Below, in pieces: positions 1-49,842 of a stretch of DNA of 49,842 nt. The translations under genes and the position numbers were made by a program. The DNA is from Sulfurospirillum sp. SCADC. Its GTDB lineage: Bacteria; Campylobacterota; Campylobacteria; Campylobacterales; Sulfurospirillaceae. Location: positions 52,148-101,989 of the forward strand of contig NZ_JQGK01000011.1 of NCBI RefSeq assembly GCF_000743525.1. The letters are read 5' to 3'. Position 1 is the stretch's first letter, and every line of letters starts with the position of its first letter. The notes beneath the pieces are model-generated. The model saw only the letters and a program-made list of their open reading frames with translations. It searched no databases and had not been told where the DNA came from.

Positions 1-53
1 TGTGTTAGGTTATGCAAGAAGTCTAATTTATATCACAAAAAAGTAGATAACGT

Positions 54-2099
54 ATGCAAGATTTAACGATGTTAAACGAATCACAACAAGATGCAGTCAA
101 ATGCGTCGATGGTCCTGTACTTATCTTAGCAGGTGCTGGCAGTGGTAAAACCAAGACGATTACGTCACGCTTGGCGTATCTGCTCTCTTTGGGGATTCCT
201 CCTGCGAACACCTTAACGCTTACCTTTACCAACAAAGCCGCAAGCGAAATGAGAGAGCGTGCGATGGCGATGATTGAAGAGCACAGTTATCCGCCGCTTT
301 TGTGTACGTTTCATAAATTTGGTCTGCTATTTTTAAAGTTTCACATTGAAAAAATAGGACGAAAGAACAGCTTTGTGGTCATCGATACCGATGATAAAAA
401 GCGCATCTTAAAAAGTTTTAGCACGAGTACGGAACTTTCAACGGGCATGATTTCCAGTGAGATTTCACGTTATAAAACTTCTTTGATCGATCCCAAAGTG
501 GCGTGGGAAAAAGCGGAGCAAAAGAGCTACCAAGTGATTGCAAAACTTTACGAACAGTACGAAGATTACTTACAATCCAACAATTTGGTTGATTTTGATG
601 ACCTTTTGGTGCTTCCATATAAAATCTTAGAGAGCGATGATGCGTTGTGCGAAGAGGTGAGTAAGCGCTACCAGTACATCATGGTCGATGAGTACCAAGA
701 TACCAATGAACTGCAATACAAACTGCTTCGCAAGCTCTGCTTCACACACAATAATCTTTGCGTTGTGGGGGATGATGATCAGAGCATTTACGGGTGGCGT
801 GGGGCGAATATTAAAAATATTTTAGAATTTCACGAATCGTTTGAGAATGTCAAAATCGTTAAATTAGAGAAAAACTACCGCTCGACCACACAAATTCTGA
901 AAGCGGCGAATGATCTGATTGAACATAACCGTGGACGTATTGGCAAAGTGCTTGAGAGTACCAAGGGTGATGGTAAAGTGATTGATGTGATCGATTCACA
1001 CGATGAGAACCAAGAAGCGCATACGATTGCAAAGCGGATTCGAAAGCTCATTGAAAGTGGTATTAACCCTCATGAAATCGCTGTTTTGTACCGCATTAAT
1101 GCCCTTAGCCGTTCACTCGAAGAAGGTCTTAACAAAGAGAAAGTTCCTTACAATATGGTCGGTGGGGTGAAGTTTTACGAGCGTGCTGAGGTTAAAGACG
1201 TTATCAGCTATTTGCGCGTCATTGCCAATCCTCATGATGATTTTTCGATCAAACGTATTATCAATCGTCCCAAACGTGGGCTTGGAAAAGTCACCATTGA
1301 GCGCATCATCAAATCTGCTTATGAGAACCACCAATCCATTTATGAGTACATTACATGTAACGAAGTGGCGATTGAAAAAGAGGCGACCAAAAAGGCTTCC
1401 TTAGCGCTGAAAGAGTTTGTGCAAAACATCGCACACATGCAGAGCATTCAAGAAAATTCAACCTACGATATGATTGATGCGATTGAAGAGGCCTTTGCGA
1501 TCAAAGCTTATTACACCAATCAGCCTGACTCGTTGGATCGCCTCTCGAACATTGATGAATTTTACGGACTTTTCCGTGATTATGTCAAACAAAACCCTCA
1601 AATGGGCGTGGACGATTTTTTAAATGAGTTGGCGTTGCAGAGCGATCAAGATCAGATCGATAGTGAAAATATCTCCATTATGAGCATTCATGCGAGCAAA
1701 GGTTTGGAGTTTGAATACCTCTTTGTCATTGGTTTGGAAGAGGGCTTTTTCCCTCTCATAGGGGACGGTAGTGACATTGAAGAAGAGCGCAGACTTGGGT
1801 ATGTGGCGATCACGCGCGCTAAAAAAGAGTTGACCCTTAGTTTCTCAGGCAGTCGTTTTTACAAAGGGCGAAGAACGGAGCTTACCAAAAGTCGTTTCTT
1901 GAAAGAAGCAGGCGTGTGCGAGGGAAGTTTGATTTTAGAAAAAACGACCTCGTTTAAAAAAGGCGATCTGGTCAAGCATAAAATCTTTGGCATTGGACGT
2001 ATCACGGAAGTGAGCAAAGTAGGGCGTGAGTTTAAATTGCAGATCAATTTTAGCGGTACCAAACGCGATATTTTAGCCTCGTTTGTGGAGAAGATTTAG
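54..2099 (+). CDS. uvrD: UvrD/PcrA/Rep-type superfamily 1A DNA helicase
   Basis: ATP-driven 3'-5' DNA helicase used in repair and in clearing stalled forks. The 681-residue product has the whole SF1A motif set in order: Walker A AGAGSGKT near residue 27, Walker B VDEYQDTNE, motif III GDDDQSIYGWRGA, motif IV NYRS, motif V SIHASKGLEFEYLFVIG and motif VI GYVAITRAKKEL. The C-terminus (KKGDLVKHKIFGIGRITEV) looks like the Tudor-type domain by which PcrA/UvrD contacts RNA polymerase. A second ATG at 69 (MLNESQQDA) is an equally possible start, because no strong ribosome site separates the two. Its stop overlaps the GTG of truB, so it heads a five-gene operon. Whether it is the UvrD, PcrA or Rep orthologue cannot be settled from sequence alone. 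Confidence 0.93.
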   Translation: MQDLTMLNESQQDAVKCVDGPVLILAGAGSGKTKTITSRLAYLLSLGIPPANTLTLTFTNKAASEMRERAMAMIEEHSYPPLLCTFHKFGLLFLKFHIEKIGRKNSFVVIDTDDKKRILKSFSTSTELSTGMISSEISRYKTSLIDPKVAWEKAEQKSYQVIAKLYEQYEDYLQSNNLVDFDDLLVLPYKILESDDALCEEVSKRYQYIMVDEYQDTNELQYKLLRKLCFTHNNLCVVGDDDQSIYGWRGANIKNILEFHESFENVKIVKLEKNYRSTTQILKAANDLIEHNRGRIGKVLESTKGDGKVIDVIDSHDENQEAHTIAKRIRKLIESGINPHEIAVLYRINALSRSLEEGLNKEKVPYNMVGGVKFYERAEVKDVISYLRVIANPHDDFSIKRIINRPKRGLGKVTIERIIKSAYENHQSIYEYITCNEVAIEKEATKKASLALKEFVQNIAHMQSIQENSTYDMIDAIEEAFAIKAYYTNQPDSLDRLSNIDEFYGLFRDYVKQNPQMGVDDFLNELALQSDQDQIDSENISIMSIHASKGLEFEYLFVIGLEEGFFPLIGDGSDIEEERRLGYVAITRAKKELTLSFSGSRFYKGRRTELTKSRFLKEAGVCEGSLILEKTTSFKKGDLVKHKIFGIGRITEVSKVGREFKLQINFSGTKRDILASFVEKI

Positions 2100-2926
2100 T
2101 GGATAACCGCCTTTTTGTTGCGTACAAGCCTTCCTGCATGGTTTCAAACCATTTTTTAAGCCGAATTAAGAGACGTTACAACGTCAAAAAAGCGGGATTT
2201 TCAGGTACGCTTGATCCGTTTGCACAGGGTGTTTTGATTATCGCATTTGGGCAGTTTACAAAATTGTTCCGTTTTTTGAAAAAAGCACCAAAAACGTACA
2301 GAGCCACACTTTGGATGGGTGCAACAAGTCCGACTCTGGACATTGAAAAAGTAGAAAAGATTGAGCAGATGATGGCATTTCATCCTGATTCTGTTGCTTT
2401 TGTGCTGCAAAGTATGGTGGGTGAAAAAATGTATTTGCCGCCTAAATATTCAGCCAAGAAAGTCGATGGGGCGCGTGCGTATGATCTGGCACGCGCTGAT
2501 AAAGCCTTTGAACTCAAAGCGATCACGAGTACCATTTATGACTGCCACTTGGTGCATTACGTTCACCCTTTTTTAACCTTTGAAATCACGATTTCAGAGG
2601 GGGGATATGTGCGCAGTATCGGCGCTTTGATCGCCGAAAAACTGGGCTTTTCTGGTGCACTCAGTGCACTGGAGCGCCTGAATGAGGGTGCTTTTGTCTA
2701 TGACAATGAAAAAGCGCTCAACCCTTTGGCGTATCTGGATTTGCCGGTGAATGCGTATCGTGGTGATGTTTCAGATATTTTGTTGGGTCGAAAGTTAGTA
2801 CGTGAGAATTTTCAAAAGCCAGAAGAGGGCATCTATCAAATCGTAATCGATGAAATGCTCAGCGTTGTGGAAATCAGCGCAAATGGAGTAGAATATCTCC
2901 TAAATTCATTATCGCTAAAGGCGTAA
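2099..2926 (+). CDS. truB: tRNA pseudouridine(55) synthase TruB
   Basis: Converts U55 in the T-loop of tRNAs to pseudouridine. The 275-residue product has the TruB signature with its catalytic aspartate (KAGFSGTLDPFAQGVLI, near residues 32-48), followed by the YRATLWMGATSPTLD region and the PPKYSAKKVDGARAYDLAR motif that binds the substrate uridine. The start is a GTG whose G is the last base of the uvrD stop (TAGTG), which implies translational coupling. csrA follows after one base. Length is slightly below the E. coli enzyme, consistent with a short C-terminal PUA-like region. Confidence 0.95.
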   Translation: MDNRLFVAYKPSCMVSNHFLSRIKRRYNVKKAGFSGTLDPFAQGVLIIAFGQFTKLFRFLKKAPKTYRATLWMGATSPTLDIEKVEKIEQMMAFHPDSVAFVLQSMVGEKMYLPPKYSAKKVDGARAYDLARADKAFELKAITSTIYDCHLVHYVHPFLTFEITISEGGYVRSIGALIAEKLGFSGALSALERLNEGAFVYDNEKALNPLAYLDLPVNAYRGDVSDILLGRKLVRENFQKPEEGIYQIVIDEMLSVVEISANGVEYLLNSLSLKA

Positions 2927-2927
2927 C

Positions 2928-3155
2928 ATGTTAATACTCACACGAAAAATCGGCGAAGGTGTCGTTTTAAATGAAAATATTACCATTCGTATTGTTGAAA
3001 TTTCCAAAGGTGTGGTCAAACTAGGCTTTGATGCGCCTAAAAATATGCTGATCCTTCGTGAAGAGCTTGAAAAAGCGATTAAAGAAACGAACATTGAAGC
3101 CAGTAAACATAGCAATCATACTGCCCTCTTATCTTTGAGTGAGAAGCTGAAATAA
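2928..3155 (+). CDS. csrA: Carbon storage regulator CsrA
   Basis: Small dimeric RNA-binding protein that blocks or exposes ribosome sites at GGA motifs; in Campylobacterota it is tied to flagellar control and is antagonised by FliW. The 75-residue product starts with the canonical MLILTRKIGEGVVL strand and carries the VSKG-like turn (EISKGVVKLGFDAP) and the conserved LREEL helix. The tail after about residue 60 is divergent, as is common in this phylum. The gene lies one base after truB and its TAA overlaps the ATG of ispE (TAATG), so it is made in the uvrD-truB-csrA-ispE-smpB transcript. Confidence 0.95.
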   Translation: MLILTRKIGEGVVLNENITIRIVEISKGVVKLGFDAPKNMLILREELEKAIKETNIEASKHSNHTALLSLSEKLK

Positions 3156-3946
3156 TGGACTATCAAGCACATGCAAAGGTCAATATCTTTCTCAAAATTG
3201 TCGGCAAGCGTGGTCATTACCACGAATTGCTTTCACGCTTTATGCTCGTTCCTTCTGTGTACGATACGCTCACGTTTGTGCCTAAAAAAAGTAAAGAATC
3301 GTTTGAATTGGTGGGCGATTTTAACTGTGCATTAGAGCATAACACGCTGTACCGTACGTTTATGGTGTTAAAATCCCATGGTTTTGACAAAGAGGTTGAG
3401 CAGGTGATGCGTGATTTTGCGTTACATGTAAAGAAAAATATCCCCACCGGCTCGGGATTGGGTGGGGGCAGTAGTGACAGTGCAACGTTTTTGAAAATGC
3501 TCAATGAGCATGCTGGTCTGGGGCTAGATACAGAATCGATGATGCACCTTGGAAGTGAAGTGGGAGCAGACGTTCCTTTTTTTGCCTCAGGGTATGCAAG
3601 TGCCAATGTAAGTGGCATCGGCGAATGCGTTGAACACTATGATGAGCCTTCTTTAAATCTCGACGTATTTACACCACCCCTTGCGTGCAATACCGCGCTC
3701 GTGTATAAAACCTATAGGGAATATTTCTTGCAATCCATCCAGCAAGCAGTTGCTTTGGAAATGGTTGCACTCAAAAGTTCTGAATTGTTGGCTCGCTTTA
3801 AAAAAGAGGAGCTTAACGATCTTTTCCCTGCATGCTTAAAAGCGTACCCCGAACTTGGTGTTTATGCCAAAGAGGGATGGTTTTTTAGCGGAAGTGGAAG
3901 CAGTTTTTTTAGATTATCAAACAAGGCAGATGTGAAACATGGGTGA
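3155..3946 (+). CDS. ispE: 4-diphosphocytidyl-2-C-methyl-D-erythritol kinase IspE
   Basis: Phosphorylates the 2-hydroxyl of CDP-methylerythritol in the MEP isoprenoid pathway, upstream of IspG, which is also encoded in this window (37405). The 263-residue product is a GHMP kinase: the N-terminal [18 protein letters not shown] motif, the glycine-rich ATP loop [14 protein letters not shown] around residue 100, and a C-terminal GSGSSFF glycine motif. The start overlaps the csrA stop by one base and the end overlaps smpB by eight. It contains one copy of the TTACATGTAA palindrome at 3422, read as Leu-His-Val. Confidence 0.94.
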
Positions 3947-4403
3947 ACCCGTCGCACGTAATAAAAAAGCGTTTCATGATTATGAAATTTTAGAAAAAAT
4001 TGAAGCGGGCATTGTGCTTCAAGGCAGTGAAGTGAAGGCGATTCGCCAAGGAAGGGTGAATCTAAAAGATTCGTTTGTGAAGATTATTAAAGGGGAAGCC
4101 TTTTTGCTCAATGCGCACATTTCGCATCTCTCAACAGCGAATCTCAACTATGCGCCCAATGAGAGAGCGCCTCGCAAATTGCTTTTACATGTAAAGCAGT
4201 TGCGCAAATGGGATATGAAAGTTGCGAAAGATGGACTCACCATCGTACCACTTTCGATCTACTTTAACAGTAAAAATCTGGCGAAAGTGGAGATTGCCTT
4301 AGCGCGTGGCAAAAATGAACACGATAAGCGTGAGAGCCTTAAGGAAAAAGATGCTCAAAGAGAAGCTAAAACAGCTCTCAAAAATTACGCTTACAAAGAG
4401 TAG
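3939..4403 (+). CDS. smpB: SsrA-binding protein SmpB
   Basis: Partner of tmRNA in trans-translation, which rescues stalled ribosomes and tags the unfinished peptide for degradation by proteases such as ClpAP (clpA lies 1 kb downstream). The 154-residue product shows the SmpB fold signatures: [20 protein letters not shown], the tmRNA-binding [19 protein letters not shown] stretch, the HDKRE motif and a basic C-terminal tail that enters the ribosome mRNA channel. It overlaps ispE by eight bases and is the last gene of the operon; the next gene has its own -10 element. The ssrA RNA gene itself is not in the window. Confidence 0.96.
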
Positions 4404-4429
4404 TTTACATAGTATTTATCTAAATAAAG

Positions 4430-4435
4430 TAGAAT
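4430..4435 (+). promoter_or_regulatory. -10 element of the thioredoxin-like lipoprotein gene
   Basis: TAGAAT in an AT-rich stretch, about 26 bases before the ATG at 4461. Campylobacterota sigma-70 promoters depend mostly on the -10 box with AT-rich upstream DNA, so a -35 match is not expected. Its position overlaps the alternative ATG at 4434, which argues for the later start. Confidence 0.5.
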
Positions 4436-4460
4436 GAAGCAAAAGTTATATGAGGGAACT

Positions 4461-5060
4461 ATGAAAAAATTGATCTGTTTAATCATGATGACAACCTCTT
4501 TTTTATTCCTTGGATGCGGCTCAGAAACTTCGAGTGTACCTGTGGTGAAAGAGACCTATAAAGAGGGTGATAAAGTAGAACTGAAAAGTGTTTCAGGTGC
4601 GAAGTTGACCTTGCTTCGTAAAAATGGTGGTTTTGTCATTGAAGATGATGAAAGTAAAGTCGTTCTTATCGACATCTTTGGCACGTTTTGTGTCCCATGT
4701 CAAGAAGAGGCTCCCTCTTTGATGGACTTTCAGCTTCAAAACAGCGATGAGGTGATGCTCCTTGGTTTGAACTTTTTTGAAGAGGTTAGCGATGAGTATG
4801 TCGTTGAGAATTTTGCGGCGAAGTATAATGCGTACTATTTCATCACCAATTCACCGAAAAATAAAAAATTGGTGGAGACGATCATCCAAGATATTCAGTA
4901 CAAAGGAACCCTTCAAGTACCGTTTAAAGTGGTCCTTAAAGCAGGAAAGTATCAAAATGTGACGGATGTTTATGGGGCAAATCCAGAGAATAAATTTTAC
5001 ATCGGTAAAGTGGATTTGGATATTATCCAAAAAGACATCGATAAACTTACAGAACAATAG
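4461..5060 (+). CDS. TlpA/ResA-like thioredoxin-fold lipoprotein
   Basis: Probable membrane-anchored thiol-disulfide oxidoreductase facing the periplasm. The 199-residue product starts MKKLICLIMMTTSFLFLGC, a lipoprotein signal with the lipobox Leu-Gly-Cys at residue 19, and then carries a thioredoxin-like domain with the redox motif CVPC (FGTFCVPCQEEAP). The start at 4461 is chosen because it has a GAGGGA ribosome site and puts the signal peptide at the N-terminus; an in-frame ATG at 4434 would overlap the promoter. It sits between smpB and clpS, a gene order I recall from Campylobacter. The substrate is not evident; cytochrome c maturation and general disulfide reduction are both possible. 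Confidence 0.85.
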   Translation: MKKLICLIMMTTSFLFLGCGSETSSVPVVKETYKEGDKVELKSVSGAKLTLLRKNGGFVIEDDESKVVLIDIFGTFCVPCQEEAPSLMDFQLQNSDEVMLLGLNFFEEVSDEYVVENFAAKYNAYYFITNSPKNKKLVETIIQDIQYKGTLQVPFKVVLKAGKYQNVTDVYGANPENKFYIGKVDLDIIQKDIDKLTEQ

Positions 5061-5071
5061 AGGCGGCGTCA

Positions 5072-5380
5072 ATGCACCATTTTAATGGAAATTTTCAAAA
5101 CGAAACGATGGATGCGATCGAGCTCAAAGAGCCACGCATGTACAAAGTTCTGCTGCTCAATGACGATTATAGTAGTATGGATTTTGTCATCAAAGTGTTG
5201 ATGCAAATTTTCCACCATAGTTTTGACAAGGCGAACGAAATCATGTTCAACGTCCACGAACAAGGCAAAGGGCTTTGTGGGGTGTATGTGTATGAGATCG
5301 CTGAGACCAAAGTGGCGCATGTACGCAAAATGGCAAAAGAGGAGCAATTTCCCCTTCGCGCCATTATGGAAGCAGAATGA
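5072..5380 (+). CDS. clpS: ATP-dependent Clp protease adaptor ClpS
   Basis: Recognises N-terminal destabilising residues (Leu, Phe, Trp, Tyr) and hands the protein to ClpA. The 102-residue product has the ClpS core: PRMYKVLLLNDDYSSMDFVIKVL, with the N-degron pocket residues in the NDD segment, the helix H-(x)-ANEIMFNVHEQGKG and the ETKVAHV strand. It is 53 bases upstream of clpA, with aat after that, so all three parts of the Leu/N-degron pathway are together. A 16-base perfect palindrome lies in the clpS-clpA gap and could give clpA separate control. Confidence 0.95.
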   Translation: MHHFNGNFQNETMDAIELKEPRMYKVLLLNDDYSSMDFVIKVLMQIFHHSFDKANEIMFNVHEQGKGLCGVYVYEIAETKVAHVRKMAKEEQFPLRAIMEAE

Positions 5381-5387
5381 AAATTTC

Positions 5388-5403
5388 TACCTTACGTAAG
5401 GTA
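5388..5403 (+). promoter_or_regulatory. 16-bp perfect palindrome between clpS and clpA
   Basis: TACCTTACGTAAGGTA is perfectly self-complementary with no spacer. It lies 8 bases after the clpS stop and about 30 before the clpA ATG. The shape suits a dimeric repressor operator. It does not match CIRCE (TTAGCACTC inverted repeat) or HAIR (CTTGAGT inverted repeat), the operators of HrcA and HspR that I know in this phylum, nor the TTACATGTAA repeat. Confidence 0.4.
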
Positions 5404-5433
5404 AATGTGTATTAAAGTAAAGAGGAGTAGATT

Positions 5434-7632
5434 ATGGTGAACCAAGAACTTAATTTCGTTTTCAACGATGCCATCGCATTTGTCAGAAAACATCGCTACG
5501 AATACATTACCGTTGATCATCTCTTTTTTGCTCTCTTGAGCAATGAGCATGTGGCAGAACTTCTCATCAATTGCGGTCTTAGCATTACCTTCTTGCAACG
5601 CTCGATGGAGAAGTACTTTGTCGCCAATCCTCAAGTCGTTCCCACGGAAGAGAGCTACGAGCCTTTAGAAACGGTAGCACTTTCACGTGTGATTGAAACG
5701 ATGATGTTACATGTAAAGAGTGCGGGAAAGGCTGAAGCGAGTGTATATGACCTTTTAATCGCACTGATGGATGAGAGCAATGCCTTTTGTGTTTCCCTTT
5801 TACTGCAACAAGGGGTGGATAAACTTCTGATTGTTGAAGAGGTGACTGCGCTGAGTGCCCCTCAAAATAAAGAGCACACTTTGGGTGAGCAAAAAGAGAG
5901 TGCGTTAGCAAAATACACGCTCGATTTGATCGTTCTAGCCAAACAAAAACAGATCGATCCGCTTATCGGACGTGCCGATGAAGTCAAACGCGTCATGCAA
6001 GTGTTGTGTCGCAGAAAAAAGAACAATCCTCTTCTTGTGGGCGAACCCGGTGTTGGTAAAACAGCCATTGTCGAAGGATTAGCTGAGAAGATCAGCGAAG
6101 GGGCTGTGCCTGAAATCTTGCAAGAGACACCCGTTTATGCACTCGATATGGGCGCACTGCTCTCAGGTACGAAGTACCGAGGCGATTTTGAAAAACGTCT
6201 TAAAGAGATTTTGAACGAACTTGAAGCCAAAAAAGGGGCTATTTTATTTATCGATGAGATTCATACTATCGTGGGTGCTGGTGCCACAAGTGGGGGTTCG
6301 ATGGACCTTTCCAATTTGCTTAAACCAGCCCTTGCATCGGGGAAAATTCGCTGCATCGGTGCTACCACCTATGGCGAGTTTCGTAATTTCTTCGATAAAG
6401 ACAAAGCGCTGAGTCGTCGTTTTGCGAAGATTGATGTGTTAGAGCCAAGCCTTGAAGACGCCTTTTTAATTATCAAAGGGCTTAAAGGAAGCTATGAGCA
6501 ACACCATGGCGTGAAGTACCCCACAGAAGTGATACGCGCTTCCGTGGAACTGGCTAAAAAATACATCAGCGATAAATTTTTACCCGATTCTGCAATTGAT
6601 CTGATCGATGAAGTGGGCGCTTCGTTTCACTTGGCTAAAAAACGTAAAAAAGTGGTAGAACTCAGTGACATCGAAGCGGTTCTGGCGAAGATTGCCAATA
6701 TCCCAACCCGCAGTGTCAACAAAGATGAGAGCGAAGTGATGCAGCATTTAGAAGCGCATCTTAAGTCTAAAATCTTTGGACAAGACGCTGCGATTGAAGC
6801 ACTGACCAAAGCAATTAAACGCTCACGTGCGGGGCTTGGACATCCTACCTCTCCGATTGGCTCTTTCTTGTTTGCAGGCCCTACGGGTGTGGGTAAAACG
6901 GAAGTGGCAAAACAACTCGCATTTGAGCTGGGTGTGCATTTTGAGCGCTACGATATGAGCGAATACATGGAGAAACATACGGTCAGTCGTCTCATTGGTG
7001 CTCCTCCTGGTTATGTGGGGTATGATGAGGGTGGACAGCTCAGCGAAGCGATCAAAAAACATCCGTATACCGTGTTGTTGCTCGATGAGATCGAAAAAGC
7101 GCATCCGGATATGCTGAACATTTTGCTTCAGATTTTTGATAGTGCGACGTTGACCGATAATAACGGAACCAAGATCGATTTTCGCAATGTCATTATCATC
7201 ATGACCTCCAATCTTGGTACCAAAGAAGCGCCGACGATGGGCTTTACGAAAAGTGAAAGTAGTCGAACCGATCATGCGATCAAGGACTTCTTCTCACCAG
7301 AATTTAGAAATCGCTTGGATGAGGTGATTCATTTTGCGCCACTTAGTGAGTCCGTGATGATCAATGTGGTGGAGAAGCTTTTAGGTGAACTCACCGAACA
7401 GCTTAACGATAAACAGGTGACAATCGAAGCCACAATGGCGGCTAAAAAATACCTTGCAAGCGAAGGCTATAGCAAAGAGATGGGAGCACGCGTCATGCGT
7501 CGTGTGATTCAAGAGCAGATTAAAACACCTCTTTCTGAAGAGGTTCTCTTTGGAAAACTTAAAAATGGTGGCGTGTGCAAGATTGATTATAAGTCTAAAA
7601 AATTGGTCTTTAGTTACAGCGGTGCCAACTAA
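5434..7632 (+). CDS. clpA: ATP-dependent Clp protease ATP-binding subunit ClpA
   Basis: Hexameric AAA+ unfoldase that feeds N-degron and SsrA-tagged proteins to ClpP. The 732-residue product has an N-terminal Clp_N double repeat (residues about 1-140, the ClpS docking domain), a first AAA+ module with Walker A GEPGVGKT and Walker B ILFIDEIH, and a second with GPTGVGKTE and VLLLDEIEKAHPD, followed by the C-terminal D2 small domain. The ClpP-contact loop (IGF/IGL in most ClpA/ClpX) appears as MGF in TMGFTKSE, a mild change. There is no long middle coiled coil, which excludes ClpB. It has a GAGGAG ribosome site. Its 3' end overlaps aat. A TTACATGTAA copy lies at 5707. Confidence 0.96.
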   Translation: MVNQELNFVFNDAIAFVRKHRYEYITVDHLFFALLSNEHVAELLINCGLSITFLQRSMEKYFVANPQVVPTEESYEPLETVALSRVIETMMLHVKSAGKAEASVYDLLIALMDESNAFCVSLLLQQGVDKLLIVEEVTALSAPQNKEHTLGEQKESALAKYTLDLIVLAKQKQIDPLIGRADEVKRVMQVLCRRKKNNPLLVGEPGVGKTAIVEGLAEKISEGAVPEILQETPVYALDMGALLSGTKYRGDFEKRLKEILNELEAKKGAILFIDEIHTIVGAGATSGGSMDLSNLLKPALASGKIRCIGATTYGEFRNFFDKDKALSRRFAKIDVLEPSLEDAFLIIKGLKGSYEQHHGVKYPTEVIRASVELAKKYISDKFLPDSAIDLIDEVGASFHLAKKRKKVVELSDIEAVLAKIANIPTRSVNKDESEVMQHLEAHLKSKIFGQDAAIEALTKAIKRSRAGLGHPTSPIGSFLFAGPTGVGKTEVAKQLAFELGVHFERYDMSEYMEKHTVSRLIGAPPGYVGYDEGGQLSEAIKKHPYTVLLLDEIEKAHPDMLNILLQIFDSATLTDNNGTKIDFRNVIIIMTSNLGTKEAPTMGFTKSESSRTDHAIKDFFSPEFRNRLDEVIHFAPLSESVMINVVEKLLGELTEQLNDKQVTIEATMAAKKYLASEGYSKEMGARVMRRVIQEQIKTPLSEEVLFGKLKNGGVCKIDYKSKKLVFSYSGAN

Positions 7633-8302
7633 GATACTGATCCCTCAGTTGCACGCACGCGATTACACCTTCCCCGATCCTAGGGAGGCGAGCGATGAGG
7701 GGCTTTTAGCATGGGGCGGCGATCTCAAACCAGAACGTCTCCTTCGCGCTTACGTTCGAGGCATCTTCCCGTGGTTTAATGAAGGCGATCCGATTCTGTG
7801 GTGGTCGCCCAATCCTAGACTCATTCTCTTTCCTTCCGACATCAAAATCTCCAAAAGTTTAGCCAAGAGTATGAAACATTTTGAGATACGCTATGACACC
7901 TGCTTTGAAGAGGTGATGCGCCGATGTTTGGAAACGAGGATCGCGAAAGGGCAAAAAAGCTGGATCAGTGAAAATTTGATTGAAGCCTTTTGTGCTTTAC
8001 ATGTAAAAGGGTTTGCACATTCGGTAGAGACATTTTTTGAGGGAAAATTAGTCGGAGGACTTTATGGGCTTTACCTTGGTGGCGTCTTTTGTGGTGAATC
8101 AATGTTCTCAACCAAGAGTGATGCTTCAAAGACTGCGTTAGTAGGATTGTGTGAGAAACTGAAAAGTTTGGGAGGTGATTTTATCGACTGTCAGCTTCCA
8201 ACCGATCATCTTCAATCCTTAGGTGCACGCGTGATAGAACGCGAGCAATTTTTAGGTATGTTAGAAAATGCTTTGGAAAACTGCACCACAAAACCGTGGT
8301 AA
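7622..8302 (+). CDS. aat: Leucyl/phenylalanyl-tRNA--protein transferase Aat
   Basis: Transfers Leu or Phe from aminoacyl-tRNA to proteins with N-terminal Lys or Arg, creating N-degrons for ClpS-ClpAP. The 226-residue product carries the family landmarks YTFPDPREASDEGLLAWGGD, YVRGIFPWFNEGDPILWWSPNPR, the FCGESMFS motif and the ASKTALVGLCE helix. I chose the GTG at 7622 because it puts the conserved domain about ten residues from the N-terminus and there is no nearby ATG; the longer reading from 7550 would be encoded out of frame within clpA. It overlaps the clpA end by 11 bases, so co-expression is likely. A TTACATGTAA copy lies at 7997. Confidence 0.93.
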   Translation: MPTKILIPQLHARDYTFPDPREASDEGLLAWGGDLKPERLLRAYVRGIFPWFNEGDPILWWSPNPRLILFPSDIKISKSLAKSMKHFEIRYDTCFEEVMRRCLETRIAKGQKSWISENLIEAFCALHVKGFAHSVETFFEGKLVGGLYGLYLGGVFCGESMFSTKSDASKTALVGLCEKLKSLGGDFIDCQLPTDHLQSLGARVIEREQFLGMLENALENCTTKPW

Positions 8303-8319
8303 TGGTTCGCCTTTTGTTT

Positions 8320-8329
8320 TTACATGTAA
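8320..8329. repeat. Intergenic copy of TTACATGTAA palindrome
   Basis: Within the 12-base form TTTACATGTAAA, 18 bases after the aat stop and upstream of the metK -10 box. One of six non-coding copies. Confidence 0.9.
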
Positions 8330-8360
8330 AAGATTTTAATGCAATAATCAAAGATTTTTT

Positions 8361-8366
8361 TAGAAT
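8361..8366 (+). promoter_or_regulatory. Probable metK -10 element
   Basis: TAGAAT preceded by a T-rich stretch. A transcript starting near 8373 would have a leader of about 187 bases before the metK ATG at 8560. Confidence 0.45.
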
Positions 8367-8559
8367 AAAGAGGGTATGATACTTTCATCACAAGCGGTGG
8401 GCTCATCGGAGCCTTGGTTCAAACTTTTAATTTTACTTTATGTTTCGTCTCTTCTTGAAACCGTAAATGGAAAACAAAAGGATGGAAAACAAGTTTTTAG
8501 ACACTATGCGTTAATGGTAGATGTTTGGAGACGGGAAAACAAAGAAATGGAAAACAAAA

Positions 8560-9774
8560 ATGGAACACACACAACACTACCTTTTTACTTCAGAAGTCGT
8601 CAGTCCAGGGCATCCTGATAAATGTGCCGACATCATTGCTGATAGCATTGTCGATGCACTCATCATTGCCGATAAAAACTCACGCGTTGCGAGTGAAGTT
8701 TTTGTAGCTGGAAAGCATGTCATCATTGGTGGCGAGGTCAATACCAAAAGTATTCTCTCTTTTTCAGATTATGAACAAATCGTCAAAGACGCACTCGCTA
8801 AAATCGGTTACGATGGCAAATCTGCTTTTACCAAAGAGCAATGTTTGCATCCCGATGATGTTAAAGTCCAAGTGCTTCTCAACCAACAAAGCAGCGACAT
8901 TAACCAAGGTGTTGACCAAGAGAGTGGTGAAATTGGCGCAGGCGATCAAGGCATTATGTTTGGTTTTGCCTCTTCTGAGACCGCTGATTTTATGCCTTCT
9001 GCGATTACATACGCTCGAATGCTGTGCGATAAAGTCTACAGCTATGCTCTAACCCATAACCATAAATTGGGTGTGGATATTAAAACGCAAGTCACCGTCG
9101 ATTATGGTACGAAACAAAATTTTGAAGAGTGTAAACCTCAAAAAATCCATACGATTGTTGTCTCTGCACCTTCGAATGAACATATGTCTATCGAAGAAGT
9201 CAGAACCCTCATTAAAGGACTCATTGACGATACAGGGCTGCCTCCTGAACTGTACGATCCAAACGATACGATCATTCACATCAACCCAACGGGTCGTTAT
9301 GTCAACCACAGTTCATTGCATGATTCAGGACTCACGGGTCGTAAACTGATTGTGGATAGTTTTGGTGGTTATTCCCCTATTGGCGGTGGTGCGCAATCGA
9401 GTAAAGATTACACCAAAGTGGATCGTAGTGGATTGTATGCGGCGCGTTGGATTGCCAAACATATCGTAGCTGCGGGATTGGCTAAAAAATGCTCCGTTCA
9501 ACTCTCTTACGCGATTGGCGTTGCCAAACCGGTCTCTATTGCCGTTGACACGTCAGGAACCTATACCAGCATCAGCGATGATGAGCTCTCTAGCTTTGTG
9601 CTTGAAACCTTTAGTTTGACTCCTCGTTGGATTACGAATAAATTTGGGTTGGATAAACCAAGCAGTGAAACCTTCTTGTATGCCGATGTTGCAGCGCGTG
9701 GGCAAGTCGGACAGAGTGATTATCCGTGGGAAAAATTGGACAGTTTAGAACTCTTTAAAGCCCTCAAAAAATAG
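8560..9774 (+). CDS. metK: S-adenosylmethionine synthetase MetK
   Basis: Makes S-adenosylmethionine from ATP and methionine. The 404-residue product has the signature SEVVSPGHPDKCADIIADS at the N-terminus, the glycine-rich GAGDQGIMFGFA loop, and the GGGAQSSKDYTKVDRSGLYAAR segment that holds metal and phosphate ligands. The start at 8560 (MEHTQHYLFTSE) fits the family; upstream in-frame ATGs would add a lysine-rich, repeat-derived tail. The gene is preceded by an unusually long leader with repeats and is followed by a strong bidirectional terminator facing lnt. Confidence 0.95.
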   Translation: MEHTQHYLFTSEVVSPGHPDKCADIIADSIVDALIIADKNSRVASEVFVAGKHVIIGGEVNTKSILSFSDYEQIVKDALAKIGYDGKSAFTKEQCLHPDDVKVQVLLNQQSSDINQGVDQESGEIGAGDQGIMFGFASSETADFMPSAITYARMLCDKVYSYALTHNHKLGVDIKTQVTVDYGTKQNFEECKPQKIHTIVVSAPSNEHMSIEEVRTLIKGLIDDTGLPPELYDPNDTIIHINPTGRYVNHSSLHDSGLTGRKLIVDSFGGYSPIGGGAQSSKDYTKVDRSGLYAARWIAKHIVAAGLAKKCSVQLSYAIGVAKPVSIAVDTSGTYTSISDDELSSFVLETFSLTPRWITNKFGLDKPSSETFLYADVAARGQVGQSDYPWEKLDSLELFKALKK

Positions 9775-9775
9775 C

Positions 9776-9785
9776 TTACATGTAA
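9776..9785. repeat. Copy of TTACATGTAA directly after the metK stop
   Basis: Starts two bases after the metK stop codon and five bases before a perfect 12-bp terminator stem. No further perfect copy occurs until 15831. Confidence 0.9.
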
Positions 9786-9790
9786 AGCGT

Positions 9791-9817
9791 TTAAAGGCAC
9801 TCTTTGAGTGCCTTTAA
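9791..9817. terminator. Bidirectional terminator between metK and lnt
   Basis: A 12-base perfect stem (9791-9802 with 9806-9817; core AAAGGCACTC / GAGTGCCTTT) with a TTT loop. The ends are A/T-rich on both strands, as expected for a shared terminator of convergent genes. The lnt stop codon (9814-9816) is inside the stem. Confidence 0.8.
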
Positions 9818-11046
9818 GGTGTTATAATACCGCTTTTTCCGCTATTGGCACTGTGATAAATCACCGTTTGATATTTTTTCGCATACAACCGCAAGAGTAG
9901 ATATTGCAATGTTTGCTCAATGGATGGGCTAAACCACGCATTATTGCTGATAACAATCATCTGTTTTGGATTGCCTTTAAAGAGTGTAGGATTGGTTCCT
10001 TCATAGCAAATGGCACTTCGAAAAGAGATCCCATTGATCACAAAATCTTGCGGCTCTTTTGCTTTTTGATAATCTTTGGCTCCATCAAAAAAGAGCTTAT
10101 TGATGAGCTCAACCATAAAACTGGGGAAAGGGATCTCTTCACCAAACGGAACCAGAATAATTTTATGGGCAATCTGCATCTCTCCCTTTTGAAAAAGATA
10201 CGATGAGTTAAAAAATCCTTGATCCTCTTCATACGTTAACGACCCTGTTACAATGGTAATCTTTTGAGAATACGCTTTGAGCGCTTCAATCAAACGAGGT
10301 GCACGGTTTAGGTAGAGCGGAAAAGCACTCTCTGGGAAAATAATCAGCTCTTTGTGTTGTGCAATGGCTTGCTCAATCAACGTGAAATTTAGATCAATTG
10401 CCTCTTGTTGGTACTTCGCATCCCAACGCTGGGATTGAGGAATGTGCATCGAAGGGATAACACTATCAATTTTGGGAAGAATGACCGCAGGTGTTGTGTG
10501 GTACAAAGCGCCTAAAAGTGGGATAAGCGAGAGGAGTTTGAACCTCTTTGGAAGGGCTTTTAAAAGGGTAATTCCGCTTAAAAAGAGTCCAAATGCAAGG
10601 TGTGTGGTTGAAAAATAGGTATCAATGAAGACCACTTCAAGCTTTAACCAATTAAAGCCAAAAGGATCGATAAAGCTCACTCCAAATAGCAATGGCGCTT
10701 GGAGATAAATAGTGCTTCCAAAGCGTCCAATCAGCCAAAAAAGAACACCATAAACGAAAGCCACACCGAAAATGATGAATGGAATGAGAAAACTCAAGTC
10801 ATAATAGACAAAACTAAAACTAATCCAGTAAAACCACAAAAGCCCAATGAACAGACCACTCCAAAACCATACCACACGATTTTCGCCCAAGAGGAGGTAA
10901 AAACCCACAAAGGCTAGGAGGGAGTTAAGTATGAGCAATGTTAGTTCAAAATAATCGAGGTAGATAAAGGCAGAAAGCAAGAGGGCTATAACAAAGGCTT
11001 TTATTATGTAAATGCGGGTAAAATATATCTCTAAATTTTTTTTCAT
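9814..11046 (-). CDS. lnt: Apolipoprotein N-acyltransferase Lnt
   Basis: Adds the third acyl chain to the N-terminal cysteine of lipoproteins in the inner membrane. The 410-residue product has about six N-terminal membrane segments (roughly residues 10-190) and a C-terminal nitrilase-like domain with the catalytic triad in context: Glu in FPESAFPLY, Lys in AHKIILVPFGEEIPF and Cys in RSAICYEGTNP. It is shorter than the E. coli enzyme (512), as is usual in this phylum. I start it at 11046 (MKKNLEIYF); the longer reading to 11097 would run into yajC on the other strand. Only 11 bases separate it from the divergent yajC start. Confidence 0.9.
   Translation of the reverse strand: MKKNLEIYFTRIYIIKAFVIALLLSAFIYLDYFELTLLILNSLLAFVGFYLLLGENRVVWFWSGLFIGLLWFYWISFSFVYYDLSFLIPFIIFGVAFVYGVLFWLIGRFGSTIYLQAPLLFGVSFIDPFGFNWLKLEVVFIDTYFSTTHLAFGLFLSGITLLKALPKRFKLLSLIPLLGALYHTTPAVILPKIDSVIPSMHIPQSQRWDAKYQQEAIDLNFTLIEQAIAQHKELIIFPESAFPLYLNRAPRLIEALKAYSQKITIVTGSLTYEEDQGFFNSSYLFQKGEMQIAHKIILVPFGEEIPFPSFMVELINKLFFDGAKDYQKAKEPQDFVINGISFRSAICYEGTNPTLFKGNPKQMIVISNNAWFSPSIEQTLQYLLLRLYAKKYQTVIYHSANSGKSGIITP
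11019..11024 (+). promoter_or_regulatory. Possible yajC-secD-secF promoter -10 box inside lnt
   Basis: TAAAAT about 34 bases before the yajC ATG, lying within the 5' coding end of lnt. The 11-base gap between the two divergent starts leaves no room for a promoter, so it must overlap lnt. Confidence 0.4.
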
Positions 11047-11057
11047 AAAGGATTTCC

Positions 11058-11333
11058 ATGCAAGGTTCTGCAAGTTTACTCTCTTCTTTACTCCCACTCG
11101 TTGTTCTTTTCGCGATTTTTTATTTTCTTGTGATTAGACCCCAACAAAAACAGGTAAAAAAGCACAAAGAAATGCTTGATGCACTCAAAAAAGGCGACAA
11201 AGTCATTACCAGTGGAGGTTTGATGTGTGAAGTCGTGAAACCTGAAGAAGATTCTATCAAAGTTAAGCTTAATGATGAAGGCGTCATTGTGAAGGTTTCA
11301 AGAGACTATATCGCAAAGAAAATCGATGCCTAA
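11058..11333 (+). CDS. yajC: Preprotein translocase subunit YajC
   Basis: Accessory inner-membrane subunit of the SecDF-YajC complex. The 91-residue product has one N-terminal membrane helix (about residues 8-25, LLPLVVLFAIFYFLVIRPQ) with the diagnostic FYFLVIRPQQKQ junction, then a small soluble domain with GDKVITSGGL. It has an AAGGA ribosome site and overlaps secD by eight bases. Orientation and order (lnt diverging from yajC-secD-secF-leuS) match what I recall for Campylobacter. Confidence 0.95.
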   Translation: MQGSASLLSSLLPLVVLFAIFYFLVIRPQQKQVKKHKEMLDALKKGDKVITSGGLMCEVVKPEEDSIKVKLNDEGVIVKVSRDYIAKKIDA

Positions 11334-12909
11334 AGGTAAATTTAATTACCGTTTAGTCATTTTTCTCATTGCCATTATTTTTGGAGTAGGCTTTTCAATG
11401 CCTACTTTCTTGCAAAGTGAAAAAGGGGCTAAAATTGCCTTAGGTCTTGATCTTCAAGGCGGTCTTCATATGGTCTTAGGTGTACAAACCGAAGAAGCTA
11501 TCAAATCCAAAGTTAAATCTATTGCTTCAAGTATCAAATTCTTCGCGCAAAGTGAAGATATTATTATCGACGATTTTAAAATTGATGAAGAGGTGCTCTC
11601 TTTAGCACTTCTGGATAAAGATGAAGAGAAAAAACTCGATGAGATGCTGAAAACCATTAGCGGTTTGCAAGTCTCAAAAGAATCCCTTCGCTACACGCTC
11701 TCTTTAAATGATAAAGAAAAAGAACTGATTCGTGAATATGCTATTTCACAAGCGGTTGAGACCATTCGTAACCGTTTGGATCAATTTGGTTTGGCTGAAC
11801 CCAATGTTGCACGACAAGGCAGTGATAAAATTGTTGTCGAACTGCCTGGTATTAAAACAGCGGAAGATGAACAACGTGCCCGTGAATTGATCGCAAAAGC
11901 GGCACACTTACAGCTGATGGCAGTGGATGAGAAACGAAAAGATCGTGTCAATACGATGAGCCCAACAGAAGCGGCACAGTATGGCGATGTGATTTTATCC
12001 GATGCGAGAAGTGAACAGGTGCGCCATATTTTAAAAGAGATTCCTGTGCTTGATGGCAGTATGCTCAGCGATGCAAAAGTTGCTTTTAGCGAGACACATC
12101 AGCCTGTGATTAACTTTACCCTTAACTCTGAGGGTGCAAAAATCTTTGGTGATTTTACCGCCAATAACATTGGCAATCGCTTGGCGATTGTCTTAGATAA
12201 CAAAGTCTATTCCGATCCTGTGATTCGCGAACGCATTGGTGGCGGAAGTGGACAAATCAGCGGTGGCTTTAGCGTTAAAGAGGCACATGATGTGGCGATT
12301 GCCCTTCGCAGTGGAGCTCTTTTAGCGCCTGTTACACTGCTTGAAAAACGAAGTGTTGGACCCTCTTTAGGTGCCGATAGTATTCAAGCAAGCACCATTG
12401 CTTTGATCGCTGGATTTATTCTGATTGTTGGTTTTTTAATACTTTACTACCACATGGCAGGTGTTTTTGCGAGCTTTGCACTGTTTGTTAACCTAATTCT
12501 TTTAGTCGCCATTATGGCACTTTTTGGAGCGACTTTAACGCTTCCTGGTATGGCAGGTATTGTTTTAAGTCTGGGTATGGCGGTGGATGCAAACGTTATT
12601 ATCAATGAGCGTATTCGTGAACTTTTACGACAAGGTATCGCGGTAAGACAAGCGGTTGAAAAAGGGTATGAAAATGCGATGAGCGCCATTGTCGATGGTA
12701 ACTTAACTTTGGCCGTTTCTTCTATTATCCTTTATGTCTATGGTACCGGACCGATTAAAGGATTTGCCATTAGTATGCTGATTGGTAACTTGATTTCAAT
12801 GCTGACAGCCATTTTAGGAACACACGGAATGTATGAGCTATTGATGTCTTATATTGAGAAAAACCATAGTATTCGTTTTTGGTTTGGTATGAAAAAGAGA
12901 GGTCACTAA
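11326..12909 (+). CDS. secD: Protein translocase subunit SecD
   Basis: RND-family membrane protein that, with SecF, uses the proton gradient to finish export of proteins from the Sec channel. The 527-residue product has an N-terminal membrane helix (about 8-27), the LGLDLQGGLHMVLGV motif, a large periplasmic P1 domain (about 50-350) and five C-terminal membrane helices including the conserved GMAVDANVIINERIRE segment in helix 4. Length is somewhat below E. coli SecD (615). It overlaps yajC and its TAA overlaps the secF ATG. Confidence 0.96.
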   Translation: MPKGKFNYRLVIFLIAIIFGVGFSMPTFLQSEKGAKIALGLDLQGGLHMVLGVQTEEAIKSKVKSIASSIKFFAQSEDIIIDDFKIDEEVLSLALLDKDEEKKLDEMLKTISGLQVSKESLRYTLSLNDKEKELIREYAISQAVETIRNRLDQFGLAEPNVARQGSDKIVVELPGIKTAEDEQRARELIAKAAHLQLMAVDEKRKDRVNTMSPTEAAQYGDVILSDARSEQVRHILKEIPVLDGSMLSDAKVAFSETHQPVINFTLNSEGAKIFGDFTANNIGNRLAIVLDNKVYSDPVIRERIGGGSGQISGGFSVKEAHDVAIALRSGALLAPVTLLEKRSVGPSLGADSIQASTIALIAGFILIVGFLILYYHMAGVFASFALFVNLILLVAIMALFGATLTLPGMAGIVLSLGMAVDANVIINERIRELLRQGIAVRQAVEKGYENAMSAIVDGNLTLAVSSIILYVYGTGPIKGFAISMLIGNLISMLTAILGTHGMYELLMSYIEKNHSIRFWFGMKKRGH

Positions 12910-13880
12910 TGGAATTTTTTTCAAAAGGTATTATCTATAATTTCATGAAGTATGGTCGTGTTTTTGTTATGACCACGCTTTTTTTAGCGTTTATCTCTTT
13001 AATCCTTGTCTTTACCAAAGGGTTTAATTACGGTGTTGATTTTGTCGGAGGAACCGTTGTTCAAATCAAGTATGAGCAACAAGCTCCTCTGGATAAAATT
13101 AGAGAAGATCTTGCAAAAGATAAATTATTTGCAGGAGCCTTGATTACAGAATTTGGTTCCCCTGAAGAGATTGTGATTCGTTTTTCAACGGTAAGTGACA
13201 GTGTCGCACAAGATATTGGAGATCATATCCGTACACTTTTAAAAGATACGGGTGCTTTTGATATTCGAAAAGTCGATATTGTTGGGCCAAAAATCGGCGG
13301 TGAACTGCGATCCAAAGGAATAATATCCGCTATTTTAGCGATGATTGGTATTTTGATCTATGTTGCTGTTCGTTTTGAATGGAAGTTTGCTATTGCTTCT
13401 ATTATTACATTGTTACATGATATTACCATTACGTTAGGCGCTATTATTTTATTTGATATTGAATTTAGTCTGGATGTTTTAGCCGCTGTTTTAACCCTGA
13501 TTGGTTACTCTCTGAACGACACGATTATTATTTTTGATCGTATTCGTGAAGAACTTGAAGAGACAAAAAACACAAATTTCTCTGACATTATCAATATTTG
13601 TGTATCCAAAACACTTTCGCGTACAACGATTACCTCTTTATTGGTTTTCTTTGTTGTTTTGACCCTCTATATTTTTGGTGGCGAGATTATTCATGGATTT
13701 AGTTTTACGATGTTATTAGGTGTGATTATTGGAACGTACAGCTCTATTTTTATCTCCGCACCTTTTTTAACGCTTATTGGTTTTAGCGTTGAAAAATATA
13801 AAGCGAAAATTGCTTTAAGAGAAAAAAATAGAATTGAAAAAAATAAAATGCGTTCCATGTATGAAAAAGGTACCGTTTAA
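12909..13880 (+). CDS. secF: Protein translocase subunit SecF
   Basis: Partner of SecD in the inner membrane. The 323-residue product has an N-terminal helix, the [16 protein letters not shown] motif, a periplasmic domain (about 45-130), and five membrane helices with [19 protein letters not shown] in the fourth. I start it at 12909 (MEFFSKG), where the ATG overlaps the secD stop (TAATG); the longer reading from 12879 lies inside secD. The last 25 residues are strongly basic and cytoplasmic. leuS follows after 14 bases with a GGAGAG ribosome site. Confidence 0.95.
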
Positions 13881-13894
13881 TTGATGGAGAGAAG

Positions 13895-16342
13895 ATGCAG
13901 TACAACCCGTTAGAACTTGAAACCAAATGGCAGACAACATGGGATCAAACCAATGCGTTTGAACCCTCAGCCGATTTTACCAAAGCAAAAAAATATATTT
14001 TAAGCATGTTTCCTTATCCGAGTGGTCGTATTCACATGGGGCATGTACGCAACTACACCATTGGGGATGCGATTGCGCGTCATCACCGTAAAAATGGGTT
14101 TAATGTGCTTCACCCGATTGGTTGGGATAGTTTTGGTATGCCTGCTGAAAATGCGGCAATTAAGCATGGGGTTCATCCTAAAAAATGGACGTATGAAAAC
14201 ATAGACTATATGCGCAAAGAGTTGGCTTCGTTGGGACTCTCTTTCTCGAAAAAAAGAGAGTTTGCTGCGAGTGATGTGCTCTATACCAAGCATGAACAAC
14301 GTATTTTTATTGAGATGTTTAATAAAGGATTGGTCTATCAAAAAAGCGCCACACTGAATTGGTGTAATACGTGCCAAACGGTTCTTGCCAATGAGCAAGT
14401 GGAAGAGGGGTGTTGCTGGCGTTGTGACAATCCTGTTGAGCAACGCCTGCTTCCAGGTTATTACCTCAAAATTACGCAGTATGCTCAAGAATTACTCGAT
14501 GATTGTGAAAAACTACGTGAGGGTTGGCCAAGTCAGGTCTTGACGATGCAAGAAAACTGGATCGGTAGAAGTGAAGGGTTAGAGTTTTCTTTTACCCTTA
14601 GTGATGACTCTCGTGCTAAGCTAGATCATCAATTTGACAGCTACAAAGTTTTCACGACCCGTCCTGATACGATTTACGGCGTAAGCTATTCCGCACTTGC
14701 GCCTGAGCATCCTATTGTCAAGCATTTAATTTCGCATAAGCTTTTAAGTGAAGCAAAAATTGCTCAGATCAAAAAAATGCAAAGTGTCGGAGCGCGCGAG
14801 CGAGCACAAGCGGCTAAAGAGGGCGTGAGCTTAGAGATCGATGTGATTCATCCTCTTACAGGTCAAAATGTGCCGGTTTGGGTGGCGAATTTTGTCTTGA
14901 TCGAATACGGTGGCGGTGCTGTTATGGCGGTTCCCGCACACGATGAACGCGATTTTGAATTTGCTAAAAAGTATGATTTGGCGATTATTCAAAGCATTGA
15001 AACACCATCTCCATTTGATGGCAGTGCTGCGACCACCGAGTACGGCACGTTAGTCAATTCAGGTGAATTTAGCGGACTAACGTCTAAAAGCGCTCAAAAA
15101 GCAATCATTGCACATTTTGAAGCGCAAAAAATCGGTACAAAAGTCATTAATTATAAATTACGTGATTGGGGCATTAGTCGCCAGCGTTATTGGGGTGCGC
15201 CGATTCCGATGATTCATTGTCCCAAATGTGGGCTTGTGCCTGAAAAAATCGAAAATCTTCCTGTGGCATTGCCCGATGATGTTGAGATCAAAGGCGAGGG
15301 CAATCCACTCGATAAACACCCAATGTGGAAGCATACAAAATGTCCTACATGTAATGGAGCTGCAACGCGTGAAACCGATACGATGGACACGTTCTTTCAA
15401 TCCAGTTGGTATTTTTTACGCTACACGACCGATCCATCGCTTTGGAATGACGTGCCTTTTGATAAAACGAGTGCAAACTATTGGATGAATGTCGATCAAT
15501 ACGTGGGTGGCATTGAGCATGCGATTTTACACCTGCTGTATTCTCGTTTTTTTACCAAAGTGCTTAGAGACCTTGGTTACGTCAATTGCGATGAGCCCTT
15601 TGCCAACCTTTTGACCCAAGGTATGGTGTTGAAAGATGGCTCCAAGATGAGTAAAAGTAAGGGCAATACGGTTGATCCTGATGCGATTATCAAAACCTAT
15701 GGTGCCGATACAGCACGTCTGTTTATCCTCTTTGCAGCGCCTCCTCAAAAAGAGCTCGAGTGGAATGACAGTGCAGTGGAAGGTGCTTTTAGATTTTTAA
15801 AACGCTTTGCGCAGAAGAGTGAAAATTGCTTTACATGTAAAACTATTCCAAGTATTGAGCATAGTTCCCTTTGCAAAGAGTCCAAATACGCCCGTAAAAA
15901 AGTGTATGAAGCGCTTAAAAAATCCAATGAGATCTATGAAGGAAGTTACACCTTTAATACCTTAATCGCAGCATGTATGGAAGCCTTGAATGCGCTTGGC
16001 GATCAAAACGATCCAGCGGTTTGGAGTGAAGGCTATTTTATACTGCTCAATCTTTTAGAGCCGATTGTGCCGCACCTCTGCTGGGAGATGAGCGAGAGCC
16101 TTTTTGGACGGGCTAATTTAGTCCCCATTGCGATTAAAGAAGAAGTTTTTGTAGAAGATAGTATGATACTCGCTGTAACGGTCAATGGTAAAAAGCGCTC
16201 CGAAATTGAAGTGGAAACCTCCATCTCCAAAGAAGAGGCGTTACGTCTTGGTAAGCAGAGCGTTACCAAATGGTTAGAGGGATGTGAACTTCTTAAAGAG
16301 ATTTACGTTCCCAATAAATTGATAAATCTGGTGGTAAAGTAA
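13895..16342 (+). CDS. leuS: Leucyl-tRNA synthetase LeuS
   Basis: Class I synthetase charging tRNA-Leu. The 815-residue product has the HIGH motif as HMGH in [16 protein letters not shown] (around residue 45), a CP1 editing domain with the [12 protein letters not shown] and [12 protein letters not shown] motifs, a zinc-like cysteine set (CPKCG...CPTCNG) and the KMSKS motif in [15 protein letters not shown] near residue 585. It is in the secDF operon and ends one base before lptE. It holds one perfect TTACATGTAA (15831, read Phe-Thr-Cys-Lys) and one single-mismatch copy (15345). Confidence 0.97.
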
Positions 16343-16343
16343 T

Positions 16344-16859
16344 ATGAAACAACTTTTTCTTGGACTCTTAATAGTAGCTTTTATCAGTGGATGCGGCTAT
16401 AAACCCTCCTCATATTATGCCAAACAAGCATTAGGCGATAAAATCTATGCTGAAGTGACCATCTCAAGACAAGATCCAAGAAACAGTGTTCTCATCAAAG
16501 ATGCCGTGAATGAAGCTGTTGTGAGTCGTTTTAGTGGCAAATTAGTTGCCAAAGAACAGGCTGAGAGTGTTTTACATGTAAAGATTCAAAGCATCTCTTT
16601 TTCACCAACTGTGTATGATACTTATGGGTATGTTATTGCCTATAAAACGACGGTTGTCTTAGCCATGACGTATGAAAATGACGCGAAAAAAGTTGAGAAA
16701 TTAACAGCAACAGGCGAGTATGACTTCTCCATTACCGCTAACAGTGTTATCTCCGACACCAATCGCTTTGAAGCGATTCGATATGCTGCCAATGATGCTT
16801 TAGATGAGTTTGTCTCTAAGATTGCGATTAAAGGACTCCGAAATGGCAACAACAATTAA
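16344..16859 (+). CDS. lptE: LPS-assembly lipoprotein LptE
   Basis: Outer-membrane lipoprotein expected to plug LptD and help insert lipopolysaccharide. The 171-residue product has a lipoprotein signal with lipobox Ile-Ser-Gly-Cys (cysteine near residue 17) followed by GYKPSS, typical of LptE, and an alternating beta-strand/helix pattern (KIYAEVTISRQDPRNSVLI). It lies directly after leuS, the same neighbour that lptE has in many proteobacteria, which supports the call more than sequence does. It overlaps the next gene by 17 bases and carries a palindrome at 16572. Confidence 0.82.
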   Translation: MKQLFLGLLIVAFISGCGYKPSSYYAKQALGDKIYAEVTISRQDPRNSVLIKDAVNEAVVSRFSGKLVAKEQAESVLHVKIQSISFSPTVYDTYGYVIAYKTTVVLAMTYENDAKKVEKLTATGEYDFSITANSVISDTNRFEAIRYAANDALDEFVSKIAIKGLRNGNNN

Positions 16860-18387
16860 TGAAATTATTAGAGATTCGCTCGAGCTTATCAAAGAAGAAC
16901 ATCTTAACTTAACGCCCGATAATTACGCCAAAGTCTTTTGTAAAGTGGCGAAACAAAAGGGTGTCATTGTTGAAGATTGCCAAAAAGTTGATAAATATAC
17001 TAAAAAACTTGATCCCAATATTGTAGCGGATATGAAGCGTTTTAGTATCAGCAATGTCGATGAACTCCTCGCTTTTTTGGTCGCAAAACTTAATCGTGCC
17101 AATGAAGGAGATGCACTTAAAATGGTCAGTTCTTTAGCCATTTTGACCAAACGTGTGCTTCAGGCGATTACCCTTTTGCATGATGCAAAAGCGACCAGCT
17201 TGGCGAATGCTTCCCTTGAACGCCTTGATTTTCATCAAAACCTACAGTCCATTGATCTGGTTAAAGAGAAATGGTTTGATTTTATCTCCAACTACGATGA
17301 TAGCTACCTGAAAAAACTCGATGCTTTTGGGCATGTGAGTAAAGACGATCTTGAAGCAATGGTGCGAGATCTGATTAGAATTTTGAGTAAAGATACCAGT
17401 ACGGAACTCTATAGAGACATTGTTCCTCTCATTATTGCAACTTTGGTGCCTTCCATTGCCTCTGGCATGAACGATGAACTCGCTGCCATAAGCCATGAAT
17501 TGCGCAACTCTCCAGATGCTTTGGGGACACCTGCACTTCAAAAAGAGATTAAAACGCTGATTAGCAAGCGCATTGAATTGGATAAAACTGAGGTTCAAAA
17601 GAAAATTTCAGCCTTGGATAAAATCCTTGATGAGATCAATAAAAAACTTCTTGAGCTGATCCAAAGCAGCAATCTCAGTCATGAACAGGTCAAAGTCATT
17701 AAAGCTGATTTGCAAAATATCAATTTTTCACAGGATAGTTTTGAAAATGTCCATGTCAAGTTACTGAACATTGCCTCTTCTTTAGAAAATGAAACCAAAT
17801 CCCTTAGCGAGCGAATGGTCAGCAATCAAGAGACCATTACCAAACTTCAAAACCGTGTCACCAAACTCGAATCGGCACTCTTAGTCGCCAAACAAGAGGT
17901 GAAAGAGGATTATCTGACCCATGTAGCGACCAAACGTGCCCTTGCCAATGAGATGGGGCGCGTCGAAGATGCGTTTATGCGTTATAAAATCGATTATACG
18001 CTCTGTTTTATCGACATCGATCATTTTAAAGTGGTCAATGATACCTATGGGCATGAAGCGGGCGATGTGATTCTCTCTACCGTAGGAAAGATTTTACGTA
18101 AATACATTCGCCAAGTTGATTTTGTTGGACGGTACGGTGGAGAGGAATTTTTAGTGATACTTCCCAGTACTGATCTTGCGCAGGCAATTCACTTTGCCGA
18201 TAAAATCCGCGCGATTGTAGAGCAGTTTAAATTTCTCTATAAAAATGAGCGTATCAACGTGACGGTCAGTTGCGGTGTTTCACAACGCTCACAGCTAAAG
18301 TCCAAAGATGAAACGCTCAGTGCTGCCGATGCCTTTTTGTATAAAGCCAAAGAGGCAGGACGCAATCAAGTGATGCCTGTGCTGTAA
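16843..18387 (+). CDS. GGDEF-domain diguanylate cyclase
   Basis: Probable c-di-GMP synthase. The 514-residue product has a long helical, coiled-coil-rich N-terminal region (about 1-350) without a recognisable sensor or membrane helix, then a GGDEF domain with the active motif GGEEF at residues 432-436 and an RxxD inhibitory site (RQVD) five residues before it, so both catalysis and product feedback look intact. FIDIDHFKVVNDTYGHEAGD is the metal-binding N-terminal half of the domain. I start at 16843 (MATTINEI), which has AAGGA upstream and overlaps lptE by 17 bases. The TAA overlaps the ATG of folC. Confidence 0.88.
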   Translation: MATTINEIIRDSLELIKEEHLNLTPDNYAKVFCKVAKQKGVIVEDCQKVDKYTKKLDPNIVADMKRFSISNVDELLAFLVAKLNRANEGDALKMVSSLAILTKRVLQAITLLHDAKATSLANASLERLDFHQNLQSIDLVKEKWFDFISNYDDSYLKKLDAFGHVSKDDLEAMVRDLIRILSKDTSTELYRDIVPLIIATLVPSIASGMNDELAAISHELRNSPDALGTPALQKEIKTLISKRIELDKTEVQKKISALDKILDEINKKLLELIQSSNLSHEQVKVIKADLQNINFSQDSFENVHVKLLNIASSLENETKSLSERMVSNQETITKLQNRVTKLESALLVAKQEVKEDYLTHVATKRALANEMGRVEDAFMRYKIDYTLCFIDIDHFKVVNDTYGHEAGDVILSTVGKILRKYIRQVDFVGRYGGEEFLVILPSTDLAQAIHFADKIRAIVEQFKFLYKNERINVTVSCGVSQRSQLKSKDETLSAADAFLYKAKEAGRNQVMPVL

Positions 18388-19541
18388 TGAATTTACACGC
18401 TTTTTTAGAGACCAAACCGCTTTTTTACGATGAAATTGATTATGCGCGCATGCCCAAAGCGTATGAAAGCATCGCATCTCATTTTACGCTTCCTAAAATA
18501 ATTCACCTCGTTGGGACCAATGGAAAAGGAACTACGGGGCGTTTTTTAGCCCATATGCTCAGATCAAACGATTTACATGTAGGACACTATACCTCTCCGC
18601 ATATTCTTCATTTTAACGAACGCATTTGGATGGATGGAAGCGATGTGGATGATGCTCGTCTTGAAAAAGCGCATCAAACACTGCTCTCTTGGCTTGATCC
18701 AGATGTAGCACAAGCGCTCTCGTACTTTGAGTACACCACACTGTTAGCCATGGTTATTTTTGCTTCCCTCTGTGACTATGTTGTCTTAGAAGCAGGTTTG
18801 GGTGGCGAGTTTGATGCGACCAATGTCTTTCCAAAATGCCTCTCTATCATCACTCCCATTGGGCTTGATCACCAAACATTCTTGGGTGAAACGATTGAAG
18901 AAATTGCTCAGACAAAGATCAACAGTGCTACGGACATCATCGTCTTAGCGAAGCAGTATGATATGAGCGTTTACCCTATTGCCCTCGCAAAATCACAGGT
19001 ACTTCAAACGCCTCTTTACGAGGTTGAAACTTTTTTTGATGAAGCAAAGTGTGAGACATTAGCGCACTATGGTGTAACACATCATTTGCCACGCTATTTA
19101 GAGGAAAATTTTAAAACAGCCCTTTGTGCATTAACCGTTCTTGGGTATGATTGTGATCTTGAAACGTTTTTACCCACTCTTTTGCATGGACGATGCCAAA
19201 GAATTTTGCCCAATGTGATCATGGATGTCGGGCACAATGTGATGGCAGCGAAAGCGCTGGTGGAGAGTTTGGGCGGAAAAAAGGTTTTCTTGGTCTATAA
19301 TAGTTATAAAGATAAAGATTTTAAAACCATTTTAGAGGTTTTAAAGCCAATTATAAAAGCCATCTTAGTGATTGAGATTGAAAGTCCGAGGGCTGCAGAT
19401 CAAGCGGATTTGTATGAAGCTGCAAAAACATTAGCGCTTCCTATCTCGTCTTTTGAGGCAATACAGAGCGATAAAGAGTATTTGGTTTTCGGCTCTTTTT
19501 CAGTTGTGGAAGCATTTTTAAAGGGTTTATGTGAAAAATAA
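18387..19541 (+). CDS. folC: Bifunctional folylpolyglutamate/dihydrofolate synthase FolC
   Basis: Adds glutamate to dihydropteroate and to folates; a Mur-ligase-like ATPase. The 384-residue product has the P-loop LVGTNGKGTTGRF, the omega-loop region YTSPHILHFNERI, and VVLEAGLGGEFDATNVF with the metal and ATP ligands, then ITPIGLDHQTFLG. It is slightly short for the family (usually 400-430). It is coupled to the diguanylate cyclase gene (TAATG) and overlaps the M23 peptidase gene by 11 bases. A one-mismatch palindrome copy lies at 18573. Confidence 0.92.
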   Translation: MNLHAFLETKPLFYDEIDYARMPKAYESIASHFTLPKIIHLVGTNGKGTTGRFLAHMLRSNDLHVGHYTSPHILHFNERIWMDGSDVDDARLEKAHQTLLSWLDPDVAQALSYFEYTTLLAMVIFASLCDYVVLEAGLGGEFDATNVFPKCLSIITPIGLDHQTFLGETIEEIAQTKINSATDIIVLAKQYDMSVYPIALAKSQVLQTPLYEVETFFDEAKCETLAHYGVTHHLPRYLEENFKTALCALTVLGYDCDLETFLPTLLHGRCQRILPNVIMDVGHNVMAAKALVESLGGKKVFLVYNSYKDKDFKTILEVLKPIIKAILVIEIESPRAADQADLYEAAKTLALPISSFEAIQSDKEYLVFGSFSVVEAFLKGLCEK

Positions 19542-20430
19542 ATTTACCGTCACGATTTCCGATGTGCATGGTTCACGACATTTTTTATTGCATCAGTTGA
19601 TTAAAAAGTTTTTGCTTTATTTTACGCTGTTTGTCGCTTTGTCTATTTTGATTGGAAGCTTTGTCATCTTGTTTTTGATGAAAGAAGTTTCGACGTTGGA
19701 AGCCAAAAAAGAGAGTGCAGTTGCAGAACGCAATGAACTCATCCTTCAAAATGAGGAGCTTCAAGCCAAGATTTCTGAAAAAGCGCAAGAGTATGAGAAT
19801 ATTCGTGATAAAATCAGTAATGTGGAAGAGCTTATTGGTCTTCGTGTCAATGAAGAAGAGAGTCTTGATAGTAGGCTTGAAGAGATTGATGTCACGGTTA
19901 TGGAGCAAAAAACATTTTTTGACAACATCCCCAGTGGCGACGTGATGGCGTATAGCGATGTCTCTTCTCACTTTGGTTGGCGCGAAAATCCTATTTTAAA
20001 ACGGCGCATTTTTCATGCAGGCATTGATCTTCGTGCTCCCATTGGAACTCCTATTTTAGCACCAGCCGATGGTGTGGTTAAAATTATTCAGTATAATCAG
20101 AACAGTGGCTATGGGAATGTGGTCTCTCTCAGTCATAATTATGGATTTGAGAGTTATTATGCACACTTACAAAATAAAATTGTTGTTAAAGAGGGGCAAT
20201 TTGTTAAAAAAGGCGCTTTGATTGCCTATTCGGGAAACAGTGGTATGTCAACAGGCCCACATTTACATTATGAGATAAAGTTTATTGGGCGTATCCTTGA
20301 TCCTGAGACATTTTTAAAATGGCGTGGGTCTAATTTTGCTGAAATCTTTAAAAAGGAGAAGAGAGTCACATGGGAATCTTTAATAAAGCTGATCAATACG
20401 CAGTACCCGCTTCCGAAACAACCATCGTAG
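19531..20430 (+). CDS. csd1: M23 murein endopeptidase, Csd1/Csd2-like cell-shape protein
   Basis: Periplasmic, inner-membrane-anchored peptidoglycan endopeptidase. The 299-residue product has one membrane helix (about residues 28-52), a coiled coil (about 55-125) and an M23 LytM domain with the complete zinc and catalytic set: His162 and Asp166 (HAGID), a YAHL histidine, and HLH at 244-246. It starts with GTG inside the folC end. The order folC-csd1-(csd2)-ccmA-mfd is the H. pylori helical-shape locus; here only one peptidase gene is present, so it may combine Csd1 and Csd2 roles. It overlaps ccmA by 61 bases, an unusually long overlap. Confidence 0.85.
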   Translation: MKNKFTVTISDVHGSRHFLLHQLIKKFLLYFTLFVALSILIGSFVILFLMKEVSTLEAKKESAVAERNELILQNEELQAKISEKAQEYENIRDKISNVEELIGLRVNEEESLDSRLEEIDVTVMEQKTFFDNIPSGDVMAYSDVSSHFGWRENPILKRRIFHAGIDLRAPIGTPILAPADGVVKIIQYNQNSGYGNVVSLSHNYGFESYYAHLQNKIVVKEGQFVKKGALIAYSGNSGMSTGPHLHYEIKFIGRILDPETFLKWRGSNFAEIFKKEKRVTWESLIKLINTQYPLPKQPS

Positions 20431-20762
20431 CCAGTGGAGCCAAAATTGAGGGCATTTTTAACTGCCAAACACGTTTACATGTAGACGGCGAGATCATCGG
20501 AAAAGTGCTCTCGGACAGCATTGTTACCATTGGAAAGCAAGGACGTATTAGCGGTGAGATTAATGCAAGCCGGTTGATTATCAATGGTCTTTTTGAGGGC
20601 AATGCAAATTGTGACAATGTCGAAGTTTTAGAAGGAGGTAAGTTTTTAGGAAAAGTGATTTCCAAAGAGCTTGTTATTGAAGCTAAAGCCATTTTTGAGG
20701 GTGAAAGCAAAATTAAAACGCAGAGTGTGGAAGCACCTTCGTATGAAGAACAAAGGGATTGA
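20370..20762 (+). CDS. ccmA: Bactofilin CcmA
   Basis: Polymer-forming cytoskeletal protein; in H. pylori it works with Csd peptidases to set cell curvature. The 130-residue product is a single bactofilin beta-helix built of repeated short strands (IEGIFNCQTRLHVDGEIIGKV, then ISGEINASRLIINGLFEG), with short disordered ends. The ATG at 20370 has AAGGAGAAGAG upstream. Translation starts inside the peptidase gene, in another frame. It stops immediately before the TTG of mfd. A one-mismatch palindrome lies at 20475 (read Leu-His-Val). Confidence 0.93.
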   Translation: MGIFNKADQYAVPASETTIVASGAKIEGIFNCQTRLHVDGEIIGKVLSDSIVTIGKQGRISGEINASRLIINGLFEGNANCDNVEVLEGGKFLGKVISKELVIEAKAIFEGESKIKTQSVEAPSYEEQRD

Positions 20763-23732
20763 TTGTTACAAGCTGCGTGTTATGAATTTTTACAGACCAA
20801 AAATGACCTCCAACTTTTAGGTGTTAAAGGCGAAAAAGAGGCTTTTCTAGCCTCTGAAGTCGCTCTGCTTTTAGGTAAAAAAAGCTATGTGCTTCCCGAT
20901 CTTAGAGCCAATATGGGTGATGATCTGCTCTCGTTTCATGAAGAGATGGTGGAGCTTTTACGTTCATTGCATGCCTTTTACCAAGACCAATCCACTAAAA
21001 AGATATTAATTGCTCCGCTTCGTACCCTTTTAACACCGCTTCCAAAGGCAGAACTCTTTAGCACTTTCTCGTTAGAATTTGGGATGCGTTTGCATCTGGA
21101 GCGCTTTCGCGAGCAGATGTTTTACTGGGGGTACTTAGCGGTCGATGTGGTGCAAGGCAAAGGTGAAATCTCCATTCGCGGTGACATCATCGATGTTTTT
21201 CCTCCCGATAGTGAAAAAGCACTGCGTCTGAGTCTGTTTGATGATGAAGTAGAGAGCATTCGTTTTTTTGACTGTGAAAGCCAAAAAAGTGAGAAAGAGG
21301 AGTTGGAGAGCTACACACTGTTTCCTGCCCTTTTTGCACTCGATGAAGAGCGTCATACGCAAATGCAGAGGCGCATTGATTCCTTAAAAAGTGATAGCTT
21401 TACCAAAGATATTCACTCCCTTGGTCTTTGGGTTTTGGGTGAGAGCGGGGCAGTTTATACCGAAAGTTTTAAAACCTATTTGAGTGCAGATGCGCTTGAA
21501 GAGCTTAGTGAAATCGCTCTGTTTGATGAAGAAGGGGCACGAAAACTTCAAAATCTTCCTTGCCTCCCTGAAGCAAAACATTATCGCGAAATTGCACCGA
21601 GTAACATCAAAACATTTTTAGAACTGCATCAAGCCAAAAAGATTACGATTTTAGCTCGAAACGAAGTACTGTTGCGAATGGTGGATGTAGATTCTTTACA
21701 TGTAAAATGGATTCAGAGTGATCGCATTGTTAACATCATGAATGCGGAAGAGATCATTCTCTCTCTGAATAAACCTACAACAAAAATCAAACGCAAACGT
21801 GCCAATATCGTTCTCGATGAGCTGAAAAATGGCGATTATGTGGTGCACGAAAACTACGGGATTGGTATTTTCAAAGGACTAACCCAAGCGACCGTTTTAG
21901 GTGCGACCAAAGATTTTGTTTTGATCGAATATTTGGGGGATGACAAGCTACTCCTTCCTGTTGAGAATTTACATGTAATAGACCGTTACATCGGCGAAAG
22001 CGGTGGTTTGGTCAGTGTGGATCGTCTTGGGAAAGGCAGTTTCCAAAAACTCAAAGCCAAAACCAAAGAGCGACTGTTAGAAATTGCCAGTGAAATTATC
22101 GCCATTGCTGCCAAGCGTGAGATGGTGGATGGCCTTAGCATCGCCATGGAAGAGGGCGAGATGGTACAGTTTGAAGCCGATGCGGGCTTTGCCTACACGG
22201 AAGATCAAAAGAGAGTCATTGGCGAAATTTTAAGCGATTTTAAAAGCGGTAAAATGATGGATCGCCTCCTCAGTGGTGATGTCGGTTTTGGTAAAACCGA
22301 AGTGGCGATGAATGCTATTTTTGCCACCATTCGCAATGGTTTCCAAGCCCTGTTAATCGCGCCAACCACACTTTTGTGTTCCCAACATTTTAAAAGTCTC
22401 TCAGCGCGTTTTGCCAAGTATAACATCAAAGTAGCGCAACTCGATCGCTTTACGACCGCAGCGCAAAAGCAGGTCATTTTAAAAGAGCTCAAAAGTGGTG
22501 CGTTGCAGGTGTGTGTGGGAACGCATTCGCTCTTTGAAGTCGAACTGTTCAATCCAGCTCTTGTCGTCGTCGATGAAGAGCATAAATTTGGCGTCAAACA
22601 AAAAGAGAAGCTCAAAAACTTCCGTGAAAACGTGCATATCCTCTCCATGAGTGCCACGCCCATTCCTCGCAGTCTCAATATGGCGCTGAGCTCCATCAAG
22701 CAGTATTCCCAACTGCTCACTCCTCCTAACGATAGAGAAGATGTGAGAACCTTTGTCAAAGAGTACGATGCTAAAGTCATTAAAGAGGCGATCATTCGTG
22801 AGATGAGACGCGGTGGGCAGGTCTTTTTTGTCCATAATCGCATCGCGACCATTGAAGCCAAACGCAAAGAGTTGCTCTCCATGATGCCAACTCTTCGCAT
22901 CTTAACGCTTCACTCAGAGATCAGCGCAACGGTGACTGAAAAAGAGATGTTACACTTTGAAGAGAAGGCGTACGATGTGCTTCTAAGTACGTCCATCATC
23001 GAATCAGGCATTCATATCCCGAATGTTAACACCATCATTATCGACTCCGCTGATCATTTTGGTATGGCAGATCTTCACCAACTTCGTGGTCGTGTGGGAC
23101 GTTCACGCCGTCAAGGTTTTTGCTACTTTTTGGTCAAAGAGAAAGAAGAGCTCTCAGAGTCGGCTAAAAAACGCCTCATTGCATTAGAGTCCAATTCGTA
23201 TCTGGGCAGTGGCTCCATCCTTGCGTACCACGACCTTGAGATCAGAGGTGGCGGTAATTTAGTGGGTGAAGCGCAAAGTGGGCATCTGAAAAATATTGGG
23301 TATTCACTCTACTTAAGAATGCTCGAAGATGCCATCAATGCGCTCTTGGGTAAAACACCGATTGCTTCGCGCGAAGTGGATATTAAGCTCTCGATTAGTG
23401 CGTTTATCAGTGACAGTTACATTCTTGAAGATCGCGTACGTTTAGAACTTTACAGGCGTCTGAGCAAGTGTGGGACGATTCATGATGTGCTAGAGATCGA
23501 AGAAGAGATGGTGGATCGTTTTGGTAAGCTCGACGTTCCAACCAAGCAGTTCTTGCAACTGATTGAGATCAAGATTTTTGCGACAGCTCAGAATATCGTG
23601 CTGGTTTCCAATTACGCCCAAAATATCACGATCAAATACGAAGATGAGAAGAAGATCTCCCTGCAATCACGCAGTCGTGACGATGACGATATTATCGCAA
23701 CCGTGCTGGCACAGCTAAGGGGCAAAGCATGA
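20763..23732 (+). CDS. mfd: Transcription-repair coupling factor Mfd
   Basis: Removes RNA polymerase stalled at lesions and recruits UvrA to the site; UvrB is encoded 10 kb away (33910). The 989-residue product contains the UvrB-like N-terminal fold, an RNA-polymerase interaction domain (KNGDYVVHENYGIGIFKGL, about residue 355), RecG-like helicase lobes with Walker A LSGDVGFGKTEVAMNA, the Walker B DEEH box and motif VI QLRGRVGRSRRQGFCYF, and a C-terminal TRCF domain. It is shorter than E. coli Mfd (1148), as in Helicobacter. The start is a TTG abutting the ccmA stop. Palindromes at 21696 and 21969. Confidence 0.96.
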   Translation: MLQAACYEFLQTKNDLQLLGVKGEKEAFLASEVALLLGKKSYVLPDLRANMGDDLLSFHEEMVELLRSLHAFYQDQSTKKILIAPLRTLLTPLPKAELFSTFSLEFGMRLHLERFREQMFYWGYLAVDVVQGKGEISIRGDIIDVFPPDSEKALRLSLFDDEVESIRFFDCESQKSEKEELESYTLFPALFALDEERHTQMQRRIDSLKSDSFTKDIHSLGLWVLGESGAVYTESFKTYLSADALEELSEIALFDEEGARKLQNLPCLPEAKHYREIAPSNIKTFLELHQAKKITILARNEVLLRMVDVDSLHVKWIQSDRIVNIMNAEEIILSLNKPTTKIKRKRANIVLDELKNGDYVVHENYGIGIFKGLTQATVLGATKDFVLIEYLGDDKLLLPVENLHVIDRYIGESGGLVSVDRLGKGSFQKLKAKTKERLLEIASEIIAIAAKREMVDGLSIAMEEGEMVQFEADAGFAYTEDQKRVIGEILSDFKSGKMMDRLLSGDVGFGKTEVAMNAIFATIRNGFQALLIAPTTLLCSQHFKSLSARFAKYNIKVAQLDRFTTAAQKQVILKELKSGALQVCVGTHSLFEVELFNPALVVVDEEHKFGVKQKEKLKNFRENVHILSMSATPIPRSLNMALSSIKQYSQLLTPPNDREDVRTFVKEYDAKVIKEAIIREMRRGGQVFFVHNRIATIEAKRKELLSMMPTLRILTLHSEISATVTEKEMLHFEEKAYDVLLSTSIIESGIHIPNVNTIIIDSADHFGMADLHQLRGRVGRSRRQGFCYFLVKEKEELSESAKKRLIALESNSYLGSGSILAYHDLEIRGGGNLVGEAQSGHLKNIGYSLYLRMLEDAINALLGKTPIASREVDIKLSISAFISDSYILEDRVRLELYRRLSKCGTIHDVLEIEEEMVDRFGKLDVPTKQFLQLIEIKIFATAQNIVLVSNYAQNITIKYEDEKKISLQSRSRDDDDIIATVLAQLRGKA

Positions 23733-24535
23733 AAATAGGCTTTATTGGCGACATCGTAGGCAAACCTGGGCGAAGTATGTTGGAGATGTATCTTCGGAAA
23801 CTTCGCCAAGAGTTTGGGCTTGATCTGGTGATTGCCAATGGTGAAAATGCCAGTCATGGCTTTGGACTTTGCGCGCAACACGCCAAAGAGCTTTTCTCGT
23901 ATGGCGCGGATATTCTCACCGGTGGAAATCACTCATGGGATAAAAAAGAGATTATTCCTCTTTTAGAGGTAATGCCTATTCTTCGACCTCTTAACTACCC
24001 AGAGGGAGTGCCTGGACGAGGCGTGAGCGTTTTACATGTAAACGAAAAAAAGGTCGCGATTATCAATGTGATGGGACACTATGGCATGCCGATGGTGGAA
24101 AATCCTTTCTTGCGTGCCCAAAAAGCCGTTGATGAACTTCATGCTGAAGGTATCCAAACCATCATCATTGACTTTCATGCGGAAGTGACTTCGGAGAAGC
24201 GCGCAATGCACATGCTTTTAAAAGGAAAGGTGAGTGCCATTTTAGGTACCCATACACACGTAGGAACCGACGATCTTCAAATTGTGGATGGAACATGCTA
24301 TGTGACCGACGTTGGGCTTAGCGGGGCACGTGATGGCGTTATAGGCATGGATAAAGATGCTCCTCTGAAACGGTTTCTCACAGGACTTCCTGCATCTCTT
24401 GAAATTCCTAAAAAATGTAAAAAGATTTTGCAGATGGTCATCATGGAAATCGAAGAGGGCAAATGTGTTGAAGCGTTTAAGCTGCGCGTGTTTGATGACC
24501 AAGAGCGCATCATCGCAAGAGCCGTGCATGAATAG
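23729..24535 (+). CDS. YmdB-family metallophosphoesterase
   Basis: Di-metal phosphoesterase of the family that includes Bacillus YmdB, reported as a 2',3'-cyclic nucleotide phosphodiesterase. The 268-residue product has the metal ligands in order: GDIVGKPGR (Asp8), ANGENASHG (Glu, Asn), GGNHSWDKKE (Asn), IDFHAEVTSEK (His) and GTHTHVGTDD (paired His). Length fits the family (about 265). The ATG overlaps the mfd stop by four bases (ATGA) and the end overlaps magIII by eight. The physiological substrate in this phylum is unknown. Palindrome at 24032. Confidence 0.88.
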   Translation: MKIGFIGDIVGKPGRSMLEMYLRKLRQEFGLDLVIANGENASHGFGLCAQHAKELFSYGADILTGGNHSWDKKEIIPLLEVMPILRPLNYPEGVPGRGVSVLHVNEKKVAIINVMGHYGMPMVENPFLRAQKAVDELHAEGIQTIIIDFHAEVTSEKRAMHMLLKGKVSAILGTHTHVGTDDLQIVDGTCYVTDVGLSGARDGVIGMDKDAPLKRFLTGLPASLEIPKKCKKILQMVIMEIEEGKCVEAFKLRVFDDQERIIARAVHE

Positions 24536-25190
24536 TTTTGATCTTTTAGAAGCTCTTAAAACCCAAGGCTATCTTAAAACCACGCGCGATCCTTTGTGGT
24601 GGCCGCGCTCTGGCACCTTTTGGGTTGTGATAGGTGCCATCTTAACACAGCAAACCAAATGGGAAAAAGTCGAAGAGAGTATGGGGCATTTGGAAAGCGC
24701 AGGCGTTGATAGTTTAGAGAAGCTTGCGACACTTGATCTTGATGTCCTAGCAATGTGCATCAAGCCCAGTGGTTTTTACAACACCAAAGCAAAAAATCTG
24801 CATCTTTTAGCCAAAGCCATTCTGGAATCCTTTGGTTCTTTTGAGGTGTTTTGTGAAACGGTTGATCGTGAGTGGTTATTGGCACAAAAAGGGATCGGCG
24901 AAGAGAGTGCGGATTCTATTTTATGTTATGCGTGCAAGCAAGAATCTTTGGTAGTAGATGCGTATACTGCGCGTTTGCTTGAAGGTTTTGGGTACAGCTT
25001 TGAATCGTACAGTGCACTTCAAGAGTGGATGATAGAAGGGGTTGTGAACCATCAAACCAAAGTCAATCAACTCTACACTAAAGAAATAACACGTAATGAA
25101 CTTTTTGCACGATTTCATGGAAAGATTGTGGAGTTTTGTAAAGAAAACAGTCGTGGGAAAATAGTCAATGTAGAGCGTTTGGGCATTTAA
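24528..25190 (+). CDS. 3-methyladenine DNA glycosylase MagIII
   Basis: HhH-GPD base-excision glycosylase. The 220-residue product closely resembles H. pylori MagIII: GAILTQQTKWEKV, IKPSGFYNTKAKNL, the helix-hairpin-helix QKGIGEESADSILCYAC, then VVDAYTARL with the catalytic aspartate, and the RFHGKIVEFCK end with the lysine reported as modified in MagIII. It lacks the C-terminal four-cysteine iron-sulfur cluster of endonuclease III, which favours MagIII over Nth. I start at 24528 (MNSFDLLEAL), eight bases inside the preceding gene; the longer reading is encoded out of frame in that gene. It closes the long operon starting at yajC. Confidence 0.88.
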   Translation: MNSFDLLEALKTQGYLKTTRDPLWWPRSGTFWVVIGAILTQQTKWEKVEESMGHLESAGVDSLEKLATLDLDVLAMCIKPSGFYNTKAKNLHLLAKAILESFGSFEVFCETVDREWLLAQKGIGEESADSILCYACKQESLVVDAYTARLLEGFGYSFESYSALQEWMIEGVVNHQTKVNQLYTKEITRNELFARFHGKIVEFCKENSRGKIVNVERLGI

Positions 25191-25198
25191 GCCCAAAC
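25177..25198. terminator. Stem-loop at the magIII end
   Basis: Perfect 8-base stem GTTTGGGC / GCCCAAAC with an ATTTAA loop that contains the magIII stop. It faces the convergent YdcH-like gene. The following T-run is weak, so termination strength is uncertain. Confidence 0.55.
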
Positions 25199-25208
25199 AG
25201 TAGGTTTC

Positions 25209-25436
25209 TTAAAGGTTGTGCTCTTTTTTATACGCAACGATCATAGCGTATGCTTCATCTTTCAATCTAAGTTTCTCTTTTTTGAGTACATCAAGATCCG
25301 CATCACTCAAATGTTCTCTACCTGCATCAACGTCCGCAATTTTTTGGTCAAGCTCATTGTGTTTTTCAAAAATTTTAGCAAAGTGCGCATTGTCAACTTT
25401 AAGTTTTGAGATAATTTCTCTGTATTCGTGTAGCAT
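25209..25436 (-). CDS. YdcH-family (DUF465) small helical protein
   Basis: Conserved small protein of unknown function. The 75-residue product is almost entirely helical and charged, with the DUF465 pattern: LHEYREIISKLKVDNAHFAKIFEKHNELDQKI, then HLSDADLDVLKKEKLRLKDEAYAMI. It has an AAGGAGTT ribosome site on the minus strand. It stands alone, downstream of argJ on the same strand by 53 bases. No function is offered; helical hairpin dimers are seen in the family. Confidence 0.82.
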   Translation of the reverse strand: MLHEYREIISKLKVDNAHFAKIFEKHNELDQKIADVDAGREHLSDADLDVLKKEKLRLKDEAYAMIVAYKKEHNL

Positions 25437-25489
25437 GATAACTCCTTGTATATTTGTTTTATTGTATCAAAAAGTGCTTAATTTTAGGG

Positions 25490-26680
25490 CTATGTCCTAT
25501 AATCTGCATTAATCTCAACGTATTTATGCCCTAAATCACAGCCGTATGCCGTAAAGGAGCTCTCGCCAATTCCCAATTCACAGTGAATGCGAAACGACTC
25601 TTTTTTCATAACTGCTGCCGCTTTTTTCTCTGCTTCGGAATCTAAGGAGCGCTGCTCTTTTGAGTAAATTAAGACATCATCATAGTGAATCACAAGGCTC
25701 TCTTCGTTACATGTAATGCCACTCGCACCAATGGTTGAAGCGATACGTCCCCAGTTGGGATCTTCACCAAAAAGGGCTGTTTTAACGAGCAAGGAGTTGC
25801 TAAGCGCTTTAGCGGCACGTTCAGCTTCTGTTACATTTTTAGCGCCACTGACTTCAAAGGCAACCACTTTCGTTGAGCCTTCCCCATCGCGTACCAGCAT
25901 TAAACTGAGCTCCTTCGTGATAAGGTGAAGCGCTTCATTAAACGCCTCTTTATGGTATGCGCCACTCTGTTTTGAGCTTAGAAGCAAGACCGTATCGTTA
26001 GTTGAGGTGTCACCATCGACGCTGACGGCATTAAAAGAGTGTTCAATCGCAGGCAGTAGCAGTTCATCCATATCGGCTTTTGGGATATTTGCATCGGTAA
26101 GAATAAAGCAGAGCATCGTTGCCATTGCAGGATTGATCATCCCTGCACCTTTGCAGATGGCTGCAATATGAAAGAAACTGCCATCGTCTAAAAGGACTTT
26201 AAAGCAGAGCTCTTTTTTAAAGCTGTCCGTTGTCATGATCGCAGAGGCTGTCGAATGTGAATCGTTCGCATTAAAATCAAAAAGATCAAACGCGGTTGAG
26301 AGTTTCTCAACATTGAGACGATAGCCAATAACGCCGGTTGAGCTCATAATCGGATTATGAATCGATGGAAATTTGGTTTTCAGTATGTCAAAAAGGGTCT
26401 CTATATCTTCGATTCCTTTAACACCCGTCATGGCATTGGCATTTTTCGCGTTCATCAAAATGAAATTGGTTTGAAACCCTTTAGGGTAGCGCAAAAAGTG
26501 TTTAATGGGTGCCGCTTGAAAAACATTGGTGGTAAAAACAGAGGAGACATCACACAGCTCGTTGGAGCGAATAAACGCAACATCATTAGTGCCGTTTGGT
26601 TTGAAACCTGCGTGAACGCCTTGGCAGTAAAAACCAGCTACGTTATCAAGTCCATTTTTAAGCGGGAGAATGGTAAACAT
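25490..26680 (-). CDS. argJ: Glutamate N-acetyltransferase/amino-acid acetyltransferase ArgJ
   Basis: Recycles the acetyl group from N-acetylornithine to glutamate in arginine synthesis. The 396-residue precursor has the self-cleavage site with its threonine nucleophile (SVDGDTSTNDTVLL); cleavage would give alpha and beta chains. KGAGMINPAMATML before the site and FGEDPNWGRIASTIGASG after it are family signatures. The minus-strand ATG at 26680 lacks a strong ribosome site. No other arg gene is adjacent. The palindrome at 25707 encodes Ile-Thr-Cys-Asn. Confidence 0.95.
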   Translation of the reverse strand: MFTILPLKNGLDNVAGFYCQGVHAGFKPNGTNDVAFIRSNELCDVSSVFTTNVFQAAPIKHFLRYPKGFQTNFILMNAKNANAMTGVKGIEDIETLFDILKTKFPSIHNPIMSSTGVIGYRLNVEKLSTAFDLFDFNANDSHSTASAIMTTDSFKKELCFKVLLDDGSFFHIAAICKGAGMINPAMATMLCFILTDANIPKADMDELLLPAIEHSFNAVSVDGDTSTNDTVLLLSSKQSGAYHKEAFNEALHLITKELSLMLVRDGEGSTKVVAFEVSGAKNVTEAERAAKALSNSLLVKTALFGEDPNWGRIASTIGASGITCNEESLVIHYDDVLIYSKEQRSLDSEAEKKAAAVMKKESFRIHCELGIGESSFTAYGCDLGHKYVEINADYRT

Positions 26681-26738
26681 GGGTAAATCCTTTAGGATTT
26701 TGGTGTGAAAGTGAGTGGTAAAGCAAAATAAAACGCAT

Positions 26739-26765
26739 AAAATTTCCCCGTGAAGGAGAAATTTT
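26739..26765 (-). terminator. Probable rpmB terminator
   Basis: Stem AAAATTTC / GAAATTTT with additional CC/GG pairs and a GTGAA loop, at the rpmB stop and before argJ on the minus strand. A/T-rich flanks fit a factor-independent terminator. Confidence 0.5.
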
Positions 26766-26952
26766 AGCCGTTTTTCTTCATGGTACGAAGTGTCGAAGCA
26801 GCAATTCTAATTTTCTTAGTCGTTCCATCTTCAAGTGTCACACGGACAGTTCTAAGGTTTGGAAGGAATCTTCTTTTAGTTTTGTTGTTCGCATGGCTTA
26901 CGTTGTTACCAACCATAGGGCCTTTTCCAGTAAGAGCACATTTTCTTGCCAT
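26764..26952 (-). CDS. rpmB: 50S ribosomal protein L28
   Basis: Structural protein of the large ribosomal subunit. The 62-residue product ([29 protein letters not shown]...) is typical L28, including the [17 protein letters not shown] segment and the SLRTMKKNG-like end. I chose 26952 as start because it has AAGGAT seven bases upstream and matches the family; the longer reading to 26994 has no support. A TATAAT box lies at 27028-27033 on the same strand, and a 7-base inverted repeat sits in the leader just before the ribosome site. Confidence 0.96.
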
Positions 26953-26970
26953 ATCGATATCCTTAAAATT

Positions 26971-26991
26971 TTTCGTGAATTCTACACGAAA
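26971..26991 (-). promoter_or_regulatory. Inverted repeat in the rpmB mRNA leader
   Basis: TTTCGTG / CACGAAA with a 7-base spacer, between the predicted transcription start and the ribosome site. It could form a hairpin in the mRNA or serve as an operator. Confidence 0.35.
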
Positions 26992-27027
26992 CAAGCAAAA
27001 GAAACGCTTAATTCAATGCAGCCTGAG

Positions 27028-27033
27028 ATTATA
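27028..27033 (-). promoter_or_regulatory. rpmB promoter -10 box
   Basis: Minus-strand TATAAT in an AT-rich setting, giving a leader of about 70 bases for rpmB. Confidence 0.6.
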
Positions 27034-27055
27034 TCGAAAATATTATAAATTTTGA

Positions 27056-27061
27056 TACAAT
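27056..27061 (+). promoter_or_regulatory. -10 box for the rpe leader RNA
   Basis: TACAAT with a TG-like AT-rich upstream region; predicted start near 27068. It is back to back with the rpmB promoter (27028-27033, minus strand). Confidence 0.45.
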
Positions 27062-27067
27062 TTTGAT

Positions 27068-27182
27068 TTTAGAGTTCTTTCGAACTTTTCATACGCTTTC
27101 CAAGCAAAGCTTTGAAAGCTACGTTAACACTGGGTTTTCTTCGGCAGAATGCCCACGCACCTTTTGGTGCTCTTATTTTTTT
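27068..27182 (+). ncRNA. Candidate structured leader/attenuator or small RNA before rpe
   Basis: About 115 bases predicted to fold into four successive hairpins: AGAGTTC/GAACTTT (27071-27088); GCTTTC/GAAAGC with an inner AAGC/GCTT (27095-27119); TGGG...CCCA with TCT/AGA inner pairs around a TTCGG-like loop (27131-27155); and GCACC/GGTGC followed by a T-tract (27157-27182), a textbook terminator. The terminator ends 18 bases before the rpe ATG, so there is no room for a separate promoter behind it. It is therefore either an attenuator for rpe-trpF-exonuclease or a small RNA with partial read-through. I recognise no known family. Evidence is structural only. Confidence 0.5.
27157..27182 (+). 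terminator. Factor-independent terminator upstream of rpe
   Basis: Perfect stem GCACC / GGTGC with TTTT loop (27157-27170) followed by TCTTATTTTTTT. It precedes rather than follows a recognised gene. Confidence 0.75.
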
Positions 27183-27200
27183 CATATAAAGGTTTAGCTG

Positions 27201-27842
27201 ATGTTAGTTGCTCCAAGTATCCTTTCTGCTGATTTTGGAAAGTTAAGAGAAGAGATTGTATCGATTTGTGAAGCAGGGTGTGATCTGGTGCATGTGGATG
27301 TGATGGATGGGCATTTTGTCCCCAATCTGACCATCGGACCTGTGGTGGTCAGTGCTGTAGCCAAAGCTGCTACTAAACCATTGGACATTCATTTGATGGT
27401 TGAAAACAACACTTTTTTTGTCGATCTTTTTGCCCCTTTAAAACCAAAATACATCTCGTTTCACATCGAAGAGGAGAAGCATCCGCACCGTTTGATTCAA
27501 AAAATTCGAGATTTGGGTATCTCTCCAGCGATTGTTCTTAACCCTCACACGCCTCCATCCCACATTGAGTATCTGCTTGAAGATTTGGATATGGTGCTTT
27601 TAATGAGTGTCAACCCAGGTTTTGGCGGTCAAAAATTTATCCCCAGTGTTTTAGAAAAAGCACCGATTTTAAAAGAGATGATTGTGAAGAAAAATGCCAA
27701 AACAGTGATTGAAGTCGATGGTGGGGTTAATAACCACAATATTCACGCTTTAGCCAATGCGGGTGTGGACATCGTCGTTGCTGGCAATTATGTTTTTAGT
27801 TCCAGTGATTATAAAAGCGCTATTGATTCGTTAAAAGTCTAA
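27201..27842 (+). CDS. rpe: Ribulose-phosphate 3-epimerase Rpe
   Basis: Interconverts ribulose-5-phosphate and xylulose-5-phosphate in the pentose phosphate pathway. The 213-residue TIM barrel begins LVAPSILSADFGKL and shows the metal and catalytic segments HVDVMDGHFVPNLTIGP, LDIHLMVEN, MSVNPGFGGQKFIP and EVDGGVN. The ribosome site is AAAGG. trpF follows after two bases. Expression may be conditional, because a terminator hairpin lies just upstream. Confidence 0.97.
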   Translation: MLVAPSILSADFGKLREEIVSICEAGCDLVHVDVMDGHFVPNLTIGPVVVSAVAKAATKPLDIHLMVENNTFFVDLFAPLKPKYISFHIEEEKHPHRLIQKIRDLGISPAIVLNPHTPPSHIEYLLEDLDMVLLMSVNPGFGGQKFIPSVLEKAPILKEMIVKKNAKTVIEVDGGVNNHNIHALANAGVDIVVAGNYVFSSSDYKSAIDSLKV

Positions 27843-27844
27843 AC

Positions 27845-28432
27845 ATGTGGGTTAAAATTTGTGGTATCACCAACCTTGAAGATGCTCTATGTGCAATAGA
27901 CGCTGGAGCAGATGCACTTGGATTTGTTTTTTATGCGAAGTCTCCTCGCTACATTACGCCCCAAAAGGCGAAAGCCATTGCGGAGCAACTCCCTTTACAT
28001 GTAAAGAAAATGGGGCTATTTGTGGATGCGACGCCAGAGGAAATTAGCCTTACATGTAAAGAGGCGCAGATGGACATGGCGCAGATTCATTTTGAAGTGG
28101 ATGATGCGTTTTTAAATGCCCTTAAAGTGCCATATTTACGTGTTGTACGTGCTCAAAAAGCTTCGGATATTGTACAGTATAAAGGTTTGATTAGGCTTGT
28201 GGATGCGTATGTGGAGATCTTTGGCGGAACAGGAAAACAGATCGATCTTGCATGGTTTGAACATGCCGATTGTGAGAACATCATCTTAGCAGGCGGTCTG
28301 AGTCCTGAAACGGTTGCACAGATCAAACCTTTAGGCTTTTACGGCGTGGATGTGAGCAGTGGCGTGGAAAAAAGCAAGGGCATTAAAGATCATGCCAAAG
28401 TCAGTGCGTTTATTCAAAGAGCCAAAGCGTGA
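27845..28432 (+). CDS. trpF: Phosphoribosylanthranilate isomerase TrpF
   Basis: Third step of the tryptophan branch. The 195-residue barrel begins WVKICGITNLEDALCAIDAGADALGFVF, with the catalytic Cys in KICGIT and the catalytic Asp near HFEVDD, and ends with the phosphate-binding GVDVSSGVEKSKGIKDHAKV. It is with rpe rather than with other trp genes. It overlaps the next gene by four bases (GTGA). It carries two perfect TTACATGTAA copies only 45 bases apart (27995, 28050), read as Leu-His-Val and Leu-Thr-Cys-Lys. Confidence 0.95.
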   Translation: MWVKICGITNLEDALCAIDAGADALGFVFYAKSPRYITPQKAKAIAEQLPLHVKKMGLFVDATPEEISLTCKEAQMDMAQIHFEVDDAFLNALKVPYLRVVRAQKASDIVQYKGLIRLVDAYVEIFGGTGKQIDLAWFEHADCENIILAGGLSPETVAQIKPLGFYGVDVSSGVEKSKGIKDHAKVSAFIQRAKA

Positions 28433-29232
28433 GAGCCTTCGATAGTTACATCCAGAAGATGACGCAAAAGCCTATTTTTCACAAAGAGTTTTTTGCCAAA
28501 ATGCACACGTTTAAAGAGTTAGAATGTGTGGATGTTGAAGACCTCTCAATGCTCAAACTTTTAGGACTTCCCATCACTAAGTACAATAATTATGCCTTTA
28601 CGCTTGAGACGCTCACGACACCGATCACGCAGGGAAAATTTTGCATCGTGGACATTGAAGCCAATGGCAGTAAACCCACCCTGCACCAAATCATCGAAAT
28701 TGGCGCGGTGATGATTGAAAATGGCAAAGAGGTGGCAGAATTTTCTTCATTAGCCAAAGCCGATGTTTTGCCTGATAGCATCGAACAACTCACCGGCATC
28801 AGCCTTACCGAGCTTCAAAGTGCTCCTTCTCTGAGCTCCGTTTTAGAGGCGTTTCGCCTGTTTATCAAAGATGCGGTCTTTGTAGCGCACAATGTCAATT
28901 TCGACTACTATTTTATCTCCTATTCACTCGAACAAGCAGGGTTTGGTCCACTTTTGAACCGTAGACTTGATACGATTGATTTGGCAAAAAAGTGTATTGA
29001 AGCACCCAAATATGGGCTTGGAGCACTGACGGATTATCTTGGAATTGGCTTTGAAAACCATCACCGAGCACTCTGCGATGCCAAAGCCACGGCACAAGTC
29101 TTTTTTAAAGCACTGGAAAAATTACCAGAGGAAGTGCAAAGCGTTGAGCAGTTGATTGCCTTTACCAAACCGCACAATCAAAAAAAGAAGAAAAAAGAGA
29201 AGGCAACGAAGCCTACTGATACATCGCTTTAA
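28429..29232 (+). CDS. DnaQ-like DEDDh 3'-5' exonuclease
   Basis: Exonuclease of the DNA polymerase III epsilon superfamily. The 267-residue product has an N-terminal helical segment of about 90 residues, then ExoI IVDIEANG (Asp, Glu), ExoII VFVAHNVNFDYYF (Asp) and ExoIII HHRALCDAKAT (His, Asp), so the active site looks complete. The C-terminus is a lysine-rich tail. It may be the epsilon proofreading subunit or a paralogue; the N-terminal extension is against a simple DnaQ. The start is a GTG overlapping the trpF stop. The 3' end converges with and overlaps the gamma-carbonic-anhydrase gene by 20 bases. Confidence 0.85.
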   Translation: MRAFDSYIQKMTQKPIFHKEFFAKMHTFKELECVDVEDLSMLKLLGLPITKYNNYAFTLETLTTPITQGKFCIVDIEANGSKPTLHQIIEIGAVMIENGKEVAEFSSLAKADVLPDSIEQLTGISLTELQSAPSLSSVLEAFRLFIKDAVFVAHNVNFDYYFISYSLEQAGFGPLLNRRLDTIDLAKKCIEAPKYGLGALTDYLGIGFENHHRALCDAKATAQVFFKALEKLPEEVQSVEQLIAFTKPHNQKKKKKEKATKPTDTSL

Positions 29233-29737
29233 ATTTCACGTAATTATCGGCGGAATGGTAAAGCGATGCGACCTCTTCATCACTCAGTTCGCGTACAACT
29301 TTGGCAGGATTGCCCATAATCAGTGAGCGTGGTGGGAAGATTTTGTTTTTTGTCACCAATGAATTCGCCCCAACAATCGACTCTTTGCCAATCACGGCTC
29401 CATCAAGAATGGTCGCGCTCATGCCGATCAAACAGGCATCTTCGATGCTACATCCGTGCAGCATCACACGGTGTGCGATGGTTACATTATCGCCGATGGT
29501 GGTGGCAAATCCATCACTGCGATCGGCTTTTTTAAAGTGGGTGACGTGGATCATACTGAGGTCTTGAATTGAGGTTCGTTTGCCAATGGAGATGGAGTTT
29601 ACATCGCCTCGGATAACGCAGCCAAACCAGATAGAACTTTCTTCACCGATGCACACGTCACCGATGATGTCCGCACTGGGGGCTATAAAAACATCCGAAG
29701 CGATGCAAGGCTTTGTACCTTGAAACTCCACAATCAT
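29213..29737 (-). CDS. Gamma-carbonic-anhydrase-like hexapeptide protein
   Basis: Left-handed beta-helix protein of the YrdA/PaaY/CaiE group, often called gamma carbonic anhydrase. The 174-residue product has hexapeptide repeats (IGDVCIGEESSIWFGCVIRGDVNSISIGKRTSIQDL) and likely metal histidines in MIHVTH and IAHRVMLHG. The C-terminal IMGNPAKVVRELSDEEV is characteristic. Enzymatic activity is not assured: many members are not active anhydrases. The ATG lies one base after the ppk1 stop, so the two are co-transcribed. Confidence 0.88.
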   Translation of the reverse strand: MIVEFQGTKPCIASDVFIAPSADIIGDVCIGEESSIWFGCVIRGDVNSISIGKRTSIQDLSMIHVTHFKKADRSDGFATTIGDNVTIAHRVMLHGCSIEDACLIGMSATILDGAVIGKESIVGANSLVTKNKIFPPRSLIMGNPAKVVRELSDEEVASLYHSADNYVKFKAMYQ

Positions 29738-29738
29738 C

Positions 29739-31850
29739 TTAGCTCTCTTTAAACAAACGACGTGCGAGTTTTTCAGCTTTGTGCGAGCTCGTGTCTTTCT
29801 TTTGCGCTTTGTAAATTTTATTCATATAGTCTTCCAACACCGTATGGTTATTGATAGAACGCTCTTCGGTTGGCTGAACTTCGGTGTAATCGCCGTTGTT
29901 CTCTAGGTTCCAACTGAGCACATTGTCATTGAGTTGGAGTTGCAAAATTTCAAAGAGTTTTTGTTGCAACGCTTTATCAAAAATCGGTGTCATCAACTCC
30001 AATCGTCGCTCAAGATTTCGAGGCATCCAATCGGCACTGGAGATAAACGTTGGTGTTGGATCGCCATGCTTAAAGTAAAAAATACGCGCGTGTTCTAGAT
30101 ATTTTCCGATGATAGATTTGACTCGAATATTTTCACTAATGCCCTCAACGCCTGGACGTAAACAACAGATACCACGTGCGATAATATCAATCTGAACGCC
30201 TTGCATCGAAGCGTTGTAGAGTGCTTGAATCACATCAGGGTCAACCAAAGAGTTCATTTTCACAATGATCCGACCCTCTGCGCCATATCGAGCTTCATTG
30301 TTGATCAAGCTAATGACTTTAGGCTTAATCTGCGTTGGTGACATCGAAAGGGTGTCAAGTTTTTTATGCTTGGAAAAGCCCGATAAAATGTGGAAAAACA
30401 TCGTGCCATCTTTCGCAAAATCTTCTTTACATGTAAAGAAACTGGTGTCGGTATAGATCTTTGCGGTCGAGCCGTTGTAATTTCCTGTGCTAAAGTGCAT
30501 GTAAAATTTTAGTTTCCCATCTTCTTCTTGGCGAATCACTTGCGCGATCTTGGCATGGACTTTAAAGCCCGTGATGCCGTACACCACGTGTGCTCCTGCT
30601 TGCTCCAACGCTTTCGCCCAATGCAAGTTATTCTCTTCATCAAAGCGCGCTTTAAGCTCCACAACGGCGGTGACTTGTTTGCCTTCATTGGCTGCATCGA
30701 TGAGCGCTTGAACGATTTGGGAGTTTTTCTCCACGCGGTAGAGTGTCATGCGCATCGAAACGACTTTAGGATCTTTAGACGCCTCACGGATCAGTCTTAA
30801 AACCGGATCAAAACTCTCATACGGATGAAAAAGCAGCACATCGCCTTTATCGATCACTTTAAAGACAGACTCATTGCTGTCAAAGGGTGGCAATGTTTTG
30901 GGATTGTACGGAGGCAAGGCGAGATGCGAAAAATCTTTATTGCCCACGATTTGCCAAAGTGCACCAAGATTGAGAGGAATTTTGTACATGTAAATATCTT
31001 TAAAGAAGATTTGCATGTGCGAATTTAGAAAATTGAGCAGATCAGGATCGGCTCCTTCTTGGATGTTCAGACGTACAAAAGCCCCTTTACGACGGAGTTT
31101 TAACCCTTGCTCCATGATCATCATAAAATCATCAGCTTCTTCTTCTTCGATGACCATATCGGCATTTCGTGTGACTCTAAAGGCAGCAGATGCGACCAGT
31201 TTGTAGCCAGGGAAAATCTCTTCTGCATGTTTGCGAACAATCGTTTCAATCGGCACATACGTATGATCACCTGCTTGAAAAAAGCGTGGAAGAACGCGTG
31301 GAATACGAATCATGCCGTATTTATAATTGCCTGCTTCATCGCTTTCGTTGTCTTGCAATTTGACTGCAAGCGAGAAACTGAGGTTGTTCAGGTGCGGAAA
31401 CGGGTGCGTTGCATTGACGGCAATCGGGACGATGACAGGCAAGATATTGGAGAAAAAATACTCATCCGAAAGCTTTGCTAAAGTAGGACTAAGCGCGTCA
31501 TAATCGGTAATAAACAGGTTCTCTTTTTCAAGATCTTTAACGATCTCTTCGTAACTGCTCTGAATCACCTCTTTTTCGCTAGCAAGGTAGCTTCTGATTT
31601 CACGAAGTTGATCCAGAGGTGTTTTTTGATCCGCTCCTGTTTCGATGACACCGGCACTAAAGAGTTGTTTAAGCCCTGCCACGCGAATCATGTAGAATTC
31701 ATCAAGGTTGGTAGCATAAATAGCTAAAAATTTGAGTCGTTCAAAAAGAGGGAGCTCTTTTTTGAGGGATTGAGAGAGGACTCTTGTATTAAATTTGAGC
31801 CATGAAAGCTCGCGGTTAAGGTAAAGGCTAGAGTCAGTTAAATCAGGCAC
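29739..31850 (-). CDS. ppk1: Polyphosphate kinase Ppk1
   Basis: Reversibly polymerises phosphate from ATP. The 703-residue product has the N domain ([17 protein letters not shown]), head domain, and two phospholipase-D-like catalytic domains. The autophosphorylated histidine should be the one in [12 protein letters not shown], with the second conserved His in [33 protein letters not shown] and [14 protein letters not shown] are family blocks. Polyphosphate affects survival and virulence traits in Campylobacter. The ribosome site AAAGGAT is present on the minus strand. Palindrome at 30427 (Phe-Thr-Cys-Lys) and a one-mismatch copy at 30984. Confidence 0.96.
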
Positions 31851-31933
31851 GTTTTATCCTTTTGTAAAAGTGGATTATTTTATCAAAAAAAAGTTATAAA
31901 AAGGTAACAACACAGAGGGCGTCGATAAAACAT

Positions 31934-33910
31934 CTACATCTTTTTGAGCTTCTCGATTTGATCGCGTAGTTTTGCCGCTTTTTCAAACTCTAAAATCTTT
32001 GCCGCTTCGTGCATGGCTTTGGTCAGCTCCGTGATGATCTTCTTCTTTTCACTCGGTGGAATCTTCTCTTTTTTATCAAACGTGTTGTAGATGTCGGCAT
32101 GTTCTTCGAGTTTAAGATTTTCATCCATTTTGCGTGTCGTACTGGTGGGTGTGATGCCGTGTTCTTTATTGTAAGCTTCTTGAATCGCACGCCTTCTTAG
32201 CGTCGTCTCTATCGCTTTTTGCATCGAGTCGGTGATCTTTTCTGCAAACATGATGACTTTACCATTTAGATTTCGAGCCGCACGTCCCATCGTTTGAATG
32301 AGACTCGTTTCGGAACGTAAAAAACCCTCTTTATCGGCATCTAAAATGGCTACAAGGGAGACTTCTGGTAGGTCAAGTCCTTCACGAAGGAGGTTAATAC
32401 CCACAAGCACGTCAAATTCCCCAACACGCAAAGAGCGAATGATCTGGTTGCGCTCGATGGCGTCGATGTCGGAGTGCATGTATTTGATCTTGATGCCCAG
32501 ATCGGCGTAGTAGCGTGTGAGCTCTTCTGCCATCTTTTTAGTGAGCACGGTTACAAGCACTTTTTCATCTTTACATGTAACCTCTTTGATCTTGTCAAAA
32601 AGGGTTTCCACTTGGTTTTTACTGCTTAAGATTTCGACTTCAGGATCAAGCAGACCTGTCGGTCTTATGATCTGTTCAGCAGTGTTGTCACCACTAAGCT
32701 CTAGCTCCAACTCTTTGGGTGTCGCGCTGACAAAAAGGTAGCGTGGTGCTTTGTGGATGAACTCATCAAACATCAAAGGACGGTTATCAAGCGCACTGGG
32801 AAGCCTAAAACCGTACTCGACAAGCACTTCTTTACGACTGCGATCACCTGCGAACATACCCCGAAATTGCGGAAGACTGACATGGGATTCATCGACGATA
32901 ACCAGATACTCCTTATTCATCGCTTCAAAGTAGTCAAACAGCGAATAGGGCGTAGCCCCTGGCTCGATGCCAGTGAGGTAACGCGCATAGTTTTCAACGC
33001 CTTTACAAGCACCCGTAGAACCCAACATCTCAAGGTCAAACTCGACACGTTGTTTGAGGCGTTGGTACTCGACCAATTTGTCCTCTTTTTTGAAATATTC
33101 AAGCCGTTCACCTAACTCTTGTTCGATGGATTTGATCGCTTTTTGAAGCCTTTCGTGCCCGACGATAAACTGGTTTGCGGCGTAGATAACGACTTTATTG
33201 AGATGTTGCAGTTTTTTGTTGAGGAAGACCTCAAAATAGTTGATGCTTTCCACTTCATCACCAAAAAATTCAACACGAATCGCCTCTTCTTCACTGTAAG
33301 CGGGGTAAATGTCAATAACATCGCCACTGACTCTAAAACACCCACGGTCAAAAAAGGTGTCATTGCGTTTGTAGCCCATGTCCACAAGGCGCAAAAGAAG
33401 CTTCTTTTGGTTGATGGTATCGCCTTTTTCAATGACTTGTACCATCTCTTTGTATTCGCTCGGATCGCCCAATCCGTAGTTAGCCGAAACGGAAGCGACA
33501 CAGATGACATCATCAAAACTAAGTAAAGATGCGGTGGCACTAAGCCTCAAGCGTTCTAACTCTTCGTTGATGGAGCTGTCTTTTTCGATGAAAAGATCAC
33601 TGCGTGGAATGTACGCTTCAGGCTGATAGTAGTCGTAATAACTGATAAAATACTCCACATGATTTTTAGGGAAAAAGCCCTTAAATTCGCTGTAAAGTTG
33701 TGCCGCAAGGGTTTTGTTGTGCGTCATGATGAGGGTTGGCATCTTAAGTTTCTGGATGATCTGCGCCATCGTGTAGGTTTTACCACTTCCCGTCACGCCG
33801 ATGAGGGTTTGGTAACGACTTCCTTTTTTAATGGACGCAACAAGTTTATCGATGGCTTGCGGTTGATCGCCCGAGGGTTGATAGGGACTTTCTAAATAAA
33901 ATTCACTCAT
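31934..33910 (-). CDS. uvrB: Excinuclease ABC subunit UvrB
   Basis: Damage-verifying helicase-like core of nucleotide excision repair. The 658-residue product has Walker [16 protein letters not shown], the beta-hairpin region [18 protein letters not shown] that clamps [24 protein letters not shown], helicase motif [11 protein letters not shown] and a C-terminal UVR domain ([24 protein letters not shown]) for UvrA/UvrC contact. I chose ATG 33910 ([10 protein letters not shown]); 33928 (MGKV) is the alternative. A minus-strand TATAAT at 33941-33946 gives a short leader for either. Palindrome at 32571. Confidence 0.96.
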
Positions 33911-33940
33911 AGTTGATACTTTTCCCATTATTTTGTTACA

Positions 33941-33946
33941 ATTATA
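33941..33946 (-). promoter_or_regulatory. uvrB promoter -10 box
   Basis: Minus-strand TATAAT, about 31 bases before the ATG at 33910, in the divergent gap with the coiled-coil gene. Confidence 0.6.
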
Positions 33947-33976
33947 CCAAACAACGCTACACAAAAAGGCACTCGC

Positions 33977-34210
33977 ATGTTTGAAGAAGAGAGAAACATT
34001 AGCACATTAAGCCAAAAGATAACGGAACTTTTGGAAAAATACAAAGACCTTCAGGCTCAAAATGAAGCCTTGCGCCAAGAAGTTATCAAAGCTAAGGCAT
34101 TGGCGGAAGCTAAAAATGTGCAGATTGCCAAATTAGAGCAAGACTTAATCAATAAAGATGTTAATTCAGATGATCTTCTCAGTAAAATCGAAGCAGTGCT
34201 CGGTCGATGA
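33977..34210 (+). CDS. Small coiled-coil protein, possibly ZapB/TIGR02449-like
   Basis: Function unknown. The 77-residue product is a continuous heptad-repeat helix (about residues 8-60, [26 protein letters not shown]) ending SKIEAVLGR. Size, leucine/glutamine-rich heptads and the LLxR-type end resemble ZapB-like division proteins, but such low-complexity resemblance is weak. It overlaps the next small gene by four bases, a pairing like that of a TIGR02449-type protein with zapA in gammaproteobacteria. A uvrB-neighbouring pair of small proteins is also what I recall in Campylobacter. Confidence 0.7.
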
Positions 34211-34425
34211 GTAAAATAACCATCAGTCTTGGTGGCAAAGACTTTGACATCAAGCTAGAAGGTGCCTTTGCGCTGCAGTTTGAAGCCGACTTTAAAGAGC
34301 AATTTAAAGGCAAAAGCACGATCGATCCCAAAGAGTTACTCTACGCCTATGTCGGCAAATGCTACGATAATTTTATGCTAGAAGAGGAAGTTACCAAACT
34401 GTTACATCAAATGGACGAAATTTAA
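34207..34425 (+). CDS. Small conserved protein, possibly ZapA-like
   Basis: Function unknown. The 72-residue product starts with a beta-hairpin-like [18 protein letters not shown] and continues as helix with KELLYAYVGKCYDNFMLEEEV. The N-terminal strand-G-strand followed by a long helix recalls ZapA, which begins with a similar short strand pair and has a conserved (L)xxAxLxxxYEL-type helix. The start overlaps the coiled-coil gene (ATGA), so the proteins are probably made together in similar amounts. The pilin genes follow under their own promoter. Confidence 0.7.
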   Translation: MSKITISLGGKDFDIKLEGAFALQFEADFKEQFKGKSTIDPKELLYAYVGKCYDNFMLEEEVTKLLHQMDEI

Positions 34426-34448
34426 GTCTAGCCTAAAAAAAATTGTAC

Positions 34449-34454
34449 TAAAAT
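34449..34454 (+). promoter_or_regulatory. -10 box before the pseudopilin pair
   Basis: TAAAAT about 52 bases before the ATG at 34506, which has a strong AAGGAG ribosome site at 34495-34500. Confidence 0.4.
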
Positions 34455-34505
34455 CGCTTCACGTGGTCAATAAGTGTATTGGCTAACACAAAACAAGGAG
34501 TTAAG

Positions 34506-35024
34506 ATGAAAAAAGGTTTCACGATGATCGAATTGATCTTCGTCATTGTTATTTTAGGTATTTTGGCAGCTGTGGCGATTCCAAGATTGGCAGCAACGAG
34601 AGATGATGCAAAAGCTGCAAGCATTAAGTCAGATGTTGGTACAGCACTTACTGCAATTCCTGCTTGGTATCAAGGTCAAAAGGATGTTCGTATTGCTCAA
34701 GCAATGCAAATTGATACAAGTAGTTGGACTAAAAATAGTGATGTTTCATATACATGGAAAGATGGAACTAACAATTGTATTACAATTGCTATCCATGATA
34801 TGAATCAAAGTTCAACAGATGGTACTTGGACTGATAATAACATAGCACTTTCAGGTACAGACTTTAATGCTTCAAATGGTGCTTGGTTATCTACTGCAAC
34901 TGGTTCTCCAACATTAAGAATCATCAAAGCAGGAACAACAGGTACAATTTGTTCAATGTTATGGAACGATATGGGTTTAACAGAACAAAATATTAGCATG
35001 GGTGGTCAAAAAGTCAAATGGTAA
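34506..35024 (+). CDS. Type II secretion/type IV pilus-like pseudopilin (first of a pair)
   Basis: Prepilin peptidase substrate. The 172-residue product has a short leader and the cleavage site MKKG/FTMIELIFVIVILGILAAVAIP with Glu at mature position 5, then a globular domain with DDAKAASIKSDVGTAL and two cysteines that could form a C-terminal disulfide loop. ATG 34506 is chosen for its AAGGAG site; the in-frame ATG at 34479 would put residues before the leader that lack the usual pattern. It ends overlapping the second pilin start. Likely role is in a transformation pilus or secretion pseudopilus, not proven here. Confidence 0.85.
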   Translation: MKKGFTMIELIFVIVILGILAAVAIPRLAATRDDAKAASIKSDVGTALTAIPAWYQGQKDVRIAQAMQIDTSSWTKNSDVSYTWKDGTNNCITIAIHDMNQSSTDGTWTDNNIALSGTDFNASNGAWLSTATGSPTLRIIKAGTTGTICSMLWNDMGLTEQNISMGGQKVKW

Positions 35025-35512
35025 TGAGTTCGAAAACTCACTATTCTAAGCAGAGCGGAATTCGCTCTGCTTTTACAATGGTAGAACTTGTTTTTGTTAT
35101 TGTTGTGCTTGGTATTCTTGCCGCTGTTGCAATACCAAAGCTTGCAGTTAGTCGTGATGATGCTGTAATGGTAAAAGGAAAATCTCAAGTTGCTGCAATT
35201 CGTAGTGGTATTTCTCTTTTAAGGTCTCAACGATTGCTAGAAGGTAATACAACAGCTATTTCCTCTCTTGACAACAATGCAAGCACATCAGAAGGTCAAA
35301 CACTTTTTTACGGTGCAACCGCAGGCAATATTTTAGAATATCCGCTTATTTCTAAAAATAGTGATGGTAACTGGATGAAAACAGGTGCAAATACGTATAA
35401 TTTTATCATCGGTGGTCAGGCAATCCCTTTTACGTACAATGCTACTACAGGCTTTACCTGTGATACAACCAATGCTTCAACGGGTGCAAATTGCAAAGCA
35501 TTAACTCAATAA
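35024..35512 (+). CDS. Type II secretion/type IV pilus-like pseudopilin (second of a pair)
   Basis: The 162-residue product has a longer basic leader and the site RSA/FTMVELVFVIVVLGILAAVAIP; the residue before the cut is Ala instead of the usual Gly, which peptidases tolerate in some cases but is worth noting. The next block KLAVSRDDAVMVKGKSQVAA resembles the first pilin, so the pair probably arose by tandem duplication. Two C-terminal cysteines (FTCDTT...GANCK) could form a small disulfide loop. Start 35024 overlaps the previous stop (TAATG); 35018 is also in frame. priA follows after four bases. Confidence 0.85.
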   Translation: MSSKTHYSKQSGIRSAFTMVELVFVIVVLGILAAVAIPKLAVSRDDAVMVKGKSQVAAIRSGISLLRSQRLLEGNTTAISSLDNNASTSEGQTLFYGATAGNILEYPLISKNSDGNWMKTGANTYNFIIGGQAIPFTYNATTGFTCDTTNASTGANCKALTQ

Positions 35513-35516
35513 ACGT

Positions 35517-37352
35517 GTGTTTTACTATCATATTGCTCTTTTAAAATCTCCTCTTTCGCCTTTAACCTATCAGTCTGAGGAAAACTTTCCTCTCGGTGCA
35601 GTGGTTGAAGTCACACTTTCAAAACGCACCATACAAGGTGTTGTGGTTGCTTCGGTTAAAAAACCTTCGTTTGAATGTGCGTCTATCTTGTTTACATGTA
35701 AAACATTTTACCCTCACAAAACACTTGAATTGGCTCGTTTTATTGCGGAGTATTATGTTTGTTCTCTTGGCGAAGCATTAAATCTTTTTGTTCCTCATTC
35801 TCCAAATGCTTTACATGTAAACGAAAAAAATACGACAGATATTACGCTTTCAACCGAACAAGAAAAGGCGTATGACTTCATACAAGTACATCCTACATCG
35901 CTTCTTTTTGGCGATACCGGAAGTGGCAAAACAGAGATTTATATGAAACTCTTTGAGCAGACCATCAACGAAGGCAAACAGGCGATTTTCTTGCTTCCTG
36001 AAATTGGTTTAACGCCTCAGATGAAAAATCGTTTGAAACATCATTTTGGAAAACATGTTGCTATTTGGCATTCTAAAATCACTGCGAAGAAAAAAGAACA
36101 GATACTCAGTGATATTCACGAGGGGAAAATTTCCATTATCGCGGGTACGCGTTCAGCGCTTTTCTTGCCGTTGCAACACTTAGGTTTGATCGTCGTGGAT
36201 GAAGAGCATGATGAAAGCTATAAGTCAGGAAATCGTCCTCGTTACAACGCTAAAGATTTGGCACTTCTTTTTGGTCAAAAACTGGGGTGTAAAGTGCTTT
36301 TAGGCTCCGCGACACCTACATTAACGAGTTTCTACAAAGTGCCAACCTTTAGGCTTAAGGGGACATTTTTTGAGTCACAAAGTTACATCATGTACGACGA
36401 TGGCGAGCATGGATTGAGCTTTAAGATGACCCAAGCGATCCAAAAAGCATTGAATGCACACAAGCAAGTCATCGTTTTTTTGCCGACACGCGCGAACTTT
36501 AAGTACATTACATGTAAACAATGTGGCGCCAATGTCGAGTGTCCGTTTTGCAGTGTGGGCATGAGCATTCACCACAATATGAATGCGCTGAAATGCCACT
36601 ACTGCAACTACACCGAAGTGATTCCCAAAGCCTGCCCCAAATGTGGATGCGAAGAGATCGTAGCAACGCGTATGGGAACGGCGGAAGTGAGTCAAAAACT
36701 AACAGAGCATTTTCATGAGCATGTGGTACAACAATTTGACCGCGATGAGGTGCGAACAGAGAAAAAACTCTCTGAAATTTTGAGCGATTTTAATGAGCAC
36801 AAGATCGACATTATGGTCGGCACACAGATGCTCAGCAAAGGGCATGATTACCACGGTGTGGGGCTTGCCGTCATTTTAGGTGTGGATGCACTGTTGGGAA
36901 TGAGTGATTTTAGATCGCGCGAAAAAACGCTTGCCTTGGTATTGCAAATCGCAGGGCGAGCAGGGCGAAAAGGGTATGGCGAAGTGCTGATTCAGAGTAA
37001 AAACAGCGAATTTTTTAAGCAGTATTTGGGTGATTTCGAGCAGTTTTTAAAGGATGAATTGGTGTTTCGAAAAGGGCTTTATCCGCCCTTTAAAAAAATG
37101 CTGAGGCTCATGAGCGCGCATGTCAAAGATGAAAAAGCCAAAGAACTGATCGATAAAGTAGCGCTCATCGCGCAACGTTTTCCACAGGTCGAGGTTGTGG
37201 GATTTGGCAAAGCCAACATCGCTAAAATTGCCAATAAATACCGCTATGAACTCCTTGCACGCAGTGATTCCAGCAAAGCCTTACTTGAGTTGGCCCATGC
37301 CGTTAAACTTTTACATGTAGAAGCTGACATCGATCCGTTATCCTTTTCTTAA
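35517..37352 (+). CDS. priA: Primosomal protein N' (replication restart helicase) PriA
   Basis: Reloads DnaB at repaired forks; DnaB is encoded 1.1 kb downstream. The 611-residue product has an N-terminal DNA-binding part, Walker A LLFGDTGSGKTEIYMKL, DEEH Walker B in LIVVDEEHDESYKSGNRPRYNA, the eight-cysteine zinc region (CKQCGANVECPFCSVG ... CHYCNYTEV ... CPKCGCEE) and motif VI QIAGRAGRKGYGEV. It is short relative to E. coli (732) because the N-terminal domain is reduced, as in Helicobacter. It starts with GTG. It has three perfect palindromes (35692, 35811, 36508) and a one-mismatch copy at 37311, the most of any gene here. Confidence 0.95.
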   Translation: MFYYHIALLKSPLSPLTYQSEENFPLGAVVEVTLSKRTIQGVVVASVKKPSFECASILFTCKTFYPHKTLELARFIAEYYVCSLGEALNLFVPHSPNALHVNEKNTTDITLSTEQEKAYDFIQVHPTSLLFGDTGSGKTEIYMKLFEQTINEGKQAIFLLPEIGLTPQMKNRLKHHFGKHVAIWHSKITAKKKEQILSDIHEGKISIIAGTRSALFLPLQHLGLIVVDEEHDESYKSGNRPRYNAKDLALLFGQKLGCKVLLGSATPTLTSFYKVPTFRLKGTFFESQSYIMYDDGEHGLSFKMTQAIQKALNAHKQVIVFLPTRANFKYITCKQCGANVECPFCSVGMSIHHNMNALKCHYCNYTEVIPKACPKCGCEEIVATRMGTAEVSQKLTEHFHEHVVQQFDRDEVRTEKKLSEILSDFNEHKIDIMVGTQMLSKGHDYHGVGLAVILGVDALLGMSDFRSREKTLALVLQIAGRAGRKGYGEVLIQSKNSEFFKQYLGDFEQFLKDELVFRKGLYPPFKKMLRLMSAHVKDEKAKELIDKVALIAQRFPQVEVVGFGKANIAKIANKYRYELLARSDSSKALLELAHAVKLLHVEADIDPLSFS

Positions 37353-37363
37353 TATCAAAAAGA

Positions 37364-37369
37364 TATAAT
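37364..37369 (+). promoter_or_regulatory. ispG promoter -10 box
   Basis: TATAAT between priA and ispG, 36 bases before the ispG ATG. Confidence 0.6.
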
Positions 37370-37404
37370 CCATCCATAAACTAATGTACAAAAAGTGATA
37401 AACA

Positions 37405-38469
37405 ATGATCAAACGATACCCAACCAAACAAATTTTTGTTGGCAATGTGCCCATCGGTGGCAATGCTAAAATTCCTGTGCAGTCGATGACCTTTTCAAAA
37501 ACACACGATGTGGAAGCAACCGTGGAGCAAATTCGCCGTTTGCATTTTGCAGGAGCTGACATCGTGCGTTTAGCCGTACCCGATTATGACGATGCGCACG
37601 CACTTAAAGCGATTAAAGAGCGTTCCACGTTGCCTATCGTGGCGGACATTCATTTTAATTACCGTTTGGCATTGATCGCCGCGGAAGTGGTGGATTGTAT
37701 TCGCATCAATCCAGGTAACATTGGCAATAAAGAGCGCGTTAAAGAGGTCGTCAAAGCGTGCAACGAGCGCAATATCCCGATTCGCATTGGTGTGAACAGT
37801 GGAAGCTTGGAAAAAGAGTTCGATGAGAAGTATGGCCCTACGGCGAAAGGGATGGTCGAATCGGCGCTGTATAACATCAAATACCTTGAAGACCTTGGTT
37901 TTACGAACATGAAAGTCTCGCTAAAAGCGAGCGATGTGGAGCGCACTGTAGAAGCGTACCGCATGCTGCGCCCTTTGGTGGAGTACCCATTCCATCTTGG
38001 CGTTACGGAAGCAGGAACCTTGTTTCATTCAACGATTAAATCTTCCATTGCGTTAGGGTCACTTTTACTCGATGGCATTGGGGATACGATGCGTGTTTCC
38101 ATCACAGGAGAGCTTGAAGAAGAGATCAGAGTGGGACGCGCCATTTTAAAAGACAGTGGTGTGGAAGCGGAAGGTTTAAACATCATCTCATGCCCAACGT
38201 GCGGACGTTTGGAGGCCAATTTGGTCAATGCCGTAGCCGAAGTAGAACGTCGCACCAAACATATCAAAGCACCACTTAATATCTCGGTGATGGGATGCGT
38301 GGTCAATGCTATTGGCGAAGCCAAACATGCCGATGTCGCCATTGCCTTTGGCAAAGGGCAGGGGCTTGTGATGGTCAAAGGCGAAGTGGTTGCCAAACTC
38401 AAGGAAGAAGACCTCGTCGATAAATTTTTAGAAGCGGTTGAGCTTGCTGCCAAGGAGTACAAAGCATGA
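37405..38469 (+). CDS. ispG: 4-hydroxy-3-methylbut-2-enyl diphosphate synthase IspG (GcpE)
   Basis: Iron-sulfur enzyme of the MEP pathway converting MEcPP to HMBPP. The 354-residue product starts [26 protein letters not shown] and has TIM-barrel blocks ([34 protein letters not shown]) and the three cluster cysteines in SCPTCGR and [12 protein letters not shown]. It overlaps the dnaB start by four bases (ATGA). Length fits bacterial IspG without the plant insertion. Confidence 0.96.
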
Positions 38470-40913
38470 GCAATCTGCACAATGTGAACATAGAGCGCTC
38501 CGTTCTTAGCTCCATTTTATTTAACCCTGCAACGTTTGAAGATGTTGCGGCGGTCATTGGCGCGAAAGATTTTTACCTGCCAAGCCATCGGTATATTTAC
38601 GAAGCGATGGAGGCGTGCGAGAGGGAAGATCTGCCGATTGATGAGGAGTTCATCAAGAAAAAGCTCAACCAACAAGGGCGTTTTGATGAAGACGCGATGT
38701 TGGAGATTCTCTCGACCAATCCTCTGCCTGCGACGAAAGCGTATGTGGAAGAGATACGCGAAAAAGCGATCAAGCGAGAGTTGGTACAGCTGACCAGTGA
38801 CATCAAAGAGATCGCGGTTGAGAAAGATTTGCCTTCAACTGAAGTGGTCGATTTAGTGCAACAAAAGCTCTACCAGATCACGCAAGAGAGTGGCACCAAA
38901 GAGTTTCGTGAATCCCCTGAGATGACGCACGCGACTATCGCGCACATTCATGAAATGAAAAAGCGTGGCAATTCAGGCGTTGTTGGTGTGGACAGTGGTT
39001 TTGCTGAAATCAACCGTTTAACCTCAGGTTTTGGTGAAGGCGATCTCATCATCGTTGCGGCAAGACCGGCGATGGGTAAGTGTTTAGCCAAAGGTACGAA
39101 AGTGCTGATGTACGATGGTATTTTGAAAAATGTTGAAGATATTGAGGTGGGCGAGCTCTTGATGGGCGATGATTCAACGCCACGCAAAGTACTCTCTTTA
39201 GCACGTGGTAGAGAAAAAATGTACTGGGTGAGGCAAAATAAGGGGATCGATTATCGTGTGAATGAGTCGCACATTCTCTCCTTAAAACGTTCACGCAATG
39301 AAGGAAAGCATACGCATGGCGATGTTTTAAATATTTCGATTCGTGAGTATCTTGGCAAAAGTAAAAAATTTAAAAGCAACTATAAAGGCTACAAAGTTCC
39401 TGTCAAATTTATGGAAAAAGCGTTGGCGATTGAGCCTTATTTTTTAGGATTGTGGTTGGGGGATGGCAGGAAATCAGACGTGCGCATTGCGACGCAAGAT
39501 GAAGAAATTGTGGCGTATTTGAGTGACTATGCGACGCGCTTAGGATTCGGCGTGAGTCAATCCAAAGACGATGGAAAATGCCCAATGTACGCCATCGTCA
39601 ATGTTGACAACACCAAAAAAGAGAGTTTGCAAGCCACCATACGTCAACTGGGGCTCATTGAAAACAAGCATATCCCACAGGAGTATCTTGTCAATTCAAC
39701 GCGCAATCGTTTGGAACTTTTGGCAGGACTTTTGGACAGCGATGGTCACTATGATGCGCAGTGCAATGGTTATGAGATTACGCAAAAAGACGAGCACCTT
39801 GCTAGGCAGATTAAATTCTTAGCTGACACTTTGGGGTTTAGAACCTCATTGAAAGAAAAAGAGGCTACGATTGAACGCATAGGCTTTACATGTAAGGTGT
39901 ATCGCGTGCGAATTTTTGGCAATGTCGATACCATTCCTGTGAAAATTAAGCGCAAAATGGCTGAGCCATGGCGTGTAAAACGCAGTTGGAATCAAACAGG
40001 GATTCAGGTTGAATTTGATCAAGTCGATGACTATTACGGTTTTGAAATTGATGGCAATAGCCTCTTTTTGCTCGAAGATATGACTGTAACACACAATACG
40101 GCTTTTTGTTTGAATTTGGCGCAAAATGCGTTAGATCGTGGTAAAGGCGTTGCGATCTTTTCGCTTGAGATGCCAGCGGAGCAGTTGATGCTTAGGATGC
40201 TCAGTGCGAAGACGTCCATACCGCTTCAAAAGCTCAAAGTGGGCGATATGGGTGATGAGCAGTGGGGAAGACTCACGAGTGCTGCGGATGAGATGAGTAA
40301 ACGCAAATTTTTTGTGGATGATAACGGCTCTGTGGATATTCATAAAGTCAGAGCGAAGCTTCGCAAACTCAAATCGCAACACCCAGAAATTTCCATGGCG
40401 ATCATCGACTATTTGCAGTTGATGAGTTCGGCTGGAACGAGAGACAGACATATCGAAGTCAGTGACATCAGTCGTGGACTTAAACTGTTGGCGAGGGAGC
40501 TGAACATCCCTATCATCGCACTCTCTCAGCTTAACCGTGGGCTTGAAGCCAGAAGCGATAAACGCCCGATGCTGAGCGACCTTAGGGAATCAGGTGCGAT
40601 TGAGCAAGATGCCGACATGATCTTATTTGTCTACCGTGACGATGTTTACCGCATGCGTGAAGAGAAAGAGAAAGAGCAAAAAGCCAGAACTGAGGGTAAA
40701 GAGTACAAAAGTGACTTTTTTGAAAAACCAGAAGAGTCAGCCGAGGTTATTGTTGGAAAAAATAGAAATGGACCCGTTGGCGTGGCGAATTTGATTTTTC
40801 AAAAGGCGTGTACGCGCTTTGTGGATGGCGGTAAAAATTCTATTCCGATTGAAGTCGTCCAATACAATGCCTCGATTTCCCAAGAGGCGAAGATTAGCTT
40901 GCCTCCCTTGTAA
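38466..40913 (+). CDS. dnaB: Replicative DNA helicase DnaB with in-frame intein
   Basis: Hexameric replicative helicase interrupted by an intein. The 815-residue precursor is N-extein 1-205 (DnaB N-terminal domain, linker, then Walker A up to AARPAMGK), intein 206-544, and C-extein 545-815 starting [11 protein letters not shown]. Splicing would rebuild the P-loop GK-T and give a 476-residue DnaB, the normal size. The C-extein has [11 protein letters not shown], the Walker B-like [45 protein letters not shown] and an arginine-finger region. Without splicing the ATPase could not work, so the host depends on it. It overlaps ispG by four bases, with comEC three bases after it. Confidence 0.95.
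39081..40097 (+). mobile_element. DnaB intein with LAGLIDADG-type homing endonuclease
   Basis: 339 residues in frame within dnaB. The first residue is Cys ([13 protein letters not shown], block A), the block B histidine is in VNESHILSL (with Asn where Thr is common), and the C-terminal blocks are [22 protein letters not shown] with terminal His-Asn followed by a Thr extein nucleophile. Between them lie two dodecapeptide-type endonuclease motifs, FLGLWLGDG and [13 protein letters not shown], each with an acidic residue. It is inserted between Lys and Thr of the Walker A motif. One TTACATGTAA copy (39886, Phe-Thr-Cys-Lys) lies inside it. Confidence 0.93.
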
Positions 40914-40915
40914 CC

Positions 40916-42178
40916 ATGTTAAACGTACCACTCTTTGTCAGTAAAAAGGAATTTTTTCTGACACTGATAGTGGTGCTTTGCATTGCGTGTATCTCCCTTT
41001 CCATCGAGTTTTACCACTTCAAAAAACTGACGCATGAATCGTTACATGTAAACACGGCAACCGTTCTCAATCACTATACGAAAACGAATGAGAAAGGGCG
41101 CACTTACGATGTTTTCAAGCTCAAACTAGATGGCAGTGGCGCGGAAGTTTATACCACGTCGTGGCGCGTCAGCTCTATACCGATAAAAAGTCGTGTTAAA
41201 GTCAAACTCAAAGTGGATAAAGTCACATTTTACGACTACCTTAAAGGTTTTTTTGCTCCATCACTTGCCTTGTATGAAATCTACGAAGATAACCCACCGT
41301 TTGATGTGAAGCCACTGTATCGTTTCATCGAAAAGCAACATGAGAGTGAAAAGATAGCGGAGCTTTACAAAACGCTTCTGTTTGCCACGCCTATCTCCAA
41401 AGAGTTGCGAGAAGAGGTGCAAAAATGGGGCATTTCGCATTTGATCGCCATTAGTGGCTACAACGTGGGCGTCATCTCGTTTCTGCTTTTTTTCTTCCTC
41501 AAACCGCTGTATCAGTTTTTTCAAAGTCGTTATTTTCCGTATCGCAATGCCACAGCGGATTTGACCATGGTGGTATTGGTTGTTTTATTTGGTTACATGG
41601 TTATCATCGATTTTGTGCCTTCGTTTTTGCGTGCCTTTGCGATGAGTGTTTTAGGATTTTTTATCTATTCACGAGGGATTAAAGTGCTCTCTTTTGAGAT
41701 GCTGGGGCTTACAACACTAGGGCTTTTAGCGCTTTTCCCTAGCCTTGTTTTTTCGCTCTCCTTTTGGTTTTCGGTGGCAGGAGTCTTTTACCTCTTTCTC
41801 TTTTTACACCATTTTGAAAGCCTCAATCGCTGGGTCTTGCTTGCCATCATCGATTTGGGTGTTTTTTGCTTAATGGTTCCTATCGTGCACACCTTCTTTC
41901 CTGTCTTTACCTTTTTACAACTCACGTCACCGCTTTCAAGTCTCGTGTTTATCGTCTTTTATCCACTGGGTGTGCTTTTACATGTCATTCATTTAGGCGG
42001 CATTTTAGATGGTTATTTGCTGGAATTCTTACATGTAAAAACGGGGAGTTATCTTCTGAGCTTTCCGTGGTGGGTTTTGGGAGTGTATGTGGGAGCTTCG
42101 CTTGTTGCGATACGCTACAAATTTGCGCTGTATGCTTGTTTAGGCTTTGCTGTTCTCGCGCTCTTTTTCATTCAATAA
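40916..42178 (+). CDS. comEC: ComEC/Rec2-family DNA uptake channel, short form
   Basis: Inner-membrane channel that passes single-stranded DNA in natural transformation. The 420-residue product has one N-terminal membrane helix, an OB-like soluble segment (about 40-120) and a multi-helix competence domain with the family motif WGISHLIAISGYNVGVISFLL and FVPSFLRAFAMSVLGF. It lacks the C-terminal metallo-beta-lactamase-like domain of the long form, as I recall for Campylobacter. Two perfect palindromes (41042, 42029) and a one-mismatch copy (41978) are in it. It converges with and overlaps the brkB-like gene by 39 bases. Confidence 0.88.
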   Translation: MLNVPLFVSKKEFFLTLIVVLCIACISLSIEFYHFKKLTHESLHVNTATVLNHYTKTNEKGRTYDVFKLKLDGSGAEVYTTSWRVSSIPIKSRVKVKLKVDKVTFYDYLKGFFAPSLALYEIYEDNPPFDVKPLYRFIEKQHESEKIAELYKTLLFATPISKELREEVQKWGISHLIAISGYNVGVISFLLFFFLKPLYQFFQSRYFPYRNATADLTMVVLVVLFGYMVIIDFVPSFLRAFAMSVLGFFIYSRGIKVLSFEMLGLTTLGLLALFPSLVFSLSFWFSVAGVFYLFLFLHHFESLNRWVLLAIIDLGVFCLMVPIVHTFFPVFTFLQLTSPLSSLVFIVFYPLGVLLHVIHLGGILDGYLLEFLHVKTGSYLLSFPWWVLGVYVGASLVAIRYKFALYACLGFAVLALFFIQ

Positions 42179-42943
42179 AAAGCAGAATTTCAGACCATAA
42201 AGGTAAATAAACCACGAAAAGTAGATCCAGAGGAAGAAGAAAAGTAGAATGCTAAACGAGCCGTAAATGCTCAGATACGTTTTATTGTAGCTTACATAAT
42301 AGACAAAAAGAATTTTAGAGACATACCAAAAAAGGGAAGCGACAAACGAGGAGAAGAGGGCACTTTTAAGGTGAATTTTGATTTTAGCGGAGACAGAATA
42401 CATGATAAAATACAAAAGCCAAACAATCAAATAGGGCGAAAAGCGTACTAAATTGATGGAGCTTGTGACATCACTTTGATCCAAAAATTCTTGCACCACG
42501 GCTGAGCTGTAAAAAAAGATGATGAGCCCAAGTGGCATTAAAGTGACCATCGTCCAGTAGGTTGAGAGCGCTTCCCAAAAACTGCGTGAGGGAATCTCAA
42601 AGATTTTACTGACGATTTTTTCATAGTCTAAAAAGAACATGATGGAGATGTACAGCACAAAGATAATGCCTACCACACCCATGTTGCTCGTATTGGCGAT
42701 AAAATCTCGTAGATAGCCAATCATCACATCTTGTTGGGTTGGAATCAGTGAGCTAAAGATAAAGCCTTGCAATTTTTCGTAGTAAACCTCAAAAAGAGGT
42801 AGTTTGGTAAAGATACTGAAGGTAATGAGAAGAATGGGGATCAGCGCTAAAATGGTGTGAAAACTCAAAGAAGAGGCGTAGTGTGCAAGCTCAACGTCTC
42901 TTAACTTTTTGAAAAATTCAACACCATGTTTAGTGCTTAACAA
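42140..42943 (-). CDS. YihY/BrkB family inner-membrane protein
   Basis: Integral membrane protein of unknown transport function, formerly mislabelled RNase BN. The 267-residue product has the family start ELAHYASSLSFHTILALIPILL and about six membrane helices, ending with a short basic tail (LLNEKERENSKA). The start codon is TTG, directly adjoining the glcD stop; no nearby ATG is in frame with the conserved start. The order brkB-glcD-pgbA-like, facing an M23 peptidase, is one I recall from Campylobacter. Confidence 0.85.
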   Translation of the reverse strand: MLSTKHGVEFFKKLRDVELAHYASSLSFHTILALIPILLITFSIFTKLPLFEVYYEKLQGFIFSSLIPTQQDVMIGYLRDFIANTSNMGVVGIIFVLYISIMFFLDYEKIVSKIFEIPSRSFWEALSTYWTMVTLMPLGLIIFFYSSAVVQEFLDQSDVTSSINLVRFSPYLIVWLLYFIMYSVSAKIKIHLKSALFSSFVASLFWYVSKILFVYYVSYNKTYLSIYGSFSILLFFFLWIYFSWFIYLYGLKFCFLLNEKERENSKA

Positions 42944-44323
42944 TTAAAGTCCCATTTTGGCAGGATTTAAAATATTATTAGGATCAAACGCTTTTTTGAT
43001 CGAGCGGAAAAGCTCCATTTCACCTTCGCTAAATGCAAGGTGCATAAAAGGCGCTTTACTCAGCCCAATGCCGTGTTCTCCACTCAGCGTGCCACCCAAG
43101 GCTACGGTTGCTTTAAAGATCTCTTCGATTGCGTGATGTCCGATCTCAAGCTGTTTAGGATCACTTCCATCGACCATGACGTTGGTGTGAACATTGCCAT
43201 CACCCGTATGCCCAAAACACGGCACCGTGACGTTGTATTTTTGCGCAATTTCACCAATGGCTTTAAGAAGTGCTGGCAGTTTGCTACGAGGAACGGTAAT
43301 GTCTTCGTTCAGTTTTTTGCTGCCGTAAATCGTGATGGATTGGCTCGCATTGCGTCTGGCAAACCAGAGATTTTTGGACTCTTCAGGCGTGGAGGCTCTT
43401 TTTAAGCCACTACAACCATTTTCCAAAAACGCTTGTTCGATGATGTCAAGCTGCGCTGTAAGTTCTTCTTGGGTGTTGCCATCCACGTCGGTGATGAGAA
43501 TCGCCCCTGCCTCTTTGGGTAAGCCTTTGTTGAACTTTTGCTCAACAGCACGAATCGAATAGTTATCTAAAAATTCCATTGCGACAGGCGTAACGCCTGC
43601 TGCCATTGTTTTATAAACAGCATTCATCGCATCATCTACGCTAGGGAAAATGCCCATAGCCGTTTGTGACATTTTAGGTTTTGCGATGAGTTTTAACGTG
43701 ATCTCCGTGATGCACGCTAATGTGCCTTCACTGGCAATAAGAATGCCTGCGATGTTATAACCTGCGACATCTTTAATGGTACGTTTACCTGCACGAATGA
43801 TCTCACCATTGGGTAAAACAGCACGCAATGCCATCACATAATCTTTCGTGATGCCATACTTTGCCGCACGCATACCGCCTGCATTTTCACTGACATTACC
43901 GCCAATGGTGGAGTACTCTTCACTGGCAGGATCGGGTGGATAAAAAAGTCCTCGCGCTTCAACGGCTCGTTGCAATGCCATGTTGATGACGCCAGGTTGT
44001 ACCACGGCGACCATGTTTTCCATATCAATCTCTAGGATCTTATTCATATGTTTTTCAAACGCTAGGATGATGCCACCGTTTGCAGGCAATGCACCTCCTG
44101 TAAAGCCACTTCCCGCACCTCGGGGTGTGATGATAATGCGGTGTTCATTACAATACTTTAAAATCTCGCTAACATCGTTTTCATCTCTTGGAAACAAAAC
44201 AGCATCGGGCTCGTAGCGTGTACGAGTAGCATCGTAACAATAGGCGATCAAATGGGCTTTGTCGTCATAAACGTTCTCTTCGCCTAAAAGAGTCTTGAAA
44301 TAGTCGATATTTACTCTTTCCAT
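42944..44323 (-). CDS. glcD: FAD-linked 2-hydroxyacid dehydrogenase (GlcD/D-lactate type)
   Basis: Flavoprotein oxidising glycolate or D-lactate to the keto acid. The 459-residue product has the PCMH-type FAD fold with PRGAGSGFTGGALP and DPASEEYSTIGGNVSENAGGMRAAKYGITKDYV, then the C-terminal domain with PCFGHTGDGNVHTNVM and GTLSGEHGIGLSK, whose histidines are catalytic. There is no glcE or glcF beside it, so it is either a single-subunit D-lactate dehydrogenase or partners with subunits encoded elsewhere. It overlaps the downstream end of the PgbA-like gene by 13 bases. Confidence 0.9.
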   Translation of the reverse strand: MERVNIDYFKTLLGEENVYDDKAHLIAYCYDATRTRYEPDAVLFPRDENDVSEILKYCNEHRIIITPRGAGSGFTGGALPANGGIILAFEKHMNKILEIDMENMVAVVQPGVINMALQRAVEARGLFYPPDPASEEYSTIGGNVSENAGGMRAAKYGITKDYVMALRAVLPNGEIIRAGKRTIKDVAGYNIAGILIASEGTLACITEITLKLIAKPKMSQTAMGIFPSVDDAMNAVYKTMAAGVTPVAMEFLDNYSIRAVEQKFNKGLPKEAGAILITDVDGNTQEELTAQLDIIEQAFLENGCSGLKRASTPEESKNLWFARRNASQSITIYGSKKLNEDITVPRSKLPALLKAIGEIAQKYNVTVPCFGHTGDGNVHTNVMVDGSDPKQLEIGHHAIEEIFKATVALGGTLSGEHGIGLSKAPFMHLAFSEGEMELFRSIKKAFDPNNILNPAKMGL

Positions 44324-45123
44324 TGAGTGTCTTTTCTCTCTACGATGTCAAAAGGTAATTTTAAGATAATGCCATCCATCCCAGCACCTTTAAGGGTGTT
44401 AGTTTGACCTAGAAGGTAGGCATAGTAGTTGTTGTATTCGGCAATCGTTCCACTGTCCCAGTTAAACCATGAAGAGTCAATCTGTTTATTGATACGTGAA
44501 TAAAACGGCAGCATCGTCTCGCCACTGCTTTTAACATCGATACTTTGAACAATATGGAAGTTATGGCAATCCACAAAGAAACCTTTGTTCTCAATGCCAA
44601 AGAAGATGATCGATGCCGCATTTTGGTAGCATGCTTGTTGGAAGATTTTTTTATCGGGATTTGGACGGTAGAGTTTTGCTAAATAGGCTGCAACGATGTC
44701 AGGATGAATCCATGTAATCGTGTTGAAGTTTTTAGTGACTTCGTTGTAAACACTTTGGTTTGGCACGATAATCAAGGCACGATCGTAAAGGTAGTTAATG
44801 ATGACTTCATCGCCCACAGCAGGTTTAACGCCTGTATCTGGGAAAGCACCTTGGGCGAGCATCTCAAACTTTTCAGCTTTTAAAACCGCTTTGATTCCAT
44901 CTTTACTGATAACATCAACGCGTGCGATAATGGTTGTATGCGTTGCATCAAACTTATGGCTGACAACGCCGCTTGCTCCGAGTACAAATTCTGGTGAATC
45001 AGGGATCACAATTTGTTTTTCATTTGATTCTAAAACGGTTGTTTTGAACTCTTTAAAAAAAGATTGAGCCTCTGCAAATGAGGCAAACAAAAACAGACAC
45101 ATAACCAAAAATAGCTTGTTCAA
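44311..45123 (-). CDS. Exported PgbA N-terminal-domain-like protein
   Basis: Probably periplasmic or surface. The 270-residue product has a clean signal peptide (MNKLFLVMCLFLFASFAEA, cleavage after Ala-Glu-Ala) and then a beta-rich domain resembling the N-terminal domain of H. pylori plasminogen-binding protein PgbA: SFFKEFKTTVLESNEKQIVI, HTTIIARVDVISKDG, GDEVIINYLYDRALIIVPN. The lysine-rich plasminogen-binding tail of PgbA is absent, so a host-protein role should not be assumed. It is followed by glcD, as pgbA is in H. pylori, and faces the csd3-like gene. Confidence 0.78.
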   Translation of the reverse strand: MNKLFLVMCLFLFASFAEAQSFFKEFKTTVLESNEKQIVIPDSPEFVLGASGVVSHKFDATHTTIIARVDVISKDGIKAVLKAEKFEMLAQGAFPDTGVKPAVGDEVIINYLYDRALIIVPNQSVYNEVTKNFNTITWIHPDIVAAYLAKLYRPNPDKKIFQQACYQNAASIIFFGIENKGFFVDCHNFHIVQSIDVKSSGETMLPFYSRINKQIDSSWFNWDSGTIAEYNNYYAYLLGQTNTLKGAGMDGIILKLPFDIVERKDTQWKE

Positions 45124-45250
45124 CGGGAACTCCTTGAAGGGTTTATAGTAGCCCTTTTATTTTATGAGAGTGATTATACTATAACTGTTTTAAAAAAACT
45201 TATTTTTATCTAAAGTGAGTCTTTTAGGCATTTTGTAAGATTTGTTCCGC

Positions 45251-45256
45251 TAAAAT
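45251..45256 (+). promoter_or_regulatory. -10 box of the csd3-like gene
   Basis: TAAAAT 24 bases before the ATG, with a strong GGAGGTG ribosome site at 45270-45276. It lies in the 156-base divergent gap with the PgbA-like gene. Confidence 0.5.
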
Positions 45257-45279
45257 CGAAAAAGAACTCGGAGGTGTAA

Positions 45280-46452
45280 ATGGCAAAAATCATTATAATT
45301 TTATCTCTTTTTGTAGCGTTTGCATCTGCTTCATACGTCGAAGAGTTGAAGTGGCCCAAAGGCGAAACGTTCCTGACATTTTTAGAAAAAAGTCATCTCC
45401 CTTCCTCCATTTATTACACCTTAGACAAAGAAGAGCAAGAGTTAGCAGCTGAGATTGTAGCAGGTGTGAAATACCAGGTTCTCAAAAGTGAAGACAACGC
45501 GTTAGAGCAAGTTTTGATTCCTATCGGGGAAGAGCTTCAAATGCACATTAAAAAGATAGACGACAAGTTTATCATGGAAATTACTCCCATTCTTCTCCAA
45601 GAAGAGAAGCGCTCATTAGCGATAGAGATTCAAAACTCACCTTACATAGACATCCTCAATGCCACGAACAGTTACGGTCTTGCCAATGAATTTGCCCAAA
45701 CCTTTAGAGGTGAAGTGAACCTTCGAAACCTTCAAAAAGGGGATAAACTCGTACTGGTGTACCAGCAAAAAAGGCGTCTTGGAAAGCTTTTTGGTTCTAT
45801 TATCATCGATGTTTCAATGGTGGAGACGGCAAAGAAAAAAAATTACATCTTTTTTTATAAAGAGAACTATTACGATCCTAAAGGGCAAGAGCTCGATAAT
45901 TTCTTACTTGCATCGCCTGTGAATTACACGCGTATCTCCTCTGTTTTTACTCAAAAACGGTGGCATCCGATTTTGCATAAATACCGTGCACACTTAGGCG
46001 TCGACTATGCGGCAAGGGTTGGAACACCTGTGAAGTCAGCTGGAAGTGGCAGAGTCTTGTTTGTCGGTCAAAAAGGTGGCTATGGCAATACCATCGAAGT
46101 GAGTCATGCTAGCAGCTATAAAACACTCTACGCACATCTGAATGGTTTTGCTAAAGGGTTACGCCGTGGGCAAAATGTCAAACAAGGACAAGTCATCGGC
46201 TATGTGGGCAATACAGGGCTTAGCAGCGGACCGCATTTGCATTTTGGTCTGTACCGCAGTAATGTGGCGATTAACCCTGCTAGTGTCGTTAAAATCGCGA
46301 AAAGTGCACTCAGTGGTAATGAACTTAAAGCCTTTATAAACTATACTAACGATCTCAGAAAAAAAGTTGAAAATGCTCAAGAGAGCGATGAACCTGTTTA
46401 TAAAGAGGAAAATTTTAACCTTGCTTATCCTTTTGAGCCAAAACAGAGTTAG
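45280..46452 (+). CDS. csd3: M23 peptidoglycan hydrolase, Csd3/Pgp3-like
   Basis: Periplasmic peptidoglycan endopeptidase/carboxypeptidase shaping the cell. The 390-residue product has a signal peptide (MAKIIIILSLFVAFASA), a pro-domain that in H. pylori Csd3 blocks the active site, an OapA/LysM-like middle domain (about 80-200) and an M23 domain with His238 and Asp242 (HLGVD), His286 (YAHL) and HLH at 319-321. All zinc and catalytic residues are present. Neighbours (glcD, PgbA-like) match those of H. pylori csd3. It is the second M23 peptidase in this window (see 19531). Confidence 0.9.
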   Translation: MAKIIIILSLFVAFASASYVEELKWPKGETFLTFLEKSHLPSSIYYTLDKEEQELAAEIVAGVKYQVLKSEDNALEQVLIPIGEELQMHIKKIDDKFIMEITPILLQEEKRSLAIEIQNSPYIDILNATNSYGLANEFAQTFRGEVNLRNLQKGDKLVLVYQQKRRLGKLFGSIIIDVSMVETAKKKNYIFFYKENYYDPKGQELDNFLLASPVNYTRISSVFTQKRWHPILHKYRAHLGVDYAARVGTPVKSAGSGRVLFVGQKGGYGNTIEVSHASSYKTLYAHLNGFAKGLRRGQNVKQGQVIGYVGNTGLSSGPHLHFGLYRSNVAINPASVVKIAKSALSGNELKAFINYTNDLRKKVENAQESDEPVYKEENFNLAYPFEPKQS

Positions 46453-46455
46453 TCT

Positions 46456-46465
46456 TTACATGTAA
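46456..46465. repeat. Copy of TTACATGTAA just after the csd3-like gene
   Basis: Within TTTACATGTAAA, three bases after the stop codon and upstream of the corA -10 box. Confidence 0.9.
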
Positions 46466-46487
46466 ACAATATGCAACCGTTTTGCGA

Positions 46488-46493
46488 TAGAAT
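46488..46493 (+). promoter_or_regulatory. corA -10 box
   Basis: TAGAAT 21 bases before the corA ATG. Confidence 0.5.
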
Positions 46494-46513
46494 AAAAAGA
46501 AAAAGAGTCCTCC

Positions 46514-47476
46514 ATGATACGATGTTTTTTTAGAAATAGTAATAAGCTTGAAGTGATCACAGATTTGAGCGAATTTGATGATGACGAAGACAAAAAGAGC
46601 AAAGTCGTATGGCTTGATATGCTGCTTCCTACCAGCGAAGAGATCGTGTTTGTTGAGAAGATATTTGGTATCGATTTTCCAACAAAACAAGAGTCTGAAG
46701 AGATCGAGATCAGTTCGCGTTACTGGGAAGAGGACAAAAAAATTGAGATCAACAGCTTCTTTTTGATCGCCACGGAAGAGAGTGCGCACAATGAAACGGT
46801 TTCGTTCATCCTCCAAGGCAATTTGCTGATTTCCATTCGCTATAAAGAGCTCAAAACCTTTGAAGAATTTAGTAAGCGTTTTTACTATGCCCCTCGTGAA
46901 TTTAAAAACGGTTACTACATCTTTTCACAGCTTTTAGACATCAGGATCGACGCGGATGCGGACATCATCGAAAAGCTTTCCAAAGACATCACGCGTCTTC
47001 GCAAGCACGTTTTTACCGACTATACCAATGATGATGAAGAGATGTTGGAAAAAATCTCCTCCTTTGAAGATCTGAACATGAACATCCGTGAAAACTTGAT
47101 GGATAAACAGCGCATCCTCACCTCGTTTATCAAATCCAACAAATACGATGACAGCTCCTTGCGTGCTGATATTGTCATTATGTTAAAAGATATTAAGTCG
47201 TTGATCGATTACACCGAGTTTAACTTTGAAAGGCTTGATTATTTGCAAAACATCTTCGTGGGTGTTTTGAACATTGAGCAAAATAAGGTCATCAAAATCT
47301 TTACGATTATGAACGTTATCTTTCTTCCGCCAACGCTGATTGCGAGTATTTATGGTATGAACTTTAAGATTTTGCCAGAACTTGATTGGCAGTTTGGTTA
47401 TGCGTTTTCGCTTGTTTTGATGGTGCTTTCTGCGATTACGCCGATTGTGATTTTCAAGAAAAAAGGGTGGATTTAA
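46514..47476 (+). CDS. corA: CorA-family magnesium/cobalt transporter
   Basis: Pentameric divalent-cation channel of the inner membrane. The 320-residue product has a large acidic cytoplasmic N-terminal domain, a long stalk helix (about 190-255, including FNFERLDYLQNIFVGVLNIEQNKVIKI) and two C-terminal membrane helices separated by the selectivity signature YGMN (GMN motif near residue 278), ending with a basic KKKGWI tail. Length is typical. The Nudix gene follows after four bases, so the two are probably co-transcribed. Confidence 0.94.
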   Translation: MIRCFFRNSNKLEVITDLSEFDDDEDKKSKVVWLDMLLPTSEEIVFVEKIFGIDFPTKQESEEIEISSRYWEEDKKIEINSFFLIATEESAHNETVSFILQGNLLISIRYKELKTFEEFSKRFYYAPREFKNGYYIFSQLLDIRIDADADIIEKLSKDITRLRKHVFTDYTNDDEEMLEKISSFEDLNMNIRENLMDKQRILTSFIKSNKYDDSSLRADIVIMLKDIKSLIDYTEFNFERLDYLQNIFVGVLNIEQNKVIKIFTIMNVIFLPPTLIASIYGMNFKILPELDWQFGYAFSLVLMVLSAITPIVIFKKKGWI

Positions 47477-47480
47477 GCGT

Positions 47481-48050
47481 ATGAAACATACGATTGAAGT
47501 TTTGCGCATTGAAGAGTGTACCTACTCAGACTATATCAAGCCTAAAAGTATGTATTACAGACACAACGATGTTGAAAAGCGTTGGGATATTGTCGATACG
47601 CATGACAGCGTTGCGATTTTGCTCTATCACAAAGCGCTTGACTCGTTTGTGTTTGTCAAACAGTTTCGACCGTCTATTTACCTAAAAAATCACGATGGAT
47701 TTACCCATGAACTCTGTGCAGGCATTGTCGATAAAAATAAAAGCTTCATCGAAATCGCCCAGGAAGAGGTTTTGGAAGAGACGGGGTATGATGTTTCGAT
47801 CAAAGACCTTCAAAAAGTCACCGCATTTTACACTGCCGTTGGTTTTGCCGGCGGACTTCAAACGCTCTATTTTGCGATTATTGATGAAAGCATGCGCGTA
47901 GGAGAGGGGGGAGGCATCGACTGTGAAAATATCGAAGTCGTTTATGTCAAACGCGAAGATACTTTAGCGTTTATGTTCAACGAAGCCAATGCCACCACAT
48001 CAGGCTTGATGTTCGCGCTGATGTGGTACTTTAAAACCTTCGAAAAATAG
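47481..48050 (+). CDS. Nudix hydrolase, UDP-sugar/ADP-sugar pyrophosphatase-like
   Basis: Hydrolyses a nucleoside-diphosphate derivative. The 189-residue product has a Nudix box in GIVDKNKSFIEIAQEEVLEETGYDV; the usual Arg of the REVxEE core is Glu here, while the metal-binding glutamates are kept. The N-terminal TEVLRIEECTYSDYIKPKSMYYRHND-like strands and the AGIVD motif recall NUDT14/UDP-glucose pyrophosphatase more than mutT. The exact substrate cannot be told. The gene follows corA closely and is followed within two bases by a palindrome copy, then by the convergent TOBE gene. Confidence 0.85.
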   Translation: MKHTIEVLRIEECTYSDYIKPKSMYYRHNDVEKRWDIVDTHDSVAILLYHKALDSFVFVKQFRPSIYLKNHDGFTHELCAGIVDKNKSFIEIAQEEVLEETGYDVSIKDLQKVTAFYTAVGFAGGLQTLYFAIIDESMRVGEGGGIDCENIEVVYVKREDTLAFMFNEANATTSGLMFALMWYFKTFEK

Positions 48051-48051
48051 T

Positions 48052-48061
48052 TTACATGTAA
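48052..48061. repeat. Copy of TTACATGTAA directly after the Nudix gene
   Basis: Starts one base after the stop codon, in the 14-base gap between convergent genes. Confidence 0.9.
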
Positions 48062-48064
48062 CGC

Positions 48065-48514
48065 TTAGTTCGCGCCTACTAAAATGCTAGAAGCTTTGAT
48101 GATGGCATAAACAGTGTCGCCTTTGGCAAGGGAAAGCTCTTTTTTCGCATCTTCAGTTACGATAGCCGTGACATTCAAACCACCAGCCGTAGCGATAATA
48201 ACCTCACAATTCACAGCACCATCTTTGATCTCAGAAATAGTCCCTTTGATTTTATTGCGAGCACTGACCGCTAAGGCGATGTCTGCTTTTGCAAGAAGAA
48301 CACTTTGCGCTTTAAAGATACACACAGCCTCAGAACCCACTTTTAGACCCAGTGATACAACCGCACTGTTGGTGATGACCGAAACGATTTGGTCGCCACC
48401 TGTCGTTGCCACAATCACTTCACTGTTGACAGGACCATTTTTGATCTCAGAGACTTTTCCAACGATTTGATTTCTTGCACTTATTTTGATAACAGACGTC
48501 CTTGGGTTAATCAA
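48065..48514 (-). CDS. Molbindin-like protein with two TOBE (Mop) domains
   Basis: Probable molybdate/tungstate-binding storage protein. The 149-residue product is two tandem Mop domains, each beginning ISARNQIVGKVSEIKNGPVNSEV or VSARNKIKGTISEIKDGAVNCEV, with the oxyanion-binding SARN and K-x-G-x-V-N segments. There is no helix-turn-helix, so it is not ModE. The start is inferred as TTG at 48514, since no ATG precedes the first domain; it lies inside an inverted repeat. Molybdenum or tungsten enzymes are abundant in sulfur- and nitrate-respiring Campylobacterota, which fits. Confidence 0.88.
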   Translation of the reverse strand: MINPRTSVIKISARNQIVGKVSEIKNGPVNSEVIVATTGGDQIVSVITNSAVVSLGLKVGSEAVCIFKAQSVLLAKADIALAVSARNKIKGTISEIKDGAVNCEVIIATAGGLNVTAIVTEDAKKELSLAKGDTVYAIIKASSILVGAN

Positions 48515-48531
48515 TCAAGGTTACCCTTGAT
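48514..48531 (-). promoter_or_regulatory. Inverted repeat over the molbindin start
   Basis: ATCAAGG / CCTTGAT with a 4-base spacer, covering the proposed TTG start and its AAGGG ribosome site on the minus strand. Either an operator or an mRNA hairpin hiding the ribosome site. Confidence 0.45.
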
Positions 48532-48590
48532 GGTTAATAAAATTATCTCATAGAGTGTTATGTAATGTCAATTGGCAACGGTGCTGTTTT

Positions 48591-48788
48591 TTAAAGTATA
48601 GAATTCTCTTGAGACGGCGCATTTTTCAAATTTCGAGCGCGTTTTTGAGCAATTTTATCAAACGAGATATACGAAGCAAAGCACTTAAACGTGAGGTAAT
48701 ACAACGACCCAATCACCACAATAATGCCCATCGTCACAAGAAAACTCGAAAATACAGCCGATAAAAATATAGAATAAACCTCACTCAT
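48591..48788 (-). CDS. Small single-span membrane protein
   Basis: Function unknown. The 65-residue product has one hydrophobic helix (about residues 8-35, FLSAVFSSFLVTMGIIVVIGSLYYL) and a basic cytoplasmic tail (KIAQKRARNLKNAPSQ). It is supported as a gene by a perfect AGGAGG ribosome site six bases before ATG 48788 and by a minus-strand TATACT at 48816-48821. The five-codon longer reading (to 48803) has no ribosome site. It is monocistronic. I do not recognise the family. Confidence 0.65.
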   Translation of the reverse strand: MSEVYSIFLSAVFSSFLVTMGIIVVIGSLYYLTFKCFASYISFDKIAQKRARNLKNAPSQENSIL

Positions 48789-48886
48789 CGTAAACCTCCT
48801 CAAAGAATTAAGGAGAGTATATCGTAGTATTTATAAAAATATAATGATAGGATGATTTGTTTTTCATCATGTGGAAGCGAAATGCT

Positions 48887-48896
48887 TTACATGTAA
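48887..48896. repeat. Copy of TTACATGTAA upstream of the toxin gene
   Basis: Within TTTACATGTAAA, 35 bases upstream of the toxin -10 box. Confidence 0.9.
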
Positions 48897-48930
48897 AAGG
48901 TCTGAAGCAAAAAACAAAATAAACTTTTGC

Positions 48931-48936
48931 TATAAT
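48931..48936 (+). promoter_or_regulatory. Toxin-gene -10 box giving a nearly leaderless transcript
   Basis: TATAAT ends six bases before the ATG at 48943, so the transcript should start at or next to the start codon. No ribosome site precedes the ATG. Confidence 0.6.
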
Positions 48937-48942
48937 ATTTTC

Positions 48943-49299
48943 ATGTATAAAGTAGAATTTGTCGAACTTGACACCAAAAAACCATTTATAGAGTTTATGG
49001 CTACTTTAGAAAAAAATGAAGTAGCGAAAATCTTTGCTTCGATTGACAAATTTGTTGAGCTTAAAAATGCTAATTTACCTGTAGGTGAAAATTTATCTAA
49101 AAAACTAGATGACGGCATTTTTGAGATACGAGTGAGTTTGCCCAATAAAATAGTCCGAAATTTATACTATTATGTAAGCGGTCAAAAGATTATTATTACA
49201 CATGGCTTTGTTAAGAAAAGTCAAAAAACTCCGAGTTCTGAGATAGCAAAAGCAAAAGAACTGAGGAGACAATACAATGAAAGGATGTCGTATGAGTAA
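48943..49299 (+). CDS. HigB/RelE-superfamily toxin (Gp49-like)
   Basis: Probable mRNA interferase of a type II toxin-antitoxin module. The 118-residue product fits the phage Gp49/HigB-like group: KVEFVELDTKKPFIEFM, LSKKLDDGIFEIRVSLPNKIVRNLYYYVSGQKIIITHGFVKKSQKTP, then SEIAKAKELRRQY. The ELR-type strand, the arginine in IVRNLYYY and the GFVKKSQKTP signature are kept. I start at 48943; the frame continues upstream to 48871 but through the palindrome and the -10 box. Toxin precedes antitoxin, as in higBA modules. It overlaps the next gene by eight bases. Confidence 0.85.
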   Translation: MYKVEFVELDTKKPFIEFMATLEKNEVAKIFASIDKFVELKNANLPVGENLSKKLDDGIFEIRVSLPNKIVRNLYYYVSGQKIIITHGFVKKSQKTPSSEIAKAKELRRQYNERMSYE

Positions 49300-49507
49300 C
49301 TATGAAAAACTCAAAAAAAGCTATATGAATGATGCTGAATTTGTCAAAATGTATGACGATGCCAAAACACAAGTGGATTTAGAAAACGAAGTGCAATACA
49401 TCAAAGACAAAATTCACACCAACGACGCTTCTTTCAATCTCATAAATGCGCTTGATACCTTGCAAAAGCATATTGTTGATTATACACAGAAGCGAAAATT
49501 AGCTTGA
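49292..49507 (+). CDS. Probable antitoxin partner lacking a recognisable helix-turn-helix
   Basis: The 71-residue product (MSNYEKLKKSYMNDAEFVKMYDDAKTQVDLENEVQYIKDKI...) is acidic and helical. Its first 35 residues look like the toxin-facing N-terminal segment of HigA-type antitoxins (a 'xxDPEFxxxYxxxxxExxL' pattern), but the XRE helix-turn-helix that normally follows is not visible; the rest is another charged helix ending QKRKLA. ATG 49292 has AAGGATG upstream; 49277 is also in frame. Context (overlap with the toxin) is the main evidence for the antitoxin role. Confidence 0.65.
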   Translation: MSNYEKLKKSYMNDAEFVKMYDDAKTQVDLENEVQYIKDKIHTNDASFNLINALDTLQKHIVDYTQKRKLA

Positions 49508-49550
49508 AGCTTGGAATGATGTAATACTTTAAATCCTACGAACAATAGCT

Positions 49551-49560
49551 TTACATGTAA
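49551..49560. repeat. Copy of TTACATGTAA after the toxin-antitoxin pair
   Basis: Within TTTACATGTAAA. With the copy at 48887 it brackets the toxin-antitoxin pair at about 660 bases. Confidence 0.9.
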
Positions 49561-49614
49561 AGTTATTTATATTTTGATTGAAATTAAAAGTTTACTTTAT
49601 CTTGAAAGAGTAAC

Positions 49615-49842
49615 ATGTATAAAATCATTCAATTTTTTAGTTTAGCATCTCAAAAGATAGCAATTATTTCTCTTGTCTTGTGGTTTATGTCTTTATGGAG
49701 CGTGGCTTTAGTATCATATGAGGGTGATACAATAGTAGGATTCCCTATTGTAATGCTAGGTTTTTTAGGAGGAAATTTTGCATGGTTCGTAAATCCATTG
49801 CTACTTTTTTTATTCTATAAACCCAAACTGCTAGTTAAACAG
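49615..49842 (+). CDS. Membrane protein, 3' end outside the window
   Basis: An open frame of 76 codons from ATG 49615, with GAAAGAG upstream, that runs to the window end without a stop. The translation begins MYKIIQFFSLASQKIAIISL and has two hydrophobic segments (about residues 14-36 and 45-68) joined by a short polar loop (SYEGDTIVG). No family is recognisable from this part. Confidence 0.5.
   Translation, partial: MYKIIQFFSLASQKIAIISLVLWFMSLWSVALVSYEGDTIVGFPIVMLGFLGGNFAWFVNPLLLFLFYKPKLLVKQ

Follow-up and report, generated by a model that had tools for sequence, protein, structure and literature searches.

P1 and P2, two small overlapping genes of Sulfurospirillum sp. SCADC in the stretch of 49,842 nucleotides analysed here (the window), probably form a diverged ZapB–ZapA module of the Campylobacterota that acts on FtsZ. 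The grounds of this reading are the genes themselves, their conservation, their pairing, their predicted folds and their profile matches; dimerisation of P2, its binding to FtsZ, the binding between P1 and P2 and the cross-linking are the parts of it that we infer.

First of all, both genes appear in the ORF list on the forward strand with an ATG start, P1 at 33977–34210 (77 aa) and P2 at 34207–34425 (72 aa), and the stop of P1 overlaps the start of P2 in the four bases ATGA at 34207–34210. An earlier sequence-only reading had reported a 77- and a 72-residue frame with a four-base overlap beside uvrB, and this is exact. The overlap suggests translational coupling of the two genes, and the same gap of −4 is found at most of the 55 distinct loci of the first set. 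The divergent conserved neighbour uvrB is on the reverse strand at 31934–33910; the ORF is listed as 31934–33964 with a TTG start, and the true start is probably the conserved ATG at 33910 (MSEFYLESP). Downstream of P2, on the forward strand, are two pilin-like genes (34479–35024 and 35018–35512), and behind them the conserved neighbour priA (35517–37352), an ispG-type gene and dnaB; uvrB, priA and ispG-type are names that we assume for these ORFs. The name priA for 35517–37352 is consistent with the available part of a paper on Cj0683 (PMC10046745). No cell-division gene was seen beside the pair. The DnaB helicase ORF of the window (38466–40913, forward strand) is interrupted by a sequence resembling an intein, in which Hint and homing-endonuclease domains were matched (Hom_end_hint 206–278, Hom_end 403–484, LAGLIDADG_3 416–486) and which, by reading, appears to sit in the ATP-binding motif. 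Ahead of P1, on the same strand, a consensus scan, and only this, marked a promoter-like site at 33913–33942 (TTGATA-18-TACAAT, with TG before the second hexamer), and the scan gave 3 sites in the region compared with 1.5 (sd 1.3) in shuffles. In comparison with six close relatives, the codon changes were 14–23 synonymous and 4–6 non-synonymous in P1, and 19–26 synonymous and 7–15 non-synonymous in P2. Since the changes are mostly synonymous and P2 homologs exist throughout the phylum, P1 and P2 are real genes and not a chance pair of ORFs.

P2 was found in 62 of 100 relatives by a single-sequence search, in 356 of 397 phylum genomes by a 47-row profile and in 368 of 394 by a wider 50-row profile, and both profiles reached 62 of 68 genera; there is mostly one match per genome, at a mostly conserved locus. 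In 26 of the 394 genomes no P2 match was obtained, and among those listed, 16 of 20 belong to one family (f14), which we take to be Helicobacteraceae. The carriers known by name (33 loci) include Sulfurospirillum diekertiae, S. cavolei, S. arcachonense, Campylobacter showae and C. gastrosuis. An ORF that reads as a coiled coil, typically of about 75 aa, was present upstream of P2 at all 55 distinct loci of the first set, this ORF being chosen by its Glu/Lys/Leu content; its end ranges from 11 bases within P2 to 32 bases ahead of the P2 start. The same was true of 32 of 39 further distinct P2 genes; the seven misses comprise three that start near the locus edge (L172, L169 and L128), two that were mis-started (L126, where P1 was recovered by BLAST, and L138) and two without an upstream coil within 60 bases of P2 (L116 and L135). 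The 98 distinct P2 loci compared include many short or incomplete ones; BLAST matched uvrB at 73 of them, priA at 67 and P1 at 73, and the pair often lies between divergent uvrB and priA. The order uvrB–P1–P2–pilin–priA is seen at the g28 loci L108 and L113, and at several f14 loci (L117, L120, L129, L131, L134, L136 and L139) priA comes after P2 with no pilin genes between them.

The AlphaFold2 model of P2, built from a 30-row alignment, has a pLDDT of 92.3 and a pTM of 0.67, and its layout (E2–8, E11–17, H19–32, H41–71), that is, strand–strand–helix–long helix, bears out the ZapA-like strand–helix layout that had been read from the letters and has the topology of the ZapA head, with a beta hairpin, a helix and a long helix. 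When the model was compared by Foldseek with 350,542 PDB chains, ZapA occupied ranks 1, 2, 3, 4, 6, 8 and 50 of the 50 best; the best match was the ZapA of G. stearothermophilus (E 0.23, prob 0.66), the chain 9isj came only at rank 50, and no match in the PDB fell below E 0.001. Structural re-alignment, which covered 559 of Foldseek's own top chains, placed six ZapA entries at ranks 1–6 of 559 with Z scores of 4.5, 4.4, 4.4, 4.4, 4.3 and 3.7, modest values within the range that the tool flags as possibly chance. These six alignments included 66–69 of the 72 residues of P2 with an rmsd of 3.2–4.3 Å and 6–17% identity, and the next chain reached Z 2.8 over 41 residues. The fold of P2 is judged ZapA-like because the top ranks all belong to one family, whose alignments are nearly complete, and the scores drop after it. 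The sequence-only reading had named predicted folds unlike ZapA and ZapB as an outcome that would speak against it; six ZapA structures rank first for P2, and P1 is predicted as a single helix of ZapB size. That P2 is a fold-level relative of ZapA with a ZapB-like partner is thus a modelled relationship well supported by computation.

The sequence relation is much fainter. Pfam ZapA (PF05164) gave no match to the P2 of the window and matched 7 of 47 P2 members (best 0.0015); DUF5595 matched 13 of the 47, in the window P2 only over residues 39–59. NCBIfam ZapA matched one member (0.053), and NCBIfam as a whole returned 20 families with at most 3 members each. Not one of the 394 phylum genomes contains a Pfam ZapA match over the curated cut-off, and no assignment of ZapA in the Campylobacterota was found in the open-licence literature, an absence that is no proof; both agree with the earlier remark that no ZapB–ZapA module is, to that reader's knowledge, assigned in the phylum. 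The matches below the cut-off listed for the 394 genomes number 109, with E up to 0.3, and nine of them cover at least 70 of the 88 profile positions, a line set after the list was seen. Seven of the nine lie in frames of at most 121 aa and are all P2 genes, identified from fetched loci (G277, G366, G247 and G361) or by coordinates (G065, G094 and G078), where chance overlaps with P2 were estimated at about 0.01; the remaining two are within longer frames (442 and 590 aa). Nine ZapA-profile matches were examined at their loci, and four were P2 genes and five were not. In the reverse direction, canonical ZapA ORFs scored E 2.4–6.5 with the P2 profile at five of six loci; among the matches listed there was none for the Neisseria locus.

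Profile–profile comparison, which had been proposed as a check, supported the relation in part: hhalign, run with the P2 family against seven ZapA sequences, gave a score of 20.4 (P 0.0012), above the maximum of 13.9 in 200 ZapA column shuffles and of 14.7 in 100 P2 shuffles, but with a probability of 20% and an alignment of 19 columns, the hairpin. We think that the sequence similarity between P2 and ZapA is very weak but not random. A search of the PDB with the P2 profile returned no ZapA, and the matches obtained there with the single P2 sequence (Cas10, Hsp70) and with the profile (Mcm5, annexins, carboxypeptidase) are chance only; therefore, sequence alone falls short of ZapA. Two further ZapA matches were rejected. 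Among the 100 relatives, one exceeded the ZapA cut-off (G066 contig C119, L071), with a canonical ZapA outside the P2 family, placed after a 394-aa coiled-coil ORF on a 9.8-kb contig and flanked by ORFs that we presume to be PheT-like and RNase Y-like; as a ZapA of the phylum it is probably contig contamination. The other, a sub-threshold match in G000, is spurious, with two internal stops and, by reading, an overlap with cytochrome-oxidase-like ORFs. Because it stays under the cut-off and has no tetramer coil, P2 is kept out of Pfam ZapA as a formal member; most likely it works like one.

With the ZapA structures of E. coli (4P1M), K. pneumoniae (9ISJ/9ISK), P. aeruginosa (1T3U/1W2E) and G. 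stearothermophilus (2MMV) as reference, P2 has in common with ZapA the strand–strand–helix–long helix head, the hairpin of the G-[KR]-x-[YF]-x-[IV] type and the conserved Ala early in the long helix, and its gene adjoins a small coiled-coil gene, which is also true of zapA in some lineages, among them that of the Neisseria record. It differs from ZapA in its place below the Pfam cut-off, in the low identity of the structural alignment given above and in the mostly Lys residues at positions 11, 42 and 51. The most evident difference from E. coli ZapA is at the C-terminus: the distance from the conserved Ala to the end has a median of 26 residues in P2 (95 members, 23–50) vs. 53 in E. coli ZapA, and 92 of the 95 aligned members are no longer than 35 residues from this Ala onward. 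The model aligns with residues 4–82 of 4P1M only, ending just before Ile83, and the C-terminal coiled coil of ZapA for the antiparallel tetramer is absent from the 72-aa P2. The P2 of G277 (L186, frame 1976–2267, family f11) is the best sub-threshold ZapA match in the 394 genomes; its frame of 97 aa continues at the C-terminus into an extension that resembles a coiled coil, and this P2 may be a variant with a longer coil. As for the contact residues, Asn60 of ZapA contacts FtsZ according to the accessible part of one study (PMC12754632); in a hand alignment, which is unsure at such low identity, P2 has no conserved Asn at the equivalent position, and Lys or Arg stands at the position equivalent to Arg46 in 47 of 95 members.

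P1 is predicted as one helix over residues 2–75 (pLDDT 90.4), in agreement with the coiled coil described earlier. The best Pfam match of the window P1 is ZapB (PF06005; E 6.6e-4, profile positions 7–70 of 71), with 20.5 bits, below the cut-off of 31.5. ZapB is also the Pfam family matched by most P1 members, namely 46 of the 47 aligned ones, the window P1 included (E up to 1, best 5.9e-8), followed by YabA (43 members, best 4.8e-4) and then by other coiled-coil families. Four selected relatives scored 33.5 (L055), 32.7 (L057), 31.2 (L129) and 28.9 bits (L053) against the same cut-off. Of five shuffles that preserved the heptads, two matched ZapB at 0.0052 and 0.1, two had no match at E up to 1, and for the fifth ZapB was outside the 25 best of 89 families (not better than 0.051). 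P1 thus resembles ZapB in being a single-helix coiled coil of about 75–80 aa with a near full-length profile match and at least two relatives over the cut-off, and differs in that the window member is below it. In addition, P1 is encoded beside a ZapA-like gene, whereas no zapB is annotated within 10 kb around E. coli K-12 zapA. In the Neisseria record, the ORF just upstream of the canonical zapA matches ZapB best (2e-5, over a part of 61 residues), so that the gene order there, a ZapB-like coil and then zapA, is that of P1/P2.

Searches with ZapB also lead to P2. In the genome of the window, P1 is the best of eight ZapB matches, and the sole match over the cut-off in 60 genomes is the P1 of G061. 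Sixteen matches in these 60 genomes have E <1e-4, and twelve of them are P1 genes, eight adjoining known P2 matches and four shown by fetched loci; three are not beside P2 (G006 twice and G035 C142), and the sixteenth is G050 C212. In a reciprocal test, five of seven examined ZapB matches lay directly 5′ of a P2 gene (G050, G055, G056, G063 and G064), and these five P2 genes, missed by the single-sequence search, had E values of 1.6e-17 to 5.6e-9 within their loci; the matches in G049 and G051 (C1:1062429) are other coiled coils in long frames with no P2 behind. In some Gammaproteobacteria, the coiled-coil family TIGR02449 is encoded upstream of zapA, and the module had been proposed as ZapB/TIGR02449–ZapA. 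The ZapA-like fold and the Pfam ZapB matches uphold the proposal, with Pfam ZapB fitting better than TIGR02449: P1 is like the latter family as a coiled coil of similar size, and 29 of 47 P1 members match it weakly (best 3.8e-4), but the window P1 scores 14.0 bits, far under the cut-off of 55.4.

As for the presumed target, genome searches show FtsZ in the genomes of the phylum. In G061, a second short ORF of the tubulin/FtsZ family (C1:228432–228917, a 197-aa frame, E 1.6e-20) lies beside a normal FtsZ. Among ten FtsZ N-terminal tails, with starts chosen by eye (L173, L174, L195–L200, L202 and L203, out of a set of 12 loci that also had L201 and L204), five read M-x-x-F-x-[IV]-E-E, two of these being identical and from Sulfurospirillum-type genomes; four others come close to this pattern, and one does not match it. 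The motif is possibly a docking motif, which is suggestive only. In E. coli and Klebsiella, according to the accessible parts of three papers, the dimer heads of ZapA bind the N-terminal tail of FtsZ, and the C-terminal coils join the heads into tetramers (PMC12216130, PMC7246612, PMC12754632). The non-tetramerising I83E dimer of E. coli ZapA fails to complement, as stated in one of these parts (PMC7246612); therefore, a ZapA without the coil needs another cross-linker. P2 would accordingly be read as the ZapA-like head, which may dimerise and bind FtsZ filaments, probably including the N-terminal tail, and P1 as the ZapB-like coiled coil that would bind P2 and, by cross-linking or clustering the heads on FtsZ, make the Z ring compact. 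P2 stops at the point where E. coli ZapA goes on into the helix that forms the tetramer, so that a complex of P2 with P1, and not a tetramer of P2, would probably do the bundling. A tentative extension, which we hold to be possible and less than likely, is a "split" ZapA across the phylum, in which the head has no tetramer coil, the cross-linking is shifted to the co-encoded ZapB-like partner, and the head thereby becomes essential in some species (Cj0682). In E. coli, ZapA is dispensable. The arrangement is like that of ZapA–ZauP in Caulobacter, where, in the excerpt available, ZapA has a partner seen as the functional counterpart of ZapB (PMC7188993); the likeness to ZauP is by description only, and the Caulobacter ZapA is longer than P2, its deletion allele spanning residues 4–105.

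By locus order, and not by the NCTC 11168 sequence, P1 would correspond to Cj0681 and P2 to Cj0682. The consulted part of a TraDIS study lists Cj0682 as essential in C. jejuni and C. coli, not in C. lari, with "no functional domains predicted" (PMC10077673), and Cj0681 appears as a hypothetical protein in the table of a secretion screen, again from the portion available (PMC2764114). Cj0683 is described, in the accessible text, as a competence protein of C. jejuni that has a pilin-type motif and whose gene belongs to an operon preceding priA (PMC10046745), and its position is the place of the pilin-like genes of the window. The accessible text of a paper on H. pylori MinC mentions ZapA for E. 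coli only.

These neighbours raise the explanation that P1/P2 serve DNA uptake or replication restart together with uvrB, the pseudopilins and priA, that is, competence or DNA repair, the ZapA-like fold being coincidental. The frequency of uvrB (73/98) and priA (67/98) at P2 loci, often with pilin-like genes, and the operon of the competence gene cj0683 ahead of priA fit it; the f14 loci where priA follows P2 without pilins do not, nor do the ZapA matches of P2 and the ZapB matches of P1. Moreover, a competence role would not predict that Cj0682 is essential, as the part of the TraDIS study at hand has it (PMC10077673), and E. coli K-12 zapA, too, sits among non-division genes, so this explanation seems quite improbable. 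It is likewise improbable that the ZapA-like fold does another job, with P1–P2 as a small scaffold for a non-FtsZ polymer or machine. In P2, the residues with which E. coli ZapA contacts FtsZ show no clear conservation and the tetramer coil is missing, which would suit such a scaffold; however, P2 is kept in 368 of 394 genomes, and the FtsZ tail motif is compatible with a kept tail-binding partner, without being proof of one. The small, overlapping, two-gene layout could also recall a toxin–antitoxin or mobile pair, yet the pair is phylum-wide, its locus is mostly conserved and most genomes have a single match, and the P1 and P2 of the window matched no such family among the general protein-family profiles searched; this origin is already disfavoured and has very little probability.

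Although the Campylobacterota, Campylobacter and Helicobacter among them, have FtsZ, searches with the curated profile yield no ZapA for them. As a diverged ZapA, the candidate P2, which nearly every sampled genome carries and whose locus is mostly the same, would close this gap of the phylum and would supply a function for the hypothetical protein Cj0682, reported as essential. It would also provide a test of whether the Z ring must be cross-linked by tetrameric ZapA or whether a partner coil can take over this task.
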